DNA of 64,000 nt from Eublepharis macularius (Eukaryota > Chordata > Lepidosauria > Squamata > Eublepharidae). Position numbers and translations under genes: made by a program. Shown piece after piece: positions 1 to 64,000 of this stretch. The first letter of the stretch is position 1, and the number at the start of each line of letters is the position of its first letter. The notes under the pieces are model-generated. The model saw nothing but the letters and a program-made list of their open reading frames with translations. It did not search any database and was not told the origin of the DNA. The stretch is from assembly GCF_028583425.1 (NCBI RefSeq), contig NC_072791.1, positions 198,996,311-199,060,310 of the forward strand, read 5' to 3'.

Positions 1-834
1 TACTTTTGTTTTTATATTTTTAATTATTTCTACAAAACTATCTACAAATCTCTAACATACACATATATAGTTACAATTAATTACAGGATGTGTTACACCA
101 ACCATTTGTTTGTTTGTTGAGAACATATTTATGCTGCATCTCCAAGAACGTACCCTAGGCAGCTTAGAAATAAAAATAATAACAACAAAACATTAACAGA
201 TATTAATTAAAATTCAGCATTTAAAAAGACCCAGCCCACCTAAAAAGATCTTCTACTTCTACATAAAAAAATAATAAAATAGACCACTATATCACTCTTT
301 AAAACTATTTCCTTTTATTCAATGAAATAACAGATAAATACATTAAAACAGTATCAGTATCAGACGAGCTATTTACAAATTTCACCTGCATCCGTTTCTT
401 TCTTTCCCTCATACATTTATCAGTTGTGAGTTTTTCCATTAGTATTACATGCCAAACTCTATACTGCCAATTTTTTTTCTGGGACTGCTTCTTGTTTCCA
501 TATCTGAATTTGGATCAAAAGTAACTTTAATTGGGTATTCACTTTAAGTAATATAATTGAACACAAGAACTGTGCAAAAGAGAATGGTTTTAGTGGATTG
601 CCACAAAAACTTGCTACTGCATTAATACTTCAGTGTCACTGTCTCGTACTGCTATCACTTCGTTGCTAGTTATTCTGTATTTTGGTTAGGTCAATGAAGT
701 TGCTTTGTGATTAAGTATCTATCCCCGACACCTTTTTCTTCCTGGGAGACTTATCAAGCCAAACTTGGAACTGTGTATTCACTACACTCAAAAGATCCTC
801 CAGAACTCATGTCTTGCTTTACAAGGGCCAAACT
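1..834. other. AT-rich stretch without a recognisable gene
   Basis: The DNA is AT-rich, with no splice-flanked open frame or confident repeat. A short piece near 130-185 resembles the worn 3' end of an antisense LINE or SINE, but it is too diverged to name. Confidence 0.5.
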
Positions 835-965
835 ACATGTTCGTGTTTTTAACAAGTTGCATGAACCCAAATCTGTGTTCCCTGCAGTCACATGACAGCT
901 GCAGGGGAAACAAGTTGGGGAACCCGGACCCAACTTGTTAAGAACACAAATGTGTAGTTTGGCCC
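835..965. mobile_element. Palindromic MITE, Harbinger-like
   Basis: The termini are inverted copies: the left starts GGGCCAAACTACATG and the right ends GTAGTTTGGCCC. AACAAGTTG and CAACTTGTT recur further in. Both sides are flanked by CAA (832-834 and 966-968), a possible 3-bp target duplication. The ends resemble those of the elements at 22259, 34719 and 48815 (GAGCCAAACTACAAG), so it may be a distant relative. It has no coding capacity. Confidence 0.65.
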
Positions 966-2035
966 CAAGGGAACACTTAAACACATGCACATCCCAACAT
1001 GCGAATTATACGTGCGCCATAGTCCTGATTCTAATTAGGCACCCGTTCATGGGAACTGAGGAGAACCCACAACTCACGTGTACTCTGTAATGTTATCAGT
1101 GTCTTTTCTATAGCTACCAACTGAAAAAGACAGATACTGTAAACTATCTGGGAAGAAGGGAAAACATTTATGAAAACAAATGCAATGATGTTAGTAATTT
1201 TATGGTTTCAATGCCGCTCACCACCACAGTGGTAATCCTCAACCATCCATCAAATTAATAGTCCTCTATAGTAGCCACCTACTTGGGTTCTTTGCAGGAA
1301 CATCAAAGAGTGGGATGCAGAAAAAAATTCAGTCATGATCTATTGAGGCAGTTAATTTGTGACACTCAAAAGTATATCTTAAGAAAACGGAGGAAAAAAG
1401 GCAATAAGATCAGAGCCATTTCCCATGTTACTTTTAGACAACAGTAGAGTATCTCTACAACATAAAAAGTCTTGTTAATGTATAACAGAACAGGTAAAAA
1501 AACACATCCTTATCAGAAGTGTGTGTGTGTGTGTAATGGTGAGCAGATAAAGCAATGCAGGTAGGTGTATTTCTTAACCTACTCCCAGCTTAATCTTCAT
1601 CATCAACTGTGTGGCTAACTCTTTGATGGTTCTCTCACCCTATACTTTCTGTCACAGAAACCAGGGAAAAGGGGTGGGTGGATGCTCTAAATTACACTAT
1701 GGAATACCTCCATCATCTTCTACATTATAAGGAATGTATAAAATACATCAATAACATTCCCAATAAATCATTACCAAACATACTAATATATATATATTAG
1801 TATATACAACATACACATACATACAACAGTACCAATCCCCATTGTAAACTAAGTAACACTGCTGACATATGGCATAAGAAGGCATTCATTTATCAGCTCG
1901 TCTCATCTGATAAAATTTGACCAGCCTCTTCATACTGAGGCAAAAAATACTTACAGTTCAAAATAACAGTTCAAAATACTTACAGTTCAAAATAAGTCAA
2001 TATTTTTTTTCTCAAAGTCTTTATAGGCTGCTAAA
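966..2035. other. Unassigned intronic/intergenic DNA
   Basis: No gene is visible. The stretch has a (GT)8 microsatellite at 1519-1534 and a short TA run near 1786-1805. Confidence 0.5.
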
Positions 2036-2110
2036 GTTATTTATTTATTTATTTATTTTATTCGATTTATGCCCCGCCCTCCCCACAAATGGGCTCAGGG
2101 CGGCTAAAGT
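2036..2110 (-). repeat. Antisense retroposon 3' tail
   Basis: A (TTTA)n run is followed by TTCGATTTATGCCCCGCCCT and GGGCTCAGGGCGG. This is the reverse complement of the 3' end typical of squamate SINEs and LINEs, where a 'gggcggcataaat' motif precedes a TAAA-rich tail. The body is missing. Confidence 0.55.
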
Positions 2111-2112
2111 TA

Positions 2113-3283
2113 TATGATAACTACAGAGTAAAATATTCTGTAGGATGTAGGACATAATTGCATTACCAAGTACATAAATTACATGACTTACATGACTTAC
2201 TAAATAAAATAGCAATTCCCCTCCAACACTACTTACTGTATTTACGCCCCAAAGAAGACAGTCTTGAATTTAAGATGCTGCTGCCCGGTCTCTCTGCCTG
2301 TGACTCTCTCTGGCTGCTCCAGTCCTGCTAAGAGCCCACTTTCCTGCCAAATCCCAGGGGCTGCTCCAGAGTCCCTCCCCTCTCTCTACAAACACTGCAG
2401 CAGAGATATATGAGATGGCCCCTGATCAGTTGGGTCACACGACCCAGGTGATAGGTGGGGGGAAGGCCATGTTAGGCTTGCCAGTCCCCCAGTCCAGCCC
2501 TGCCACCTCTCACATGGCCAGTGGAAAGAAAAGTGAGATAACATGTTGATGGGGACAAAGCGGGTCATGACAGGTCACACTGTTGCACTGGGGGCTGATT
2601 GAGTAAAAATTGCCCCCAAATTTAGTGCCTCCAGCACAATCCATTACTTCTGCTTCCCGTCGCGATGGCATGACTGTCCCCCACAAACTTCCATCCCCAC
2701 TTGCACCCCAGGGGATCTGGCAACCCTAGGTCATGTGTCCCCACTAATTTGCTGGGTCCCAGGCATGGCAAGCCCCAACCACTCAGAGTATCTGTTACAT
2801 ACTCAAATTGAAGATACACACTCACACACAAACCACTGTAGAGAGGTAAAAATATTTGAAAATGTCATCTTGCTTTCAAGTCAATACAGTAATGTTTGGA
2901 TACATCACCATCTAGGTAAAAAGGAAGCAAAAGTGAAAAAGACCTGCTGAAGTAAATGTCATGTATTTTGGTGGCCATCAAGATCAAGCCATTTTTATTT
3001 TTTATAGGAAAAAGTCTTTATTTAAAAATAAAACTGATTACCAGCCTCCTAACTAGGTGATCATTTCATGATAATTCTTGCATCTGAGAAACAGTTTTGC
3101 TGACAAGTACCTTTATAGGTTCTTTGCTAGCAGCCTGTCAACATTATTTGCCAACCATTCTAAATTCAAACTATTAGTCAATATTTTGTTGGTAGGAACA
3201 GGCACTTCTTCAGGAAAAAATTACAAATAAACAGGAATCTGTTAACACTTTGGCCTTGGGAATCAGGATAATACTGGACTAGG
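2113..3283. other. Unassigned stretch
   Basis: I recognise no gene. The part at 2280-2850 is moderately GC-rich and may be an old repeat. The rest is AT-rich. Confidence 0.4.
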
Positions 3284-3497
3284 TAGGTTTGCCAACTACA
3301 GCTTATGAAATTCCTGGAAATTTGGGAGTGATGTCTATGGAGTGCAGAATTTGGGGAGGGAGGAAGTCTAGTCAGGATATTTTTCCAAGACTCTACGGTA
3401 TATCATAGATCTGCCCTCTAAAGCTGATCTCTATAGTCTGGAGATCAGATATAATTCTGGGAGATCTCCAGGCTCCGCCTGGTGGTTGGCAACCCTA
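3284..3497 (+). mobile_element. hAT-like MITE, 'gggttgccaac' family (family B)
   Basis: It starts TAGGTTTGCCAAC and ends GGTTGGCAACCCTA. Internal landmarks of the family are present: CCTGGAAATTTGGG, GATCTCCAGGC and a decayed 'tataatgccatagag' block. Copies at 6284 and 55785 have perfect 8-bp TSDs, which types the family as hAT-like. This copy is diverged and its TSD is not clear. Confidence 0.7.
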
Positions 3498-3570
3498 ATT
3501 CCAGCTCCACTTGGCATTTATCAACCCTAATGTTAGGGTCTGTGCAGAGATCAGTGGCCTTAACATATCA

Positions 3571-3773
3571 ATGATAATGATAATGATAATGATAATGATA
3601 ATGATAACATTTGATTTATATACTGTCTTTCAGGACAACTTAACACCCACTCAGAGCGGTTTACAATACAAAGTATGTTATTATTATCCCCACAACAATC
3701 ACCCTGTGAGGTGGGTGGAGCTAAGAGAGCTCTGAGAGAGCTGTGACTGACCCAGCTGGCTTCAAGCTCATAG
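3571..3773 (-). repeat. Antisense Sauria/ACA-type SINE with (ATGATA)n tail
   Basis: Read on the minus strand it has the SINE body (GAGGTGGGTGG..., 'caaaccgctctgagtggg', 'cctgaaagacagtatataaatc'), then a TTATCA-repeat tail seen here as (ATGATA)n at 3571-3606. The tRNA-like head is truncated near 3773, so it is a dead 5'-truncated copy. Confidence 0.8.
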
Positions 3774-4194
3774 GTTATACTATAGGTATGACCTAAAATT
3801 CATTTGGTTGGAAGTCAGTTCCTCAAAAAATAATGGAATTTATCATCCTACTATATAAAAGGCAAGCCGTATTGGTGATGACTCATTTTTTATCCCCGCA
3901 CAGGCGTACTCTGGCTTGCATGAGGATAAAGGGTCGTCACCAATACGGTTTGCTTAGGAGGGGGCGGGGTGGGGCGGCGCACCCCTCCGAAGGCTCTGCA
4001 GTGGCCACAGGAAGGTGCGGCACTACTGCCCAGCATGCCAGTAAGTAGGGCCATGCAAACCGTCACCGCAGCAGCCTCCTTGGGGTCTCTGGAGGGTTGT
4101 GCTGCCACAGCCACCAAGGCACCAGAGAGGCTCGTCATGCCAGCCCAGCCCTCAGCACGCCCCAAGCAGGCCAGGTGTCGCGACAGGCCACGGA

Positions 4195-4480
4195 GTGCTG
4201 CTGTGCTCAGCACTGGGCCAATTTCTGCCCACTTGAGTCTGAATCAGGCCAGCGTAGAGCACAGGAATCAGTGCAACAGGCCCTGGAGTGCTCCTGCACT
4301 CTACACCAGTCCAATTTCCACCTCTTTGAGGCCGAATTGGGCCAGTGCAGAGCTGAGGAACATTGCCAAGGTGGTGCAACAGACCCTGGAGTCCTCCTGT
4401 GCTCTGCACCAACCTGATTTTGGCCTGTTTGAGGTTGAAATCTGCCCACTGCGGAGTTCAGGAACACTGCTGGGGCAGGG
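4195..4480 (+). repeat. Tandem repeat inside the Helitron
   Basis: Three diverged units of about 95-105 bp follow one another. Each carries a version of 'tgctctgcaccaac', 'ctgtttgaggt' and 'aggaacattgcc', and two end in CCCTGGAG. The array keeps several frames open, which explains the spurious long frames here. Confidence 0.65.
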
Positions 4481-4538
4481 CATGCCCTCACAAGACCCTG
4501 CTAGAGCCCATTGCCTTGTTAAACACAATGGATTTTGT

Positions 4539-4754
4539 CAGGGCTTTTTTTCTGGGAAAGAGGTGGTGGAACTCAGTGGGTTGCCCTCAGAGAAAATGGT
4601 CACATGGCTGGTGAGTCACGCCGCTGAGTGGCGTAGAGGGCAATCTCAACTCCCCTCTGTCTGGAGATCAGGGGGCGGGGCCACCAGCCATGTGACCATT
4701 TTCAAGAGGTTCCGGAACTCCATTCCTCCACGTTCCCCCTGAAAAAAAGCCCTG
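4539..4754. mobile_element. hAT MITE, 'cagggcttttttt' family (family C), copy 1
   Basis: The ends are CAGGGCTTTTTTTCTGGG and CTGAAAAAAAGCCCTG. The 8-bp flanks GATTTTGT and GGTTTTGT form a target duplication with one mismatch. The interior is itself palindromic around 'cccctctgtctggagatcag'. It is inserted near the 3' end of the Helitron, so it is younger than the Helitron. Confidence 0.85.
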
Positions 4755-4769
4755 GGTTTTGTTGCTAGT

Positions 4770-5586
4770 CTAATATATCTAGGAATCAGATGGCTTTCCC
4801 CAGCCATTTAGTTATTCTATAATCGTGTGGCAGAGGAGGAAGAGGAGGACGATAACCAAGCTCAAAAGACTAATGTGGTTTTTTTTCTCATTTGTTTCCC
4901 TCACTAACCTCTACCATCCTTGCAGAGATTTGGCACAGTAGTTTTTTGCACATGACTCATGTGCCTGCCTCTGAACAAACAGGAAGAAGATATCTACTAA
5001 GTGGGGAAAAGATTCTTTCGGCAAAAGCAAATTTGTCTACTTGGAGAACAAAGCTGAGAGTATCCTTGGAGCTTGATAGAAGAAATTTATTTTATTTTAT
5101 TTTTAAAAACGAATCTTAAGACATTTACAATGTTCTGGAAAGCCCTCCATTTTTAATGTACATCGCGCTGAAGTGCCTTTCATTCCCCTTTCAACTATGA
5201 CAGAAGTCTCACTAATGAACCAGTGTTTTGACCTCCTCATATGATGAATAGGAAGGAAGTGGGATTTAAAAGGGCTGCAGTATAGGAAACTTAAGATTGA
5301 TGAATTTATTACTGGGTGTCCCTCTTAGAGAAGGCCTAAAACCCACAGATGGCAAAAGACATTCAGTGTATTTGCTCTCCCTTCAGCCTTCATTTACCTG
5401 TCACACAGAACTGTACAAAGGCAAAGAGAATAGCATTCAGTCTGGGAAAAGGTAAGGTGACAAATCATCACACACATTGTGAACAAAGGCAAGGAATCAA
5501 TGAACATGACTGTAAAAAACTGCTATTAAGAGATACGCAGAGATCTAGCTAGTACACACTTCCTACAATATAGAAATTGTCCCCCC
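4770..5586. other. Unassigned stretch
   Basis: No gene or confident repeat is visible. It has a short purine-rich run near 4830-4852. Confidence 0.45.
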
Positions 5587-5785
5587 CAGGGTGGGCGAGC
5601 CCATAGAGGCCAGGTAGGCGGTGGCCTCAGGCACGGGGTGCCGGAGGGAGCGCCGGAGGAGGCGCGGGGGGCGGGAGCACATGCCACAAAGCAGCAGCCT
5701 CCTATCCCTCCCGTCCTGCGCCGCCGCCGCCGCCAGCACAAGCCCCCGGCCGGGCGCAGCCACTGTGGGGGGGGGAGGGGCAGTT
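5587..5785 (-). mobile_element. GC-rich fragment of the 36299/8775 hAT-like family
   Basis: It begins CAGGGTGGGCGAGCCCATAG, close to the reverse complement of the right end of the element at 36299-36691. It continues GGCCAGGTAGGCGGTGG and GGGGTGCCGGAGGG, both shared with that copy in opposite orientation. The other terminus is missing. The GCC/GCG richness creates short spurious frames. Confidence 0.55.
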
Positions 5786-6283
5786 AACAGAAGGAAATGC
5801 AAAAGAACTGATCTAGGGTTCCTAGATAAGTATTGTTATAATTTGATAATATAAGGTAATTTGAATTTTAGGTATTTATATTATGTAAATTTTAGTAACC
5901 TACAATTTTAATGATTGCCTAGATATTTTAAGTTTATATTGTTGCCAAATACGCTTTTAGGACTGATTAATTTTACAAGTAAATTTTTAAAGGTGGTAAC
6001 TTGTGGAAATATGTACCTTTTAAATATTTATTTTAAAATGGTGTGTGTCTCACTGATGTGCAATCGTGGTAATTTATCACTTCCAGGCCATGTTTACTGG
6101 GCTGCTTGGAACACTCCACTGCCACCCAGGTCTTGCAAGGCCACTTGGCCACTCACAAACAACAAACCCCCCAAAACTAACTAAGCTTGTATGGGAGAGA
6201 GAAAAATGGATCGAGGCCCTGTGTCTGCTGGCCTCCAGTCTTGTTGCTTAAACAGTACATAGCTCTGTTCAGTTCATGTGCAG
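5786..6283. other. Unassigned AT-rich stretch
   Basis: I see no gene or recognisable repeat. Confidence 0.4.
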
Positions 6284-7105
6284 TAGGGTTGCCAGGTCCC
6301 TGTGGATAAATTCCTGGAGATTTGAAGGGTGGAGCCTGGGGAGGGAAGAGTTTGGGGAGGGAAGGGACCTCAGCTGGGTATAATACCATATAATCCACCT
6401 TCCAAGTCAGCCATTTTCTCCAGGGGAACTGATTTGTGTCACCTGGAGACCACTTGTAATTCCGAGAGAACTCCAGCCACCACCTGGAAATTCACCCAAC
6501 ACAAAAGAAATAACAGTGACTTATTTACTATTGCAATTTAAATGTACAATGCAACATAGTAACCAGAACTTTCCTTTGTATCATTAACAAATATCAATTT
6601 ATAGAGAATATAAGATCTATAGCAATTCTTTCTCTAACAAGAATCAATTTTTTTGGAAGGTATAAGATCTAAAGCAACTAGCAGTATCGTACAATTTCAA
6701 AAATTCAAAGTGCAGCAGTACTTATAAATTCCTTTTTCAAAGTGCAAGTGCTAGCTTAAAGGAACCACACCTTCCTAAATCCCATAAATTTCATACAATA
6801 ATTTCATAAACTACATACAGTAGCAAAATACAATATAATCCAGATTTCAGTTTCAGCAATAAGCCTTCAATAAGTACATCACGATCAACAATTAATGCAC
6901 ATATAAATTAATAGTAACTGCAATGGGTTTGCTAGCGAGAGAATCCAGTTTCCGTCATCCGCTTCCTCCTGGCAGTTACCAAAAGTAATGAATCAAAAGC
7001 AATCACATGTCAGTTTCAATGCTCAGTGGCCGCTCGCATTGAGCTTTGGAGACCACTTGTTATTCCGAGAAAACTCCAGCCACCACCTGGAGACTGGCAA
7101 CCCTA
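6284..7105 (+). mobile_element. hAT-like MITE, family B, split by an insertion
   Basis: The terminal inverted repeats are TAGGGTTGCCAGG and CTGGCAACCCTA. The flanks ATGTGCAG (6276-6283) and ATGTGCAG (7106-7113) are a perfect 8-bp target duplication, the signature of hAT transposition. The copy is split by 559 bp of unrelated DNA at 6488-7046. That segment is flanked by a duplication of the MITE's own 3' part. Confidence 0.85.
6488..7046. mobile_element. Unidentified insertion with 44-bp flanking direct repeats
   Basis: AT-rich DNA of no family I recognise interrupts the MITE. The MITE segment at 6444-6487 is repeated at 7047-7090 with two mismatches, so the insert is bounded by a 44-bp direct duplication. 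No terminal inverted repeats or poly(A) tail are obvious. It could be an integration with a long target duplication, or a local duplication with capture. Confidence 0.5.
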
Positions 7106-8718
7106 ATGTGCAGGGAGGCATTCCCATATAGGAGGTTCTTTATATTTCTCCCAAGTTTTGAACCCTTGACAGAGAGATACTAAACACAGAGACGTAATGC
7201 TTAGTTTGTAGCACTGAGCTAAGCTGTAGTTATTAAAAATGGGAAGTCCTCACAGTCAGCTACATTGAGATAGGGTTGCTGTTCTATGTTATTCTTCCAA
7301 CTGATTTCATTGGTTTCCAAGAAACTTACTGTCAATGAAGTATGAATAGGACCACAGCCTTAAAGTTAATCCTAACGTACTCAGAAGTAAATCTTACCCA
7401 TTTAAATAGGACAAGTATGCGTAGTACTTCATGTACTTAATAACATGTCAAATATTTCTCATCAACATGTAGTAATGCTGAGAGTTTCTCTGTCCAAACA
7501 ATTACATTGTCTATGAAACTAAAGATTAATATATCAGTCCATAACCTCAGCCAGCTAACTGAACCCCAAGAACAGCTGTAACAGATTCCTTACCAGCAGG
7601 AGGCTATATGATTGCTCTTTCCCAAGTTTACAGGACCTGAATATGGCCCCAACCATTAGTTAATGCCAGACAATTCCACTCCTTCTGACTCACTAATGTT
7701 CCATATACAATTCTTTTCCAGCTTTGAAAATATAAAGATCATTTTGGTTGGGTAGCTGTTGCTGATAGAGCTGGGGAAGGGATGAATAAACACTGTCTCA
7801 AGGCCGGGCCATCCATTAGGCACACCTTGGCAATCGCTAGGGCACCAGAGGTGAAATGAGGGGCCTTCTCCAGGGCAGTTTTCGCCCCCCCCTCCAGTCT
7901 ACCTGTTGGGTGGCATGGTGTCACCGCAAGCCCCAACCCCAGTGAGGGTGGCATTAGTGGAGGCAGTACCCCCCCCCCCGGCATAGTGAGGGAAGGAAGA
8001 AGGCAGTGGCAGCATTCTGTAGTATGGGGGCATCATTTGCTTAGGCAGCTATGAATCCTTTGATCAGCCTCAGGCTGCCCTTTTTATGTTTAATAGACTC
8101 AATTTCTCTTTCTGCTTAATAATTTTATCTTTAACAGTTCTAGTAATTTATCTAACATCTTTTCCAAATAAATTTGTAGAATTATTAAGAATTTGATAAA
8201 TAAATCGTTACGTAGGCCCCAGAAACCTAATTAAAGGTTTCCATGTTTGGGCCGTGAGCAGAGTCTATCGTGTGGCATAGGAAGCGTGATTATAGGAGGT
8301 TGTGAGCTTGTTCTGTTGGCTGGTATGTGTGCAGGAGTGAAAATAATAAAAACATACACTTGGTTTATATGTAGAAAAGAAATAAGAGTTCTTTATTGTA
8401 GGAACGCCATACTCTGATAGGAAAGGAGGAAAGACAGATCCTAACTACCTATCTAGTCTAAGGATGGACCTGGATGGCAGGACAAGGCCTGCATCCATGC
8501 TGCCAAGATGGAAGGAGGAGAAGGAGAGAGGTGTTGCCTGGAACAAATCCAGGAAGAGAAGGAGAGAGAGGGAGGAAGTCAGGAGGAGGAAATCCTGAGA
8601 ATAGCAATCTGCATATTAAAGGACAGTCAGCGCAGTAAACCATAGCAAACAGTAAACAGAGTGCCCTGACCTCTCTATCTTTCTAATTCTTGGTTTGTCC
8701 CCCTCTGAACCCTGAGGG
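7106..8718. other. Unassigned stretch with old repeat debris
   Basis: No gene is seen. A G-rich block at about 7797-7990 resembles worn hAT-like repeat ends ('ggcaccagaggtg'). The part at 8340-8660 contains purine-rich GGAGGAAG runs. Confidence 0.4.
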
Positions 8719-9045
8719 GATCCTCCTCTTCCAACAAAATAGTAAACAGTCTAGCACCTCTAAGACTAACCAACCAGGGCTGGCACTTCCATTGAGGCAG
8801 AGCCAGCACCTGCCTTGGGTGCTGAACTCTGAAAGAGGTGTCGTGCCAGCCCCCTAAGACCAGCGTTCCCTGAAGTGTGCGCGCTCCCGTGTGCTCGAGC
8901 AGGAATTCTCCTCTCTTGGTGCAAGGCATTTCTTCTGTAGTGCAGAAGGGCAGCCCTGTCTTCCTGCTCAGCTAGCGTCTGAGGAGCTTCGAGTTCAGCC
9001 CCATCAGCGGGGCCAGGGACATTTCTCTCTCTGCCCTTTCGCCCC

Positions 9046-9046
<1 letters not shown>

Positions 9047-9089
<43 letters not shown>

Positions 9090-9102
9090 ACTCACTCACT
9101 CA
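9047..9102. repeat. (CT)n followed by (CACT)n microsatellite
   Basis: A simple run of CT dinucleotides changes to a CACT tetranucleotide at about 9085. Confidence 0.95.
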
Positions 9103-9429
9103 ATTTAAGCCTTCGGCAAAGCTTCTGTGAGCAAGAGACACTCTAGCTGGCTGGGGAACAGTGAGCTCCCGGGCTCCCATCTGACCTTTTGTCCCCCTTG
9201 CTCCCATCTTTCGTTCTTGCTTCCTCCCCCCTCCCCCCGCCATGTACTAAAAGGAATGACAGGAGGATTGCCCATTGGAAATAATAGGAGAGGCTTGAAG
9301 GCCCATTGGAGATAATGGGAACCAGTGATGACAATGTACTTGCCTGGGCTCCATTGAAATGCATCACGACACAAAAAAAGTTGCAAAGAAAATGTGGAAT
9401 GAATTTTCCATAAAGGTCTTTGCGACCAG

Positions 9430-10078
9430 ATGGAATACTCTGGGAGTGGAATGACAGCCCCCAGAGTGCAATGATGGTCCCTAGCTATAGAGTTTGTGCT
9501 CCAGGACCAGAAGGACAGGTTTCAGAGTGGAATGACAGTCCTTGGAATAGGCTCAGTGCTCTGGGACTGGAAGAACAGCCCCCAAAGTGCAGTGCAATGA
9601 CACCCCCTGGGAGTAGAAGAAGCATTCTGGGACTGGAATGGCAGGCACCAGACTGGAATGACAGACCCTGGGAGGAGCAGAAGTGTTCTGGGACTGGAAT
9701 GACAACTCCCAGGGTGCAATGACAGCCCCTCAGAGCAGAATCTGTGCTCTGGGAAGGAATGACAGATTGCACAGTGGAATGATAGCCCCTGGTAGTAGAG
9801 AAGCATTCTTGGAGTGGAATTACAGGCACCACAATGGAATGACAGCCCCTGGGAGTAGCAGAAGTTTTCTTGGACTGGAATGACAGCCCCAGAGTGGAAT
9901 GACAGCCCCTAGGAATAGAACCTGTGCTTAGGGACTGGAATGACAGGTCAAAGAGTGGAACGACTGCTTCTGGGAATAGGGTCAGGGCTCTGGGACTGGA
10001 ATAACACCTCCTGTCATTCCACACCCACTGCCATTCCAGTCCCAGACCACTGATTCTTCTCCCAGGGACTCTCATTCC
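9430..10078. repeat. Minisatellite, about 60-bp period
   Basis: About ten diverged units are built on 'ctgggactggaatgacag' plus 'agagtggaatgacagcccc' and 'tgggagtagaag'. The sub-motif GGAATGACAG recurs at half-unit spacing. Lack of stops in one minus frame yields a 206-codon repetitive open frame that is not credible as a gene. Confidence 0.85.
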
Positions 10079-10106
10079 ACTCTGGGGCCTGTGTTGATAG
10101 ATCAAG

Positions 10107-10247
10107 ATGGATAGCCGTGTTTGTCTGTAGCAGGAGAAAAAGGCAAGAGTCCAGTAGCACCTATAAGACTACCAAAATTTGTGGTAGAATATGCACTTTC
10201 ATGAGCTACAGGTCACTTCTTCACTACTGGACTCTTGCTCTTTTTTT
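10107..10247. repeat. Penelope-type terminal fragment
   Basis: It contains 'gtctgtagcaggag', 'gagtccagtagcaccta', 'aagactaccaaaatttgtgg', and 'tgcactttcatgagctaca'. These are diverged versions of the sequence that ends the Penelope element at 44760-44870, in antisense. Confidence 0.6.
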
Positions 10248-11363
10248 GTGTTGTAATGCATTTCAATGGAGCTCATGCAAGTAAATTGGCATTCCTGGCT
10301 CCCAATTTCTCCAATGGGTCTTCAAGCCTCTCCCATTATTTCTAATGGGCAATCCTGTCATTCCTTTTAGTATATCCCCTTCCCTCTCCCCAGCTGGCAT
10401 CAATTCTACTTCTCACCTTTCCTCAGGCTTTGTGGGGGGGCTGCTTTTGGTGGAAAGAGTGGCTGGTTGTGTGTGCACCACCGCAGAGGAAGGAGGAAGT
10501 GAGGTGAGACGCACACAGTTCCCTTTCAGTCCCTGTGCGACAGGTAGGAGCAAATCACTGTTGTTGGGTTTAAAGTTGTTGTTTTAAATTCTATTACTTT
10601 CCTCCCCCCTTCTCCCTTTCATTCTCCCTCCCCCTTCCTATTCTCCGATCTCAGTGCTGCTCCCCCTTCACTCCAGCAGAGCAGCGCCCCACACTGCGCC
10701 CCCCTCTTTATCACCTTCCTTCTCCTATTCCCTAGTTTACATATATCACCCCACCTTCCCCCTCTCCCCCAATAGTTTATTTCAATATTTATACACCACG
10801 TGCTTAGCTGTCAGCTGCTGTTCACTTCAAACTCAAGGGGGGGGGGAGAAGGATGAGCAAGGAGGGTAGTTCCCGAAAGGGATCTCTGACAAAGGTGATC
10901 AATATTTTAAGGCTTGGAGAGGGTCAGAGAGAAACAGAAGGCTTCAGCTCAGTCTCCCCCTTCCAAACATCTCTCTTCTCCAAGCAGGCCCTGTAAAGAG
11001 AAGCCCTCCTTCTACTGCCAAGAGTCTCTGGGTTCAGAGAGAGGTGGGAAGAAAGAGAGAGGGAAACATTTTTACACACACACACACAAAAGGTGTGCTC
11101 AAAGCTTCAATGCAAGTCACTGTTTCTGCTCACAAAATAGATTTTTGGCTCACAATAAGAAAAGCAAAGATTGTTGTTATTCTCACACTTATTTTAAAAA
11201 TTTAAATTTAAATTAAGAAATAAAAATTAAATTAAAAATGTAAAAAGTTTCCAAGTGCTTTTCATTTTTCCTACATTTCTTCTGTTTTTTAAAATTGGTT
11301 AATGGGGGGGGGGCACAAGTAGGTATCTCGCCTCAGGCACCAGAAACCCTGGCACCGGCCCTG

Positions 11364-11530
11364 TAACCAACTTTACTGTAGCATAAGCTTTCGAGAACCA
11401 CAGTTTTCTTCTCATCTGACAAAGAGAACTGTGGTTCTCGAAAGCTTCTGCTACAATAAAGTTAGTTAGTCTTAAAGGTGCTAGAGTCTTTACTATTTTG
11501 CTACTACAGACTAACACAGCTAACTCCTCT
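11364..11530. repeat. Inverted-repeat core with hammerhead-like motif
   Basis: This right part of the split Penelope-type element contains 'agctttcgagaaccacag' facing 'ctgtggttctcgaaagct'. On the plus strand CTGACAA...GAGAAC...GTTCTCGAAAGC...GCTA parallels the hammerhead-like motif at 44759, but the core CTGATGA has decayed to CTGACAA. Confidence 0.55.
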
Positions 11531-11610
11531 GGATCCTCTTCCAACAGAATTATTAAGCACATCAAGGAACAAAGCCTGCCAACTTTTATCCCTGGTTCTA
11601 CAAGGTGTAA

Positions 11611-11870
11611 GGTAAAGGTAGTCCCCTATGCAAGCCTCAAGTCATTACTGACCCATGGTGGGACTTTGCATCACGACGTTTTCTTGGCAGACTTTTAATG
11701 GGGCGGTTTGCCATTGCCTTCCCTAGTCACCTACACTTTACCCCCAGGAAACTGGGTATTCATTTTACCAACCTCGGAAGGTTAGAAGGCTGAGTCAACC
11801 TTGAGTCGGCTACCTGAACCTGGCTTCCACCAGGATCGAACTGCAGCTTACCACTCTGGGCTACGGGGCA
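11611..11870 (-). repeat. Antisense tRNA-derived SINE, near full length
   Basis: Read on the minus strand, the head 'gtgccccgtagcccagagtgg' and the B-box-like GTTCGATCC are followed by 'ttgactcagcct', 'gggtaaagtgta', 'ggcaatggcaaacc' and a tail 'ggactacctttacc'. The + strand copy at 46213 is the same family. Confidence 0.8.
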
Positions 11871-12003
11871 CTTCATGAGGATTTATAAAAATGAAAGTTT
11901 GGAATCTGTGCCAGCTAAATGGGCACCAGGTGGCATGACAAGATCTTGTATAAAATCCAGTCCAGGAGGCAATATGGCAACCCCAGTGAAGATGTCTCAG
12001 GAT

Positions 12004-12083
12004 CTGATTACATGATATGTGAAATGTGAGTTGGGTTGGCAGTTCCCCCAACCCAACTCACATTGCACATATCATGTAATCAG
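12004..12083. repeat. 80-nt hairpin with 35-bp arms
   Basis: CTGATTACATGATATGTG...GTTGGGTTG at 12004-12038 pairs with its reverse complement at 12049-12083 with one mismatch, around a 10-nt loop. Weaker complementarity continues outward ('cttgtataaaat' against 'attttatatgcaatg'). This favours a MITE core over an isolated small-RNA precursor. Confidence 0.6.
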
Positions 12084-13165
12084 ACTCTAAGTCACATGTG
12101 ACATTTTATATGCAATGTTGTGTTGGAGGTACAGAGAAACCAGAAGCTCTCATCTGTACACAGCATACTGAATGACCCATCCTCAGAGGCACCACTTAAT
12201 AACCTACTATTACCATACCAAGATTTAAGGAGGATGAGAAACTAATTCTAAGGTGTTGCAGATTTTGAGCTCCATTTGTCCAAGGTGTCTGCTTTGCTAG
12301 TTCCAGAACCAAATGCTCAAGAGTATACACTGCAAAACAAAGACTTCAGACAAAATAACCTTGATTAGCACCACTGTTCCAGAAGAAAAAAAAATCACAA
12401 TAACGCAGAAAGATTCCAGGCTTATGGGTGGAAAGAAGAAAACAAACTACACATCAGTTCCCTAATTGTGTTTGTGAAGGAGTTTTCAGAGTTAGATAAT
12501 ACATCTGCCAGTACAATGACTTATGTAAAAATCAGTCCTCAGTAGAAGTGGGAGGCAGCAAGGTCAAGGACAGACTGGAGCAGAAGATCTGTGACAAAAA
12601 TGTCACTTGGTATGCGCTGACTAGAAAGTCACAGGGTTTGCATGTGCGGCAGACAAAACATTTTAATTTAATTTGCTAGAAGCCTCCAGAGAGTATGGGT
12701 CACAGACAGCTTCGGTGAAGATTATGTGATTTTCACTGCGTTCATTTCATTTCTGATTTTAAAATACAGTCTGGCTCAATGTAACGGTAGATTCCCCTTC
12801 AGCTTCATCACAAGTCTGCAACAAAATCAGGTCCATGTTCTCTCTCATGCTGACTCAAACATTGTATATCTTTGGAGGATGTGGGGACAGTGTAGGCTTT
12901 CATGACATTTTTCTCCAAAGGATATCTGCCATGAAAGACGGGCAGGACACCTCATTGAATACATGTCTCTGTGCTTTGATACAGCTAATTCAAAGTTAGG
13001 TCAGATTTATCAAGAACCTGTCAGATTCAGGGCTGATTGCAAAGCCCTCATGTGCCCATGTGGCCACCGCAAGGGCTTTTGATCTGAGTTGCCCTGGGAA
13101 CTTCACACTTAGAACTTAAGTCCCAAGTACACATTTGTATTATGACTGCAGTGCATGGGACAGGG
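12084..13165. other. Unassigned stretch
   Basis: I see no open frame with splice support and no named repeat. The sequence is AT-rich and looks single-copy. Confidence 0.4.
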
Positions 13166-13173
13166 GTCCTAAG

Positions 13174-13894
13174 TAGAGATGGGCACGAACAGAAAAAAAA
13201 AACAATCATTATGTTCGTTGTTCATTGCCATCCACGAACAGGGACTCACGAACAACCACAAACATGGCCCTGTTCACGAACATGTTTGTGGTTGGCTGTT
13301 CATGGGGGTCAGCAGGCTCTCCTCCAGCCATCATCCAAGTCAAGATCCCTACTGAACCACTCCCAGAAACCTGACCTCAGCAGGCACCAGGAAAGGTTCC
13401 AATAATAAATAATAGCTTGGCCCCAGAGTCTGGCAGCAGCCCTGGAACTTGAAGGGGTAGATCCCAATCCCACCACACACAAAGAAAATTCAAACTCCAA
13501 TGCACTCTCTCTTTTAAAATGCCAACAGCAGCTGTCTCTCCCTCTCCAAAGCCAGAGCTGGGAGCCCCCCTCTCCCCGGTCTTTGTTCTCTTGTAACAAA
13601 TTTTGAGCACCACACTTGAAAGGAAGACCTGCCTATCAAGCTAAATTGGGCTTAGATTGGGGTTTCCAGGGCAACAGCAGGAGTTCAGACAGACTTCAGA
13701 CAATCCCTGCCTAAGTTGCCAAGGGAATTGATTGCAGGTACCAGACTGTCTGACTTGACGAAAAGCATTGAACAGCAATGAACACTACCACCTATTCGTT
13801 TAGAATGGGGCCTCACGAACAGCTTGTTTGCAAACAGCAGATTGGGCTGTTCGTGGCTTTTTTTTGTTCGTATTGCTGTTTGTACCCATCTCTA
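13174..13894. mobile_element. hAT-like element, 'tagagatgggcacgaac' family (family G), copy 1
   Basis: The ends are TAGAGATGGGCACGAAC and GTACCCATCTCTA. The 8-bp target duplication GTCCTAAG is perfect (13166-13173 and 13895-13902). Subterminal DNA is full of 'cacgaac/gttcgt' motifs, possibly transposase-binding sites. No transposase is encoded. Its interior (for example 'gcctatcaagctaaattggg') occurs inverted in the copy at 29647. Confidence 0.88.
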
Positions 13895-13902
13895 GTCCTA
13901 AG

Positions 13903-15320
13903 CCTTCCTCTCCCTGTATTATTTTCCCAACCTGAAATGACCCTGGGGAGTTGTTATTAGCTCTGTTGGGGAAATTTATCTGGGGAGCTGCAAATAACAT
14001 TCATTCACCCCGTTTACATTATCTCTGAAATGGTTGCTGGAATTTGACTATGGTGCATTCATTCATGGCTGTAGCATCAACATTTACTTGAATTAGCAAT
14101 CACGGATCAGACACTAGTGCTAGAGCTCACCTACTGTCTCAAACAGAACGTTTTTCAATGGAATCTCTTTACATGTTCAATTGAATTATTAAGTATTAAA
14201 CAATCAAATGTTGAAACATCGTTAACTGATCCAACACAAGCAGATTTTGTAGTCACTGGTATTCCAGGAAACAGTGTTCTTGATACCATTGCCCAGAATC
14301 AACATGCACACCACCTATTACATGTTCATTTTCAGTTGGTTCAACCAGAGGGTCACCTTTCTTCCCAGCTGTACCAGGAACAAGTTCTAATGACTGTTGA
14401 GGTCAGCTGGACCATTAAGGAATATATTATTACTAGGTAGACATTTCTCAGCATAAGTTTAAGGCAAACATGCTCTTCCCATAGCATATTACTTTCCCTC
14501 TTGAAGATGGGAGAACTTACAAAACAGGAAAAACACCATTTCTAGCACCACAATGAACCTGGAAGCTAGGCAGGTCAAGCCTTCTACTTTAGCTTTAGGG
14601 GGAAACCTCCCGTCGATTCACTCGTTCTACTGTCTACAGCTTCTAAGGCTGGCAGGGAAAAAATGGGTGGAAATGCGTAGGTGCACTGGTGTTGCACCAG
14701 CACTACACTTCACTTCTAGCAAAAATTGCACATGATGTCATTATATTGGGACAACTCTAAGATTCACCCCAAGCACTGTGGTTTAGCCATAGAACATTTG
14801 GGGGTGGGAATTTGGGGCTGAAGCAGGAGCAGTGAGGCAGAGAATTTGTACTCCACTGACAGAAGTCCTTCCAGCAGTGGAAATTTTCAGTGGAATCCAA
14901 GCTTGTGTATATCTGCCATTTCTCATAAGCACAGAAAAACCATGGAATCTAACACTGGCAACAGAATTCAACAGTATCATGCCTTTGATATTCAGAAAGC
15001 AGCAACGCTGCTAGGGAAGGGCTGCTGATTTACTATTTTCTTCTGAAAGCTCTTGACATTTGGGTCAAAGAACTTACAGCACATCCCTATAATTATTTCT
15101 TTGTGCAGAAAAAAACATTTACAACAGCATTGTACTCGCAAAGGCTGTTGTCTACAAGCATCCCAGAAAATCTCAAGCAAGCAAAGTTATTAATTGTGTC
15201 CTTTTAAAAAAATCACTTGACTTGTTCACGTGTTCTTTCTGCAAAAATGTCTGGACATTCAAAGGGCAGCTAGTTGCAATCTTTGAAAAGGTTGTAAAAT
15301 TCATTCTGCATTGACTGACA
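13903..15320. other. Unassigned stretch
   Basis: A 107-codon open frame at 14117-14440 (+) has no recognised domain and no splice or promoter context, so I do not call it a gene. I see no other structure. Confidence 0.4.
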
Positions 15321-15322
15321 TG

Positions 15323-15503
15323 GCCCTGGCTAGCCAGATCTTATCAGATCTCAGAAGCTAAGCAGGTTCATCCCTAGTTAGTACTTGGATGGGAGACCTT
15401 CAAGGAAGTCCAGTGTCACTAAGCAGAGGCAGGCAATGGAAAACCAGCTTTGTTCATCTCTTGCCTTGAAAACTCCAGCAGCTTGACAGTACTATACACA
15501 TAC
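15323..15503 (+). repeat. 5S-rRNA-derived SINE
   Basis: The head carries the 5S rRNA internal-promoter region in worn form: 'cagatctcagaagctaagc' followed by 'agttagtacttggatggga' and GACC. The tail continues 'aggcaggcaatggaaaacc' and 'agcagcttgacagtac'. The antisense copy at 59098 shows the same tail. Confidence 0.8.
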
Positions 15504-15654
15504 ACAAATGCATTCCAGTATTTACAGGCTTCTCTCTCATTTCTGTCTAGATTTTGAAAAAATTATATAAGAACATGGTTGACATAAAAGAAGACTATTA
15601 CTCCCTGGTAGTGATTCCAAATGAGACAAGTGAACAAGTGAAATAACCAAGAGC

Positions 15655-15952
15655 CAGGGCTTTTTCGGCTGGAACGTGGTGGAACAGAGTTCCGGCATCT
15701 CTGGAAAATGGTCACATGGCCGGTGGCCCCACACCCTGATCTCCAGACAGAGAGGAGTTTAGATTGCAATCTAAACTCCCCTCTGTCTGGAGATCAGGGG
15801 GCGGGGCCACCGGCCATGTGGCCATTTTCGCTGAGGGCGATTTAAACTTTTTTTAAAAACCCTTGTTCCAGCTGACCCAAAGTGATGTCATTGTGCGGTC
15901 CTGAGTTCCACCACTGAGTTCCACCACCTCTTTTCCCAGAAAAAAAGCCCTG
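15655..15952. mobile_element. hAT MITE, family C, copy 2
   Basis: CAGGGCTTTTTCGGCTGG and CAGAAAAAAAGCCCTG form the ends. The flanks CCAAGAGC and CCAAGCCC match at 7 of 8 bases. The copy is longer than its siblings because of extra sequence at about 15840-15905. Confidence 0.8.
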
Positions 15953-16806
15953 CCAAGCCCTGCCAAAAATATGACTTGGATCCATTGGATAATTTCTGTG
16001 GACAGACTGATCTTTGCCTACAGAGCATGACTTTCTCACCTCCCCCTTTCCACTGCAGCACAAAATGGCCCCTGAAGTGCGGCACTTAGGGGGCCATTTG
16101 GGGTTGCAGTGGGTGGAAGAAAGTGAGAAAGTTGTACTTTATGGGCGGAAATCCTTCAAATCATGGAGTCACTCTGTTGGATTCAAATTTACATGTCTAT
16201 GGGGACCATAATGAATCCATATGTTGGCTACATGGCATACAAGTGATTCATAGTAGTACTGATAACATTTTCTTTGCTTATTCAAAAAGTGAACCCTTCC
16301 TTGTTAAATACATGGGTTCCTCCTTGCAACACCTTGACTCTATATAACAACAAACTATGGTTTTCCATTTCAGGAACAACCCTTGGAAGTCCTGTTCTCC
16401 AAGCATGCCCATCAGATGTTGAAGAGTATCCAGCAAACCATAGTTTGCTGGGGGGGTGGTTTCTAACTGGAAGGAAGGACTAACTGTTGCTGGTCTCCTG
16501 CCTATAAACAACTATTCCAAACCAAGATGGAATCATGGCTTGAAATTACAGCTTGAAAGCAAAAGCAAAAAAAAAAGATGGTTCATCCAATTTGGATATT
16601 ATTGACAAATGATAGATTAGTTTTACCCAAAAAAGGTAAGATTATGCCAGTGGCTCTACTTAGTAAACATTTTGAAAATCAATGGTTTAATAAAGGATAC
16701 AGTTCACTTCACTAATCCACCATTGTGTATCATCAAGGATCATCATAGCTAGCAAACAAAGAGTAGAGATGCAAAGGTATTTTGAAATCCTAAGATCTAT
16801 TGTTAC
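15953..16806. other. Unassigned stretch
   Basis: No gene is recognisable. The sequence around 16335-16450 ('aaactatggttt', 'caaaccatagtttg') has a short imperfect inverted repeat. Confidence 0.4.
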
Positions 16807-17174
16807 CAGGGGTCATTTCATAGAAAAAGAGCTGGAGGAACTCATTTGCATATGCCATGCCCCCTGAAATCACCTATTCTGGCTGTTTTGGACCCAATCC
16901 TGGTCATTCAGGGCTGAAATTGGGCCCAAAATGGCAGAAAAGGGGCTGAAAATGGCTGAAAAGGGGCCCAAAATGGTCAGGATTGGGCTGCTAATGAGCA
17001 GGAGAGTGAGCCACCACACGTCAGAGGCCCGATCCAGGCTGTTTTGGCCCCAATCCAGGCCAAAATGGGCCCAAAATGGCCAAGAGTAAAGTGGGCAGGG
17101 CCACCTGACATGTGACCTCTTTGGGGAACTGCCGGAACTGCGTTCCTGCGCCTTCCCCCTCGAAATGAGCCCTG
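16807..17174. mobile_element. hAT-like MITE, 'caggggtcatttc' family (family D), copy 1
   Basis: The ends are CAGGGGTCATTTCATAG and CTCGAAATGAGCCCTG. The flanks ATTGTTAC and ATCGTTAC differ by one CpG-type transition and form an 8-bp TSD. The interior repeats 'ggcccaaaatgg' several times. Confidence 0.85.
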
Positions 17175-17517
17175 ATCGTTACAATATACGATCCTTCTTA
17201 TACACAAACCACTTAATTTTTGTAAGGGACAGATCTCATTATTTGTTAAGCAACAATTCATACTCATTTACAAATGCATGCTTGCAGAAATCTTGGTTCA
17301 TATTAATAGCTGTCCAACCTGGAGCCCCATTGCAACAATTCACCATATCCAAAATGTATACACTAGGGCAGCTCTTATTCTAAATGTAGCTTCCTGTGTT
17401 AATGACTTCCCCATGTAAGAAATATCCGGCATGGTTGCCATATCTGGGGTAGGGGGTTGGAAGAAACAGAGCGGGGTGTACTGTCGCTGTGTGAAAAGCT
17501 ACCCAAATACCTGCTAC

Positions 17518-17741
17518 TAGGGCTTTTTTTCTGGGAAAAGATGCGGTGGAACTCAGTGGGTTGCCCTCAGAGAAAATGGTCACATGGCTGGTGCCCCCCC
17601 CCCCCGATATCCAGACAGAGGCTAGTTTAGATTGCCCTCCATGCTGCTCCAGAGATCAGGGGGTGGGGCCACCAGCCATGTGACGATTTTCAAGAGGTTC
17701 CGGAACTCCCCTCCCCCGTGTTCCTGCTGAAAAATGCCCTG
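17518..17741. mobile_element. hAT MITE, family C, copy 3
   Basis: It starts TAGGGCTTTTTTTCTGGG (first base mutated) and ends GCTGAAAAATGCCCTG. The flanking CCTGCTAC is duplicated perfectly (17510-17517 and 17742-17749). Confidence 0.88.
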
Positions 17742-17749
17742 CCTGCTAC

Positions 17750-18580
17750 TGACTAATTGTTGGATGCAAATGGCTCCTCCTTGCCCAATAACCAAGCTTG
17801 AGAAGCAACTGACCAAGCTAATAAGGCACACAAATCCCTTGATCATCAATCGCCTGCCTATTCATTTTCCCTTTCCCCACTTGCACAGAGGTCTCTCACA
17901 ATACTCCTTTTTTGGCAATATTGCAGCACGTTGTGGGGGGGAAAAAAGAGCTGTCTTATTTATTGCTTTTTTACAGTCATTTCGAAGAACCTAAAATAAC
18001 CTGCTCATTAGTTTCAGCCTAGCTCATTGTTAGCAATAAATAGGTCAAAATGTGCTGCCGCTTGCAGAAAGAAGATGAAGCTTTTTGGAGGAAATGTTAT
18101 TGGCAATGCTCACCTATTCCCATTTTAAACACACAGGCATTCAGAGAACAAAGAATGGCCTGCAGAGTCCAATACATCTTGGCAATCAGTTACTGCTGCC
18201 TGCACTCTGCTTATTTTATTTCTAGTGAATGCTATCCATGTCTTAATTCGTCACTGAATAACTATGGAGAATGCCCCAAATCTGTGAGTTTGAGCTTATT
18301 CTTTTCCATAATTTAAGCAAAAAGGTTCTATGGAAAGTAAACTTCAGATGTATATTTCAATGTTATTGGCCTGGTAGAAATGGGTGAGGGGCCAAGGTGG
18401 CTGGGTAAAATGTGCACACAGGTACACACACAAAAAGGCAGCAAGATTCAGTTGCAATAATTAACAGTTTTATAGGACAAAAATCTTCACAAGAACCCAA
18501 GTTTCCAAGCTGGCACTAACAACTCCTCTGGCATCATCATTCAAAGCCACAAGGAAGGAGTTCTAGAACAGATTGCTGCA
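17750..18580. other. Unassigned stretch
   Basis: No recognisable gene or repeat. Short open frames here have no support. Confidence 0.4.
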
Positions 18581-18584
18581 ATGT

Positions 18585-19165
18585 GTCCCATGTGGAGCTG
18601 CTCTTGAAGACTATCTGGAAGCTAAAGTTGGTACAGAATGCTGCAGCCAGAATGTTGACAGGAGTGGGTCATGGGAACCATATCATTCCAGTCTTGCTCC
18701 ATCTACACTGGCTCCCAGTTTGCTTCTGGACACAATGGCTTGGGACCAATACACTTTGAGGACTGCCTTCTCCAACATGAAACTGCCCATCCACTCCAGT
18801 CATCTTCGGAGTTCTTGCTTCGGGTACCCCCATCATCTGAGGCTAACCAGGTAGCAACTTGAGAAAGGGCCTTCTCAGCCATGGCACCAAAACTTTCGAA
18901 CTCCCTCCCCGGAAAGATTTCTCCCTCTCTCTTTTTGTGTGTCATCGTCTTCCGTCAGCATGTGAAGACTGTTCTGTTTTGTTTTGCATATTCCCAGTAG
19001 ACTCTTATTGGCCCTCCTCTCTGGTTGTGTTTTTATTATATTGTTAAATATTTATATATACAATTTAAATATTGTCTTAATGGTTTAAATATTTAATGCC
19101 TGATGTTCACTGCCTTGGAGAACCTATTTGGGTGGAAAGGCTGTAGTCTATAGACTATACTACTA
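18585..19165 (+). repeat. 3' part of a CR1/L2-type LINE
   Basis: The sense strand keeps worn reading of the C-terminal end of such LINEs ('gaatgctgcagccagaatg', then 'ctacactggctcccagtttg', 'gggccttctcagccatggc', 'gaactccctcccc'). A 3' UTR ends in 'gaacctatttgggtggaaag'. Frame breaks make it inactive. Confidence 0.65.
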
Positions 19166-19497
19166 GGTACTGTCTGTTGATGTAGATATGCTCCTACTGG
19201 ATAGTTTCCATGTCACTTAATATGCCAAATTACTTATGTTTTATTTCAGCAATGTTTCATCTCTGTATTCCTATATTTGAATTTATGCTTCTTTTCAAAT
19301 TTCTGCAATGTATACCCTATTATTTTATTTATTGAATGTTCTAGCTGTTGATTGTATTGACTCATACTGTGTAATCTGCCTTGAGTCTTACAGTGCAATC
19401 CTATGGAGAGTTACTCCAGTCTAGGCCATTGACTTCAGTGGGCTTAGACTGGAGTAACTCTGCATAGGATTCCACTGTTAGTGAGAAAGGTATACTA
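19166..19497 (+). repeat. L2-clade LINE 3' UTR, interrupted by a MITE
   Basis: 'gattgtattgactcatactg' and 'tgtaatctgccttgagtct' match the 3' UTR of the L2-clade copy ending at 28405. The tail resumes after the MITE at 19391-19477 as 'gtgagaaaggtatactata'. Confidence 0.7.
19391..19477. mobile_element. Short palindromic MITE (family K), TTA target site
   Basis: CAGTGCAATCCTATG on the left mirrors CATAGGATTCCACTG on the right, with 'gttactccagtct' and 'agactggagtaac' inside. TTA flanks both ends (19388-19390, 19478-19480), typical of PIF/Harbinger elements. It splits an L2 3' UTR cleanly. Confidence 0.85.
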
Positions 19498-19935
19498 TAG
19501 CATTGCCAACTCCAGGGCCGTTTCCAGACGGCCCCCCGCCTCGCGAAACATCGCGCGTCGTCGCGCGTCGTTGCGCAGAAAACGCGAAATATCGCGTTTT
19601 CTCGCGCGAGTTTTGCGCGACGTCGCGCAAAACTCGCGCGAGAAAACGCGATATTTCGCGTTTTCTGCGCAACGACGCGCGACGACGCGTGACGTTTCGC
19701 GAGGCGGGGGGCCGTCTGGAAACGGCCCATGTTAGGAAATTCCTGGAAATTTGGAGATGGAGTCTGGGAAGGGTAGGGTTTGGGAAGGGAATGGAATGGA
19801 CATCAGTAGGGTATAATGCCATAGAATCCATCCTGTAGAGCAGATATTTTTTCCAGGGAAGCTGATCTTTGTTCTCTGGACATTGGCTGTAATTCTGGGA
19901 GGTCTGCAGGCCCCACTTGGAGGCTGGCAACTCTA
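19498..19935 (+). mobile_element. hAT-like MITE, family B, split by a CpG palindrome
   Basis: The family B start (TAGCATTGCCAACTCCAG) is separated from its continuation ('ggaaattcctggaaatttgg' ... 'ggctggcaactcta') by the palindrome at 19515-19728. Confidence 0.75.
19515..19728. mobile_element. 214-bp nearly perfect CpG-rich palindrome
   Basis: The two 107-nt arms are exact reverse complements except for two G/A differences at CpG positions. The centre is GCGCGACGTCGCGC and the ends are GGGCCGTTTCCAGACGG and CCGTCTGGAAACGGCCC. Dozens of CpGs survive, very unlike the flanking DNA. It is a foldback-type non-autonomous DNA element and looks young. Mirror-image open frames on both strands arise from the symmetry and are not genes. 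Confidence 0.85.
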
Positions 19936-19943
19936 GAAGACAA

Positions 19944-20455
19944 TAAATTATTTATTTATTTATTTATTTATTCGATTTTTAGCCTGCCTTCCTCACAAGC
20001 GGACTCATGGCAGGGTACAATAATTTGATTAATACAAAATTTAAAAATCATTTAAATACATTTAAAACCAAGAACAATACGTGCACAATCAACACCTCAG
20101 ATTGTGGCCCCCTCCATTTTCCCAATCATAATGTAAACAAAAGGGGGGCACAGTTTATATCATTCCAGTGACTTCACTTGTAAGGGGGGGCTGATGGTTT
20201 CATGGCAGGAGACCGGGACGCTCCCAAGATAACCTAAGACTGATCTCAACTGTAGGCCTAGTGGAACATCTCTGTCTTACAGGCCCACCAAAAAGATATA
20301 AGATCTTGGCGGGCCTGGGTGTCTTCCGACAGAAGAGTTCTACCAGGTTGGGGCCAGGACTGAAAAAGCCCTGGTCGAGGCCAGCTGAGCCTCCCTGGGA
20401 CCAGGGGCCACCACTAAGTTCTTATTTGCTGATCTTAGCACTAAATAAATAAAGA
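19944..20455 (-). repeat. Antisense LINE-like 3' end with (TTTA)n tail
   Basis: It starts with (TTTA)n and 'attcgatttttagcctgcc', the reverse complement of a LINE/SINE-type 3' end. It continues into a body with 'gtggaacatctctgtcttac' and 'accaggttggggccagga'. The same family occurs at 62062. I do not assign a name. Confidence 0.6.
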
Positions 20456-20569
20456 AGTATTTGTTTAGCCTATTAGCAACAGTATCTCCAGTGAGAAATG
20501 GTCATTTAGTCATTGCCAATGGGGCCATTGCTACAACAGAGCAAAATGCAGTAGCTTTCAGTGTTTATA

Positions 20570-20570
<1 letters not shown>

Positions 20571-20628
<58 letters not shown>
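20571..20628. repeat. (GAT)n microsatellite
   Basis: Nineteen or so GAT units lie between unrelated DNA and a SINE head. They read as poly-Asp or poly-Ile in short open frames of no meaning. Confidence 0.95.
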
Positions 20629-20629
20629 A

Positions 20630-20817
20630 GGAGCCCTGTGGTGCAGAGTGGTGAGCTGCAGTACTGCAGCCCAAGCTCTGCTCACGACCTGAGTTCGATC
20701 CTGGAGGAAGCCAGGTTCAAGTAGCCGGCTCAAGGTCGACTCAGCCTTCCATCCTTCTGAAGTTGGTAAAATGAGTACCCAGTTTCCTGGGGGTAAAGTG
20801 TAGAGGACTGGGGAAGG
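20630..20817 (+). repeat. tRNA-derived SINE, 3'-truncated
   Basis: 'gagccctgtggtgcagagtg' (A-box region) and GAGTTCGATCCTGG (B box) are followed by 'ctcagccttccatccttctg' and 'gtaaagtgtagaggactgg'. It stops abruptly at the junction with an antisense SINE of another family. Confidence 0.8.
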
Positions 20818-21015
20818 CCCACTCAGAACGGTTTACAAAGTATGTTATTATTATCCCCATAACAATCACCCTGTGAGGTGGGTGGGGCTGAGAGAGCTCC
20901 AGAGAGCTGTGACTGACCCAAGGTCACCCAGCTGGCTGCAAGCAGAGGAGTGGGGAATCAAACCCGGCTCTCCAGATTAGAGTCCCACGCTCTTAACCAC
21001 TACACCAAACTGGCA
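20818..21015 (-). repeat. Antisense Sauria/ACA-type SINE
   Basis: 'ccactcagaacggtttac', 'ccctgtgaggtgggtggggc', 'aatcaaacccggctctcc' and 'ttaaccactacaccaaactg' are the reverse complement of the family. It abuts the truncated SINE on its left, giving a tail-to-tail fusion. Confidence 0.85.
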
Positions 21016-22255
21016 CCCTCTCAAACTAGCTCTATACTACTGGCTTTCCAGTAGTATAGATCATTATTGGATATATTTTCACCTCTGCAGTATTTAAAAA
21101 ATGGCAGCTATATGTCAAATTTCTCCCCCTGTCATAATTATTATCATGACATCCCTTGCCAACCCTGTCCTGCCAATGGCAGACAGTATAGTGGGGTAAA
21201 ACAGGCAGCCAAATACACAGTGCTGTGGTATAAGAACATGGGTAAATACTATCACACAGTATGGAACTAGAGGGGGTAAATTTAAAATGTTACTGCTGCT
21301 GTTGGGGGTAGCAGCTACACATTTAATGCAATCCTTCCCAAAGAATTATCACTGACGAACTGTTAATTAGAGAGCAACAGAATACATATATTGCCATGTT
21401 GCTCAGAAAAGGCAACCTGAAGGTACATACAGTAAATCACATGGGCCTGAATTGTCCATGTGATGTTCTCTATTGCTCGTTGCAAAATGATATTCAGTTT
21501 CTATGATTATTTATGCATCTTCTCCATATCTGTCAATTTGTACTGGTAACCTTATAGTATATTCAAAATGATACGCAGTTAATACCGTTTTCCTTTTGGG
21601 GGAAAAAATTGCATCGTTCTTTTTAAAACATACTAATATTATTCAAATTATCAGAATGCTGTGAAAAACATTTTTCCATTGACTTGATGATCAACTATAA
21701 GACTCAAGCAGGGCTATGTTTGGACTTGTACCGTTTTTGCAGTATTCCTTTTCAGGCTAGGTCTGTTTTTCTGGCAACAGCTACATTGTATGCCCTATCT
21801 TAACTCGCCATAGGGCACCTAGATAACTCCAGATAAGAGAAGAATTTAGAACAGGCTCAAAGTACTATTAGAGAGGGTGTGTGTGTGTGTATTGGGGTTA
21901 GTGTGAGATGGAGCATTGTATTATTTATAAACATTTACTAGCACATCAGATTTAGATTTTACTGCATTTATCTATTTTACTGCATTTTAATCTGCCATTT
22001 TATGATAGTTTTTAACTGTCATAAACCACACTGAGAGAGCACCAGTGGCTGGAAAATGGAGTAAAAACATAATAAATAATAAATAATAAATAATAAATGA
22101 GTACTCTTGTGCCATAGAAATGTGGGGTTGGATCCAAACAGCTTTTCTACAGAAGAAAAAGGAAAGAAGGGCTTTTGACCAAAAAAAGCTCTGCTGGGGA
22201 TTATGGGACCTGAATGCCCAAAAGCCATTTAGTAAGGAAGGGAGTTGGGTAAGAC
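21016..22255. other. Unassigned stretch
   Basis: No gene is visible. There is a short (GT)n near 21878-21890 and an AATAAT run at 22071-22096. Confidence 0.4.
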
Positions 22256-22258
22256 TGA

Positions 22259-22492
22259 GAGCCAAACTACAAGTGACGCCTGACACAGGTTGGACAGTTG
22301 TCAGCTTCCCTCAAGTTTTGATGGGAAATGTAGGCAGCTTGGCAGAATGTTGGACAAGTGACAGTTGAAAAGTCCATTGGACAGCAGTCGGAGAGCCAAG
22401 CTGCAAGACCAGGATGCCTACATTTCCCATCAAAACTTGAGGGAAGCTGACAAGTGTCCAACTAGTGTCAGGCGTCACTTGTAGTTTGGCTC
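22259..22492. mobile_element. Harbinger-like MITE, 'gagccaaactacaagtg' family (family H), copy 1
   Basis: Long terminal inverted repeats run GAGCCAAACTACAAGTGACG...CGTCACTTGTAGTTTGGCTC. TGA is duplicated on both sides (22256-22258, 22493-22495). Inner arms ('cttccctcaagttttgatgg' and its complement) continue the symmetry almost to the centre. Confidence 0.85.
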
Positions 22493-22495
22493 TGA

Positions 22496-22990
22496 GTGAA
22501 AAACTTGGCTGGATACAACTCATGGTACCCTTAGGGTATCCTTGTATCATACAGTGAGGTTCAATCCAGAGAAGCTCAGTTGGCTCACTGACAGTGTAGA
22601 TTGTAGAAGTGGTTGTTCTGGATGCACTCATGTCCCACAGAAAGCACAACCTCCATTCTAGGAGCACCTCCATATGCGTAATGCATGGAACACTTTTTAG
22701 CCAGCTTTAGTTAATGCACTCCCCCCTTTTTAAAATAAATACTTTGCTACATTTTGAATGCTGTTGAAAGTTCTAGATATGACTATAATAATGTATTCTA
22801 CATGGGGCTTAAGTGGAAACTTCATCAGGCCCAGAATGTAGAGGTTTAGCTTTCCTCCAGGATATGTTGAACTGTTTTACACCAATACTAAAGGAACTTG
22901 GAGGGTTCCCTGTTAGTTGTAGTATCAAATTCATTAACCATTAAAGCTTCTTGGGCTATGATGTTTGAAGGACCACCTTCTCCTGTATGT
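22496..22990. other. Unassigned stretch
   Basis: I recognise nothing here. Confidence 0.4.
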
Positions 22991-23165
22991 AGGGAGAGAT
23001 TTTGGGGGTGGAGCTTGGGGAGGAGCAGAAGGTCAGCAGGTTATAACCCCAGAGAGTCCACCATCCAAAGCAGCCATTTCCTCCAGGGGATCTGATCTCG
23101 GTTGCCTGGAGATCAGTTGTAATTCTGGGAGATCTCCAGCCACCACCTGAAGGTTGGTAAGCCTA
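22991..23165 (+). mobile_element. hAT-like MITE, family B, 5'-truncated
   Basis: Contains 'gattttgggggtggagcttg', 'cagccatttcctccagggga', 'ttgcctggagatcagttgta' and ends 'gaaggttggtaagccta', a worn terminus. The left end is missing. Confidence 0.65.
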
Positions 23166-23581
23166 CCCGTATGTCCCAGGCAGTCATCCAGTAAATAACA
23201 CCCTGCTCAGAATGCGACCATCATCAGGAGTAATACTTATTACAACTAGGAACAGGACCTTAAGTAGTGCCTCCTGTTTTCTGGATTTTCCTTCTCCCAT
23301 CGGAAAGAAGCATGGGGGTGCTTTTTTCTGTCAGGTATGTTATATAGGGCTGCCATTCCCCTGGTGGGAGCAGGAAATCCCCCATTCCCAGCCTCATCCT
23401 CCCACCACCACTCACCTGGTCATTGCACAAAGGCCAGGAGCGCTGGTACTTTACATAAACATATTTACAAAGTAATAAAAACTTCTTATTAATTAGTACA
23501 TCACTGTATATAGTTAAATATTAGTTTATCAAGTTATCTGTGAGTAAAGAGAAATAGAAGTAGGTTGAAAGCTATTAGTTT

Positions 23582-24146
23582 CTATATATTCAAAAAAGAG
23601 TACCATTTTCCCCATAAGTCTGTATCATTAGGATAATGTTCAGCTTGATACAGCTTATCATTAATTTTCTCCATAAGGTGATTCCACACTTTAGCCATCC
23701 AGTTTTCTAATGTTGGTGTTGTTTCGGATTTCCATTTGGTCACAATTGCACTTTTGGCTGCTACCAAAAGAAAAGCAAAACCTCTACATTCTGGGCCATT
23801 TGGGAATGAAAATATTTTCCCATTGGTCAAGGAAAAGTATTTCTGGTGTCAAAGGAACATTATAGCCAGTTATAATCTTTATTAATTTTAGCACTTCTCT
23901 CCAGAATTTTTCAATGTGTGGGCATTTCCACCAGCAGTGTGCAAATGATCCTTCTTTGTCAAACCCTTTCCAACAAAGTGGTGGTGATGATGATATTAGT
24001 GATAATTTTCTCGGTGTTAAATACCACCTATTTATAATTTTATAAGTTTGTAGTTTGGTTACTATTGTCTGAGAATTAAATATGCTTGATGACCATATTT
24101 TTTCCAACAGTCTATTGATGTCTCTATATTGCAATCTTGGTGCCAT
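23582..24146 (-). pseudogene. L1 ORF2 C-terminal remnant
   Basis: Two overlapping minus frames read as the C-terminal part of L1 ORF2p, including the Cys-rich stretch ('FAHCWWKCPHIEKFWREV', the usual W-C-P-x-x-x-x-F-W pattern) and 'LFLDQWENIF'. A frameshift near 23800 joins them. It lies downstream of the RT remnant in the expected order. It is non-functional. Confidence 0.8.
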
Positions 24147-24343
24147 TTAATTTGATATCCAAAATTTAATTATTGACAAAAGAATGTTATAAATTTTGGA
24201 AATCATGCCTTTTCATGTGAAATTTTTAGCATCCATCAATTGCTCAAAGTCTGTTTAGGTATATTCATGATTTTTTAAATATTTATTTGCTTAGCCATTT
24301 TTTGAATCTGAAAATACATAAACCAAGGGATCCTATTATATAT

Positions 24344-25089
24344 TTATGATGGAATTGTAATGCCCAAATAAAATATTTGTTTTGTTGACCAATGAAACTT
24401 AAATAGTTGGTTAATTTTTTTTGTCTTGTCATTTTCAATATTGATTGAGAGTATCTGTGATTTTGTTGGGTTGACCACTAAGCCAGAAATCATTCCAAAT
24501 TCTGTAAGTGTAAGTTGAAGGTAATGCAGAGAGGAAAGTGGTTTTGTTACATAAATCAGCATGTCAACTGCAAACATGTTTATTTTATAAGATTCTGAAC
24601 CAATTTTAATGCATTTAATGTGGTTATTTGGTATAGTGGTTAAGAGCGCGGGACTCTAATCTGAAGAGCCGGGTTTGATTCCCCACTCCTCCACTTGAAG
24701 CCAGCTGGGTGACCTTGGGTCAGTCACAGCTTCTAGGAGCTCTCTCAGCCCCACCCACCTCACAGGGTGTTTTGTTGTGGGGATAATAACAACATACTTT
24801 GTAAACCGCTCTGAGTGGGCATTAAGTTGTCCTGAAGGGCGGTATATAAATCAAATATTATTATTATTATGTTATTATTATTCTCTCTGATCACTATTGC
24901 AAGAGGGTCTGGTGCAATTGCAAAGAGAGTTGGGGATAGAGGGCACCCTTGTCTAGTGCCCCTATTGATCATTATTTTTTCTGAGATCAAACCATTTGCT
25001 TTCATATTTGCTGAGGGTTGTGAGTAAATTGTCCTGATTATCTGAAGAAAATTGTTTCCAAAGCCCATATGTTTTAATGTCTTATACAA
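24344..25089 (-). pseudogene. L1 ORF2 reverse-transcriptase remnant
   Basis: The minus frame at 25089-24760 contains the L1 RT block 'NRGTRQGCPLSPTLFAIAPD' (motif B region). The frame at 24577-24344 contains 'FAVDMLIYV', where the catalytic YADD of motif C has become FAVD, and 'GLVVNPTKSQIL'. A SINE lies between the two blocks. Loss of the catalytic Asp pair and the insertion mean there is no activity. Confidence 0.85.
24633..24890 (+). repeat. Sauria/ACA-type SINE inserted in the L1
   Basis: The tRNA-like head ('gtatagtggttaagagcgcg', 'gggtttgattcccc') is followed by 'cctccacttgaagccagctg', 'caccctgtgaggtgg'-type sequence, 'gtaaaccgctctgagtgggc', 'ggcggtatataaatc' and an (ATT)n tail. It is nearly full length, with the first few bases missing. 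It splits the RT remnant of the L1, so it is younger. Confidence 0.88.
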
Positions 25090-25231
25090 ATTTCTAATGA
25101 CTCAAAGGCTTTTTCAATATCTAAGTAGGGGAGAAGAGCTTCCATTTTGTGTTATTTACAGTGTGTTATTAAATTTAATGTTTTGTAGATATTGTCTGTT
25201 ATATCCCTCTTTGGTATAAATCCTGTTTGGT

Positions 25232-27350
25232 TTGAAGGCAAAAGTTAATATAGCCCCAACTCCCCACAAAATTGAGGGTCCAGTTAAAATGATTCCCCCA
25301 CTAAGACTCATGGACCCTTCTAGAATCCAAAATGCCTTGGGGGATTTTAAAATCCCAGGCACATGCCCTGTGGTGGCTGCTGTAGGAATGTGGAACACAA
25401 AGCTCCTTGAAGCCATAGACACCATTGCTCCTTATCGGCTGCTCCGGCCCTTGGGATGGACACCAGCGCCATGGTTCACCACGGAGCTGGCTGACTTAAA
25501 GAGGGTTGGAAGATGTTTAGAAAGGTGCTGGAGAAAAACTCATGCAGAAGCAGATAGAACATGCTACAGAACCCACTGGAGGACCTATGAAGCAGAAATG
25601 AAAGTGGCAAAGAAACGTTCTTTTTTGGCAACTATTGCGTTGGCTAGTTCATGACCATTCCAATTGTTTAAGATATCCAGATGCCTCCTAACCCCTAAAT
25701 CTGAACCTTCACAGTCCCAAGAACAGACAATTAACTGCAAGGCCTTTGCTAAGTTTTTTGCTGATAAAATAATTCGAATATGCTCTGATCTAGCTGCTAG
25801 CTGCAATGCAAGCGAGACAGAAGAAGAAATGCCAAATACATCATGCAGCTTATATTTGGACGGCTTTGAACCAATCACAATGACAGATCTTAACAAGATC
25901 TTGATGTCTATGAAAACCACTACTTGTGCGCTCGATCCTTGCCCATCCTGGCTGTTAACCTCAAGTAAGGACCACATAAGTGAGCTACTAAAGTCTATTG
26001 TAAATCAGTCACTAACTCAGGGCAGCTTTCCCTGACAGCTCAAACAGGCAGTTATCCATCCGCTACTTAAAAAACCATCCCTAGACAAAAATGATGTGTC
26101 CAATTATCGCCCAGTCTCTAATCTGCCCTTTCTGGGCAAAGTGATTGAGAGAGCAGTAGCCGACCAACTCCAGACCTTCTTGGATAACTCTAATGCTCTG
26201 GACCCTTTCCAATCAGGCTTCAGACCAGGGCATGGGACAGAGACAGCACTAGTAGCATTAGTGGATGATCTCCGTCTGAATATGGACAAGGGCCATGCCT
26301 CCTTACAGCTTCTATTGGATCTGTCTGCAGCCTTTGACACAATAGACCATGCCATCCTGTTGAGGCATTTAGAAACAGAAGTGGGCATCAAAGGATGTGC
26401 CCTGGACTGGTTTAAATCATTTCTCATGGAACAGACTCAAAGGATTGCTGTCGGAGATCAGCTATCTCCAGAATGGGAACTATCTTGTGGGGTTCCACAG
26501 CCTTTAGGAGAACTCATTCGCAGCTATGGAGTTGGATGTCATCAATATGCAGATGACATCCAACTCTATATCTCACTATCCAGGTCCCCACAGGATGCAG
26601 TGGAAATCTTAAATCGCTGCCTGACAGCCATGGTGAAATGGTTGAAAAACAATAAATTGAAATGGAACCCAGACAAGACTGATGCTTGTTGGGAAGGCAG
26701 AGATCTTGAAGGACATTGTACTCCCCACTTTTGATGGAGTTTGTCTGACCCTTGCAGAATCAGTTAAGAGCCTAGGGGTTATACTGGATCCAGCGTTATT
26801 ACTAGAAAAACAAGTTAAGGCAGCAGCAAAAAATGTTTTCCACAACCTCACTCTAGCCTGGAAGGTGGTTTCTTATCTTGACATGGCTGACCTGGCCACT
26901 TGGATCCATGCTATGGTAACATCAAGGCTTGACTATTGTAATGCTCTATGCACTGGCCTCCCATCTAAGTTAACTAGGAGCATCCAATTAGTGCAAAATG
27001 CTGCAGCTCGATTGTTATCAGGAGCGAGTTGGAGTATGAACATCACTCCAATCCTACAGTCGCTCCACTAGTTACCTATCGTTTACCGTGCTCAGTTCAA
27101 AGTATTAGTTATTACATACAAAGTTCTTCACGGCTTTAGTCTGGCATACCTACAGGACTGCCTCCCTCCCTATGTTCCTTCACGGCAGCTTCGCTTTTCT
27201 GAACAGGGTCTCCTGCAGGTGCCAGGCTGCACACAGGTGAAGTCAGCAGCAGCTTGTACACGGGCTTTCTCTGTGGTGGCCCCTATCCTGTGGAATGACC
27301 TGCCTGAGGAAGTCAGAAGAGCCCCCACTATCCTGGCTTTCCATAAATGA
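25232..27350 (+). pseudogene. L2-clade ORF2 remnant (reverse transcriptase)
   Basis: Successive frames give the region after the endonuclease ('AVGMWNTKLLEAIDTIAP'), then the RT: 'SNYRPVSNLPFLGKVIERAV', motif A 'LLDLSAAFDTIDHAILLRHL', and motif C 'HQYADDIQLYISLS' with YADD intact. Between 'ELSCGVPQ' and 'PLGELIRS' the usual G-S-x-L-x-P-x-L-F block is deleted. A frameshift near 26690 moves to the frame with 'VKSLGVILDPALLLEKQVKA' and 'IQLVQNAAARLL'. The copy is inactive. Family assignment rests on these motifs only. Confidence 0.82.
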
Positions 27351-27422
27351 TGCAAAACTGAACTATTCAAAAAGTCTTTTTACTCAAATGGGAGGGCTGC
27401 ATTGTAGAGATGGGGTCTCAGG

Positions 27423-28075
27423 TAGAGATGGGCACGATCCGCATTACGATCGAAAAAACCCCACGATAATGGCAATCGCGCAATTGGGACTCGGCGGATC
27501 GTGCTCAGGCATGGCCAACAATCCAGCGGTTGGGAGGCGGGCTGGATTGGGGCTGGACCGGGGCAATCATGCTCGGATCGGGAAGCCAGACACTCAGGCG
27601 CCAGCAATCTATTGCCCTGGCAACGGAGCCAGGGGAATGCCTGAGCTGTGTTTGCCCTCCTTCTGTCGCCCTGGAAACCCGAATGGAAGCCCAGCTTGCC
27701 TTGATCAGCAGGGCTTCCTTCCAACCACGGAGCAGCAAAGCAGTCACCAGCTGGGAGAAGACACCCAAGGGAGGGAGGGGGAAGGGGGTGTTCTGTAGCC
27801 ATGGGCACTCCAATCTCATCCCTGCAAATCCTGATAGGCAGCTCTGACGGCGAAACACAGATAGCCAAACACAAACACAGATGCCGCTGGCATCAGCCAC
27901 CATTCCTGTCTTGCTGGGAACAGTGGGGCGCCCCTCCGCTTTTGCCTCCACGATCCACGATCCATGAATCGGAAACGGGAGATGATCGGTGTGGATCGTT
28001 AATTCGGGATTGTCGCTGGCGCCGATCCATGATCAGCTTGATCGGTATTTTTTTTTTGGTTCGTGCCCACCTCTA
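27423..28075. mobile_element. hAT-like element, family G, copy 2
   Basis: The ends are TAGAGATGGGCACGATCC and TTCGTGCCCACCTCTA. The 8-bp target duplication GTCTCAGG is perfect (27415-27422, 28076-28083). It lies in the L2 3' UTR. Its subterminal repeats are 'gatcgt/acgatc' rather than the 'gttcgt' of the other two copies, so it is a distinct subfamily. No transposase is encoded. Confidence 0.88.
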
Positions 28076-28406
28076 GTCTCAGGTGCTTCACTAACAAGTT
28101 CATAGACTTCATCACCATTTTTGCCTCATATATTATCTGCTGCTTTAAATATGTACTCCTATGTACAACCATCGCTCCATGCTGTCTAATGTTAGTCCTA
28201 GAATTGATTATGTTTTGCTTCAGTATCTCTAGTATGTTTTGGATCCTTGCTAATGCTATGTCTTTAAACTTGTATATGTTTACCTTATGATATTGTATTG
28301 AAATGTACTTACTTGATACTGATTGTATTAACCTCATACTGTGTAATCCGCATTGAGTCTCAGTGAGAAAGGCGAACTATAAATGATGTAAATAAATAAA
28401 TAAATG

Positions 28407-28850
28407 ATCCATTATATAATTAAGATCTCCTGTTATTGTTATTCCTTCCTGAAAATGAGATAATTTATCTAAAGTTTCTTTTATGAAGTTTTATCGGTTG
28501 TTGTTAGGGGCATAAATAGAGGCTACTGTAATTATTTGATCTGTGACATGGCCTTTAATGAAAATAAATCTGCCTTTAGGGTCCTTTAGCATTTATTTGT
28601 GTTGGAAAGGCATGTTTTTGGAAATTAGGATCACAACCCCTCTTGATTTGAATGTTCCAACGGCACGAAATTGAGATTGTATTCAAGTTACTTGTACGTC
28701 TTGGTTTTTGCTAGGGTGGACGTGAGTTTCTTGAAGCAAAATTATTTGTGAATTTGTTTGAACCAAATTAGGTAAGATACGTTTTCTTTTTATTGGGTTC
28801 CCTACATTGTAAGATGCTACTTTTATTTTAGAACACATTTTGCCAATTGT
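28407..28850 (-). pseudogene. L1 ORF2 endonuclease remnant
   Basis: Minus-strand reading gives the APE-type endonuclease landmarks: near 28745-28723 'ILLQETHV' and near 28431-28411 'GDLNYIM'. In between are 'KSRGVVILISKNM'-like and 'ASIYAPNN'-like segments. Stops interrupt the frame. It is the N-terminal end of ORF2 of the surrounding L1. Confidence 0.7.
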
Positions 28851-29646
28851 TAACTTAAATAATTTATCTTGTGTGCGGGTATTTTATATAAAATAAATAT
28901 ATTCAATAACTTATCCTAATCTATTTGAACTTTGACAACTACCACTTATTCCCTCTTTTTTACGCAATTAGTAAATCAAGCTTGTTTTATAATATAACAA
29001 TACAATGTTGGATTTGAAATGAAGTTTGCTTTTTAATTTAAGTAGTGATAATAACTTTGGCCTTGTCAAACTCTATTAGAAAAAAGAAACTGGAGAAATA
29101 ACCACCAATATAAACAGTTCTTAAAATTTGTGTTATTTGTTAACTAATCCTACTCCTGTCTCTCTACACAAATATTCTAGTAATGTTCTCGTCTAAGCTA
29201 CTTCTTACTAGAACAGTTATATTACACTTAATTGGCTATACAAATTTCTAAACTCCTATTCCTATTCCCCCTATTAACAATTCCCTTCCCTTACCCACTA
29301 ACCCCCTGCCCATTCTACTTAATAAGTTGTGTAAGTAAAGGCTAATTAACTTGCTAAAACAGCACACTTAAACTGTTGTGTTATATCCACACAACACTTA
29401 TTGGCCAAAGCCAATATTATAGGGCAGTTAAAATTTCCAGGGAACACTACTGGTAGCACCAGTCTAACCCTTCCCCCAAATTTCAGTTGTAGCATTTATA
29501 TTCATAGAAGATAATGTACTTAAGCCTATACTGCTGATAAGAACATCTTTGTTTTTTTCTTCAGTTAAAGCGTAAAGGGATTTTACTCCCTTTTTGAGGA
29601 GATAACGGTACAGGCATTTTCCTTTTTTGCGAAGCTCTGTTGTAAT
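28851..29646. other. AT-rich spacer within the L1
   Basis: No clear reading frame. It probably holds the ORF1-ORF2 junction of the L1 or an older insertion, but I cannot align it by eye. Confidence 0.35.
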
Positions 29647-30290
29647 CAGAGATGGGCACAAACAGCAATACGAACTAAAAAAACCCACGAACAGCCCAAT
29701 CTGTTGTTCGCGAACAAGCTGTTCGCAAGGCCCCATTCTAAACGAACAGGTGTTCGTTGCAAACCTCGTTTGTTACTGTTTGTTGCTGTTCATCAAGCCA
29801 GTCTGGCACCTGCAATCAATTCCCTTGGCAACTTAGGCAGGGATCATCTGAACTCTGTCTGAACTCCTGCTGTTGCCCTGGAAACCCCAATCTAAGCCCA
29901 ATTTAGCTTGATAGGCAGGTCTTCCTTCCAAGTGTGGACTGGAGCTCCAAATCTGTTACAAGAGGAAAAGACCAGGTGGGAGGGGGGCTCTCAGCTCTGG
30001 CTTTCAGGGAGAGACAGCTGCTGTTAGAGGGACAGGGTGAGTGCATTGGAGCTTGAATTTTCTTTGTCTGTGGTGGGATAGGGATCTACCCCTTCAGGTT
30101 CCAGGGCTGCTACCAGATTCTGGGGCCAAGCTATTATTTATTATTGGTACCTTTCCTGCTGCCTGCTCAGGTAGGGTTTCTGGGAGTGGTGCGGTAGGGA
30201 TCTATCACGTTGGTCAATGTTCATTGTTCGTGGATGGCAACGAACAATGAACACCATGTTCGGGTTTTTTTCTGTTCGTGCCCATGTCTA
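29647..30290. mobile_element. hAT-like element, family G, copy 3
   Basis: The ends are CAGAGATGGGCACAAAC and GTTCGTGCCCATGTCTA. The 8-bp target duplication GTTGTAAT is perfect (29639-29646, 30291-30298). Its interior is the reverse complement of copy 1 at 13174. It splits the L1 remnant. Confidence 0.88.
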
Positions 30291-30299
30291 GTTGTAATC

Positions 30300-31568
30300 C
30301 ATCAATGTTTTAAGGTTCAAGTTCTGTAGTAGAGATGTTCCTGCATCAGAGTCTAAGACTGTATGTTGTTTCCCTTGGTATGACACAAGAAGCTTAGTGA
30401 GGTTTGCCCATTTGCTTGTCTGAGTGCCTCTGTTATGCATTTAAGTTCCTTTCTTTTGTTGAGCACTTCACTGGGAAGATCAGTAAAAACAGATATGGGT
30501 ACTCCCTTTGAAAGGAATCTTTTAGGATTTTTTTGCGAGTTCTTTGGTCATGAAATTCAACAAGTATGTCTTTTGTGTTAGGTTCAGAATACTTCCCTGT
30601 ATGCTATAACCAAAGAGACTCCATTTTAATTCTTTTGGTGTTTTGAGTGCTTTATTCACAGGTGCCAAGAGGTTCCTTAGCAGCTATCTCACAAGTGAAG
30701 AATGTTTTGACTACAGCTTTTCCAGCCCTGGGAAACTTTCACTTTCTCAGCTTCAAAGGGATTGTTTTGAGAACTATGGGGGGAGGTTGGGCCTGCTGGG
30801 GCTTGATACTTTGTACCTTACTCTTTGCCTCTCATTCGTAACAATACACGTGTACCAACCCAGATATTGCATCTGGGCCCGTGGACTATAATGGTTGCCT
30901 TTTTCAGTAAATCTTTTGAAAACAACGGACTCTTGTCTGATTGCAGAAGGTAGTCTGGATACAACTATTATTTAGCCACAGTTCTGACATCTTGAAGTGT
31001 TGTTTTTCTGTTTCCTTTTCGACCCAATTCGGTATGCCTTTGTTATAGTTGGGATCACTCCGTCTTCCAGCGTCAAATAAAAAGCTAACCATGAGGCAAT
31101 AAATGATGCTAAATCCTCATTTTGGGTTATTGCTTCATCCAGACCACAAAATTTTAAATTCTTTTGGCGGGCGGTAATTTCCAATGTAAGTATTCTTTCT
31201 TGGAGTTGTTCATTGTTTTTTTGTAATTCTCTTACTGCACTTTGAGTTGAGACGCTCTTCTCTAGCATTTCCTCTGCTTTTTGGTTTGTTTTATTGAGAT
31301 CCACCTGGATTTCAGCTAGTTGGTCTGCTAGAGGATTAATGAATATTTTCATCTGTTTTAAGATATTCTATTCTAGTATTGATCCAGTATTGCATCTTGA
31401 TTAGGAGTTGTTAAATAAGCTTCTCCTGTATGATCATCCGCCATTTTGGCTTGATTGTCATCAGCTTTCCCTTGCGGTGTTGCTAAGTTTTGTGCTGAAA
31501 AAGAAGTCTTGCAACTTTTTTGCTGCTTTCAAGGAATGCTTCTTTTTTTCGGGATCTTGTTTTCCCAT
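30300..31568 (-). pseudogene. L1 ORF1 remnant
   Basis: The minus strand starts with a basic N-terminus (ATG at 31568: 'MGKQDPEKKKHSLKAAKK'). It is followed by a coiled-coil-like region at 31352-30972 ('QTKKQRKC'-type and 'NNEQLQERILTLEITARQKN', heptad-rich), then 'LKFCGLDE' at the start of the RNA-binding domain. The C-terminal domain resumes around 30580-30330 ('KRKELKCITEALRQ'-like). About 300 bp of unassigned DNA interrupts it, with several stops. In a live L1 this protein would bind L1 RNA as a trimer; this copy cannot. Confidence 0.7.
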
Positions 31569-31740
31569 AATATGTAGGCTGTTTGGGGCATTGTGAAGTT
31601 TTAAATGAGATTTGAGGGTCAGGAGAGTCAGAGCTTTCTCAGTAGGCATCCCCCTCCCAGCTTCCCAATGCCATGCCCCTTTTACCTTTACCTTTAATTG
31701 ATCTTTCAATTGGACTTGTATCAAGTTTTTAAGAAGCTGA

Positions 31741-32039
31741 TCTGAGGCTACATAGTAGAGTTGCCAAGTTCCTGCTAGGGGTGAGGAATCTCCCACTCCT
31801 AGTGGGCCTTTCCTGCCCCTGTTCAGCACTTTGCACAGAAAATACAGTTTGAATTTGTATATCTAGTTTCCGCCCAGTTGTTGTTTACACCTGTTCAGCT
31901 AGGCAGCAGGAGAAAAATGAGTGGGAAATAGAGGGGCGTGATGGCCAGCATCCCAACACTTGGACATGACTTCTGGCATGACTGGAAGTGACATCACCAA
32001 GTCACCAGCAATGCTCTAGCATTCAATCAAAACTCTGTA
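31741..32039. other. Unassigned stretch
   Basis: Nothing recognised. 'gttgccaagttcctgctagg' at about 31762 may be a worn MITE end. Confidence 0.35.
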
Positions 32040-32228
32040 GGGAGACCCAGACTCAAGACCCCCACTCTGCAATGAAGCTTACTGGATAATCTTGGGCCAA
32101 TCACTCTACCTCAGCCTAACCTTCCTCACAAGGTTGTTGTTGTAAAGACTAAATGGACAAGGAGAAAATGATACTGTAGTCAGCTTTAGGCCCCCAAGAA
32201 AAGTGGGGTAAAATATATATAAATGAAT
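32040..32228 (+). repeat. Sauria-type SINE, 5'-truncated
   Basis: The body 'cccactctgcaatgaagctt', 'gataatcttgggccaatcac', 'tcagcctaaccttcctcaca', 'aggttgttgttgtaaagact' leads to the 3' end 'tggggtaaaatatatataaa'. The tRNA head is missing. Confidence 0.75.
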
Positions 32229-32427
32229 AAACATTTCCTGTTCTTGTTTTTAATTTACATTATGACTTAACCTGTGCACCAAATTGTGGGCAGAAAGGCA
32301 AAATAAATATTTTCAATGAATAAACAAAAACTATCTTTTGTTTTGCAGGCTGAATTGTTGTGAGCTTTTGAAAACATGCATTTAGAAACAGAATATAAAT
32401 TTTCATAAATAATAACATTGCCACTAT

Positions 32428-32560
32428 AACATAGAATCACAGAATTGGAAGGGATCCTATAGACCATCTAGTCCAACTCCCTGCCCAGTGAAGGAACAGC
32501 CTAAAGCATACCTGGACAAGTATCTGTCCAACCACTCCTTGGAGACATGATTAATAGCTC
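32428..32560 (-). repeat. CR1 LINE 3' end, antisense
   Basis: 'catagaatcacagaattgga', 'agggatcctatagaccatct' and 'agtccaactccctgccc' are the reverse complement of a CR1 3' end with its ATTCTATG-type terminal repeats. Only the last ~130 bp remain. Confidence 0.8.
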
Positions 32561-32776
32561 CTCACAAAATGCACAGGTAACTTAGAAAATTCAGTATCAT
32601 GACATGTGATGGCCACAAGCTTAAATGGTTTTAAAATAAATTAACAAACTCATGGAGGATAGCTATAAACCATGACAGTTTAATAGATGTTCGGTGTACA
32701 CGGGTAATCTGCATCAAAGTAACTGATGCTGGGGAGAAACAAAAACAGTGCAGCGCTCTCCCCAGAGTCAAAACAT

Positions 32777-32926
32777 GTAGAAATTGCATATGGTACAGTC
32801 CCTCCACTGGATTGTACGGCTCTAGACCTGAAGATAAGGAACTGTCTATTTGAATGTAAAGCTACAACCCTTCTCCTTGACATGCACATAGACACTGCAG
32901 AGGACTGTACCACATGCAATTTCTAC
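32777..32926. repeat. 150-bp element with 25-bp inverted ends
   Basis: GTAGAAATTGCATATGGTAC (continuing AGTCC, to 32801) is mirrored at 32902-32926 with one mismatch. The interior is not symmetrical. This is MITE-like, but I see no certain target duplication. Confidence 0.6.
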
Positions 32927-32929
32927 TTA

Positions 32930-34718
32930 TTTCTACAGATCATGAACTCCTCTGGTTAACCTCCCAAATTACAAAGGACAGATTGTTTGAATGGCAATAT
33001 GAAACTGAACTGAGAGGTCAAGAATGAGGGGGGAAATCATTAATTTTGAATTTCAGATTTCTGTGTCAAGCCAAGATCTATTAATTCCAGAGAAAGGAAT
33101 GCCATCAGCTGAGGCTTCCAAAATCAAAATACAGTCTAAAGTGTCCATTCAATCCATGTAGTAACAAGGTACATTCTGTGATGATGCCAAAGGTTAGCAT
33201 GCAGCGAGCAAAGAGAACAGGAGATATCAGGGCAGACCGGTGCCAGATACGCCTGGGGAAAGGGGTGTGTGTGTTAATGAGCTATTACTGCAAACTAGAA
33301 GTGAACAGGAGCTATAATTTATCACTGCAATGGGAAACTGATGGAGAAAGTGGCATTAAGAATTAGAAGTATAAATAGCGCTTTTGCGAGTTTTTAACTT
33401 TCCTTTGGGATTTCCCCTCGCACCTCTGGTTTGACTCGTTCAACCGAATTCTCAGTAGCCATTTCCTTGCTTTCGTTTCTTCTGCATGATAAAAAAATAA
33501 ATAAATAAAACAGTTTGCAGAAGGGAAATATGCTTTTTATTTTGAAAAATCTTCCATCGCTCCCCACCCCCCACCCCTCTCTGGCATCACATATAATCAG
33601 CTGCATTGTATATTCTAGATTCCCATTTTTGCCCATCATATTTTTTTTAAGGCAGCTCTGGAGCTCCTGTGGGTCTTATGTTTCATTCTCTCGCTTTGTT
33701 GCAACTCGAGTTCCAACTGGCTCTGTGCTGACAGCGTCTTGCAATGCCCTCTGCTAATGGTCCGTGGTAGCACTTCAGATCTGAATTGCTCAGTGGCATG
33801 TTGGCTTTTTTGTTGCTTTCTCGGTGGGGTATTTCACATATTTCTTCTCTGCCCATTCTTCCACTGGCAACGACAGAAAATGGAGGGCTGCTTCATTTAT
33901 ATAGTTTGTCATTTTCAAAAGAAAATGTAAAAGCAAGCTTGTGAGCTCTTAATCTGTCTGTGCAGTTTGATTCCTGTGTAATGGCGATTCATTATACTAC
34001 TGATACATTGCAAGTTACATGCCAACTGCACCACACGGTCACCATTTTCACCACATGTTTATAGCTATAAAAATGTAGATTTCTGGTAAATTAAAGCATA
34101 TCATACAGATATATACAGAAACGTCCTTCATAGACACAATACATAAATATTGCCACTACTTTTGTTTCTTTTTTCCTAATCAATGTTTATGTCATTAGAC
34201 CCAACCAACGTTTCTGAGAGGAAAAATTCTTAATTACAAAGTTACACAGATAGATTTAAGGATAAAGATTTCAGTTTTTCGAGTAAAATAATGGTATTCA
34301 AATGTCAGCCAGCCTGGAGTAAAAGTTTATTTGAGCGAGTGCCCCAACACACTATTATGCAAAAGAAGGTGAAAACGCTGAATAACAGAAGATATTCCAA
34401 AGAGATTTGTGAAGAGTGTACTAAGGACTGCAGCAAATGTAAATATGGGCTTCATATGGGGAAGGAAGTAGGAGGAAGGAAGTAAATACTTAGCTGCTAT
34501 CCAAGTCTGGAAGAAGCCAAGCTTCGCTGGCACCAATACACCCATGTGTAAATTTATCACAAGCAGCTATTCCACGTTCTACAAACTAGGGCCCAATAAG
34601 GAATCATGGAGTAAAATGTTAGAAAATTTGGAATCTCAATCCCCGAACTCCAGAATCTCAGTTCTCACAGGCTTAACGTGGTTGATTCCTTCCGCCTTTC
34701 CCCTTTAACTGCCATTCA
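32930..34718. other. Repeat-poor stretch without a recognised gene
   Basis: This is one of the few long parts without obvious transposons. Open frames of 60-81 codons show no domain. It may hold conserved non-coding DNA, which needs a cross-species alignment to see. Confidence 0.4.
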
Positions 34719-35527
34719 GAGCCAAACTACAAGGGACGCCTGACACGGGAAGGACATGTGTCGGTTTCCCACAAGTTTTAATGGGAAATGTAGTGAGTGC
34801 ACTGGCCGTGTCGAGCAAGAGGAAGCGCCAGCTCGTGCACTTGATGTACAGCCATGAATATCATCCCAATGACAGCCATAAGCAGCTCTCACAGGCCAGG
34901 GACCAGCCGGGCAGTGGCTCATTAAGTGAAGGTGTGGCGGACAGCGGCTGCCTGTGCTTGCCCAGTGTCTGCCTTGGGCGGAGGAGAGCCAGGCCGCAGA
35001 GAGCTGGGCCATGGAGCAGCTGGATGCTGTGGGCACTGCCTCTCAGAGTGGGGCAGGGAGCAGGGGCCACAGCTTGGCTGGGCGGTGCATTGTGGACTGG
35101 GCTGCAGACCAGCTGGATGGCACACTCGCTTCCCCCCCAAGCTGACCCAGTCCTCAAGATGCAGTTCGGCCGGGCAGCACGTACTTGCCTGGCATCCTCC
35201 ATGGGTGGCATGGCGAGGGCTGGGCCATGGGCCAGCTGGGATGCACGTTCGCCCCTTCCCCAACCGACCCAGGCTTCAAGCTGCTGCTCAGCCAGTCAGC
35301 ACGCACTCACTGGGAACTTCCATGGGTTACACGATGAGGGTCAGCCCGTGAGCCAGCTGGGCTCTGCACTCGCCCCTCCCCCAGCCAACCCAGGCCTCAG
35401 CTGTGGCTCGGCCAGGCAGCGCACACTCTCCCAGCATCCTCCATGAGGCACAGCGAGGGTTAGGCCGTGGGCCAAAACTTGCAGGAAACGGACACATGTC
35501 CTCCGCATGTCAGGCATCACTTGGCTC
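34719..35527. mobile_element. Harbinger-like MITE, family H, with internal tandem repeats
   Basis: The left end is GAGCCAAACTACAAGGGACG with TCA before it. The right end is 'gcatcacttggctc' with TTA after it, so the 3-bp target site has one mismatch. 'ggacatgtgtcggtttccc' and 'ggaaacggacacatgtcc' continue the inverted repeat. Unlike copies at 22259 and 48815 its centre is expanded by a GC-rich tandem array. Confidence 0.78.
34985..35470. repeat. GC-rich tandem repeat, about 120-130 bp period
   Basis: About three and a half diverged units share 'gggccatgggccagctggg', 'tcgccccttccccaaccgac', 'cagcacgcactcac' and 'catcctccatg'. The array keeps both strands open and gives a 221-codon frame that I reject as a gene. 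Confidence 0.75.
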
Positions 35528-36290
35528 TTAGTTGTTCTCAACATTCCAAGCCTTGTAGACACAGGGCAAAGACCAGGGGAGGGGGACAATAAAACTGGAC
35601 TTTTGTTTCAATTTTTCCAAGGGAAAAATCAAGGAATCTAGGGAGTACTGGGGGGGGGGGAACTCCTATGACATATCTTCTCCTTTGGAATGAGTGGAAT
35701 TTTTTTTCAGGCAAGGTTTTACTCACTCAAAACATGTAGCATAATTTTTTACACAAGATAATCTTCAGATAAGGACAGATAATTTCTATGGATAATGCAG
35801 ACATATACAACTTATTTTCAAGGATACATTTAAATGTGAGTAATTTTGGCAACAATTATTATGCTACAATGTTTTCAATGGCAGTGCATTATTAAAGAGT
35901 TCAGTGTTTTCAATGTCATAACATTTAATTCAATATGCTAGTTCCAACTTCCTACTTCTACTGTATGCTTTTATCCTAATAATACATTGTTTGCCACGAA
36001 AATAGTTGCCTAATTTCAGCTTCTACCTTTTCTATCCTTCAGATGGCAAACATTAAAATATATGTGCTAAGGTAGTGTAAGCAGAGAGCAGTTTTCGGCT
36101 CTCTCAAGTACTGGATATATTTACAACCCTGCTTGTAGAAAACTAAGGCGTTTGTATTTCAGAATCCATAAATATACCAAACAGCACAATCTCATAGGCT
36201 AATTAAGACAAAAAATCTTTTTGAAGCAGTAAAATAAGTTTAGGTTTGATAAAAATGTAAGTATTTCATATATTTCAATTTCTATTTTTT
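35528..36290. other. Unassigned AT-rich stretch
   Basis: No feature recognised. Confidence 0.4.
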
Positions 36291-36298
36291 CCTCAACC

Positions 36299-36691
36299 CA
36301 CTGCCAGCGCCAGGGTTTGTGGCACCTGAAACTATCACGCACTCGCACACAGCGCGCGCATGCCACAGACTGCGCGATGACATCATCACGCAATGATGTC
36401 ATCATGCAGCGCGAGCCGGGGGCATTGGCCAGCAGACAGCTGGGGTGGGGGGTGGAGGTTGCTCCACACTCCGCGCACTACCCCAACAGTGGCTCGTGGC
36501 TGCTGCGCCTGGCTGGGGGCGTGTGGCAGCGGCGGTCGCAGCACGGGGCTGGCTGGCTGCAGCAGCTGCAGCCCAGCCACGCCAGCTCCGCGGCGCACGC
36601 CTCCACCCCTGACACCCCCTCCGGCACCCCTCTGGTGCCCTCGCGCCCCGAGACCACCACCTACCTGGCCTCAATGGGCACGCCCGCCCTG
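36299..36691 (+). mobile_element. GC-rich hAT-like element with 8-bp TSD
   Basis: CCTCAACC flanks both ends exactly (36291-36298 and 36692-36699). The left end CACTGCCAGCGCCAGGGTTT is a mutated version of the terminus seen in reverse at 11344-11363, and the right end GCACGCCCGCCCTG pairs with it weakly. It contains the perfect short palindrome GATGACATCAT...ATGATGTCATC (36376-36403). High GC creates long overlapping open frames that are not genes. Confidence 0.82.
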
Positions 36692-36918
36692 CCTCAACCC
36701 CTGCCCTCAGCCATGCTCTAAGGCTTCACCATTCCTGGATTTTTTTCTCTCTCTGCTTCTAGAGCATTTACAGTGCTTGTAAGGTTTGTTTTGGAAGTTT
36801 TGTTTTCTTCTGACTAATTTACAAAACCATATTTTTCTGCATGCCTGGGAAGTCCCCCAAGCACAAAGAAACCTCATCTTGTTTGTGGGTGGCCCTATGA
36901 CCCTGTATTATCCAAACA

Positions 36919-37117
36919 GAGTTGTCAACTCCAGGTTGGAAATTCCTGGAGATTTGGAAGGGTTGAACGGGGGGAGGGTGGGTTTATATCTCAGCAGCGT
37001 ATAATGCCATAGAGTTCACCAAAACGGCCATTTCCTCCAGCAGAACTGATTTTTCATCTGGAGATCAGCTATAATTCCAGGAGATCTCCAAATGCTACCT
37101 GGAGGTTGGTGAACCTG
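36919..37117 (+). mobile_element. hAT-like MITE, family B
   Basis: Starts 'agttgtcaactccaggttgg', contains 'aaattcctggagatttggaa' and 'gtataatgccatagagttca', and ends 'cctggaggttggtgaacctg'. Both termini are present but worn. Confidence 0.75.
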
Positions 37118-37257
37118 TATCCACACAGAGGCCAACAAAGTCAATATGAAATGTGGTGATTTGTTATGATAAAACAGCCATCTTAGTCTGCTGTTTGGTC
37201 CAATATGCTGCTTAGGCAAGACAGAGACTGTACTCATGGTACACATATCTCATAATA

Positions 37258-37411
37258 GAAAATAATAATAACAGTAATAACATTTGATTTATATATCACC
37301 CTTCAGGACAACTTAATGCCCGCTCAGACTTCAAGTGGAGGAGTGGGGAATCAAACCTGGCTCTCCAGATTAGAGTCCCGTGCTCTTAACCACTACACCA
37401 AACTGGCTCTC
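37258..37411 (-). repeat. Antisense Sauria/ACA-type SINE, internally deleted
   Basis: The AATAAT tail, 'catttgatttatatatcacc', and head 'aatcaaacctggctctccag' with 'ttaaccactacaccaaactg' are present. The middle between 'gcccgctcaga' and 'cttcaagtggagg' is missing. Confidence 0.85.
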
Positions 37412-38997
37412 AAAAAGGCTATTCAAACTTTCTAACATTTGCTACAATCTAATGCCATGCAGAGTTACTCCAGTCTAAGCCCACTGATTTAATTCTGTAT
37501 CACATCATACTGCCAAATATGTTTATGTTTGGTTCAGACAAAACAAAAACCCCTGGTTTATTTTAGCTACTATAATTAGTTGGTGAAAGAAGGACAATCA
37601 CACAAATCCTGGATTGTCTTGACAAATGCTGGTTTCATCCCTTTTGCTCTGCAGCCAGGGAATCAGTGATAACGAATACGCCGAGATTGAACCAGAATGT
37701 CTACATTCACACATCAGCCGAGCTCAGCAAGGCAAGGCGTAGCAGCTGCCAAGAGCACTCACCTGCTGTTCCCCTGACAACCCCGCCTACACCAGCCAAT
37801 GGCTGCACCGCTCCCAACAGGTAGGCAAGGGGCAAGCAGAGGTGCAGCCAATGGGGTGGGTGCAGTCCCCGCTGCTCACCAACACCCCCTCCACCAGGGA
37901 GCAGACATCCCTGCTGGGGAGAGGGGACAAAGGTAACACTGAAGGTGTGGATTGGACACCCACCCTCTTGCCCGTCCAGCCCCTATTTCTGAGGAGGGCT
38001 TGGCCAGTGGCTGCAGCTAGGCATGCCAGCAAATCCCCTCATCGCCACCGCCGCTGCCATCACCACAAGAAACAGGTTCCCCCTCCTTGAAAAGTAGGGC
38101 CAGATAGTAGGGAACTGATCTCTGTTGCCTGGAGATCAGTTGTAATTCTGGGAGATGTCCAGCTACCACCTGGAATCATTCCGCAGAGGCGGGGGGGGGG
38201 GGAGGCGCGTTCTTCAATGAGTGACAGGAATGCCCATTGGAAACCACGTGAGAGGCCAAAAGGCTGATTGGAAGTGAGGGGAATGAAAAGCACCCACAAA
38301 CTTATAGCAGCGCCACTTGAACACATTACTGCATCTCTATGATGTGAGAACGCGGGTTGGACCTCAACAGCCATGCCCCAGTCCTGGGGTAATGCACCCC
38401 CAGTGTGGACTGACAGCCCTTCCCCATGCTAGATTTCTCAAGTCCATCCCTACTTCTGCAAATGATGAAAAGGAAGGGGATGGCCAGAGGTTCCAAGATG
38501 TAACTCCACATCCTCTCATAACCCTTCAGAGGGCATAACCCTCTGGCATCGAAGCACTCTGCCTTGGGATGATTTTATCCTGTAAAGGAAGGTCAACAGG
38601 TTGGAAACCTGTTGGAAACCATGTGACACCATGTGTCAGAAGGCAACACCCATCCCTCAGGCCCCTTTCCCCAAGGTCAATGAACACCTGGTTAATTTAA
38701 CCTGTGGCCACACTTCCTCCTCTGTCAGGAGGGTTTCTGGCTGAGGGAGTCTGAACAGAGCACCCAAATGGGTAGCCGGCAGCCCCTCCCCCAATGGCTG
38801 TGTCAAGAGTAGTTTTCTGGCAACTGCCTCTGGGGCAGGCAGGGGCTGCCACCACCTCCTCCTCCCCCACCGAGCCTCACCTGAAGAAGCTAGTGGTCAG
38901 GCGAGTTCAGGTGAGGGGGCAGCCGGCACAAATCAGCAAGCCAGGTTAGCTGCTGCCCCATCTCCTTCTTACCTGTCAGTGCTCCCTTGCTCCTTAC
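37412..38997. other. Unassigned stretch with repeat debris
   Basis: It includes part of a family K MITE (37450-37490) and a partial family B MITE (38095-38176, 'ctgttgcctggagatcagtt'). A short block at 38205-38250 resembles the arms of the foldback at 9246. One member of a 41-bp direct duplication lies at 38633-38673. The GC-rich part at 37700-38090 is unidentified. Confidence 0.45.
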
Positions 38998-39096
38998 CAG
39001 GGGTCATTTCATAGAAAAAGAACTGCAGGAACTCATTAGCATAACTCATTAGCATATCTCATTAGCATATGCCACATCCCCTGACATCACCGGAAG
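38998..39096. mobile_element. hAT-like MITE, family D, left-end fragment
   Basis: CAGGGGTCATTTCATAGAAA opens the copy, followed by 'ggaactcattagcataactc' and 'catatgccacatcccctgac'. The rest is lost. Confidence 0.75.
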
Positions 39097-39097
39097 T

Positions 39098-39336
39098 GTG
39101 TCAGAAGGCAACACCCATCACTCAGGCCCCTTTCCCCAAAAATCTCCAGGTATTGCCTGAAAATAAAGCAGAATGAACTCAAAGCAGCTTACCCTCGAGA
39201 GCCAGTCCCAGCAGCCCTGCTTGCATGCACGCACGCATGCGCACGCACGCGCACTCACGAGTCACAAATGAAAATAAAGCAGCAGAATGAATTTAAAGCA
39301 GCTTACCCTCCTCTGGAGAGCCAGCCCCAGTAGCCC
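39098..39336. repeat. Local direct duplications
   Basis: A 41-bp segment starting GTGTCAGAAGGCAACACCC repeats the one at 38633-38673 with one mismatch. Next, 39160-39222 ('aaataaagcagaatgaactc', 'aaagcagcttaccctc') is repeated at 39270-39336, separated by GC-alternating DNA ('cacgcacgcatgcgcacgca'). A (CT)n run follows at 39343-39363. Confidence 0.65.
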
Positions 39337-39363
39337 GGCTTGCTCTCTCTCTCTCTCTCTCTC

Positions 39364-40395
39364 ATTCTCTCACTTGGGCCGCAGGGGCGGGGCAGGGCAG
39401 GGCGGGGCGCCAGGAGAGGGGCTTGAGTTTTCCTGTTCAATGGGCGCCTATGGGCTACACCTCCTTTTTTCGTGGTGTAACTTTCTGCCACTACAGAGGG
39501 AGTTCCCGGGCCTGGAGTGGCTTTTGAAGCGGACTAACTAGTGGCCCACCTCCCGCCCCACCCCCTCCAGCGCCGGTGTGGGAACTTGTGCTGCACTTAC
39601 ACCTCTGCCTGGCCACCAAGCATGCCCACCGGCAGCAACCTATCTGTGGTAGTGCGCCTTGGGTGGGTGCCAGCGGAGAGGGGCCGTAAGAGCCATTTAT
39701 GCCTGCACAAGCCTTAGTTCTCTCCCAGTGCATTTTCTACACCCCCCCCTCTTAGGATTGAGCTCCCCAAAGGGTCATCAGTTTTACAGCACTAAGCCAC
39801 AATGCTATTAGTATCATCACGCATATTTATATCCAAATTAAAAGTTACATGGGTGATGAAGTACTCCAACACATCACATTTTCCCGCATGATCTAATTAA
39901 AAGCCTGCGTGAGATCTGATAAAATCAGTGATCAAAGAGAAACAGTCAGTCTTCTGTTATTTTAGCAGTTTGGAGATACCATGTTGTTCCTTGTATCTGA
40001 AGCAGATAACCTTTTTAATAAATAACATGATGACCCAAAGCCCGAAGGGAGAAGAATAAAATTAAATTAAATTATAGATTTCCAAAAATGTAATTCTTTT
40101 AATTACCTCAGAGAACTCCTGTCTACTCTGTGGCAACACCACTGTAGATTTACTGTGCCTTCTCAACCCAACCCCAATTTTAATTAATTTTTAAAATGTC
40201 TTAATCTAAGCACTGAGACTGTCATTTCATTAGACATTCTAGCATTCACAAAAACTTGTTGGAAAACAACACATAGTCCATTTCTCCCTTCCATTGCTTC
40301 CTACAAGCACCAGCATTCAAAGGCACAGGGTGCCAGAAGGTCTCCTGCTACACCTGGCATCCACAGTTGAGAGAGAAATCAGAGATATCTTTTGA
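39364..40395. other. Unassigned stretch
   Basis: GC-rich up to about 39740, then AT-rich. No supported gene. Confidence 0.4.
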
Positions 40396-40843
40396 CAGAG
40401 GTCATTTCGTAGAAAAGGAGCTGGGGGAACTCATTAACATAATTCATTAGCATAACTCATTAGCATATGCCACACCCCTTGACATCACCAGAAGTCTGTC
40501 ATTAGCACAACTCATTTGCATATGCCACACCCCCTGACATCACCTATCCTGGCTGTTTTGGACCCAATCTTGGCCATTCAGGGCCGAAATTGGGTCCAAA
40601 ATGGCAAAAAGGGTCTGAAAATGGCCAAAAAGGGGCCCAAAATGGTCAGGATCGGGCTGCTGCTGAGTAGGAGAGTCATCCACCACCCGTCAGAGGCCTG
40701 ATTTGGGCTGTTTAGGCCCCAATCCAGGCTGAAATGGGCCCCAAATGGCCAAGAGTCAGGTGGGCAGGGCTACCTGACATGTGACCTCTTTGGGGAACTG
40801 CCAGAACTGCGTTCCTGCGTGTTTCCCCTCGAAATGAGCCCTG
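40396..40843. mobile_element. hAT-like MITE, family D, copy 3
   Basis: The ends are CAGAGGTCATTTCGTAG and CTCGAAATGAGCCCTG. The 8-bp target duplication TCTTTTGA is perfect (40388-40395, 40844-40851). The left part contains a duplicated 'gcatatgccacacccc' block compared with copy 1. Confidence 0.88.
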
Positions 40844-41189
40844 TCTTTTGAGGTTGTTGTTGCTATGAAGAAAATTCGATATATTGCCTCTTTCCTGTAG
40901 TTACCTGATACCAGCTTTATTTGAATCTGCTGAAAACACAATGGAGGCTTGAACAGGACTTAACACCATGTCTTGTTGCATTCTCTCTACTTCAAACCTC
41001 TTTAAAACATTTTTGTAACATCCAGCCTGAAGAACAGTTCTGGGCTCACCCACTGTCCTTGGGTTGATGTTAATAAAAGGTATTACATGGATTGTGTTCT
41101 TATTGATTTATTGATTGATTGGACTGACGAGGCTGAAAACAATGTTTTCAGACAATGAAAACTTCATTAATTAAAAAGGACAATTTGCA

Positions 41190-42110
41190 CTTGTCCGGGG
41201 ATGGGCCTCCCCTCCCTCAACCAGAGCACCCCCCGCCCCCCCGGCGGACCCTCGACTCACCTGGAGGCAGGGGAGAGATGGCGATAAAGCGGCAGCAACG
41301 GAGAAACGAGCACGGCCCAAGCGGCGCCGCCAGGAGACCTGCCCGCCGCCGCCGCCACCAAGCTGTGGCTAGAGCCCGTGCGCTGCTGTGGGGAGAGGGA
41401 GGCCCTGAAGGCAAAGCGCCCAGCGGCACGGTGGCAAGCGGGCCAAGCGGCCCGGGCCTGGCAGCGGCAGCGCCACAAATGCGGGGCCTTGGCCCAGCAG
41501 CCTGCGAGGCCCGGCGAAGGCCCACGTCCCCAGCTGCGGGAGGGGCGGAGGCCAGCTGGGACGCCAGCCGCCAATAGGCCCGCGAGCCTGTCAACCGGGC
41601 CGGCCGCCAGGGTAGGCCCAGTGGGGAGCAAGGGGGTGGGAGGCACGGAGAGCACCAGGTGCCGCGAGGCACAGGGACCTCAGACCGGGTGAGGGTGGGG
41701 CCAGGTGCTTGGGCCAGCGTTAGCCCAGGTAATTGGGATCACCTTGGGGGCTGGCAGTTGGGGAGCGGGGTGGGGCTTCCCCTAGAGGGTGGGGATAAAA
41801 GGAGTCCAAGGCTCCCTGGCTGGGGAGGAAAAGACAGGGAGGCGGGCCCTTACGTAAGGACTGCACCCTGAGGCTGTGTGCTGTGGGAACGGGCTGCTGT
41901 AACCACCCTAACAGATGCTGGTCATCTGAGGCCAACCTAAGGAAGCCAGGAGCGTCTGCCAGCTCATGGGCCGTAGGCACGGCCTTGGAGGGACCCTGTC
42001 CCCAGGACCCAACAAACACCCGGAGGTGTCGGCCCGGCCATGACAGATCTGCCAGGCGCCGCCCACACGGCCAGCAGGGGACGTCACACCACTCTTTAGC
42101 AGTACCCCCA
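41190..42110. other. GC- and CpG-rich stretch, unidentified
   Basis: The base composition changes sharply here. It contains CCG repeats ('cccgccgccgccgccacc'), and a TATA-like GATAAAAGGAG at about 41795. Overlapping open frames of 100-150 codons occur on both strands but none shows a domain. It could be a CpG island, an LTR-like promoter region of a retroelement, or a GC-rich MITE interior. Confidence 0.4.
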
Positions 42111-42369
42111 AATTACTACCTCTAAGGGCCACCATACTCTGCCCAACAGTAAGGCATCCTTGCTGGCAGTGTCCAAGCATTTTAATTTACACACACCACT
42201 CTTGCAGAGGATAAAGCCACCAGTAGCTGATGGCAATAACAACCCAGCATAGTGGGATACTTGTGAAGCGGAGAGAAGGGGACATGTTGTATCAGCAATG
42301 TTTTAGAGCAGGAAGGTTCATGATGGAGGCTGCTGCTGCAATTTTAAACAAGCGCCTTCATGCCCGTGC

Positions 42370-43000
42370 CTCTTTCCTAAGAATATAATGAGCCCAGCTG
42401 GATCAGACCAATGGCCATCTAATCCAGCATCCCGTTTCCCAAAGTGGCCGACCATCCGAAGGCCCCATGCAAGAGCATAGAAATCAAAGCCTCTCAGTGA
42501 TCCTGTACCCACCCACCCCAAGTAGCATGTAGAGGTATACTCAGGGCTTTTTTTCTGGGAAAAGAGGTGGTGGAACTCAGTGGGTTGCCCTGGGAGAAAA
42601 TGGTCACATGGCTGGTGGCCCCGCCCCCTGTTCTCCAGACAGAGGGGAGTTGAGATTGCAATCTCAACTCCCCTCTGTCTGGAGATCAGGGGGCGGGGCC
42701 ACCAGCCATGTGACCATTTTCAAGAGGTTCCGGAACTCCGTTCCCCCGCATTCCCCCTGAAAAAAAGCTCTGGGTATACTCCTCCAGATCATGAATGTTC
42801 CACATAGCTACCAAGGCTAATGGCCAGTGATGGACCATAACAGCCAACAATTTCTCCCCTGTTAAAGCTGTCTAACTTAGCAGCCATCACCATATCCTGG
42901 GGCAATGAGTTCCACAAGGCAGTTGGTCGGGGTGAAAAAGTGTTTTCTTTTGTCTGCCCTGAATCTACTGGCAGGTCCATCTGCTTTCGTTGCTTCACAA
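42370..43000 (+). repeat. Old interspersed repeat split by a hAT MITE
   Basis: 'agcccagctggatcagacca', 'catctaatccagcatcccg', then, after the MITE, 'gttaaagctgtctaacttag' and 'ggggcaatgagttccacaag' are parts of a widespread amniote interspersed repeat whose name I will not guess. The Penelope element follows directly. Confidence 0.6.
42542..42772. mobile_element. hAT MITE, family C, copy 4
   Basis: CAGGGCTTTTTTTCTGGG and CTGAAAAAAAGCTCTG are the ends. GGTATACT is duplicated perfectly (42534-42541, 42773-42780). The interior is symmetrical around 'gagattgcaatctc'. Confidence 0.9.
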
Positions 43001-44440
43001 CCCAGTATCTCTGAGGCTGCAAAGGGCATTGGAGTACAATCCATTGACAACCTACCAGATGACACCATCCTAGCAACCATGGATGTGGAGGCCTTGTACA
43101 CCAATATCCCACATGCAGATGGATTGCAAGCCATACGGAATATTATCCCGGACAAAACCACAGCAAACCTCGCCACTGAACTTTGTCACTTCGTACTCAC
43201 TCACAATTACTTCGAATTTGGTGACAACTTATATCTACAGGTTTATGGCACAGCCATGGGCACACGCATGGCACCACAATATGCTAACATATTCATGGCG
43301 GACTTAGAGCAACGCTTCCTCAGCTCCCATCCACTGGAACCACTACTATACTTAAGATTCCTGGATGACATCTTCATCATTTGGACCCATGGGAAGGAAG
43401 CCCTTGAGAGATTTCATCAGGACTTCAATAACTTTCACCCTACTATCAACCTAAGCCTGGATCACTCTACACAACAGGTACACTTCCTGGACACCACTGT
43501 ACAACTACATAATGGACGAATAAATACCACCTTATACCGGAAACCAACAGACCGATACTCATATCTACATGCCTCCAGCTTCCACCCTAAACATACCACT
43601 CGGTCTATTGTCTACAGCCAAGCCTTACGTTACAACCGTATCTGCTCCAATGCTCTGGACCGAGACTCACACTTAAGAGATTTACAACAAGCATTTTTGG
43701 GACTACAGTACCCACCAAATGAAGTGAAGAAACAAATTAACAGGGCCAGACTAGTACCCAGAAACAGTCTGCTCCAGGACAAACCTAAAGGAACTAACAA
43801 CAGAACACCACTGGTTGTCACCTATAGCTCCCAGCTCAAACCCATCCAACGTATCATCAGTGAGCTACAACCCATCCTGGAAAATGATACCTCTCTCTCA
43901 GAAGCCCTGGGTGGAAGACCTTTCCTTGCCTACAGACAGCCCCCCAATTTTAAACGACTTCTCACTTACAATCATGAATCGGCCAGCAGAGTCACCAGCA
44001 CAGGGACCAGGCCCTGCAACAGACCCAGATGCCAGCTCTGCCCCTATATCTACCCAGGGAATACAATTACAGGACCCAATGGCATCAACTACACTGTCTC
44101 TGGCTCTTACAGCTGCTCATCCTCCAATCTGATATATGCCCTCATGTGCCAACAATGTCCTTCTGCTCTGTACATTGGACAAACCAGCCAACCTCTACGC
44201 AAAAGAATAAATGGACACAAATCTGACATTAGAAATGGAAACGTCCAAAAACCAGTGGGAGAACACTTCAATCTACCAGGACATTCCACCAAAGACTTAA
44301 AGGTCGCTGTGGTTCAACAGAAACCTTTCAAAAACAAAATCCAACGGGAGGCTGCTGAATTGGAATTCATATGCAAATTTGACTCTGTCAAGCGGGGACT
44401 GAATAGAGACTATGAATGGTTATCACATTACCACAGGTAA
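42905..44440 (+). CDS. Penelope-like reverse transcriptase with GIY-YIG endonuclease
   Basis: This 511-codon frame is uninterrupted. Penelope-like proteins copy their RNA at nicked chromosomal DNA. The RT part spans roughly residues 45-290: 'TMDVEALYTNIPH' (about 58-70), 'YGTAMGTRMAPQYANIFMAD' (114-133) and the catalytic 'YLRFLDDIFIIW' with FLDD at 152-155. A Cys cluster, CNRPRCQLC (371-379), precedes the GIY-YIG nuclease: 'LIYAL' (409-413), 'ALYIGQTSQPLRKR' (421-434) with its Arg residues, and 'GEHFNLPGH' (452-460) with a Glu. Full-length relatives are several hundred residues longer at the N-terminus, so this is a truncated protein. The first ~35 residues come from the upstream repeat, so the ATG is not the native start. 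The absence of stops suggests a young copy; protein expression is unproven. Confidence 0.88.
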   Translation: MSSTRQLVGVKKCFLLSALNLLAGPSAFVASQPSISEAAKGIGVQSIDNLPDDTILATMDVEALYTNIPHADGLQAIRNIIPDKTTANLATELCHFVLTHNYFEFGDNLYLQVYGTAMGTRMAPQYANIFMADLEQRFLSSHPLEPLLYLRFLDDIFIIWTHGKEALERFHQDFNNFHPTINLSLDHSTQQVHFLDTTVQLHNGRINTTLYRKPTDRYSYLHASSFHPKHTTRSIVYSQALRYNRICSNALDRDSHLRDLQQAFLGLQYPPNEVKKQINRARLVPRNSLLQDKPKGTNNRTPLVVTYSSQLKPIQRIISELQPILENDTSLSEALGGRPFLAYRQPPNFKRLLTYNHESASRVTSTGTRPCNRPRCQLCPYIYPGNTITGPNGINYTVSGSYSCSSSNLIYALMCQQCPSALYIGQTSQPLRKRINGHKSDIRNGNVQKPVGEHFNLPGHSTKDLKVAVVQQKPFKNKIQREAAELEFICKFDSVKRGLNRDYEWLSHYHR

Positions 44441-44880
44441 CAGATTCTCTTTACAGAGGCGTGATCTGGGGGAGCCCAGTGACGCCTGGTGTGGGCTTTC
44501 GGGGACCACAGTTCTCTTTGTCAGATGCAACTGGCAGGGAGAGCTGTGGTTACCGAAGGCTTATACTACATAGGAATTGGACACCTTCACTGCTACAAAC
44601 TGACTGCACACCAAAAGGAGATGTTTACATTTCCAAGCAAAGGAATGTTTTGATTGCCTCTATGCTAATTGCATTCTGCCTTCTTGTGATTTATGACCCC
44701 TCCCTTTTCTCTCTCTTTCCCCCTCCTCTTCTGTATCTGGCCAGTTTTGATCAGGCATCTGATGAAGAGAACTTGATTCTCGAAAGCTTATGCTATAATA
44801 AAATTGGTTAGTCTTAAAGGTGCTACTGGACTCTTTTTGATTTTGCTACTACAGACTAACACGGCTGACTCCTCAGGATC
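43010..44880 (+). mobile_element. Penelope-like retroelement, 5'-truncated
   Basis: The element has an open frame (to 44440) and a 3' part of about 440 bp ending 'ctactacagactaacacggc'. The 5' end is truncated just before the first conserved RT block. The left boundary is approximate, because the preceding 'gagttccacaag...' sequence belongs to another repeat. Sequences matching its 3' part occur at 8741/11364, 10107, 47039, 55684, 58840 and 63915. A family of short related elements is therefore present. Confidence 0.88.
44759..44795 (+). other. Hammerhead-ribozyme-like motif
   Basis: CTGATGA (44759-44765) is followed by stem II GAGAA/TTCTC around the loop CTTGA, then GAAA (44782-44785). A 3-bp stem III AGC/GCT closes on the loop TTAT, and A closes a CUA cleavage triplet (44793-44795). 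This order is the conserved core of hammerhead ribozymes, which are known from Penelope-like elements. Stem I is not obvious by eye. A second copy at 47420 shows compensatory change in stem II (AGAGC/GCTCT). Confidence 0.55.
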
Positions 44881-45048
44881 TATGCTCATCTGCTGTGAAG
44901 GATGTATTGAAATATTTCTATCTTGCTCTTCTCCCCGATGGAGTTTCAAAACAGCTAACAAAGAAATTCAAGTATAATTTAGAACAACAAGCAGCAGCTA
45001 TAAACACAAGTACAACTCCAACTTCTGGGCTGGTCCAGAAACCACTGG

Positions 45049-45261
45049 GGCCATTTTCACATGTCTTACTGGTCGCCGGAATGTTGCGCAAAACTCCCTA
45101 CAGACAGCATGTTCTCATGCAAAATCAAGCCAGGAAGACGCGATTTCACGCAGAACTCCCAGATAACAGCGTCTTCCTGGTGTGATTTAGTGCGAGAAGA
45201 TGCTGTCTGCTGGGAGTTTTGTGCAACGTTCTGGCGGCCAGTAAGACGTGTGAAAACGGCC
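45049..45261. mobile_element. Diverged 213-bp palindromic MITE
   Basis: GGCCATTTTCACATGTCTTA on the left mirrors TAAGACGTGTGAAAACGGCC on the right. The inner arms 'gttgcgcaaaactccc' and 'gggagttttgtgcaac', and 'aggaagacgc' and 'gcgtcttcct', continue to the centre. Size, ends and CpG-type decay resemble an older relative of the palindrome at 19515. Confidence 0.75.
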
Positions 45262-46212
45262 TGGGTTAGCTCACTTAGTGCCATAGGACAGAAGCCATGG
45301 ATTATGAGCCAAGATCCTGTTGGTTGTTACCCACAGGCTCATGCCTCAGGCCATGCCCAGGAAGGGATAGAACTTCAATCCAAATCTTATCTGATTAGCA
45401 GACGTGGTTTTAGGATTTTCTTCCCCTGCTTGCCTGAAGACTGATCATCAGATTCCATCTCCAGTTCAACCTCAGATTGGGCTGTGAGTCCTCGGATGGG
45501 CTTTCAGTCCCCAAGTGGGTTGAAGAAAACCTGCGATTCATGTCTATTATGGAGGATGGGGACCCCAAACCCAACTCATGCACTCAGGAATGTGTGAACT
45601 GAATTGAGCATTGGACAGACACAATCCAATTCACAGCCACCGATCTAATGTTCTACTTGTGGCTTTCATGTGTACAAGGAAAGCACACAGAAAACAGCCG
45701 AAGAAATATCTCTGTCATACAAAGATAAACAAGATACAAATACAATACAGGGAACTGTTCGAATTAATCAAAGCCTGTCAGTTGCCTATGTCAGAAAAAT
45801 TGCCTCTTTCACATTACAGGCAGAATTTTAAATATTTTTCCACCCCTGGATTTCGAGATAATGATATGAAGAAGATGATGGTTTCTATAGATTTGATAAC
45901 TAATTACCTTTCCATCCCCTCTTGAAGAAGAGTTCAGTATATATCCCCCTCCCTAGTTTTTTTTAAAAAAAACTAAAACAACAACATTGCAATGTTGATG
46001 TCATCTTCCCCCAAGAAGCCTGCAGCAGAAAAGGGGCATTTTTCTAAGTGCAGAAATTAAAACAAGACACAACTGTAGTTCGACTCCCTCGAGTGTGGGA
46101 TTACAGAAGCCCCAAGTGGATCCAATCCACACAGGCTGAATACCCAGAAAAGCTGCTGTTAGCCAAACTGCTTCAAGAATGGGGAATTAATAAGCAGCAG
46201 GCTATTATTATT
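45262..46212. other. Unassigned stretch
   Basis: A 104-codon frame (45611-45925, +) has no recognised domain. No splice-flanked exon was noticed. Confidence 0.4.
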
Positions 46213-46515
46213 AAAGAGCCCCGTGGCGCAGAGTGGTAAAGCTGCAGTACTGCAGCCCAAGCTCTGCTCCTGAGTTCGATCCTGGAGGAAGCTGGGTTCA
46301 GGTAGCCAGGTCAAGGTTGACTCAGCCTTCCATCCTTCTGAGGTCGGTAAAATGAGTACCCAGTTTCCTGGGGGTAAAGTGTAGATGACTGGGGAAGGCA
46401 ATGGCAAACCACCCCGTAAAAAAAGTCTGCCAAGAAAATGTCGTGATGCGACATCCCCCCATGGGTCAGTAATGACTCGGTGTTTGCACAAGGGACTACC
46501 TTTACCTTTTTACCG
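46213..46515 (+). repeat. tRNA-derived SINE, full length
   Basis: The head 'agagccccgtggcgcagagt' (A-box region) and GAGTTCGATCCTGG (B box) lead to a body with 'ttgactcagccttccatcc', 'gggtaaagtgtagatgactg', 'ggcaatggcaaaccacccc', 'atgtcgtgatgcgacatccc' and the tail 'gggactacctttacctttt'. It is the most complete copy of this family in the window. Confidence 0.85.
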
Positions 46516-46939
46516 TAGGCTATTGTTAAGGGATCATGATGACCTGTGTATACCAGGGTCAGAAATCCTGGATTCCGCCCAATAAGAGAGGAGTATACAG
46601 AGTACAAGAAACACACACACATTCATTACAAGACTAGGAAATAAAAGGTGGGAAGGTATAGAGACCGTCACATTAGCAGGAAGATTGATGTTTGGGCGAT
46701 ACTCACTTGTCCGTTGGCTCCCAAAGGACAGCTCTTTTAAGCTGTCTCTGGAGCATGGCTTCTTCTCTGTAATGGCTGGCATCTTGGCAGCAGGCACACG
46801 GATCCGGGTGCAAAAGGGTAGCTACGCCAGAATGGTAACCTCAATACCAAGCCGTGCACAGCTCATGTATATATGCCTGTGTCCAGCTGCTACAGGCAAC
46901 ACTGCTGTGAGCATGTGGAAAACTCTTAGGACTTAGGGA
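46516..46939. other. Unassigned stretch
   Basis: Nothing recognised. Confidence 0.4.
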
Positions 46940-47038
46940 CAATGGGGCTCAAATCCACGCTCTGCCATGGAAGTTTGCTGGTTGACCTTGGGCCTGTCAC
47001 AATCTCTCAGCCTAACTTATCTCATAAGTCCAGAGGAG

Positions 47039-47511
47039 TTAGCTGTGTTAGTCTGTAGCAGGGCTTTTTTTCTGGGAAAAGAGATGGTGGAACTCAGTGG
47101 GTTGCCCTCAGAGAAAATGGTCACATGGCTGGTTGCCCCGCCCCCTGATCTCCAGACAGAGGGGAGTTGAGATTGCCCTCCGCGCTGCCGAGCGGCGTGG
47201 AGGGCAATCTCAACTCCCCTCTGTCTGGAGATCAGGGGGTGGGGCCACCAGCCATGTGACCATTTTCAAGAGGTTCCAGAACTCCATTCCACCATGTTCC
47301 AGCTGAAAAAAAGCCCTGGTCTGTAGTAGCAAAAGAGTAAAGAGTCCAGTAGCACCTTTAAGACTAACCAACTTTATTGTAGCATAAGCTTTCAAGAGCC
47401 ACATCTCTCTTTGTCAGATCTGATGAAAAGAGCTGTGGCTCTCGAAAGCTTATGCTACAATAAAGCTGGTTAGTCTTAAAGGTGCTACTGGACTCTTTTT
47501 GATTTTGCTAC
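47039..47511. mobile_element. Penelope-type palindromic element
   Basis: Inverted halves 'cagtagcacctttaagacta' and 'tagtcttaaaggtgctactg' surround inverted cores 'agctttcaagagccaca' and 'tgtggctctcgaaagct'. The 8-bp flanks CTCATAAG match perfectly. A hAT MITE sits in its left half. The right core has the hammerhead-like order CTGATGA-AGAGC/GCTCT-CGAAAGC-TTAT-GCTA starting at 47420. Confidence 0.8.
47059..47318. mobile_element. hAT MITE, family C, copy 5
   Basis: CAGGGCTTTTTTTCTGGG and CTGAAAAAAAGCCCTG are the ends. GTCTGTAG is duplicated perfectly (47051-47058, 47319-47326). It is the innermost of three nested insertions. Confidence 0.92.
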
Positions 47512-47612
47512 CTCATAAGGTTGTTATTGTGGAGATGAAGTGCAGGAGGGGAGAAAGAAGTGAAAAGCCACTTTGGGTCCCAATCAGGGAGAAAAGTGAA
47601 ATATAAATAAAA

Positions 47613-48811
47613 AACAAATACAGGATGGAATTGTTTCGTGTGGCTTCAACACTCTTCAACTATTGTTTTTATTTTCATATGAGTGTGCCCACACAATATA
47701 TGTATCTCCAATTAAAGAAAAGCGAGAAAAAGAAACAGGGTGTCGCCGGAGTTTAGGAGAGTTGTGAACCTTCCTGTATTGATAGCTGGTTAATCCCCGA
47801 AAGACATTTTCAGCTGAAAAAATTTAAAACTGTATCGATCTTTGAGAGAACTGACATATATAACTCAGATGCTTTTTATGCTACGTTAATCATAGAAACA
47901 TCCTAACTAGAGTTACGTCCTTCTAGCCCCATTAACTTTAATGGCCTTAGAATGGTTTAAGTCTATTTAGGATTACACTGCAAATGTTCTAGAATCACCT
48001 GATGTGAAGTTAACAAGGTGCGGTTTAATAAATATATTCAGTGGGAGCCCATTGGGAACCCCGTGTAATAAATAAATATATTTTTTAAAATGAATTGTTG
48101 CTTAGTTTGGATCTGTGTGGTCCTAGTACCAGATTAATAAAATGCTTTTATTTTTATAGGCTATAGGGAGTGTAAACTGACCTGACAAATATCACACCTC
48201 TGCGATTAGCTTTGTTTAGCTAATTTGTCACTTGCATGGGTCACTAAAGAGAGAACTGCTTGGAAGGAAACAAAATGGACATTACAAAGTGTGTGTTAGA
48301 GACAAAAGTTGGTGGTACAGGTTGCACATTCATGTCGAACTGTTTTTATTGATTGTTTTAATACAGAAAGGAGGGCTTCCAAAGAAAAAGACAACAGGCT
48401 ATCCCTCATTGTTTGCAGCTCTGCCCCTTAAAAAAAATCCAATAGCAATCACAAAAGAAACATTCCACCCCCCAAAGCAAAGTATTGTTCTTCTGGTTGA
48501 CATTTCTTGTCCTACTCACTTGGTTATGTCTCTTCAAAGCATTTCATTTCCCAGCTCTTTTTATGATTTTAGCTACTCAAGCAGAGAAATTAAAGGCAGA
48601 GTGAGTAAAAAACAGTATGCACACACAAGAACAGAGAAGAGGTTTCCAAAATTCTATTATGGATTTATAAAAGTGCAGGCTTACTATATGCAAAGTGCAG
48701 GTTGGAACCACGTGTCAGCATAAACCTTACATAATTTACATGGTAGTTTCTTAAGACAATTTCATTTGTTGTTGTTTTTTCCCCAAAAGAGAACACACAA
48801 CACACATACAC
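47613..48811. other. Unassigned stretch with one 163-codon open frame
   Basis: It holds an old family K MITE (about 47905-47980). A 163-codon frame (48232-48723, +) lies outside recognised repeats. It has no domain that I recognise, and no promoter or splice context, and I treat it as probably chance. Confidence 0.35.
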
Positions 48812-48814
48812 TCA

Positions 48815-49016
48815 GAGCCAAGCCACAAGTGACACCTGACACAGGTTGGACACTTGTCTGCTTCCCTCAAGTTTTGATGGGAAATGTAGGCGTCCTGCTT
48901 TTACAGCTTGGCTCTCCATTACAGCTGCAAGACCAGGACGCCTACATTTCCCATCAAAACTTGAGGGAAGCAGACAAGTGTCCAACCTGTGTCAGGCGTC
49001 ACTTGTAGCTTGGCTC
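48815..49016. mobile_element. Harbinger-like MITE, family H, copy 2
   Basis: GAGCCAAGCCACAAGTGACA and CGTCACTTGTAGCTTGGCTC are the ends. TCA flanks both sides (48812-48814, 49017-49019). 'cttccctcaagttttgatgg' and its complement continue the palindrome. Confidence 0.88.
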
Positions 49017-49019
49017 TCA

Positions 49020-49739
49020 GAATCTGTTAAGCCGCAGGCAGTTATTGTTATGGGGAACTTAGGGCACCTTCTCCATTCCCCTGCACTGGGAAGGTACCCC
49101 TGAGCTTTCCTGGTTGCCAGTCCCCACAGCCCTCTCTGCAGCCCCTATGACTACACAGGTGACAATGGTAAAGAGCATCACTCATGCAGCAGCCAGCAAT
49201 AAGCTGTAGGGCAATCCTTCCCTCTCCCCTGCTCTACAGCTGGCTGCACTTGCTGAAGGGGATGTGAACCTGGAAGGGGATGTGAAATTGACAGAGCCTT
49301 TGGGAGGCAAAGAGGAAATTAACAAACCTTCTGAGGAGTGATCTCTGCAGGCTCTGTCTGTTTAAATTAGCCTTGTGTAGAGACATGAAATTGAAACTAC
49401 ATCTTTTTAAACATTGCATCTCCCTACACTTGAGCAAGATGTCTCATGTAGAGAGTCTGAGTCTTAGGCAACATCAAGGCAATCAGACAGAAGGCAGAGG
49501 AAGGGGGCCCTTCCATCCCCTACAGCTGAGCTGCCTGAGACGGGCAACCATTCATAGGGGGCAGAGACCCCCAACACACACACAAACCACCCTGCTGCTG
49601 CTCTACTTCATGATTCTAGGTCTCTGTTTTGGACTTTTGCTCAGGGGCCCAGAATCACTAAGACCGCCCCTGTGTTAAGTTATGGAACCTAGAAAAGATA
49701 AAAAGCACTGGGCTTGCTTGCTTGTGTAGTTAGGAAAGC
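49020..49739. other. Unassigned stretch
   Basis: No gene or named repeat recognised. Confidence 0.4.
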
Positions 49740-49876
49740 AGGAGAACTTCCCTAGAGGCAGTTTTCAAGAAGAGGCTGGATGAATATTTGTCAGGGATGC
49801 TTTAGGCTCATCCTGCATTGGGCAGGGGGTTGGACTAGAAGGTCTGTATGGCCCCTTCCAATTCTGTGATTCTCAT
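49740..49876 (+). repeat. CR1 LINE 3' end
   Basis: 'gaggctggatgaatatttgt', 'gcagggggttggactagaag', 'gccccttccaattctgtgat' and TTCT form the sense 3' end of a CR1 element, including the terminal ATTCT-GTGATTCT repeat. Confidence 0.85.
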
Positions 49877-50576
49877 GAGGAGACATGGGGAATTTCCCTT
49901 CCGCACCCCTCTGCCTTAAATCCCTTCTGGACGAGTCACATTTATATAAATTAGCCATAAGGATTACAAAGAAATGTCATTTCATTATTTTATTTATACG
50001 CTGCCTTTTTCCCAATGGCAAACCAAAGCAGCTAAGAAAAAATGAAAAACAGTTACCTTTCCAATAAACCAACAAAAAAAGCACCTAAGTACAAAGGGAA
50101 ATATAGCAAAAGTGGGAAAAATGCAAAAAAAAAATCCAACTGACACCCCAAAATATTTTTTTAAATGAAGTTGTAATAAAGAATGAACAAATAGAAAGAA
50201 ATTAAATACATTCAATATCAATTATTCATATAATGTATCCACAGGAAAACTATACCTCAACAATATAAACACAACTGCACCAATAAATTTCTACAATAAG
50301 AATATAAAGAGGAGGCATAGAAAAACATGAAATGCAAAATGAAACGTAATGTGAAATGGAATGATGTCTGCTAGCAGGTTATTTGAATGCACGGTCTTCC
50401 TTAGATTCAGAATATAGTCCTCTCTTTTTTTCTGTCTCATTATTGCCACCAAACTCATGTGCTGAGTAATCTCTCTATAATGAAACCCACAGAAAATGCA
50501 AAAATGCATGATTGTATTAAATTCTACTCTTCCTCTCCAAAGATTCAGGGTCTGAACTGTCACCCACAGCAGCATA
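49877..50576. other. Unassigned AT-rich stretch
   Basis: A worn antisense retroposon tail is present at 49985-50035 ('tttatttatacgctgccttt'). Otherwise nothing is recognised. Confidence 0.4.
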
Positions 50577-50710
50577 CATCATTCTCCTTTCTTCTATTTA
50601 TTTTCACAACAAAGCTGTGACGAAGCTTAGGTTGAGACAGTGTGACTGACTCGAGGCAGAGTGAGGATCTGAACCTGGGTCTCACTGTAACCATTACCCC
50701 ACAACCAGAA
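50577..50710 (-). repeat. Antisense SINE fragment
   Basis: 'ttcacaacaaagctgtgacg', 'gaggatctgaacctgggtct' and 'gtaaccattaccccac' are a worn reverse complement of a tRNA-derived SINE with its B box. Confidence 0.6.
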
Positions 50711-50956
50711 ATTACCCCACACCGGCAATTAACTGCAAAAATGGACTGTGTCACAAATATTTATTTATTTAATCTATCTTGCCTTGCTGATTGTTCTGAA
50801 AAGGTGCTTACACTGGACTTCTAAAACAATGCAAGATATTACAAACAAAACAGACGAGAACAATTAAAAATGGAAATGGCAAGTCTGCACCGTCAAAGGC
50901 TCAGGAAAACAGGACGCCTTTAAACCTGGTGCCCAACAGATAATAACCAGGATAAC

Positions 50957-51316
50957 AGAAGCAAACTGAAGCAAGGGAATGGAATCCTCTCAGAAGCAAA
51001 GTGAAGCAAGGGGAACCAACATCATATCAGAGAATCACATCCATTCCACCCAAGGACGCTGTTGCAACTTAGCCGAATAGAACCAGTGTCATCCACAGCA
51101 GCCAGGAACTGGGTTCAGTCAGTGGAGGAACAACAAAACCAAGCAGTAACCAGCCACAAATACAATACATTCCTTTGCTTCAGTTTGCTTCTGTGGAGCT
51201 AAGTTGCAACAGTGTCCCTTGCTTCAGTTTCATTTGGGTGGAATGAATGTGATGTTGGTCTCCTTGCTTCAATTTGGTTCTGGAGGGATTCCATTCCCTT
51301 ACTTCAGTTTGGTTCT
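50957..51316. mobile_element. Foldback element with ~118-bp arms
   Basis: The left arm (50957-51073) and right arm (51198-51316) are imperfect reverse complements: 'agcaagggaatggaatcct' against 'gattccattcccttacttca', and 'ctgttgcaacttagc' against 'gctaagttgcaacag'. The motif TTGCTTCAGTTTGSTTC occurs repeatedly inside the arms. Confidence 0.75.
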
Positions 51317-51444
51317 ATTGAGCTTTCTATGGCATGAGCTCAGCTTGCATTTGGGAGTATGCCTTGGCATTAAAAAGAGGTATAAATATCTAAATAAATA
51401 AATGTAAGTATGTTCACTGACCATTCTCTGGGTGTGTGAATGTA

Positions 51445-51662
51445 ACAACTGCACTTATATACCGCTCTTCTAGACAGATTAGTGCTCCACTCAGAGCAGC
51501 AACCAAAGCCAGTGTTATTATTATCCCCACAATACAGCTGGAAAGCTGGGGCTGAGAGGAATGGCTTGCCCAAGGCCACTTGCTGATCTCATGGCAGTGG
51601 AGGGACTTGAACTAGCAGAGTGTTGATTTGCAGCCCAACCACTTAACTGCTATACTATAGCA
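51445..51662 (-). repeat. Antisense tRNA-derived SINE
   Basis: 'tatataccgctcttctagac', 'actcagagcagcaacc', 'tggggctgagaggaatggct', 'ggagggacttgaactagcag' and 'aaccacttaactgctatact' correspond, on the minus strand, to a head with A and B boxes and a 3' end 'agagcggtatataag'. Confidence 0.8.
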
Positions 51663-52430
51663 GCTACATAAGAATCAGACATCCAATGGATTTTAGAATT
51701 ACATCAACATTTGGCAACTTTTGAGTTTGAAATCTTGCTTCCCTTTTTTAAAAAATCCAGTATTTTATCAGCTATTTTCAGACACTGGGGAAGGGGGAAG
51801 TCAAAATGCCTGCTTCAAAGTACAGCACATTCTCTCTTTTGTCAGTCGCTTGCTGGAAATAGAGAATAGATTCGGAGAGTATATCTCTGACTCATTCAGT
51901 GACTTGTCTCAATCTGAAGAGGAAGCCACCAGTGAAAAGACCGGCTTGAAAAATGGAACTTATATTCTGCATTTTCTGAATGTTGACCGTATGGCAATAA
52001 CCTGCAGATATGGCTGGCTCAATCACTTTCCTAAAAGTGGTAAAAACAACTTTGAATAAGAGTGTATCATTAGAAGCACATTAACACCAGAGCTCTGGGA
52101 ACCACACTGGTTGCCAATCTTCTTTGCTGGTTATGATCTTCGAAGCCCTGAGATTCTGCCCCCAGTATACTATTCAATTACGGCCTTTTAGACTGATCAA
52201 GAACAACTTCTAAACTTTATTGTCTAGATGTCAATTCAGGATTTTTAAAAAAACTGCGCAGAGCAGCATTGATTGCCCCTCAACTCAAGAACTTTCTTTC
52301 TCTGAAGACTCGCCAAAGCCAAATTTAGATGACTTCCCCAAGAAGTGCAAGGAACTACCCCCTCCTTTTTTTTTTTGTCAATTTGACTGTTTCAGAACCA
52401 GGGAAAAGAAATAAAGGCCTGTTTGGTGTA
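51663..52430. other. Unassigned stretch with possible LINE debris
   Basis: A 112-codon frame (51721-52059, +) has no recognised domain. The part after 52095 ('ccacactggttgccaatctt') may be a worn CR1/L2-type 3' region. Confidence 0.35.
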
Positions 52431-52685
52431 AGAGCCAGTTTGGTGTAGTGGTTAAGAACAGGGGGTGGGACTGTAATCTGAACTGGGGTTGATTCTTCAC
52501 TCCTCCACTTGAAGCCAGCTGGGTGACCTTGGGTCAGTCACAGCTCTCTCAGAGCTCTCTCAGCCCACCCATCTCACAGGGTGATTGTTGTGGAGATAAT
52601 AATAACATACTTTGTAAACTGCTCTGAGTGGGTGTTAAGTTGCCCTGAAGGGCAGTATATAAATTTAATCTTATTATTATTAAAT
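52431..52685 (+). repeat. Sauria/ACA-type SINE, full length
   Basis: The head 'gagccagtttggtgtagtgg' and 'ggggttgattcttcactcct' is followed by 'gccagctgggtgaccttggg', 'gtaaactgctctgagtgggt', 'agggcagtatataaattta' and a TTATTA tail. Confidence 0.9.
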
Positions 52686-53451
52686 AAGTTTAACTTAGGT
52701 TGTCTGGATCTAAAATTGTCTCTGCTGTGGGATTTTCAGCAGCGGGATGGGACTTCCTTGTCTCCTCAGTCCCACATCAGCATGGAATGCTCCCTGGTCT
52801 GTTGAGGGGCAGGGATCCTAAAAATAGCAAGGAGGTAGGGTGGGGAATCTGCTGTGGAAAGTGGGAATCAGCAGAAATCCACCCCACCACTGCCCACTGG
52901 TGGAAATCTGTCACTGGATTCAATCCACTGTTAGCCACCCAAAGGCAGGCTACAATAAATGTGTTTAAAGGAATGCATGAATAAGTGCTTTTTGTAGTGG
53001 CAACATACTCACACAACAAAGATTTGCAAACTAAGCAGCTCATTTATTATTAAATAAATCATAACACTGAGCTTAGTCACATTTCAGCAGGATAAAAGAA
53101 TAATGAATTTCAGTTTTGATTGGATGTTATTACCTGCCACTGCCTCCTCTAGCATTTCTCTCTCTCTCTCTCCTTGTGTGTAGTCTGTTCTGGATTGTAA
53201 GCTTATAGACAGGGTTTTGTTTTTGCATCATGCCTAGTAAGTTTTTAGTGCTTAATAAATAATATTTGTATTATTAAATATGTAGGAAGTTCAATGGTTC
53301 ATCAATTATACAGCCTTGCAGTTTGCTTGTAATTGATGCTAGGACTACGTTCCGCTTGACAAGAAGAGCCAGTATTTTGAGAGGGATATAGCGAGGTGAC
53401 ATATTTGCAGTGCCGATCCTCCGCAGCATTACTCCAGTTCAAGTCCACCGC
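52686..53451. other. Unassigned stretch
   Basis: No gene seen. There is a short (CT)n near 53157-53172. Confidence 0.4.
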
Positions 53452-53533
53452 CAGGGAAATCCTAAACAGAGTTACTCCAGTCTAATCCCATTGAAATCGA
53501 TGAGCTGGAGTAACTCTGCTTAGGATTTCACTG
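53452..53533. mobile_element. Family K palindromic MITE
   Basis: 'aaatcctaaacagagttact' mirrors 'agtaactctgcttaggattt' around 'cattgaaatcgatgag'. The ends are worn. Confidence 0.75.
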
Positions 53534-54591
53534 TCAGTAGATTGCACTGCTGGCCGCTGCTGTGATTTACAAAAGGAGAGTCTAGAACAAGATGATATTT
53601 GGCAAGTGCACAGATTCAGGCAAAGAACTCTGCCTTTCAACCTTCAACAGCCAGTTCCGATGCGTGTTTACTCAATCCCATGCGCATTCCACTGGGATTG
53701 AATCTACGAGGAACGCAGCGGCTGTGATTTCTAAGTAAACATGCACAGGACTGGGCTGGGTGCCTCTAAAGAGAAGAGCAGCAACCCTCAGAATGAAACA
53801 AATTGATGCCTATAATTCAATTTTTTTTATCATAGCACCTGGATCCAAGGCACATACACCGCGTTAATGTGTGGAGAATAATAGATGTACTTTTTGCCAG
53901 TGCTGAGCACACAGGCATAACCCACTCTTATATGCAAAGAGACCTTTGAAAACAAGTAATAGAAAGGACCCAGTGCTCAGAGATGTGCTTTTGTGCCTTG
54001 TGAGGATGGAATATAGCCAAAACTGATTGATTTGAGAAAGTAAACAAAAGATACAGCTTCAGATTTGCATAAACTGCTAGTCTTCATTTACATGTCATTT
54101 AATAGTGCGATGCTATGTAGAGTTACTCCAGTCTTACCTTACCATAAACATGCACAGGGTTTGAGAGGATGGTGGAAAAGCTTCCTGATTTCAGTGCAAA
54201 TGTATTTATTTCTCGAAAAGGTTCACAAACCACCCTCTCACCGTATGGCTCCTGTAGTTATGGTACAATTTTTTTAAAGGCTTAACATCTCCAAGGAGAA
54301 GCAGAAAGTTTAAAGCCCTTAAAAACTAGCTGGTCTAGCGCATGAATCAATGCAACCCCACACAAAAGGTTAATTTTTTAATTTAAATAATTTTAAAATG
54401 TATCTGTGTCTTTGTCTTCATAAAAGACATTAAAACCAACACATAGAGGCATCATTAAAACAATTTTTTAAACCAAAATGTAAAACAAATACAAAAGATA
54501 AAAGCAGTCAAAACATTGGGAAAGGAAAAGAGCACAGAGGGAACACCGTGTGAAACAAAAAAGTCTTCACCCACTGGTAGATGACGATAGA
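53534..54591. other. Unassigned stretch
   Basis: It contains a half copy of family K (about 54103-54137). No gene. Confidence 0.4.
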
Positions 54592-54794
54592 CAGGGCTTT
54601 TTTTCAGCAGGAACGTGGTGGAACAGAGTTCCGAAACCTCCTGAAAATGGTCACATGGCTGGTGGCCCCGCCTCCTGATCTCCAGACAGAGGGGAGTTTA
54701 GAGATCAGGGGGCGGGGCCACCAGCCATGTGACCATTTTCTCTGAGGGCAACCCACTGAGTTCCACCACCTCTTTTCCCAGAAAAAAAGCCCTG
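54592..54794. mobile_element. hAT MITE, family C, copy 6
   Basis: CAGGGCTTTTTTTCAGCAGG and CAGAAAAAAAGCCCTG are the ends. The 8-bp flanks ACGATAGA and GCAATAGA match at six positions. Relative to copies 1, 3, 4 and 5 it is in the opposite orientation. Confidence 0.82.
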
Positions 54795-55683
54795 GCAATA
54801 GATATTTCGCTTGCAGATTCAATTCTGCAGAGAAGTCGGCTGCCATTTGGAATCCTCCATGTGGAATCCTCAGACTGAGTTGGGACTTGAAGAGAGACAT
54901 CTTCACCTTCCAAGCACCGGCCCAAGAGAAGCAGTTCACACAACAAGGAGTGAACTGTCAGCAGTGAACAGCCTGTTTGATTCCTTGGAGTCCCCAGCAC
55001 CAGCAACCATCCAAGGGAAGCCCTTCTTACACACATGTCATGCACCTACGTACAGGTCTCATCTACCTCCCCCTCCCAAAGAGCGCTACACATCTTTTCA
55101 GACTCACTGACCATTTGGATTTTCTTAAGACAGAAGAGAAGGCTTAATGATCTCAGGGAACAAAGCACCCCATGTACCTGATTAGACCCCCAACTAAGAA
55201 TGGTTTTGGGGGGGAAGTCAACATAGAACAACTATTTGCTCTTTCTTATATTGCAAAGGTAGGGGATACCATGCCGTATGTTTGAAAGGAAGTCGTTTTA
55301 ATGCACAGTACAACCAGCCACAGTAGGACGTGGTTCTTGAAAAAAGCAAGGGTGGTTTCAAGAAGGATTAGACACATTAGCAGGCCAAATCCTGATGAGT
55401 CAGCAAAGAGTGACAGGCTAAATACCTTTTCCCCTCTGCAGAAACTGTAGCATTTAAATAAATGCTCTTTGCCTGTTGTACGGCCCCACCTCATGCCTAA
55501 GCAACGGCAGCACGTTGCTGGGTTGGCTCTATAGAACTACAAAAGCTCTATAGATCACAAAGGCTAACTATGAGCCACATGAAGGTTTTCAGACTGTCAC
55601 AATTTGTTAGGATTTTTTGTATGGAGAAGAGCACTGCACTGGAAGAAGAGTTGAGTCTCATTTATTCTTACTGCAGCACGTCT
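54795..55683. other. Unassigned stretch
   Basis: No supported gene. Short open frames on both strands lack splice context. Confidence 0.4.
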
Positions 55684-55784
55684 TACCAAGATATTGGTCC
55701 AATAGCCCCTTGAATTCCAACTAGATCTGTTTGGTCTTTAAGGGGCTACTGGACCCAAATCTTGTTCTTCTACTACAGTCTAGA
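55684..55784. repeat. Penelope-type terminal palindrome fragment
   Basis: 'atattggtccaatagcccct' and 'aaggggctactggacccaaa' are inverted, followed by 'cttgttcttctactacagtc'. It is a diverged relative of the Penelope element's 3' end. A family B MITE inserted at its right side, duplicating AGTCTAGA. Confidence 0.6.
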
Positions 55785-56518
55785 TAGGGTTGCCAGCCTC
55801 CAGGTATCTGGGTCTCCCAACTGGGATTAGAGAAATGAGATTATACACAACATTGGAACTGGGTTTTTGCCGTTCTTCCACGCTCTTGAGTTCCCGAAAC
55901 AGGAGTTCAGCGTGCGACCTGTTGAGCGACTGGGGAGTTGCATCCTTTCCCAGTGTGATACCACACCTTGCTGTGGTTCTCCTGCCCAAGAGTCGGCTTC
56001 TTGGCTTGCTCACGCTGCTGGGGACACCTGCAGCTTGAACAAAGAGAGAATTGCTTCATTTACACTGCTACAGACTTTGAATTGTTGTTTCACTGGTAGA
56101 CTGTGTAGTTCCATTCCTTGTATGTAATTGTGTTGTTTTATTGTTGTAATGTATTAGCACCCAGCGCCTTATTACTAATAAATTATCCTTAAAGTCCAGT
56201 TTTTGGTTGCTACATGGTACACTTTAAACATTTATAGACTTGTATGTACCACTGTAGGTGTTCCTTCCCTGTTGTAAGTTTACTACGCGGTGTTGCCCTT
56301 TGTCTTTTCTTATTATAGCCTCCAGGTAGTGGCTTGAGATCTCCCAGAATTACAACTGGTCTCTAGGCTCTCAGTTCATCTGGAGAAAATGGCTACTCTG
56401 GGGGTGGAACCTATGGAATTATGCCATGCCAAGGTCCTTTCGCTCCCCAAACCCCACTTTCTCCAGGTTTCTCCCCCCAGATCTCCAGGAATTTCCCAAG
56501 TTGGAGCAGGCAACCCTA
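55785..56518 (-). mobile_element. hAT-like MITE, family B, split by an insertion
   Basis: TAGGGTTGCCAGCCTCCAGG opens and 'ggagcaggcaaccctA' closes the copy. The 8-bp target duplication AGTCTAGA is perfect (55777-55784, 56519-56526). The body is antisense to the other copies. A 510-bp insertion lies close to its left end. Confidence 0.85.
55807..56316. mobile_element. Unidentified 510-bp insertion with 12-bp TSD
   Basis: AGCCTCCAGGTA (55795-55806) is repeated exactly at 56317-56328, so the DNA between is an insertion. It has an AATAAA-type signal ('actaataaattatcc' near 56175) but no poly(A) tail, terminal repeats or family resemblance that I recognise. The 12-bp duplication suggests retroposition. 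Confidence 0.6.
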
Positions 56519-56645
56519 AGTCTAGACCAAAACTACCTGAAAAAGTCTTGCCAAGTAGATGATTTTACTTACATCTTTTAAAACCAAGGGTAACCAAATG
56601 CCGACTTGATGTGTATGGACGACAGAGAGGGAAAATAAACGTTTA

Positions 56646-56696
56646 CCGTGCAATCTTAAACACAATTATGCCGGTCTAAACCCATGGATTGCACTG
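56646..56696. mobile_element. Family K MITE, internally deleted
   Basis: CCGTGCAATCTTAAAC and GGATTGCACTG remain, with TTA on both sides (56643-56645, 56697-56699). Confidence 0.75.
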
Positions 56697-56795
56697 TTAG
56701 TACACTAGCCCGCTAATCTAGAAATCTTCACGGATAACCTCGTATGCGCGTGCGCGCGCTTTTAAGCAATTTTGTAAAACTATGCAAGGACAATA

Positions 56796-56883
56796 CAGTG
56801 CAGTCCTAAGCAGAGTTACGCACAGTTTAAGCCCATTATTTTCAATGGGCTTAGACCTGAGCAACTTTTTTAGGATTGCACTG
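56796..56883. mobile_element. Family K palindromic MITE
   Basis: CAGTGCAGTCCTAAGCAGAG mirrors 'ttaggattgcactg' around 'attttcaatgggc'. The flanking TTA has been lost. Confidence 0.78.
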
Positions 56884-57043
56884 TTCGTTATGCAATACTT
56901 GGAAGTACTTCCCCCCCCCGCGCCTCCTGTCACGGCTCTCAACGTTTACGCACAGCCACCCCCGCCAGCAGAACTTCCAGGCAAGAAGGAATTAGCCACG
57001 TGGCCCTATTACAACCCGGCCTCGAAATTTCAGTGATAGCATA

Positions 57044-57062
57044 GCATCATGGGAGTTGTAGT
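57044..57062 (-). promoter_or_regulatory. ZNF143/Staf-like site
   Basis: Read on the minus strand it is ACTACAACTCCCATGATGC, very close to the ZNF143 (SBS) consensus found in many bidirectional CpG promoters. Confidence 0.7.
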
Positions 57063-57104
57063 CTTAAGCGTCGCCGACGCTCCCGTGAGCGTATGGCAGT
57101 GAAG

Positions 57105-57128
57105 ACTACCATTCCCACGGAGCATTGC
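57105..57128 (+). promoter_or_regulatory. Second ZNF143/Staf-like site
   Basis: ACTACCATTCCCACGGAGCA is a weaker match to the same consensus on the opposite strand, 42 bp from the first. The pair points away in both directions. Confidence 0.5.
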
Positions 57129-57448
57129 GAGGTTGCGGTGGAACGAAGCGACTCGGGGAAAGGCCTGTGCCGCGGCGGCTTTTCATCTGCTGCCCTCTGA
57201 GGTTTTGCGCACGTGTGGTCGATGGCGGGGGCCAGAGGATGAGCGAGAGGAGGTGCGGCTCCCCTGGTCTTCCTCCTCCTGCGGGCGCTCTGCACGCCTT
57301 GCAAGAAGGGAGACAAGTTTTTGTTTTCTGGTGCTCTCGCCAAATAATGCCAACAATTTTTTTTGGCAAGCCCCCCGATTGTGTATCGCGTGCTTCGCAT
57401 TTCTGCCGTGCGTCGCAACTCTATGCATGTTTATTCTGATGCAGGCGC

Positions 57449-57659
57449 TAGGGTTGCAATCTCCACGTTGGGAAATTCCTGGAGATTTGGGGGTGAAGCC
57501 TAAGCAGGGTAGGTTTGGGAGGAGCGGAACCTCAACAGGGCATAAAGCCACATAGCGCACCCTCCAAAGCAGTCGTTTTCTGCAGGGTAACATCTACAAC
57601 GTAGAGAGCAACTGAAATTCTGGGAGATCTTCCAGCCACACCTGGAGGTTGGCAACCCG
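57449..57659 (+). mobile_element. hAT-like MITE, family B
   Basis: It starts TAGGGTTGCAATCTCC, contains 'gggaaattcctggagatttg' and 'aaagcagtcgttttctgcag', and ends 'cctggaggttggcaaccc'. It lies between the promoter and the first DCAF17 coding exon. Confidence 0.8.
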
Positions 57660-57821
57660 ATAAAAGAAATGTGCCAGGCCGCGCAGCGTTAGGATTCCTA
57701 ACTAGTGTGAAGGGCTACCAGGAGGATGAAAACAACGGCTAGGGCGGTGTGAGACTTGGAGGAGGGCTGGGAAGGGAAAGTTCTGCAGCAGCTTCGCTGA
57801 TGACGTGACAGGCTCATGTAT

Positions 57822-58018
57822 TGTGATAGAATGCTCGTGGCTCAGTGACCTGCTTGGAATGCAGAAGGTCCGAAGTTCAGTTCTTAGCATAGCCAGTTAA
57901 AAGGATCAGGTAGAAGGTGGTGTGGGAAAGCTCTGCTTGAGAGCCGCTGCGGGTCAGCAGTCAATGCTGACCTTGATAGACTGAGGATCTGACTCGGTAT
58001 AAGCAGCGTCGTGTATTT
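57822..58018 (+). repeat. tRNA-derived SINE of another family
   Basis: 'gtggctcagtgacctgcttg' and 'gcagaaggtccgaagttcag' make a tRNA-like head. 'aaaaggatcaggtagaaggt', 'tgctgaccttgatagactga' and 'tctgactcggtataagcagc' form the body. It lies in the presumed 5' intron of DCAF17. Confidence 0.75.
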
Positions 58019-58178
58019 GGGAGGTGATTGAGCCATCTCTGAATTCACTGTGTAGATGGTGGCACCACTGTTAGAATACACCAGCTCCACTTTCACTAGG
58101 ACTGGGACTGATTTCCATATTTGGAACTAGGAAACTGGAGAGAGAGAAAAAACCCAGCATTCTCTCTCTTCTCTTTAG

Positions 58179-58407
58179 CCTGCTCCTGAACGAGCCATAA
58201 AGAAGACAGAAGCCCAATGCTTCACAAAAGATGTTTTCCGACCCATCTACCTCCTCTTCTGCCACAACGAGACTCTCCTTCCTTGCAACATTTAAAGTTC
58301 GCAATATCTGTGGCCTACTCACCAGAAGATCGCAGGGATTTTACACAAAAGATGCTGGTGTGGTCTATAGGAAAAACATGGGAATCCTGAGGAGGTTGAT
58401 TTGCCAG
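58179..58407 (+). other. DCAF17: DCAF17 exon with start codon
   Basis: Coding begins at 58231 and ends in '...RRLICQ' before the donor CAG|GTACCG. A strong acceptor, a pyrimidine tract ending CTCTTTAG at 58178, lies upstream. This suggests that a separate 5' UTR exon near the CpG-rich promoter splices here. If so, the exon starts at 58179; otherwise transcription starts closer to it. Confidence 0.75.
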
Positions 58408-61400
58408 GTACCGTGCCAGCTGTGGTGGGTTCCCAGTACAGTGACATTTCTGAGTGGATTTTTAGAATGAAACCATCAAGAGGTGACCTGCATATGGCCT
58501 TGATGCTACTTCTTACGCAGAGGCGTTTTCCCTTTAGAAACACCACATTGGGTGAAGTAGCCCTAAGGGAGTCTCTTGTAGGGTTAATAAGCAGGAATCG
58601 TGTGGCTTTTGAAAGACTTAAGAGGTTTAAGTCTAACATGAACATTTATAGTTTAGAATCCACTTTGCCAGGTTCCTGTAAAGTCCATGGAATCCTAAGC
58701 TAGAAAAAAATACCTTAAGATGTCTCAAGACTCCTGTTTATTTTTACTGCAATGGTCCAACATCCCTCTGGAATTATTTTTCTGGGGCTGTGATCCTGAA
58801 GCAAAGGAGAACAAGGAGTTTTAAGATAGTCTCTCTTAATGAGTATCTGACAAAGGGAGCTTTGACTATCAAAAGCTTATACCCTGACAATCTTGTTGGT
58901 CTTTTAAGGTGCTGTTGATTTGAATCTTGCTGTTCTACTGCAGACCAACATGGCTACCCACCCGGGTAATGAGTATTTTAGATCTTTCATGGGTTGTCAA
59001 GTTTATATATGATCTGTGAATTCCATCCATCAGACAGAGGAACCTTATTACTGTTTTCATTGTCCTAAGATAAAATTTAAAAAAGTATTTAATTAAGTGG
59101 TGTTGGTGGAAAGTGCTGTCAAGTCACAGGTGACTCATGGCAATCCCACAGGATTTTCAAGGCAGATATTCAGAAGCCTCTGCACACTGACCTTGGACTT
59201 CCTTGGTCGTCTCCTAACCAAGTATTAACCAGGGTCAACCCTGCTTAGTTTCTGAGAGGCTAGCCTGGGCCATCCAGGTCAGGGCATTTAATCAAGGCCC
59301 CCGATCTTGCCAAGAGTCCTTCACTCAGTTCAGCTTGTTCAGTATTTAAACAAATCAAAAATGGAAGTGAGTTCAGGGTTAACTGATGATGTAAATATGT
59401 TCTGAGAAATTGTACAAATGAGGAAGATTGTCTAGCTAACCTTTCCGTTTGAGGAAGAAAAAATGTGCAACTTTTTGTTATGCCCAGTCTAATGCAGCAT
59501 CAGTGAGAAAATGCTGCTCATAATGGTTTAATCTCTTCCCTCTTTTAATTGTTGCAATTAAAATATTGCATTTAAATCTCACATTCCTGATGAACACTGC
59601 ATGTAGCAGTAGCCAGTCTGTGGGAAGTAATATAATTTATATACAAATGTCAAGGGCACATGAACATAAACAGAACTGGTTTTTCCCATTGGTTGAAAGA
59701 GATTTTTTTGAAATTTAAGTTTCCCTGATTTTTATGATAATGGTAAAAAAATGCATTTCGTTAGTATAAAATTTGTAAAAAAAAATGCTTTTCTAGCAAC
59801 TTTTATTGTAACATTATTTCTCTTCACTCCAACTTGATTAGCTTGTACATCCATTTTAAATGTTTCCTGAACCAACTAAATAGAACACTGTGATTTATTT
59901 TAGGAAAGTACAACGTTCAAGAATGTTTGGACAACGCATTCCACGTCTCCAATTGCTTATCAAAGTGGAAAGATTTATTTTGACAATTATCGGTGCTGTG
60001 TGAGCAGGTAATTTTTTAAAAGAATATTTCTTTTTCTGAATTGCTTACACTGCAATCCTAAGCAAAGTTACTCCAGTCTAAGCTCATTGATTTCAATGGG
60101 GTTAGACTGGAGTAACACTGTTTAGGATTGCTCTGTTATTCTGCCAAACTTGTGAGCAGGAGTGTAAAATTAGCTGTGTAATCTCATATCAATAAAACTA
60201 TCTCATGTATACATATTTGTAGAATGGAGGCTTATAGAAATTAGCAAGGGGCTGAGCCATCTTCAAAAGTTGCAGTGTTTGGATGTTTTAATTTAAAAGC
60301 ATTAGAGGGGGTTATAATTATAAAATTAGGAATGGCGTATAAAAAAAATTTTTTTGCCCTCTCTCACAACACTGGGCTCAGTAAGGAAACTGATTAGGAG
60401 TAGATTCGAGACAGTCAAAGTAATTCTTAACACAATCCATAATTAACGTCTGTGCTGTGAGATACAGGGTTGACCTCTAGTTTAGATGGCATGGGAAAGA
60501 TTTAGTGAAATTAATAAAGAATGCCCCTTTAATTGTATACCAGTCACAATAACTACATAGAGCCTCCATATTCAGGGACTGTATACCTTTAAACAGCTGG
60601 TGCTGGGGACAAATAGTTGGGAAAGGCTGTTACATTGTGTTCGTCTCTTTGACTGTTGAAATAGCAGGGCCACAGCTGGAGAGGTTTTGCCAGGGGGAGC
60701 TCCCCATGCCACGGCCTGAGTGGTGGCAGAAGAGACACAAGAAGGCAGGGAGGAAGAGAGGGAGGCTGCAGTGTTGTAGGAAAGGATGAAAGGCTGTGCT
60801 ACGGCACTGAGGGAACAGACCGGGATGCTGTTTGCAAGAGGAATTGGTCATGATTGATAATAGTACTTAGAAAGACCTTTCAAATAACAGAAAGTGATAC
60901 ACTCGAATCCCTTTTTTCCTTAGTGTCACTCCTGAGCCAAGGATAATTTATCAAATGCCAGTGTGCCCTAAATCAGAAAAAATAGAAGATGCTTTATTAC
61001 TGGAATGCCCTGTGGTAAGGGTCTTTTGAACAAATCCACTCTGCTTGGTAAGGTCATAACTCTCTTCTGTTTGTGTGTGTGTTACGTAAAATGGAGGAAC
61101 GCACTCCTTTCAATTAGAAGTCTTACAAATGAAATAATCCCTGAGTAACACCTTTTGAGACAAAAATAGACAACGTCTTCAAAGTTCTGGCTTCAGCGAT
61201 TGTGTGTTTTTATATATACATACATACATATGAGAACCTGCCTGTGGTCTGTCACTGTGGAGACCGCACGGGACTGTGGAGTCTGAATAGATATATATAT
61301 AACCTTTTCTAGCAAATGAGGGCTCATTTGCAAAGCACAGTCCGATACCTACTTTGAGAATCCAAAAGGGCATCTGTGCTAGATTTGCTTTACTGTTCCC

Positions 61401-63093
61401 CTGAAGCGCTGTGTACGTTTTAGTCTTCTCTAGTTATTCACGTAATATAGCTGAATTCTTTTAATATAGGGTGAAGTGTTGCCAAACCCATCAGACTACA
61501 AACCTTCCTTAGCAGTTCTGACAGCTCATAACTGGCTTTTTCGTCTCTCTGCAAGTACTGGAGAAATAGTTGAAAGAGTGTATCTTGCCTCCCACTGCAA
61601 ATTCAGGTAATAAAGGTAGGCTTACTATAAGACTGCTTGGGGTAACAAGTAGGGGAGAATGGCTTACTTACAACCCAGTCCTATGACATTTTTACTGGAA
61701 AATAAAATCTTGGCTGTTGAATGGGACTTCCTTCTGAATAGATATGTATATGGCTCCTGTCTGCATTCCGATCCACAAGTCCTTCCCATTGGACTCGCTA
61801 GGCTGTTCTAAGAGTTGGGTGCATTCGTGACAGGTGTAAAATCTGTGACAATGAGGGGCCTTGACTTGCCTGTGGTGTTTTCATAGAAATAGCAAGGGTC
61901 TTTAGTCATCAAGGAAGACTGGCAAGGTTTTCCCAAGCTTGTGTTTACCACCTTTTACAATGCTTTTAAACAACATTGTTCTAATGCCAGAATGAATATG
62001 TTTCAAGATGAGCGAAAATCCAAAGAATATCCTTTTATCCAAAAAACATCTTTAGTTTAGTTTAGTTTGATTTTTAGTCTGCCCTCCCCTCAAGCAGCCT
62101 CAGGATGAGTATTATTATTACTACTACTACAGCAACAACAACAACAATTAACAATTATCACAATAATTACAGTAATAAAATGTAAACTACAGAATAATAA
62201 ATAGCATGCAATAAAAGAATACAAATATGCAGTGGCACAATCTAAAACACCTAATTAAAGAGTAATAGCCACTTGAATGGCAGCCGCTAAATGTCCAGAC
62301 AGAGGGGGCAATAGATGATAAGATAGATAAGGAACAGCCACATAAATCTACCAAAAGATCAGGGTGGGGAAAGCAAGCAGAGGAGGCCAAGAGAATGAAT
62401 TGCCATCACCTCAACCATAAACCTGGAGAAACATCTCCATTTTAGAGGCCCTGTGGAATTGCTGTACTGTGGAACTGCCGTGTGGAACTCCAGGGCCCGA
62501 ATCTCAACTGGGGTGTGTGTATGTTCCACCAGGCTAGCACCATGGCCAAAAACACCGTGGTTCTGGTCTCTGATGTCAGTCTCTTGTTGCCATTATACAG
62601 AATGGATAACTTACAGTGCAATCCTAAGCAGAGCTCTACTGTTCTAAATCTATTATGTAGCCAGTGTGGTATACTGGCTAGAGAGATGGACTAGGATCTA
62701 GAAAACCCAGATTCGAATCTCCACTCTGCCATGGAAGCTGCCTAACCCACCTTGCAGGGCTGTTCTGAAGATAAAATGGAGGAGAGGAGAATGGAGTAAG
62801 CTACTTTGGGTTCCCTCTGTGGAGAAAGGCAGAGTATAAATGAAATAACAATACAAGAAAATTCTGCTTAGGATGACGCAACAAAACACAAGCCCTGTTT
62901 TGTTCAGCTTTTAGAATTAGGTAATTGTTAGTTTTTTAAAAAAGAAATACTGTATATTTTATTTTCCATTTATTTTATTTATTCTGGCTAGTTGATCTTT
63001 TATCCCCTGAACAGATATTTGAGCTGGGACACGCCTCAAGAGATCATGGTTGTGAAATCGGCTCAGTGTAAGGTCCAGGAAACTGCACGGCAG
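58231..63093 (+). CDS. DCAF17: DDB1- and CUL4-associated factor 17, N-terminal exons (partial)
   Basis: Five exons (58231-58407, 59904-60007, 60924-61014, 61470-61606, 63015-63093) join in one frame to 196 codons, a little over a third of the ~520-residue mammalian protein. All four introns are GT-AG. Diagnostic stretches are 'DAGVVYRKNMGILRRLICQ', 'FKNVWTTHSTSPIAYQSGKI', 'YFDNYRCCVSS', 'KSEKIEDALLLECPVGE', 'LTAHNWLFRLSASTGEI' and 'YLSWDTPQEIMVVKSAQ', which I recognise from vertebrate DCAF17. In mammals the protein is a nuclear/nucleolar membrane-associated substrate receptor for the CUL4-DDB1 ubiquitin ligase, and its loss causes Woodhouse-Sakati syndrome. The ATG at 58231 is the first Met after an in-frame TAA at 58199. 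It gives a start longer than the human one (59 residues in exon 1). The gene continues beyond the window. Confidence 0.92.
58840..58966 (+). repeat. Penelope-type terminal fragment in DCAF17 intron
   Basis: 'tctgacaaagggagctttga', 'ctatcaaaagcttataccct', 'ttggtcttttaaggtgctgt' and 'ctactgcagaccaacatggc' are diverged forms of the Penelope 3' end, including the remnant of the hammerhead-like core. Confidence 0.65.
59098..59287 (-). repeat. Antisense 5S-rRNA-derived SINE
   Basis: 'caagtattaaccagggtcaa' and 'ccctgcttagtttctgagag' are the reverse complement of the 5S-derived head. 'gaaagtgctgtcaagtcaca' and 'aggattttcaaggcag' are the tail. It lies in the first DCAF17 intron of the window. Confidence 0.8.
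59904..60007 (+). other. DCAF17: DCAF17 coding exon (ESTTFKNVWTTHS...)
   Basis: Acceptor TTATTTTAG and donor AG|GTAATT bound 104 nt. It is in phase 0 at entry and leaves two bases over. It encodes 'NVWTTHSTSPIAYQSGKIYF' and 'DNYRCCVS'. Confidence 0.92.
60048..60135. mobile_element. Family K MITE in DCAF17 intron
   Basis: CACTGCAATCCTAAGCAAAG mirrors 'ctgtttaggattgctctg' around 'tgatttcaatgggg'. TTA flanks both ends (60045-60047, 60136-60138). Confidence 0.88.
60924..61014 (+). other. DCAF17: DCAF17 coding exon (VTPEPRIIYQMP...)
   Basis: Acceptor TTTTTTCCTTAG and donor GTG|GTAAGG bound 91 nt. The first base completes Ser. It encodes 'VTPEPRIIYQMPVCPKSEK' and 'IEDALLLECPV'. Confidence 0.92.
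61470..61606 (+). other. DCAF17: DCAF17 coding exon (GEVLPNPSDYK...)
   Basis: Acceptor TTTTAATATAG and donor CAG|GTAATA bound 137 nt. It encodes 'GEVLPNPSDYKPSLAVLTAH', 'NWLFRLSASTGEIVERVY' and 'LASHCKF', and leaves two bases of an Arg codon. Confidence 0.92.
62062..62580 (-). repeat. Antisense LINE-like repeat in DCAF17 intron
   Basis: 'tttgatttttagtctgccct' and 'caagcagcctcagg' mark the 3' end. The body 'ggaactccagggcccgaatc' and 'tatgttccaccaggctagca' parallels the repeat at 19944-20455. A (ATT/CTA)n run lies at 62108-62130. Confidence 0.55.
62657..62852 (+). repeat. Sauria-type SINE, full length
   Basis: The head 'ccagtgtggtatactggcta' and 'cagattcgaatctccactct' (B box) leads to 'ataaaatggaggagaggaga', 'ctactttgggttccctctg' and the 3' end 'aaggcagagtataaatgaa'. 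A partial family K MITE (62614-62640) precedes it. Confidence 0.88.
63015..63093 (+). other. DCAF17: DCAF17 coding exon (YLSWDTPQE...)
   Basis: Acceptor CCTGAACAG and donor CAG|GTATGT bound 79 nt. It completes Arg and encodes 'YLSWDTPQEIMVVKSAQCKV' and 'QETARQ'. It is the last exon in the window. Confidence 0.92.
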
Positions 63094-63329
63094 GTATGTT
63101 TATTTGAAAATATTTATGGCCAAATATTTAGAGAGACCTTTTTGTAAGCTTCTGTCTTGGCATAAAGTGGGTTTGGGTCTCTAATTTTGCTACGAGGACA
63201 ACTGTCTAACATGCAGTAGTGCTTCATGAAACTTCCTTTGGATATATTTATGGTACAGACTCTCTCCAGACTGGCTGTTCTTGTGTAGTATTTTTAATTT
63301 TTTAAGGCATTTTTTTAATCCTTTTAAAA

Positions 63330-63914
63330 AAAAGATAGCCTCCAAGGTGGGTTACAAATTTAATAGAAGAGGCTAATACAAAACAAAAATAGGAGAAAAA
63401 AAAGCAGGAAAACTACATATGACAGTGTAGAATAAACAACAGATGAGACAGGCAAATTTTCCTGGGAGAAAATTCCACACTTTTGGTGCCCACCACTAAC
63501 AAAGGTTTTTCACAAGCAGTCACTCTTGTAACATGACTGCCCACCCCGACCTCCCATGAGCTTCAGATGAAGGTCTTCATTGATTGGCAAACTCCTGTGG
63601 GAGTAGGCAGTCCTTTTAAATACGCTGATCACAGTCTGTAGGGCTTTATAGAAGCAAAAGAGCATTTCGAATTGTGTCTGGAAACAAAATGGAAGTGGGT
63701 AAAGATCTGTCACTCTGGGGAAAAGGTTCTTTAAGTTGCATCCTCGTTTGCAGGTTGGCTGCCACCTTCTGGGCTAGTGGCTTCAAAACAGCTTTCAAAG
63801 ACAGCCCTGTGTGTTCCACTCCAGATGGTTCAGAATTAGGAATGACTGTGGCAAGGTCATCTCTTTCCAGAAAAGGATGTGGCATCACTTTCGTATCAGG
63901 GCTGGGAATCACAG
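63330..63914. repeat. Probable old interspersed repeat in DCAF17 intron
   Basis: 'agggctttatagaagcaaaa' and 'ggaaacaaaatggaagtggg' resemble a common squamate repeat body, but the match is loose. Short open frames here are not exons. Confidence 0.35.
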
Positions 63915-64000
63915 GCTGCTATTCCAGTCTAATAAGACAAAATCCAGGGGCACCGTAAAAGACTAACACCATTTATTTCAGTATGAGCTTTCGTGAGACT
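63915..64000 (-). repeat. Penelope-type terminal fragment at window edge
   Basis: 'ggggcaccgtaaaagactaa' and 'agtatgagctttcgtgagac' are the antisense of the Penelope 3' end seen at 44783-44830. It is cut by the window end. Confidence 0.6.

Follow-up and report, generated by a model that had tools for sequence, protein, structure and literature searches.

Minimal type I hammerhead ribozymes were reportedly described in Penelope-like elements by Cervera and de la Pena in 2014, and minimal Penelope hammerheads are said, after Lunse et al. (2017), to cleave as dimers. According to two reviews, the hammerheads of Penelope-like elements are of type I and have no helix III (PMC6155905, PMC7761336). 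For a squamate representative, the Poseidon element of Anolis carolinensis (PAc), cleavage occurred only when the element's protein was added, with the cut lying 26 bp after the start codon (PMC11167929). The same protein cuts and extends both strands, the tail lying between two reverse transcription start sites, and no start-site difference between the strands was observed; the study calls the insertion steps of Penelope-like elements yet to be validated (PMC11167929). In the Penelope elements of Adineta vaga, a tail is optionally found at one inverted end (PMC3846280).

The locus described here lies in a window of 64,000 nucleotides, the whole stretch of Eublepharis macularius DNA that was analyzed. 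On its plus strand, positions 44738-44811 very probably constitute a minimal (helix-III-less) type I hammerhead motif, as predicted from core letters, fold and genomic copies, in the 3′-terminal pseudo-LTR of a squamate Penelope-like retroelement. The kind is already known: the motif, whose core begins at 44759, joins the helix-III-less hammerheads of Penelope-like elements. Like those portrayed in PMC6155905 and PMC7761336, it has no real helix III, follows the type I order and exists in thousands of dispersed copies; it differs from the descriptions given there in having an additional base after A9 and a long distal section of stem I.

The closest counterpart is PAc, likewise a squamate element with reverse transcriptase (RT), GIY-YIG endonuclease and a hammerhead in its pseudo-LTR (PMC11167929). 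PAc has a tail of 30-40 bp between its RT start sites, and its start region, which is AC-rich and lies 111-118 bp into the ORF, resembles the tail seen here. The ORF of PAc begins at stem II, whereas here no frame of at least 150 aa covers the motif and the ATG of CTGATGA meets a TGA four codons later. Unlike in PAc, arms are seen here head to head, and activity has been demonstrated for PAc, the present case being made from sequence and predicted fold. As in the Adineta vaga elements, we observe inverted pseudo-LTRs and head-to-head palindromes, and its 31-bp optional tail and 8-10 bp target duplications have comparable features here; the Adineta account reports few copies, in contrast with tens of thousands here, and leaves hammerheads unmentioned (PMC3846280). 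Metazoan retrozymes are also non-autonomous elements with type I hammerheads, yet they are described as direct tandem repeats of 150-450 bp (PMC7229834), whereas most of those found here are tailed palindromes flanked by target duplications.

The coding part of the host element occupies 43035-44437 (plus strand). Its open frame extends from 42881 to 44440, with element homology starting at 43035, and combines a reverse transcriptase (RVT_1, 4.9e-11) with a GIY-YIG endonuclease (7.7e-5; both Pfam), the single-frame pairing expected of a Penelope-like element. The closest protein match of the frame stands at 97%, with Eublepharis macularius (gecko) at 92% over 44% of the query and turtle proteins at 65-76% (named turtle matches with at least 80% coverage). 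Across 43035-44879, the element has 97.0% DNA identity to another element copy, and the window copy is therefore a 5′-truncated Penelope-like element with a long tail at its end. This 3′ terminal part, with the AC-rich tail CTACTACAGACTAACACGGC, covers 44812-44879 on the plus strand, as judged from the same homology and from the tail end classes described below. The copy at 44759 has no inverted arm, and its core starts 318 nt 3′ of the RT/GIY-YIG stop codon, in agreement with the original prediction of a hammerhead-like core downstream of a Penelope open frame.

Just 3′ of the stop codon, the plus strand encodes a very stable hairpin (44467-44589; minimum free energy [MFE] of -74.1 kcal/mol for the region 44460-44590), an equivalent of which is present in locus L009 (about 3190-3310; -69.3 kcal/mol). 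By arm similarity, this hairpin resembles two degenerate hammerhead arms placed head to head, with weak model matches at E values of 0.15 and 0.69. L009 and three further loci (L010, L011 and L012; C1 at 4.66, 5.01, 5.28 and 7.05 Mb for the four) represent one 3.17-kb insertion in four segmental duplications, and, having near-identical flanks, they were rejected as independent full-length copies.

All parts of the hammerhead lie on the plus strand, and those named in the original prediction, CTGATGA (44759-44765), GAGAA/TTCTC (44767-44771/44777-44781) and GAAA (44782-44785), are present in the right order. CTGATGA provides the catalytic core from C3 to A9, with T in free position 7, and is followed by an extra base at 44766 and by stem II at 44767-44781 (GAGAA, loop CTTGA, TTCTC). 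The segment GAAAGCTT at 44782-44789 then supplies G12, A13 and A14, A15.1, the helix III remnant, U16.1 and U17. Stem I encloses these parts in two sections: a proximal one in which GGCAT (44754-44758) pairs with ATGCT (44790-44794), and a distal one joining 44737-44749, including CCAGTTTT at 44741-44748, to 44799-44811, including AAAATTGG at 44800-44807. The extra base (A in 120 of 127 aligned rows, G in the other 7) counts against the hammerhead reading. An additional core nucleotide reportedly has a precedent in viroid hammerheads.

Stem I, called unclear in the original prediction, can be drawn from the computed structure. Folding of 44736-44812 gave an MFE of -23.5 kcal/mol (z -3.45), which none of 200 shuffled sequences equaled. 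In this structure, stem I has 13 bp in its distal and 5 bp (GGCAU/AUGCU) in its proximal section, separated by a 4 x 4 internal loop; stem II has 5 bp, and the core is open save for one isolated pair. Pair probabilities were 0.94-1.00 for the eight pairs of CCAGTTTT/AAAATTGG. The CUGANGA ... GAA core is thus found in the window copy, as in the exact genome matches, together with a five-pair stem II and a stem I that closes the core. A canonical helix III was not found in this copy, A15.1/U16.1 around GC being all that stands in its place. This is expected for the minimal Penelope class, which is marked by an absent helix III and a 3′ terminal pseudo-LTR position, both seen here. As helix III has shrunk to GAAAGCUU, the cut is expected at CUU^AUGC, that is, between 44789 and 44790; the triplet, CUU in the window copy, agrees with NUH, and is CUC in most copies of a second lineage and CUG in three rows of an alignment of both lineages (A2, 50 copies; see below).

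The original prediction had instead proposed a 3-bp stem III with a cut after the CUA triplet ending at 44795, in which case AGC/GCT with a TTAT loop would form stem III and the distal helix would be the whole of stem I. The letters of this arrangement are indeed present and near-invariant within the lineage of the window copy (lineage 1), and when six other lineage-1 representatives were folded, the AGC/GCU hairpin was the computed minimum in three (L110, L044, L092), the proximal stem I forming in the others (L116, L080, L070). In the window copy, however, it is a minor fold, with a pair probability of 0.13-0.14 versus 0.82-0.86 for the proximal stem I and a model structure scored at -11.0 versus -15.5 kcal/mol, a gap of 4.5 kcal/mol. 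Two of its three pairs are, moreover, broken in 21 and 19 of the 50 A2 copies, uncompensated, the GCT partner occurs in none of 24 lineage-2 copies, and published hammerheads of Penelope-like elements are described as having no helix III (PMC7761336). We therefore regard a cut after CUA as quite improbable. The corrected fold and cut site matter in practice, as a CUA-based assay would look in the wrong place.

Might the motif be a coincidence of short sequences? In the window, CTGATGA by itself is about as common as chance predicts (13 seen, 11.1 expected), but a descriptor combining core and stem II matched the window solely at 44759, against 7 matches in total over 200 dinucleotide-shuffled windows, and once stem I was also required, the one window match stood against 3 in the 200 shuffled windows. 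Genome counts, made over 2.24 Gb in 72 contigs and possibly lower bounds where repeats are concerned, settle the matter. The pattern CTGATGA...CGAAAGCTTATGCT has 9,142 exact matches and its CTGACGA version 19,047, together 28,189 in the host genome, with 4,714 for a CTGACAA version that has lost G8 and 41,158 occurrences of a 28-base tail; the reversed-pattern control was 0 for each of the four. With 9,142 matches versus none for the reversed pattern, chance is excluded, and we give it a negligible probability. Rfam 15 includes hammerhead models. The Rfam check suggested in the original prediction came out negative, with no hammerhead match at E values up to 10 in the whole window and five further loci, and scans of viral contigs found nothing.

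Two further hammerhead-bearing stretches of the window are palindromic, non-autonomous derivatives, in each of which two arms of hammerhead plus tail stand head to head. The element at 47326-47511 (model R1, 54.0 and 53.6 bits) has a plus-strand core CTGATGA at 47420-47426 and a minus-strand core CTGACAA, both arms having a damaged stem I. The RNA of this element folds into a single long hairpin (MFE -132.8 kcal/mol), within which formation of a ribozyme would be unlikely. Its stem II at 47420 reads AGAGC/GCTCT as originally reported, yet in a base-by-base alignment with 44759 this amounts to one compensated pair, the closing pair being A.C and stem I lost. The element at 11364-11535 (R1, 53.2 and 37.2 bits) contains the third copy of the original prediction, whose plus-strand core CTGACAA we read at 11416-11422, with G8 and stem I both lost. 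In such palindromic derivatives, the hammerhead motif is enclosed in a long hairpin and frequently disrupted at G8 or G12. The covariation claimed from the three window copies consequently comes down to one compensated stem II pair, with both comparison copies damaged, within palindromes and lacking an intact stem I, and we rejected it as evidence.

Covariation was instead sought among genomic copies. Lineage 1 was represented by 135 arms with distinct flanks, 127 of which were retained by similarity. A single stem II pair covaries in these 127 rows (A-T 79, G-T 32, G-C 13, A-C 1; Fisher p 5e-6, though the copies are related). Alignment A1, restricted to 21 lineage-1 copies with the distal stem I, contained one compensated pair, a value reached in 74 of 500 shuffles and hence not significant. 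Since lineage 1 alone falls short, a small number of changes that separate the lineages must carry the case. A second lineage, with the pattern CTGAAGAAGTGAGC...GCTCACGAAAGCTCATAC, has 2,726 genome copies in which stem II pair 2 is T-A, versus 134 with T.T (these two classes counted). Once it is included, the genome-wide check for covariation proposed in the original prediction turns out positive, and the broader claim of a hammerhead motif with compensatory change in a Penelope-like element is supported. The two lineages also differ in stem I, which is GTAT/ATAC in lineage 2 and GCAT/ATGC in lineage 1; the GTAT 5′ flank, absent from every search pattern, was found in 14 of 24 lineage-2 copies. 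Core position 7, the only free one in CUGANGA, differs as well, being C or T in lineage 1 and mostly A in lineage 2.

In A2, whose pattern demanded the core plus the extra A and which omits lineage-2 copies lacking AT[AG]C downstream of the core, 59 cells were changed on both sides, a count reached in none of 500 shuffles (mean 20.6), and five pairs had two-sided changes (19 of 500 shuffles as high). The fold pairs 82.5% of cells, compared with at most 45.5% when it is slid along the alignment; the count of further pair types was unexceptional (177 of 500 shuffles as high). Compensation is visible at stem II pair 2 (A-T 30, T-A 18) and pair 5 (A-T 23, G-C 23), and at pair 3 of the proximal stem I (C-G 28, T-A 15), the one clearly compensated pair of that stem. 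Among all 24 lineage-2 copies, with none left out, stem I pairs 1-4 are formed in 18, 17, 19 and 16, respectively, and all four pairs in 12. A decayed window copy at 58824-58899 (plus strand; R1, 31.1 bits), with a lineage-2 type stem I (GTAT/ATAC) and the core CTGACAA, is itself a row of A2. The compensated changes are probably few events between lineages inherited by many copies, and the shuffle figures therefore overstate the evidence; much of the A2 signal is, in addition, stem II, which the two competing folds have in common. As both the searches and A2 required the core, conservation of the core is not demonstrable from either. What emerges is one reptile genome in which a minimal ribozyme motif exists as two lineages, its stems compensated between them and its copies numbering in the tens of thousands.

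For a view of decay, 42 tail-anchored copies were sampled regardless of core state. The core was kept in 23, together with both stems in 18, and broken in 19, with G8 changed to A in 6 and G12 to A in 8. Among the 40 copies retained by similarity, core positions other than G8, G12 and N7 differ in 0-4 rows each. The best-kept stretch is not the core but AAAGCTTATGC, and core positions are preserved no better than those around them. G8 (in CTGACGA) and G12 (in TCTCGAAA) both belong to CpG dinucleotides, which makes methylation a likely driver of their loss; this would also explain CTGACAA at 11416.

This level of decay is relevant to the idea that the motif is a dead relic, a hammerhead of the past that a mobile repeat still carries, what matters now being the inverted-repeat character of the region (DNA hairpins or priming). 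A broken core in 19 of 42 copies and the stable hairpin of the palindrome at 47326 fit this idea, as does the report that in vitro insertion of the Anolis element is normal when its hammerhead is mutated (PMC11167929). Of the 55 arms that have a candidate target duplication, none begins at the predicted cut; five single arms in this group (L036, L100, L104, L120, L124) begin at the hammerhead's 5′ edge, between -5 and +4. Against it, stems I and II show compensated changes from one lineage to the other, which suggests that the source elements stayed foldable. Among 138 arms, moreover, one inner palindrome arm (in L115) starts precisely where the cut is predicted, and those in L057, L087, L122 and L135 start 4-5 bases before it; these starts are possibly the ends of cleaved RNA, or chance, and are too few to weigh much. 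On balance we consider a relic unlikely, though a good deal less so than a cut after CUA. The two-lineage copy set offers natural data for asking whether the source elements need the ribozyme.

Under the preferred reading as a minimal hammerhead, the RNA would form stem II, the catalytic core and a long stem I interrupted by an internal loop, and would be cut between U44789 and A44790. With AGCU as its only helix III, it would be expected to cleave poorly alone. The working form is probably a dimer, in which the self-complementary AGCU of two copies would build helix III, or alternatively an RNA held in place by the protein that the element encodes. Cleavage would presumably serve the element by trimming its multimeric or read-through transcripts.

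The palindromic derivatives also revealed a pattern in their ends. We defined head-to-head elements as adjacent minus/plus arms that both reach base 75 and start by base 25, neither running off the locus. From 132 adjacent minus/plus arm pairs, 79 failed these arm limits and 14 were duplicates, leaving 39 distinct elements in a sample (L001-L158 plus the window) in which most loci lie within the initial 21 Mb of a single contig and many were found via the hammerhead pattern. In 38 of the 39, one tail is long and the other short, the long arm ending at the AC-rich tail (about base 117-128) and the short one at a T-rich stretch (75-104). Two long ends were found in none of the 39, and the sole exception is the decayed window copy at 47326, with ends at 104 and 97. 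Eleven of the 39 were added later to test the pattern, and each of them conforms. Target duplications of at least 8 bp flank 28 of the 39, compared with 2.0% of mismatched flank pairs. Inverted terminal arms, an optional tail and target duplications, as expected of Penelope-like elements, are thus all seen in this set. In the literature on Penelope-like elements that we searched, we found no description of a strict one-long, one-short rule, which makes a simple genomic prediction on the insertion of these elements.

We tentatively suggest, at somewhat less than even confidence, that the two ends of each head-to-head insertion come from two different initiation events. If so, genomic copies would record that the element's enzyme uses two fixed start sites on the RNA in cutting and extending both strands. 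Palindromic hammerhead elements would then spread as units, with either strand usable as template.

As a separate observation, short tandem arrays of hammerhead units occur at L024 (C1:10495200-10496600; 52-bp spacing) and at C1:18104430-18104582 (58-bp spacing). Elsewhere in the window, near-perfect inverted repeats (CCAGACAGAGGGGAGTTGAGATTG...) at 42623-42694 and 47153-47227 give weak microRNA-model matches and resemble a small foldback element, and a mir-30-like hairpin on the minus strand (48877-48954), 0.5 bits below the Rfam cut-off, lies inside a strong inverted repeat. A 5S rRNA-like sequence at 15311-15424 (36.7 bits against an Rfam cut-off of 38) is perhaps a 5S-derived SINE, and an open frame at 26036-26734 resembles, judged by eye, a LINE reverse transcriptase.
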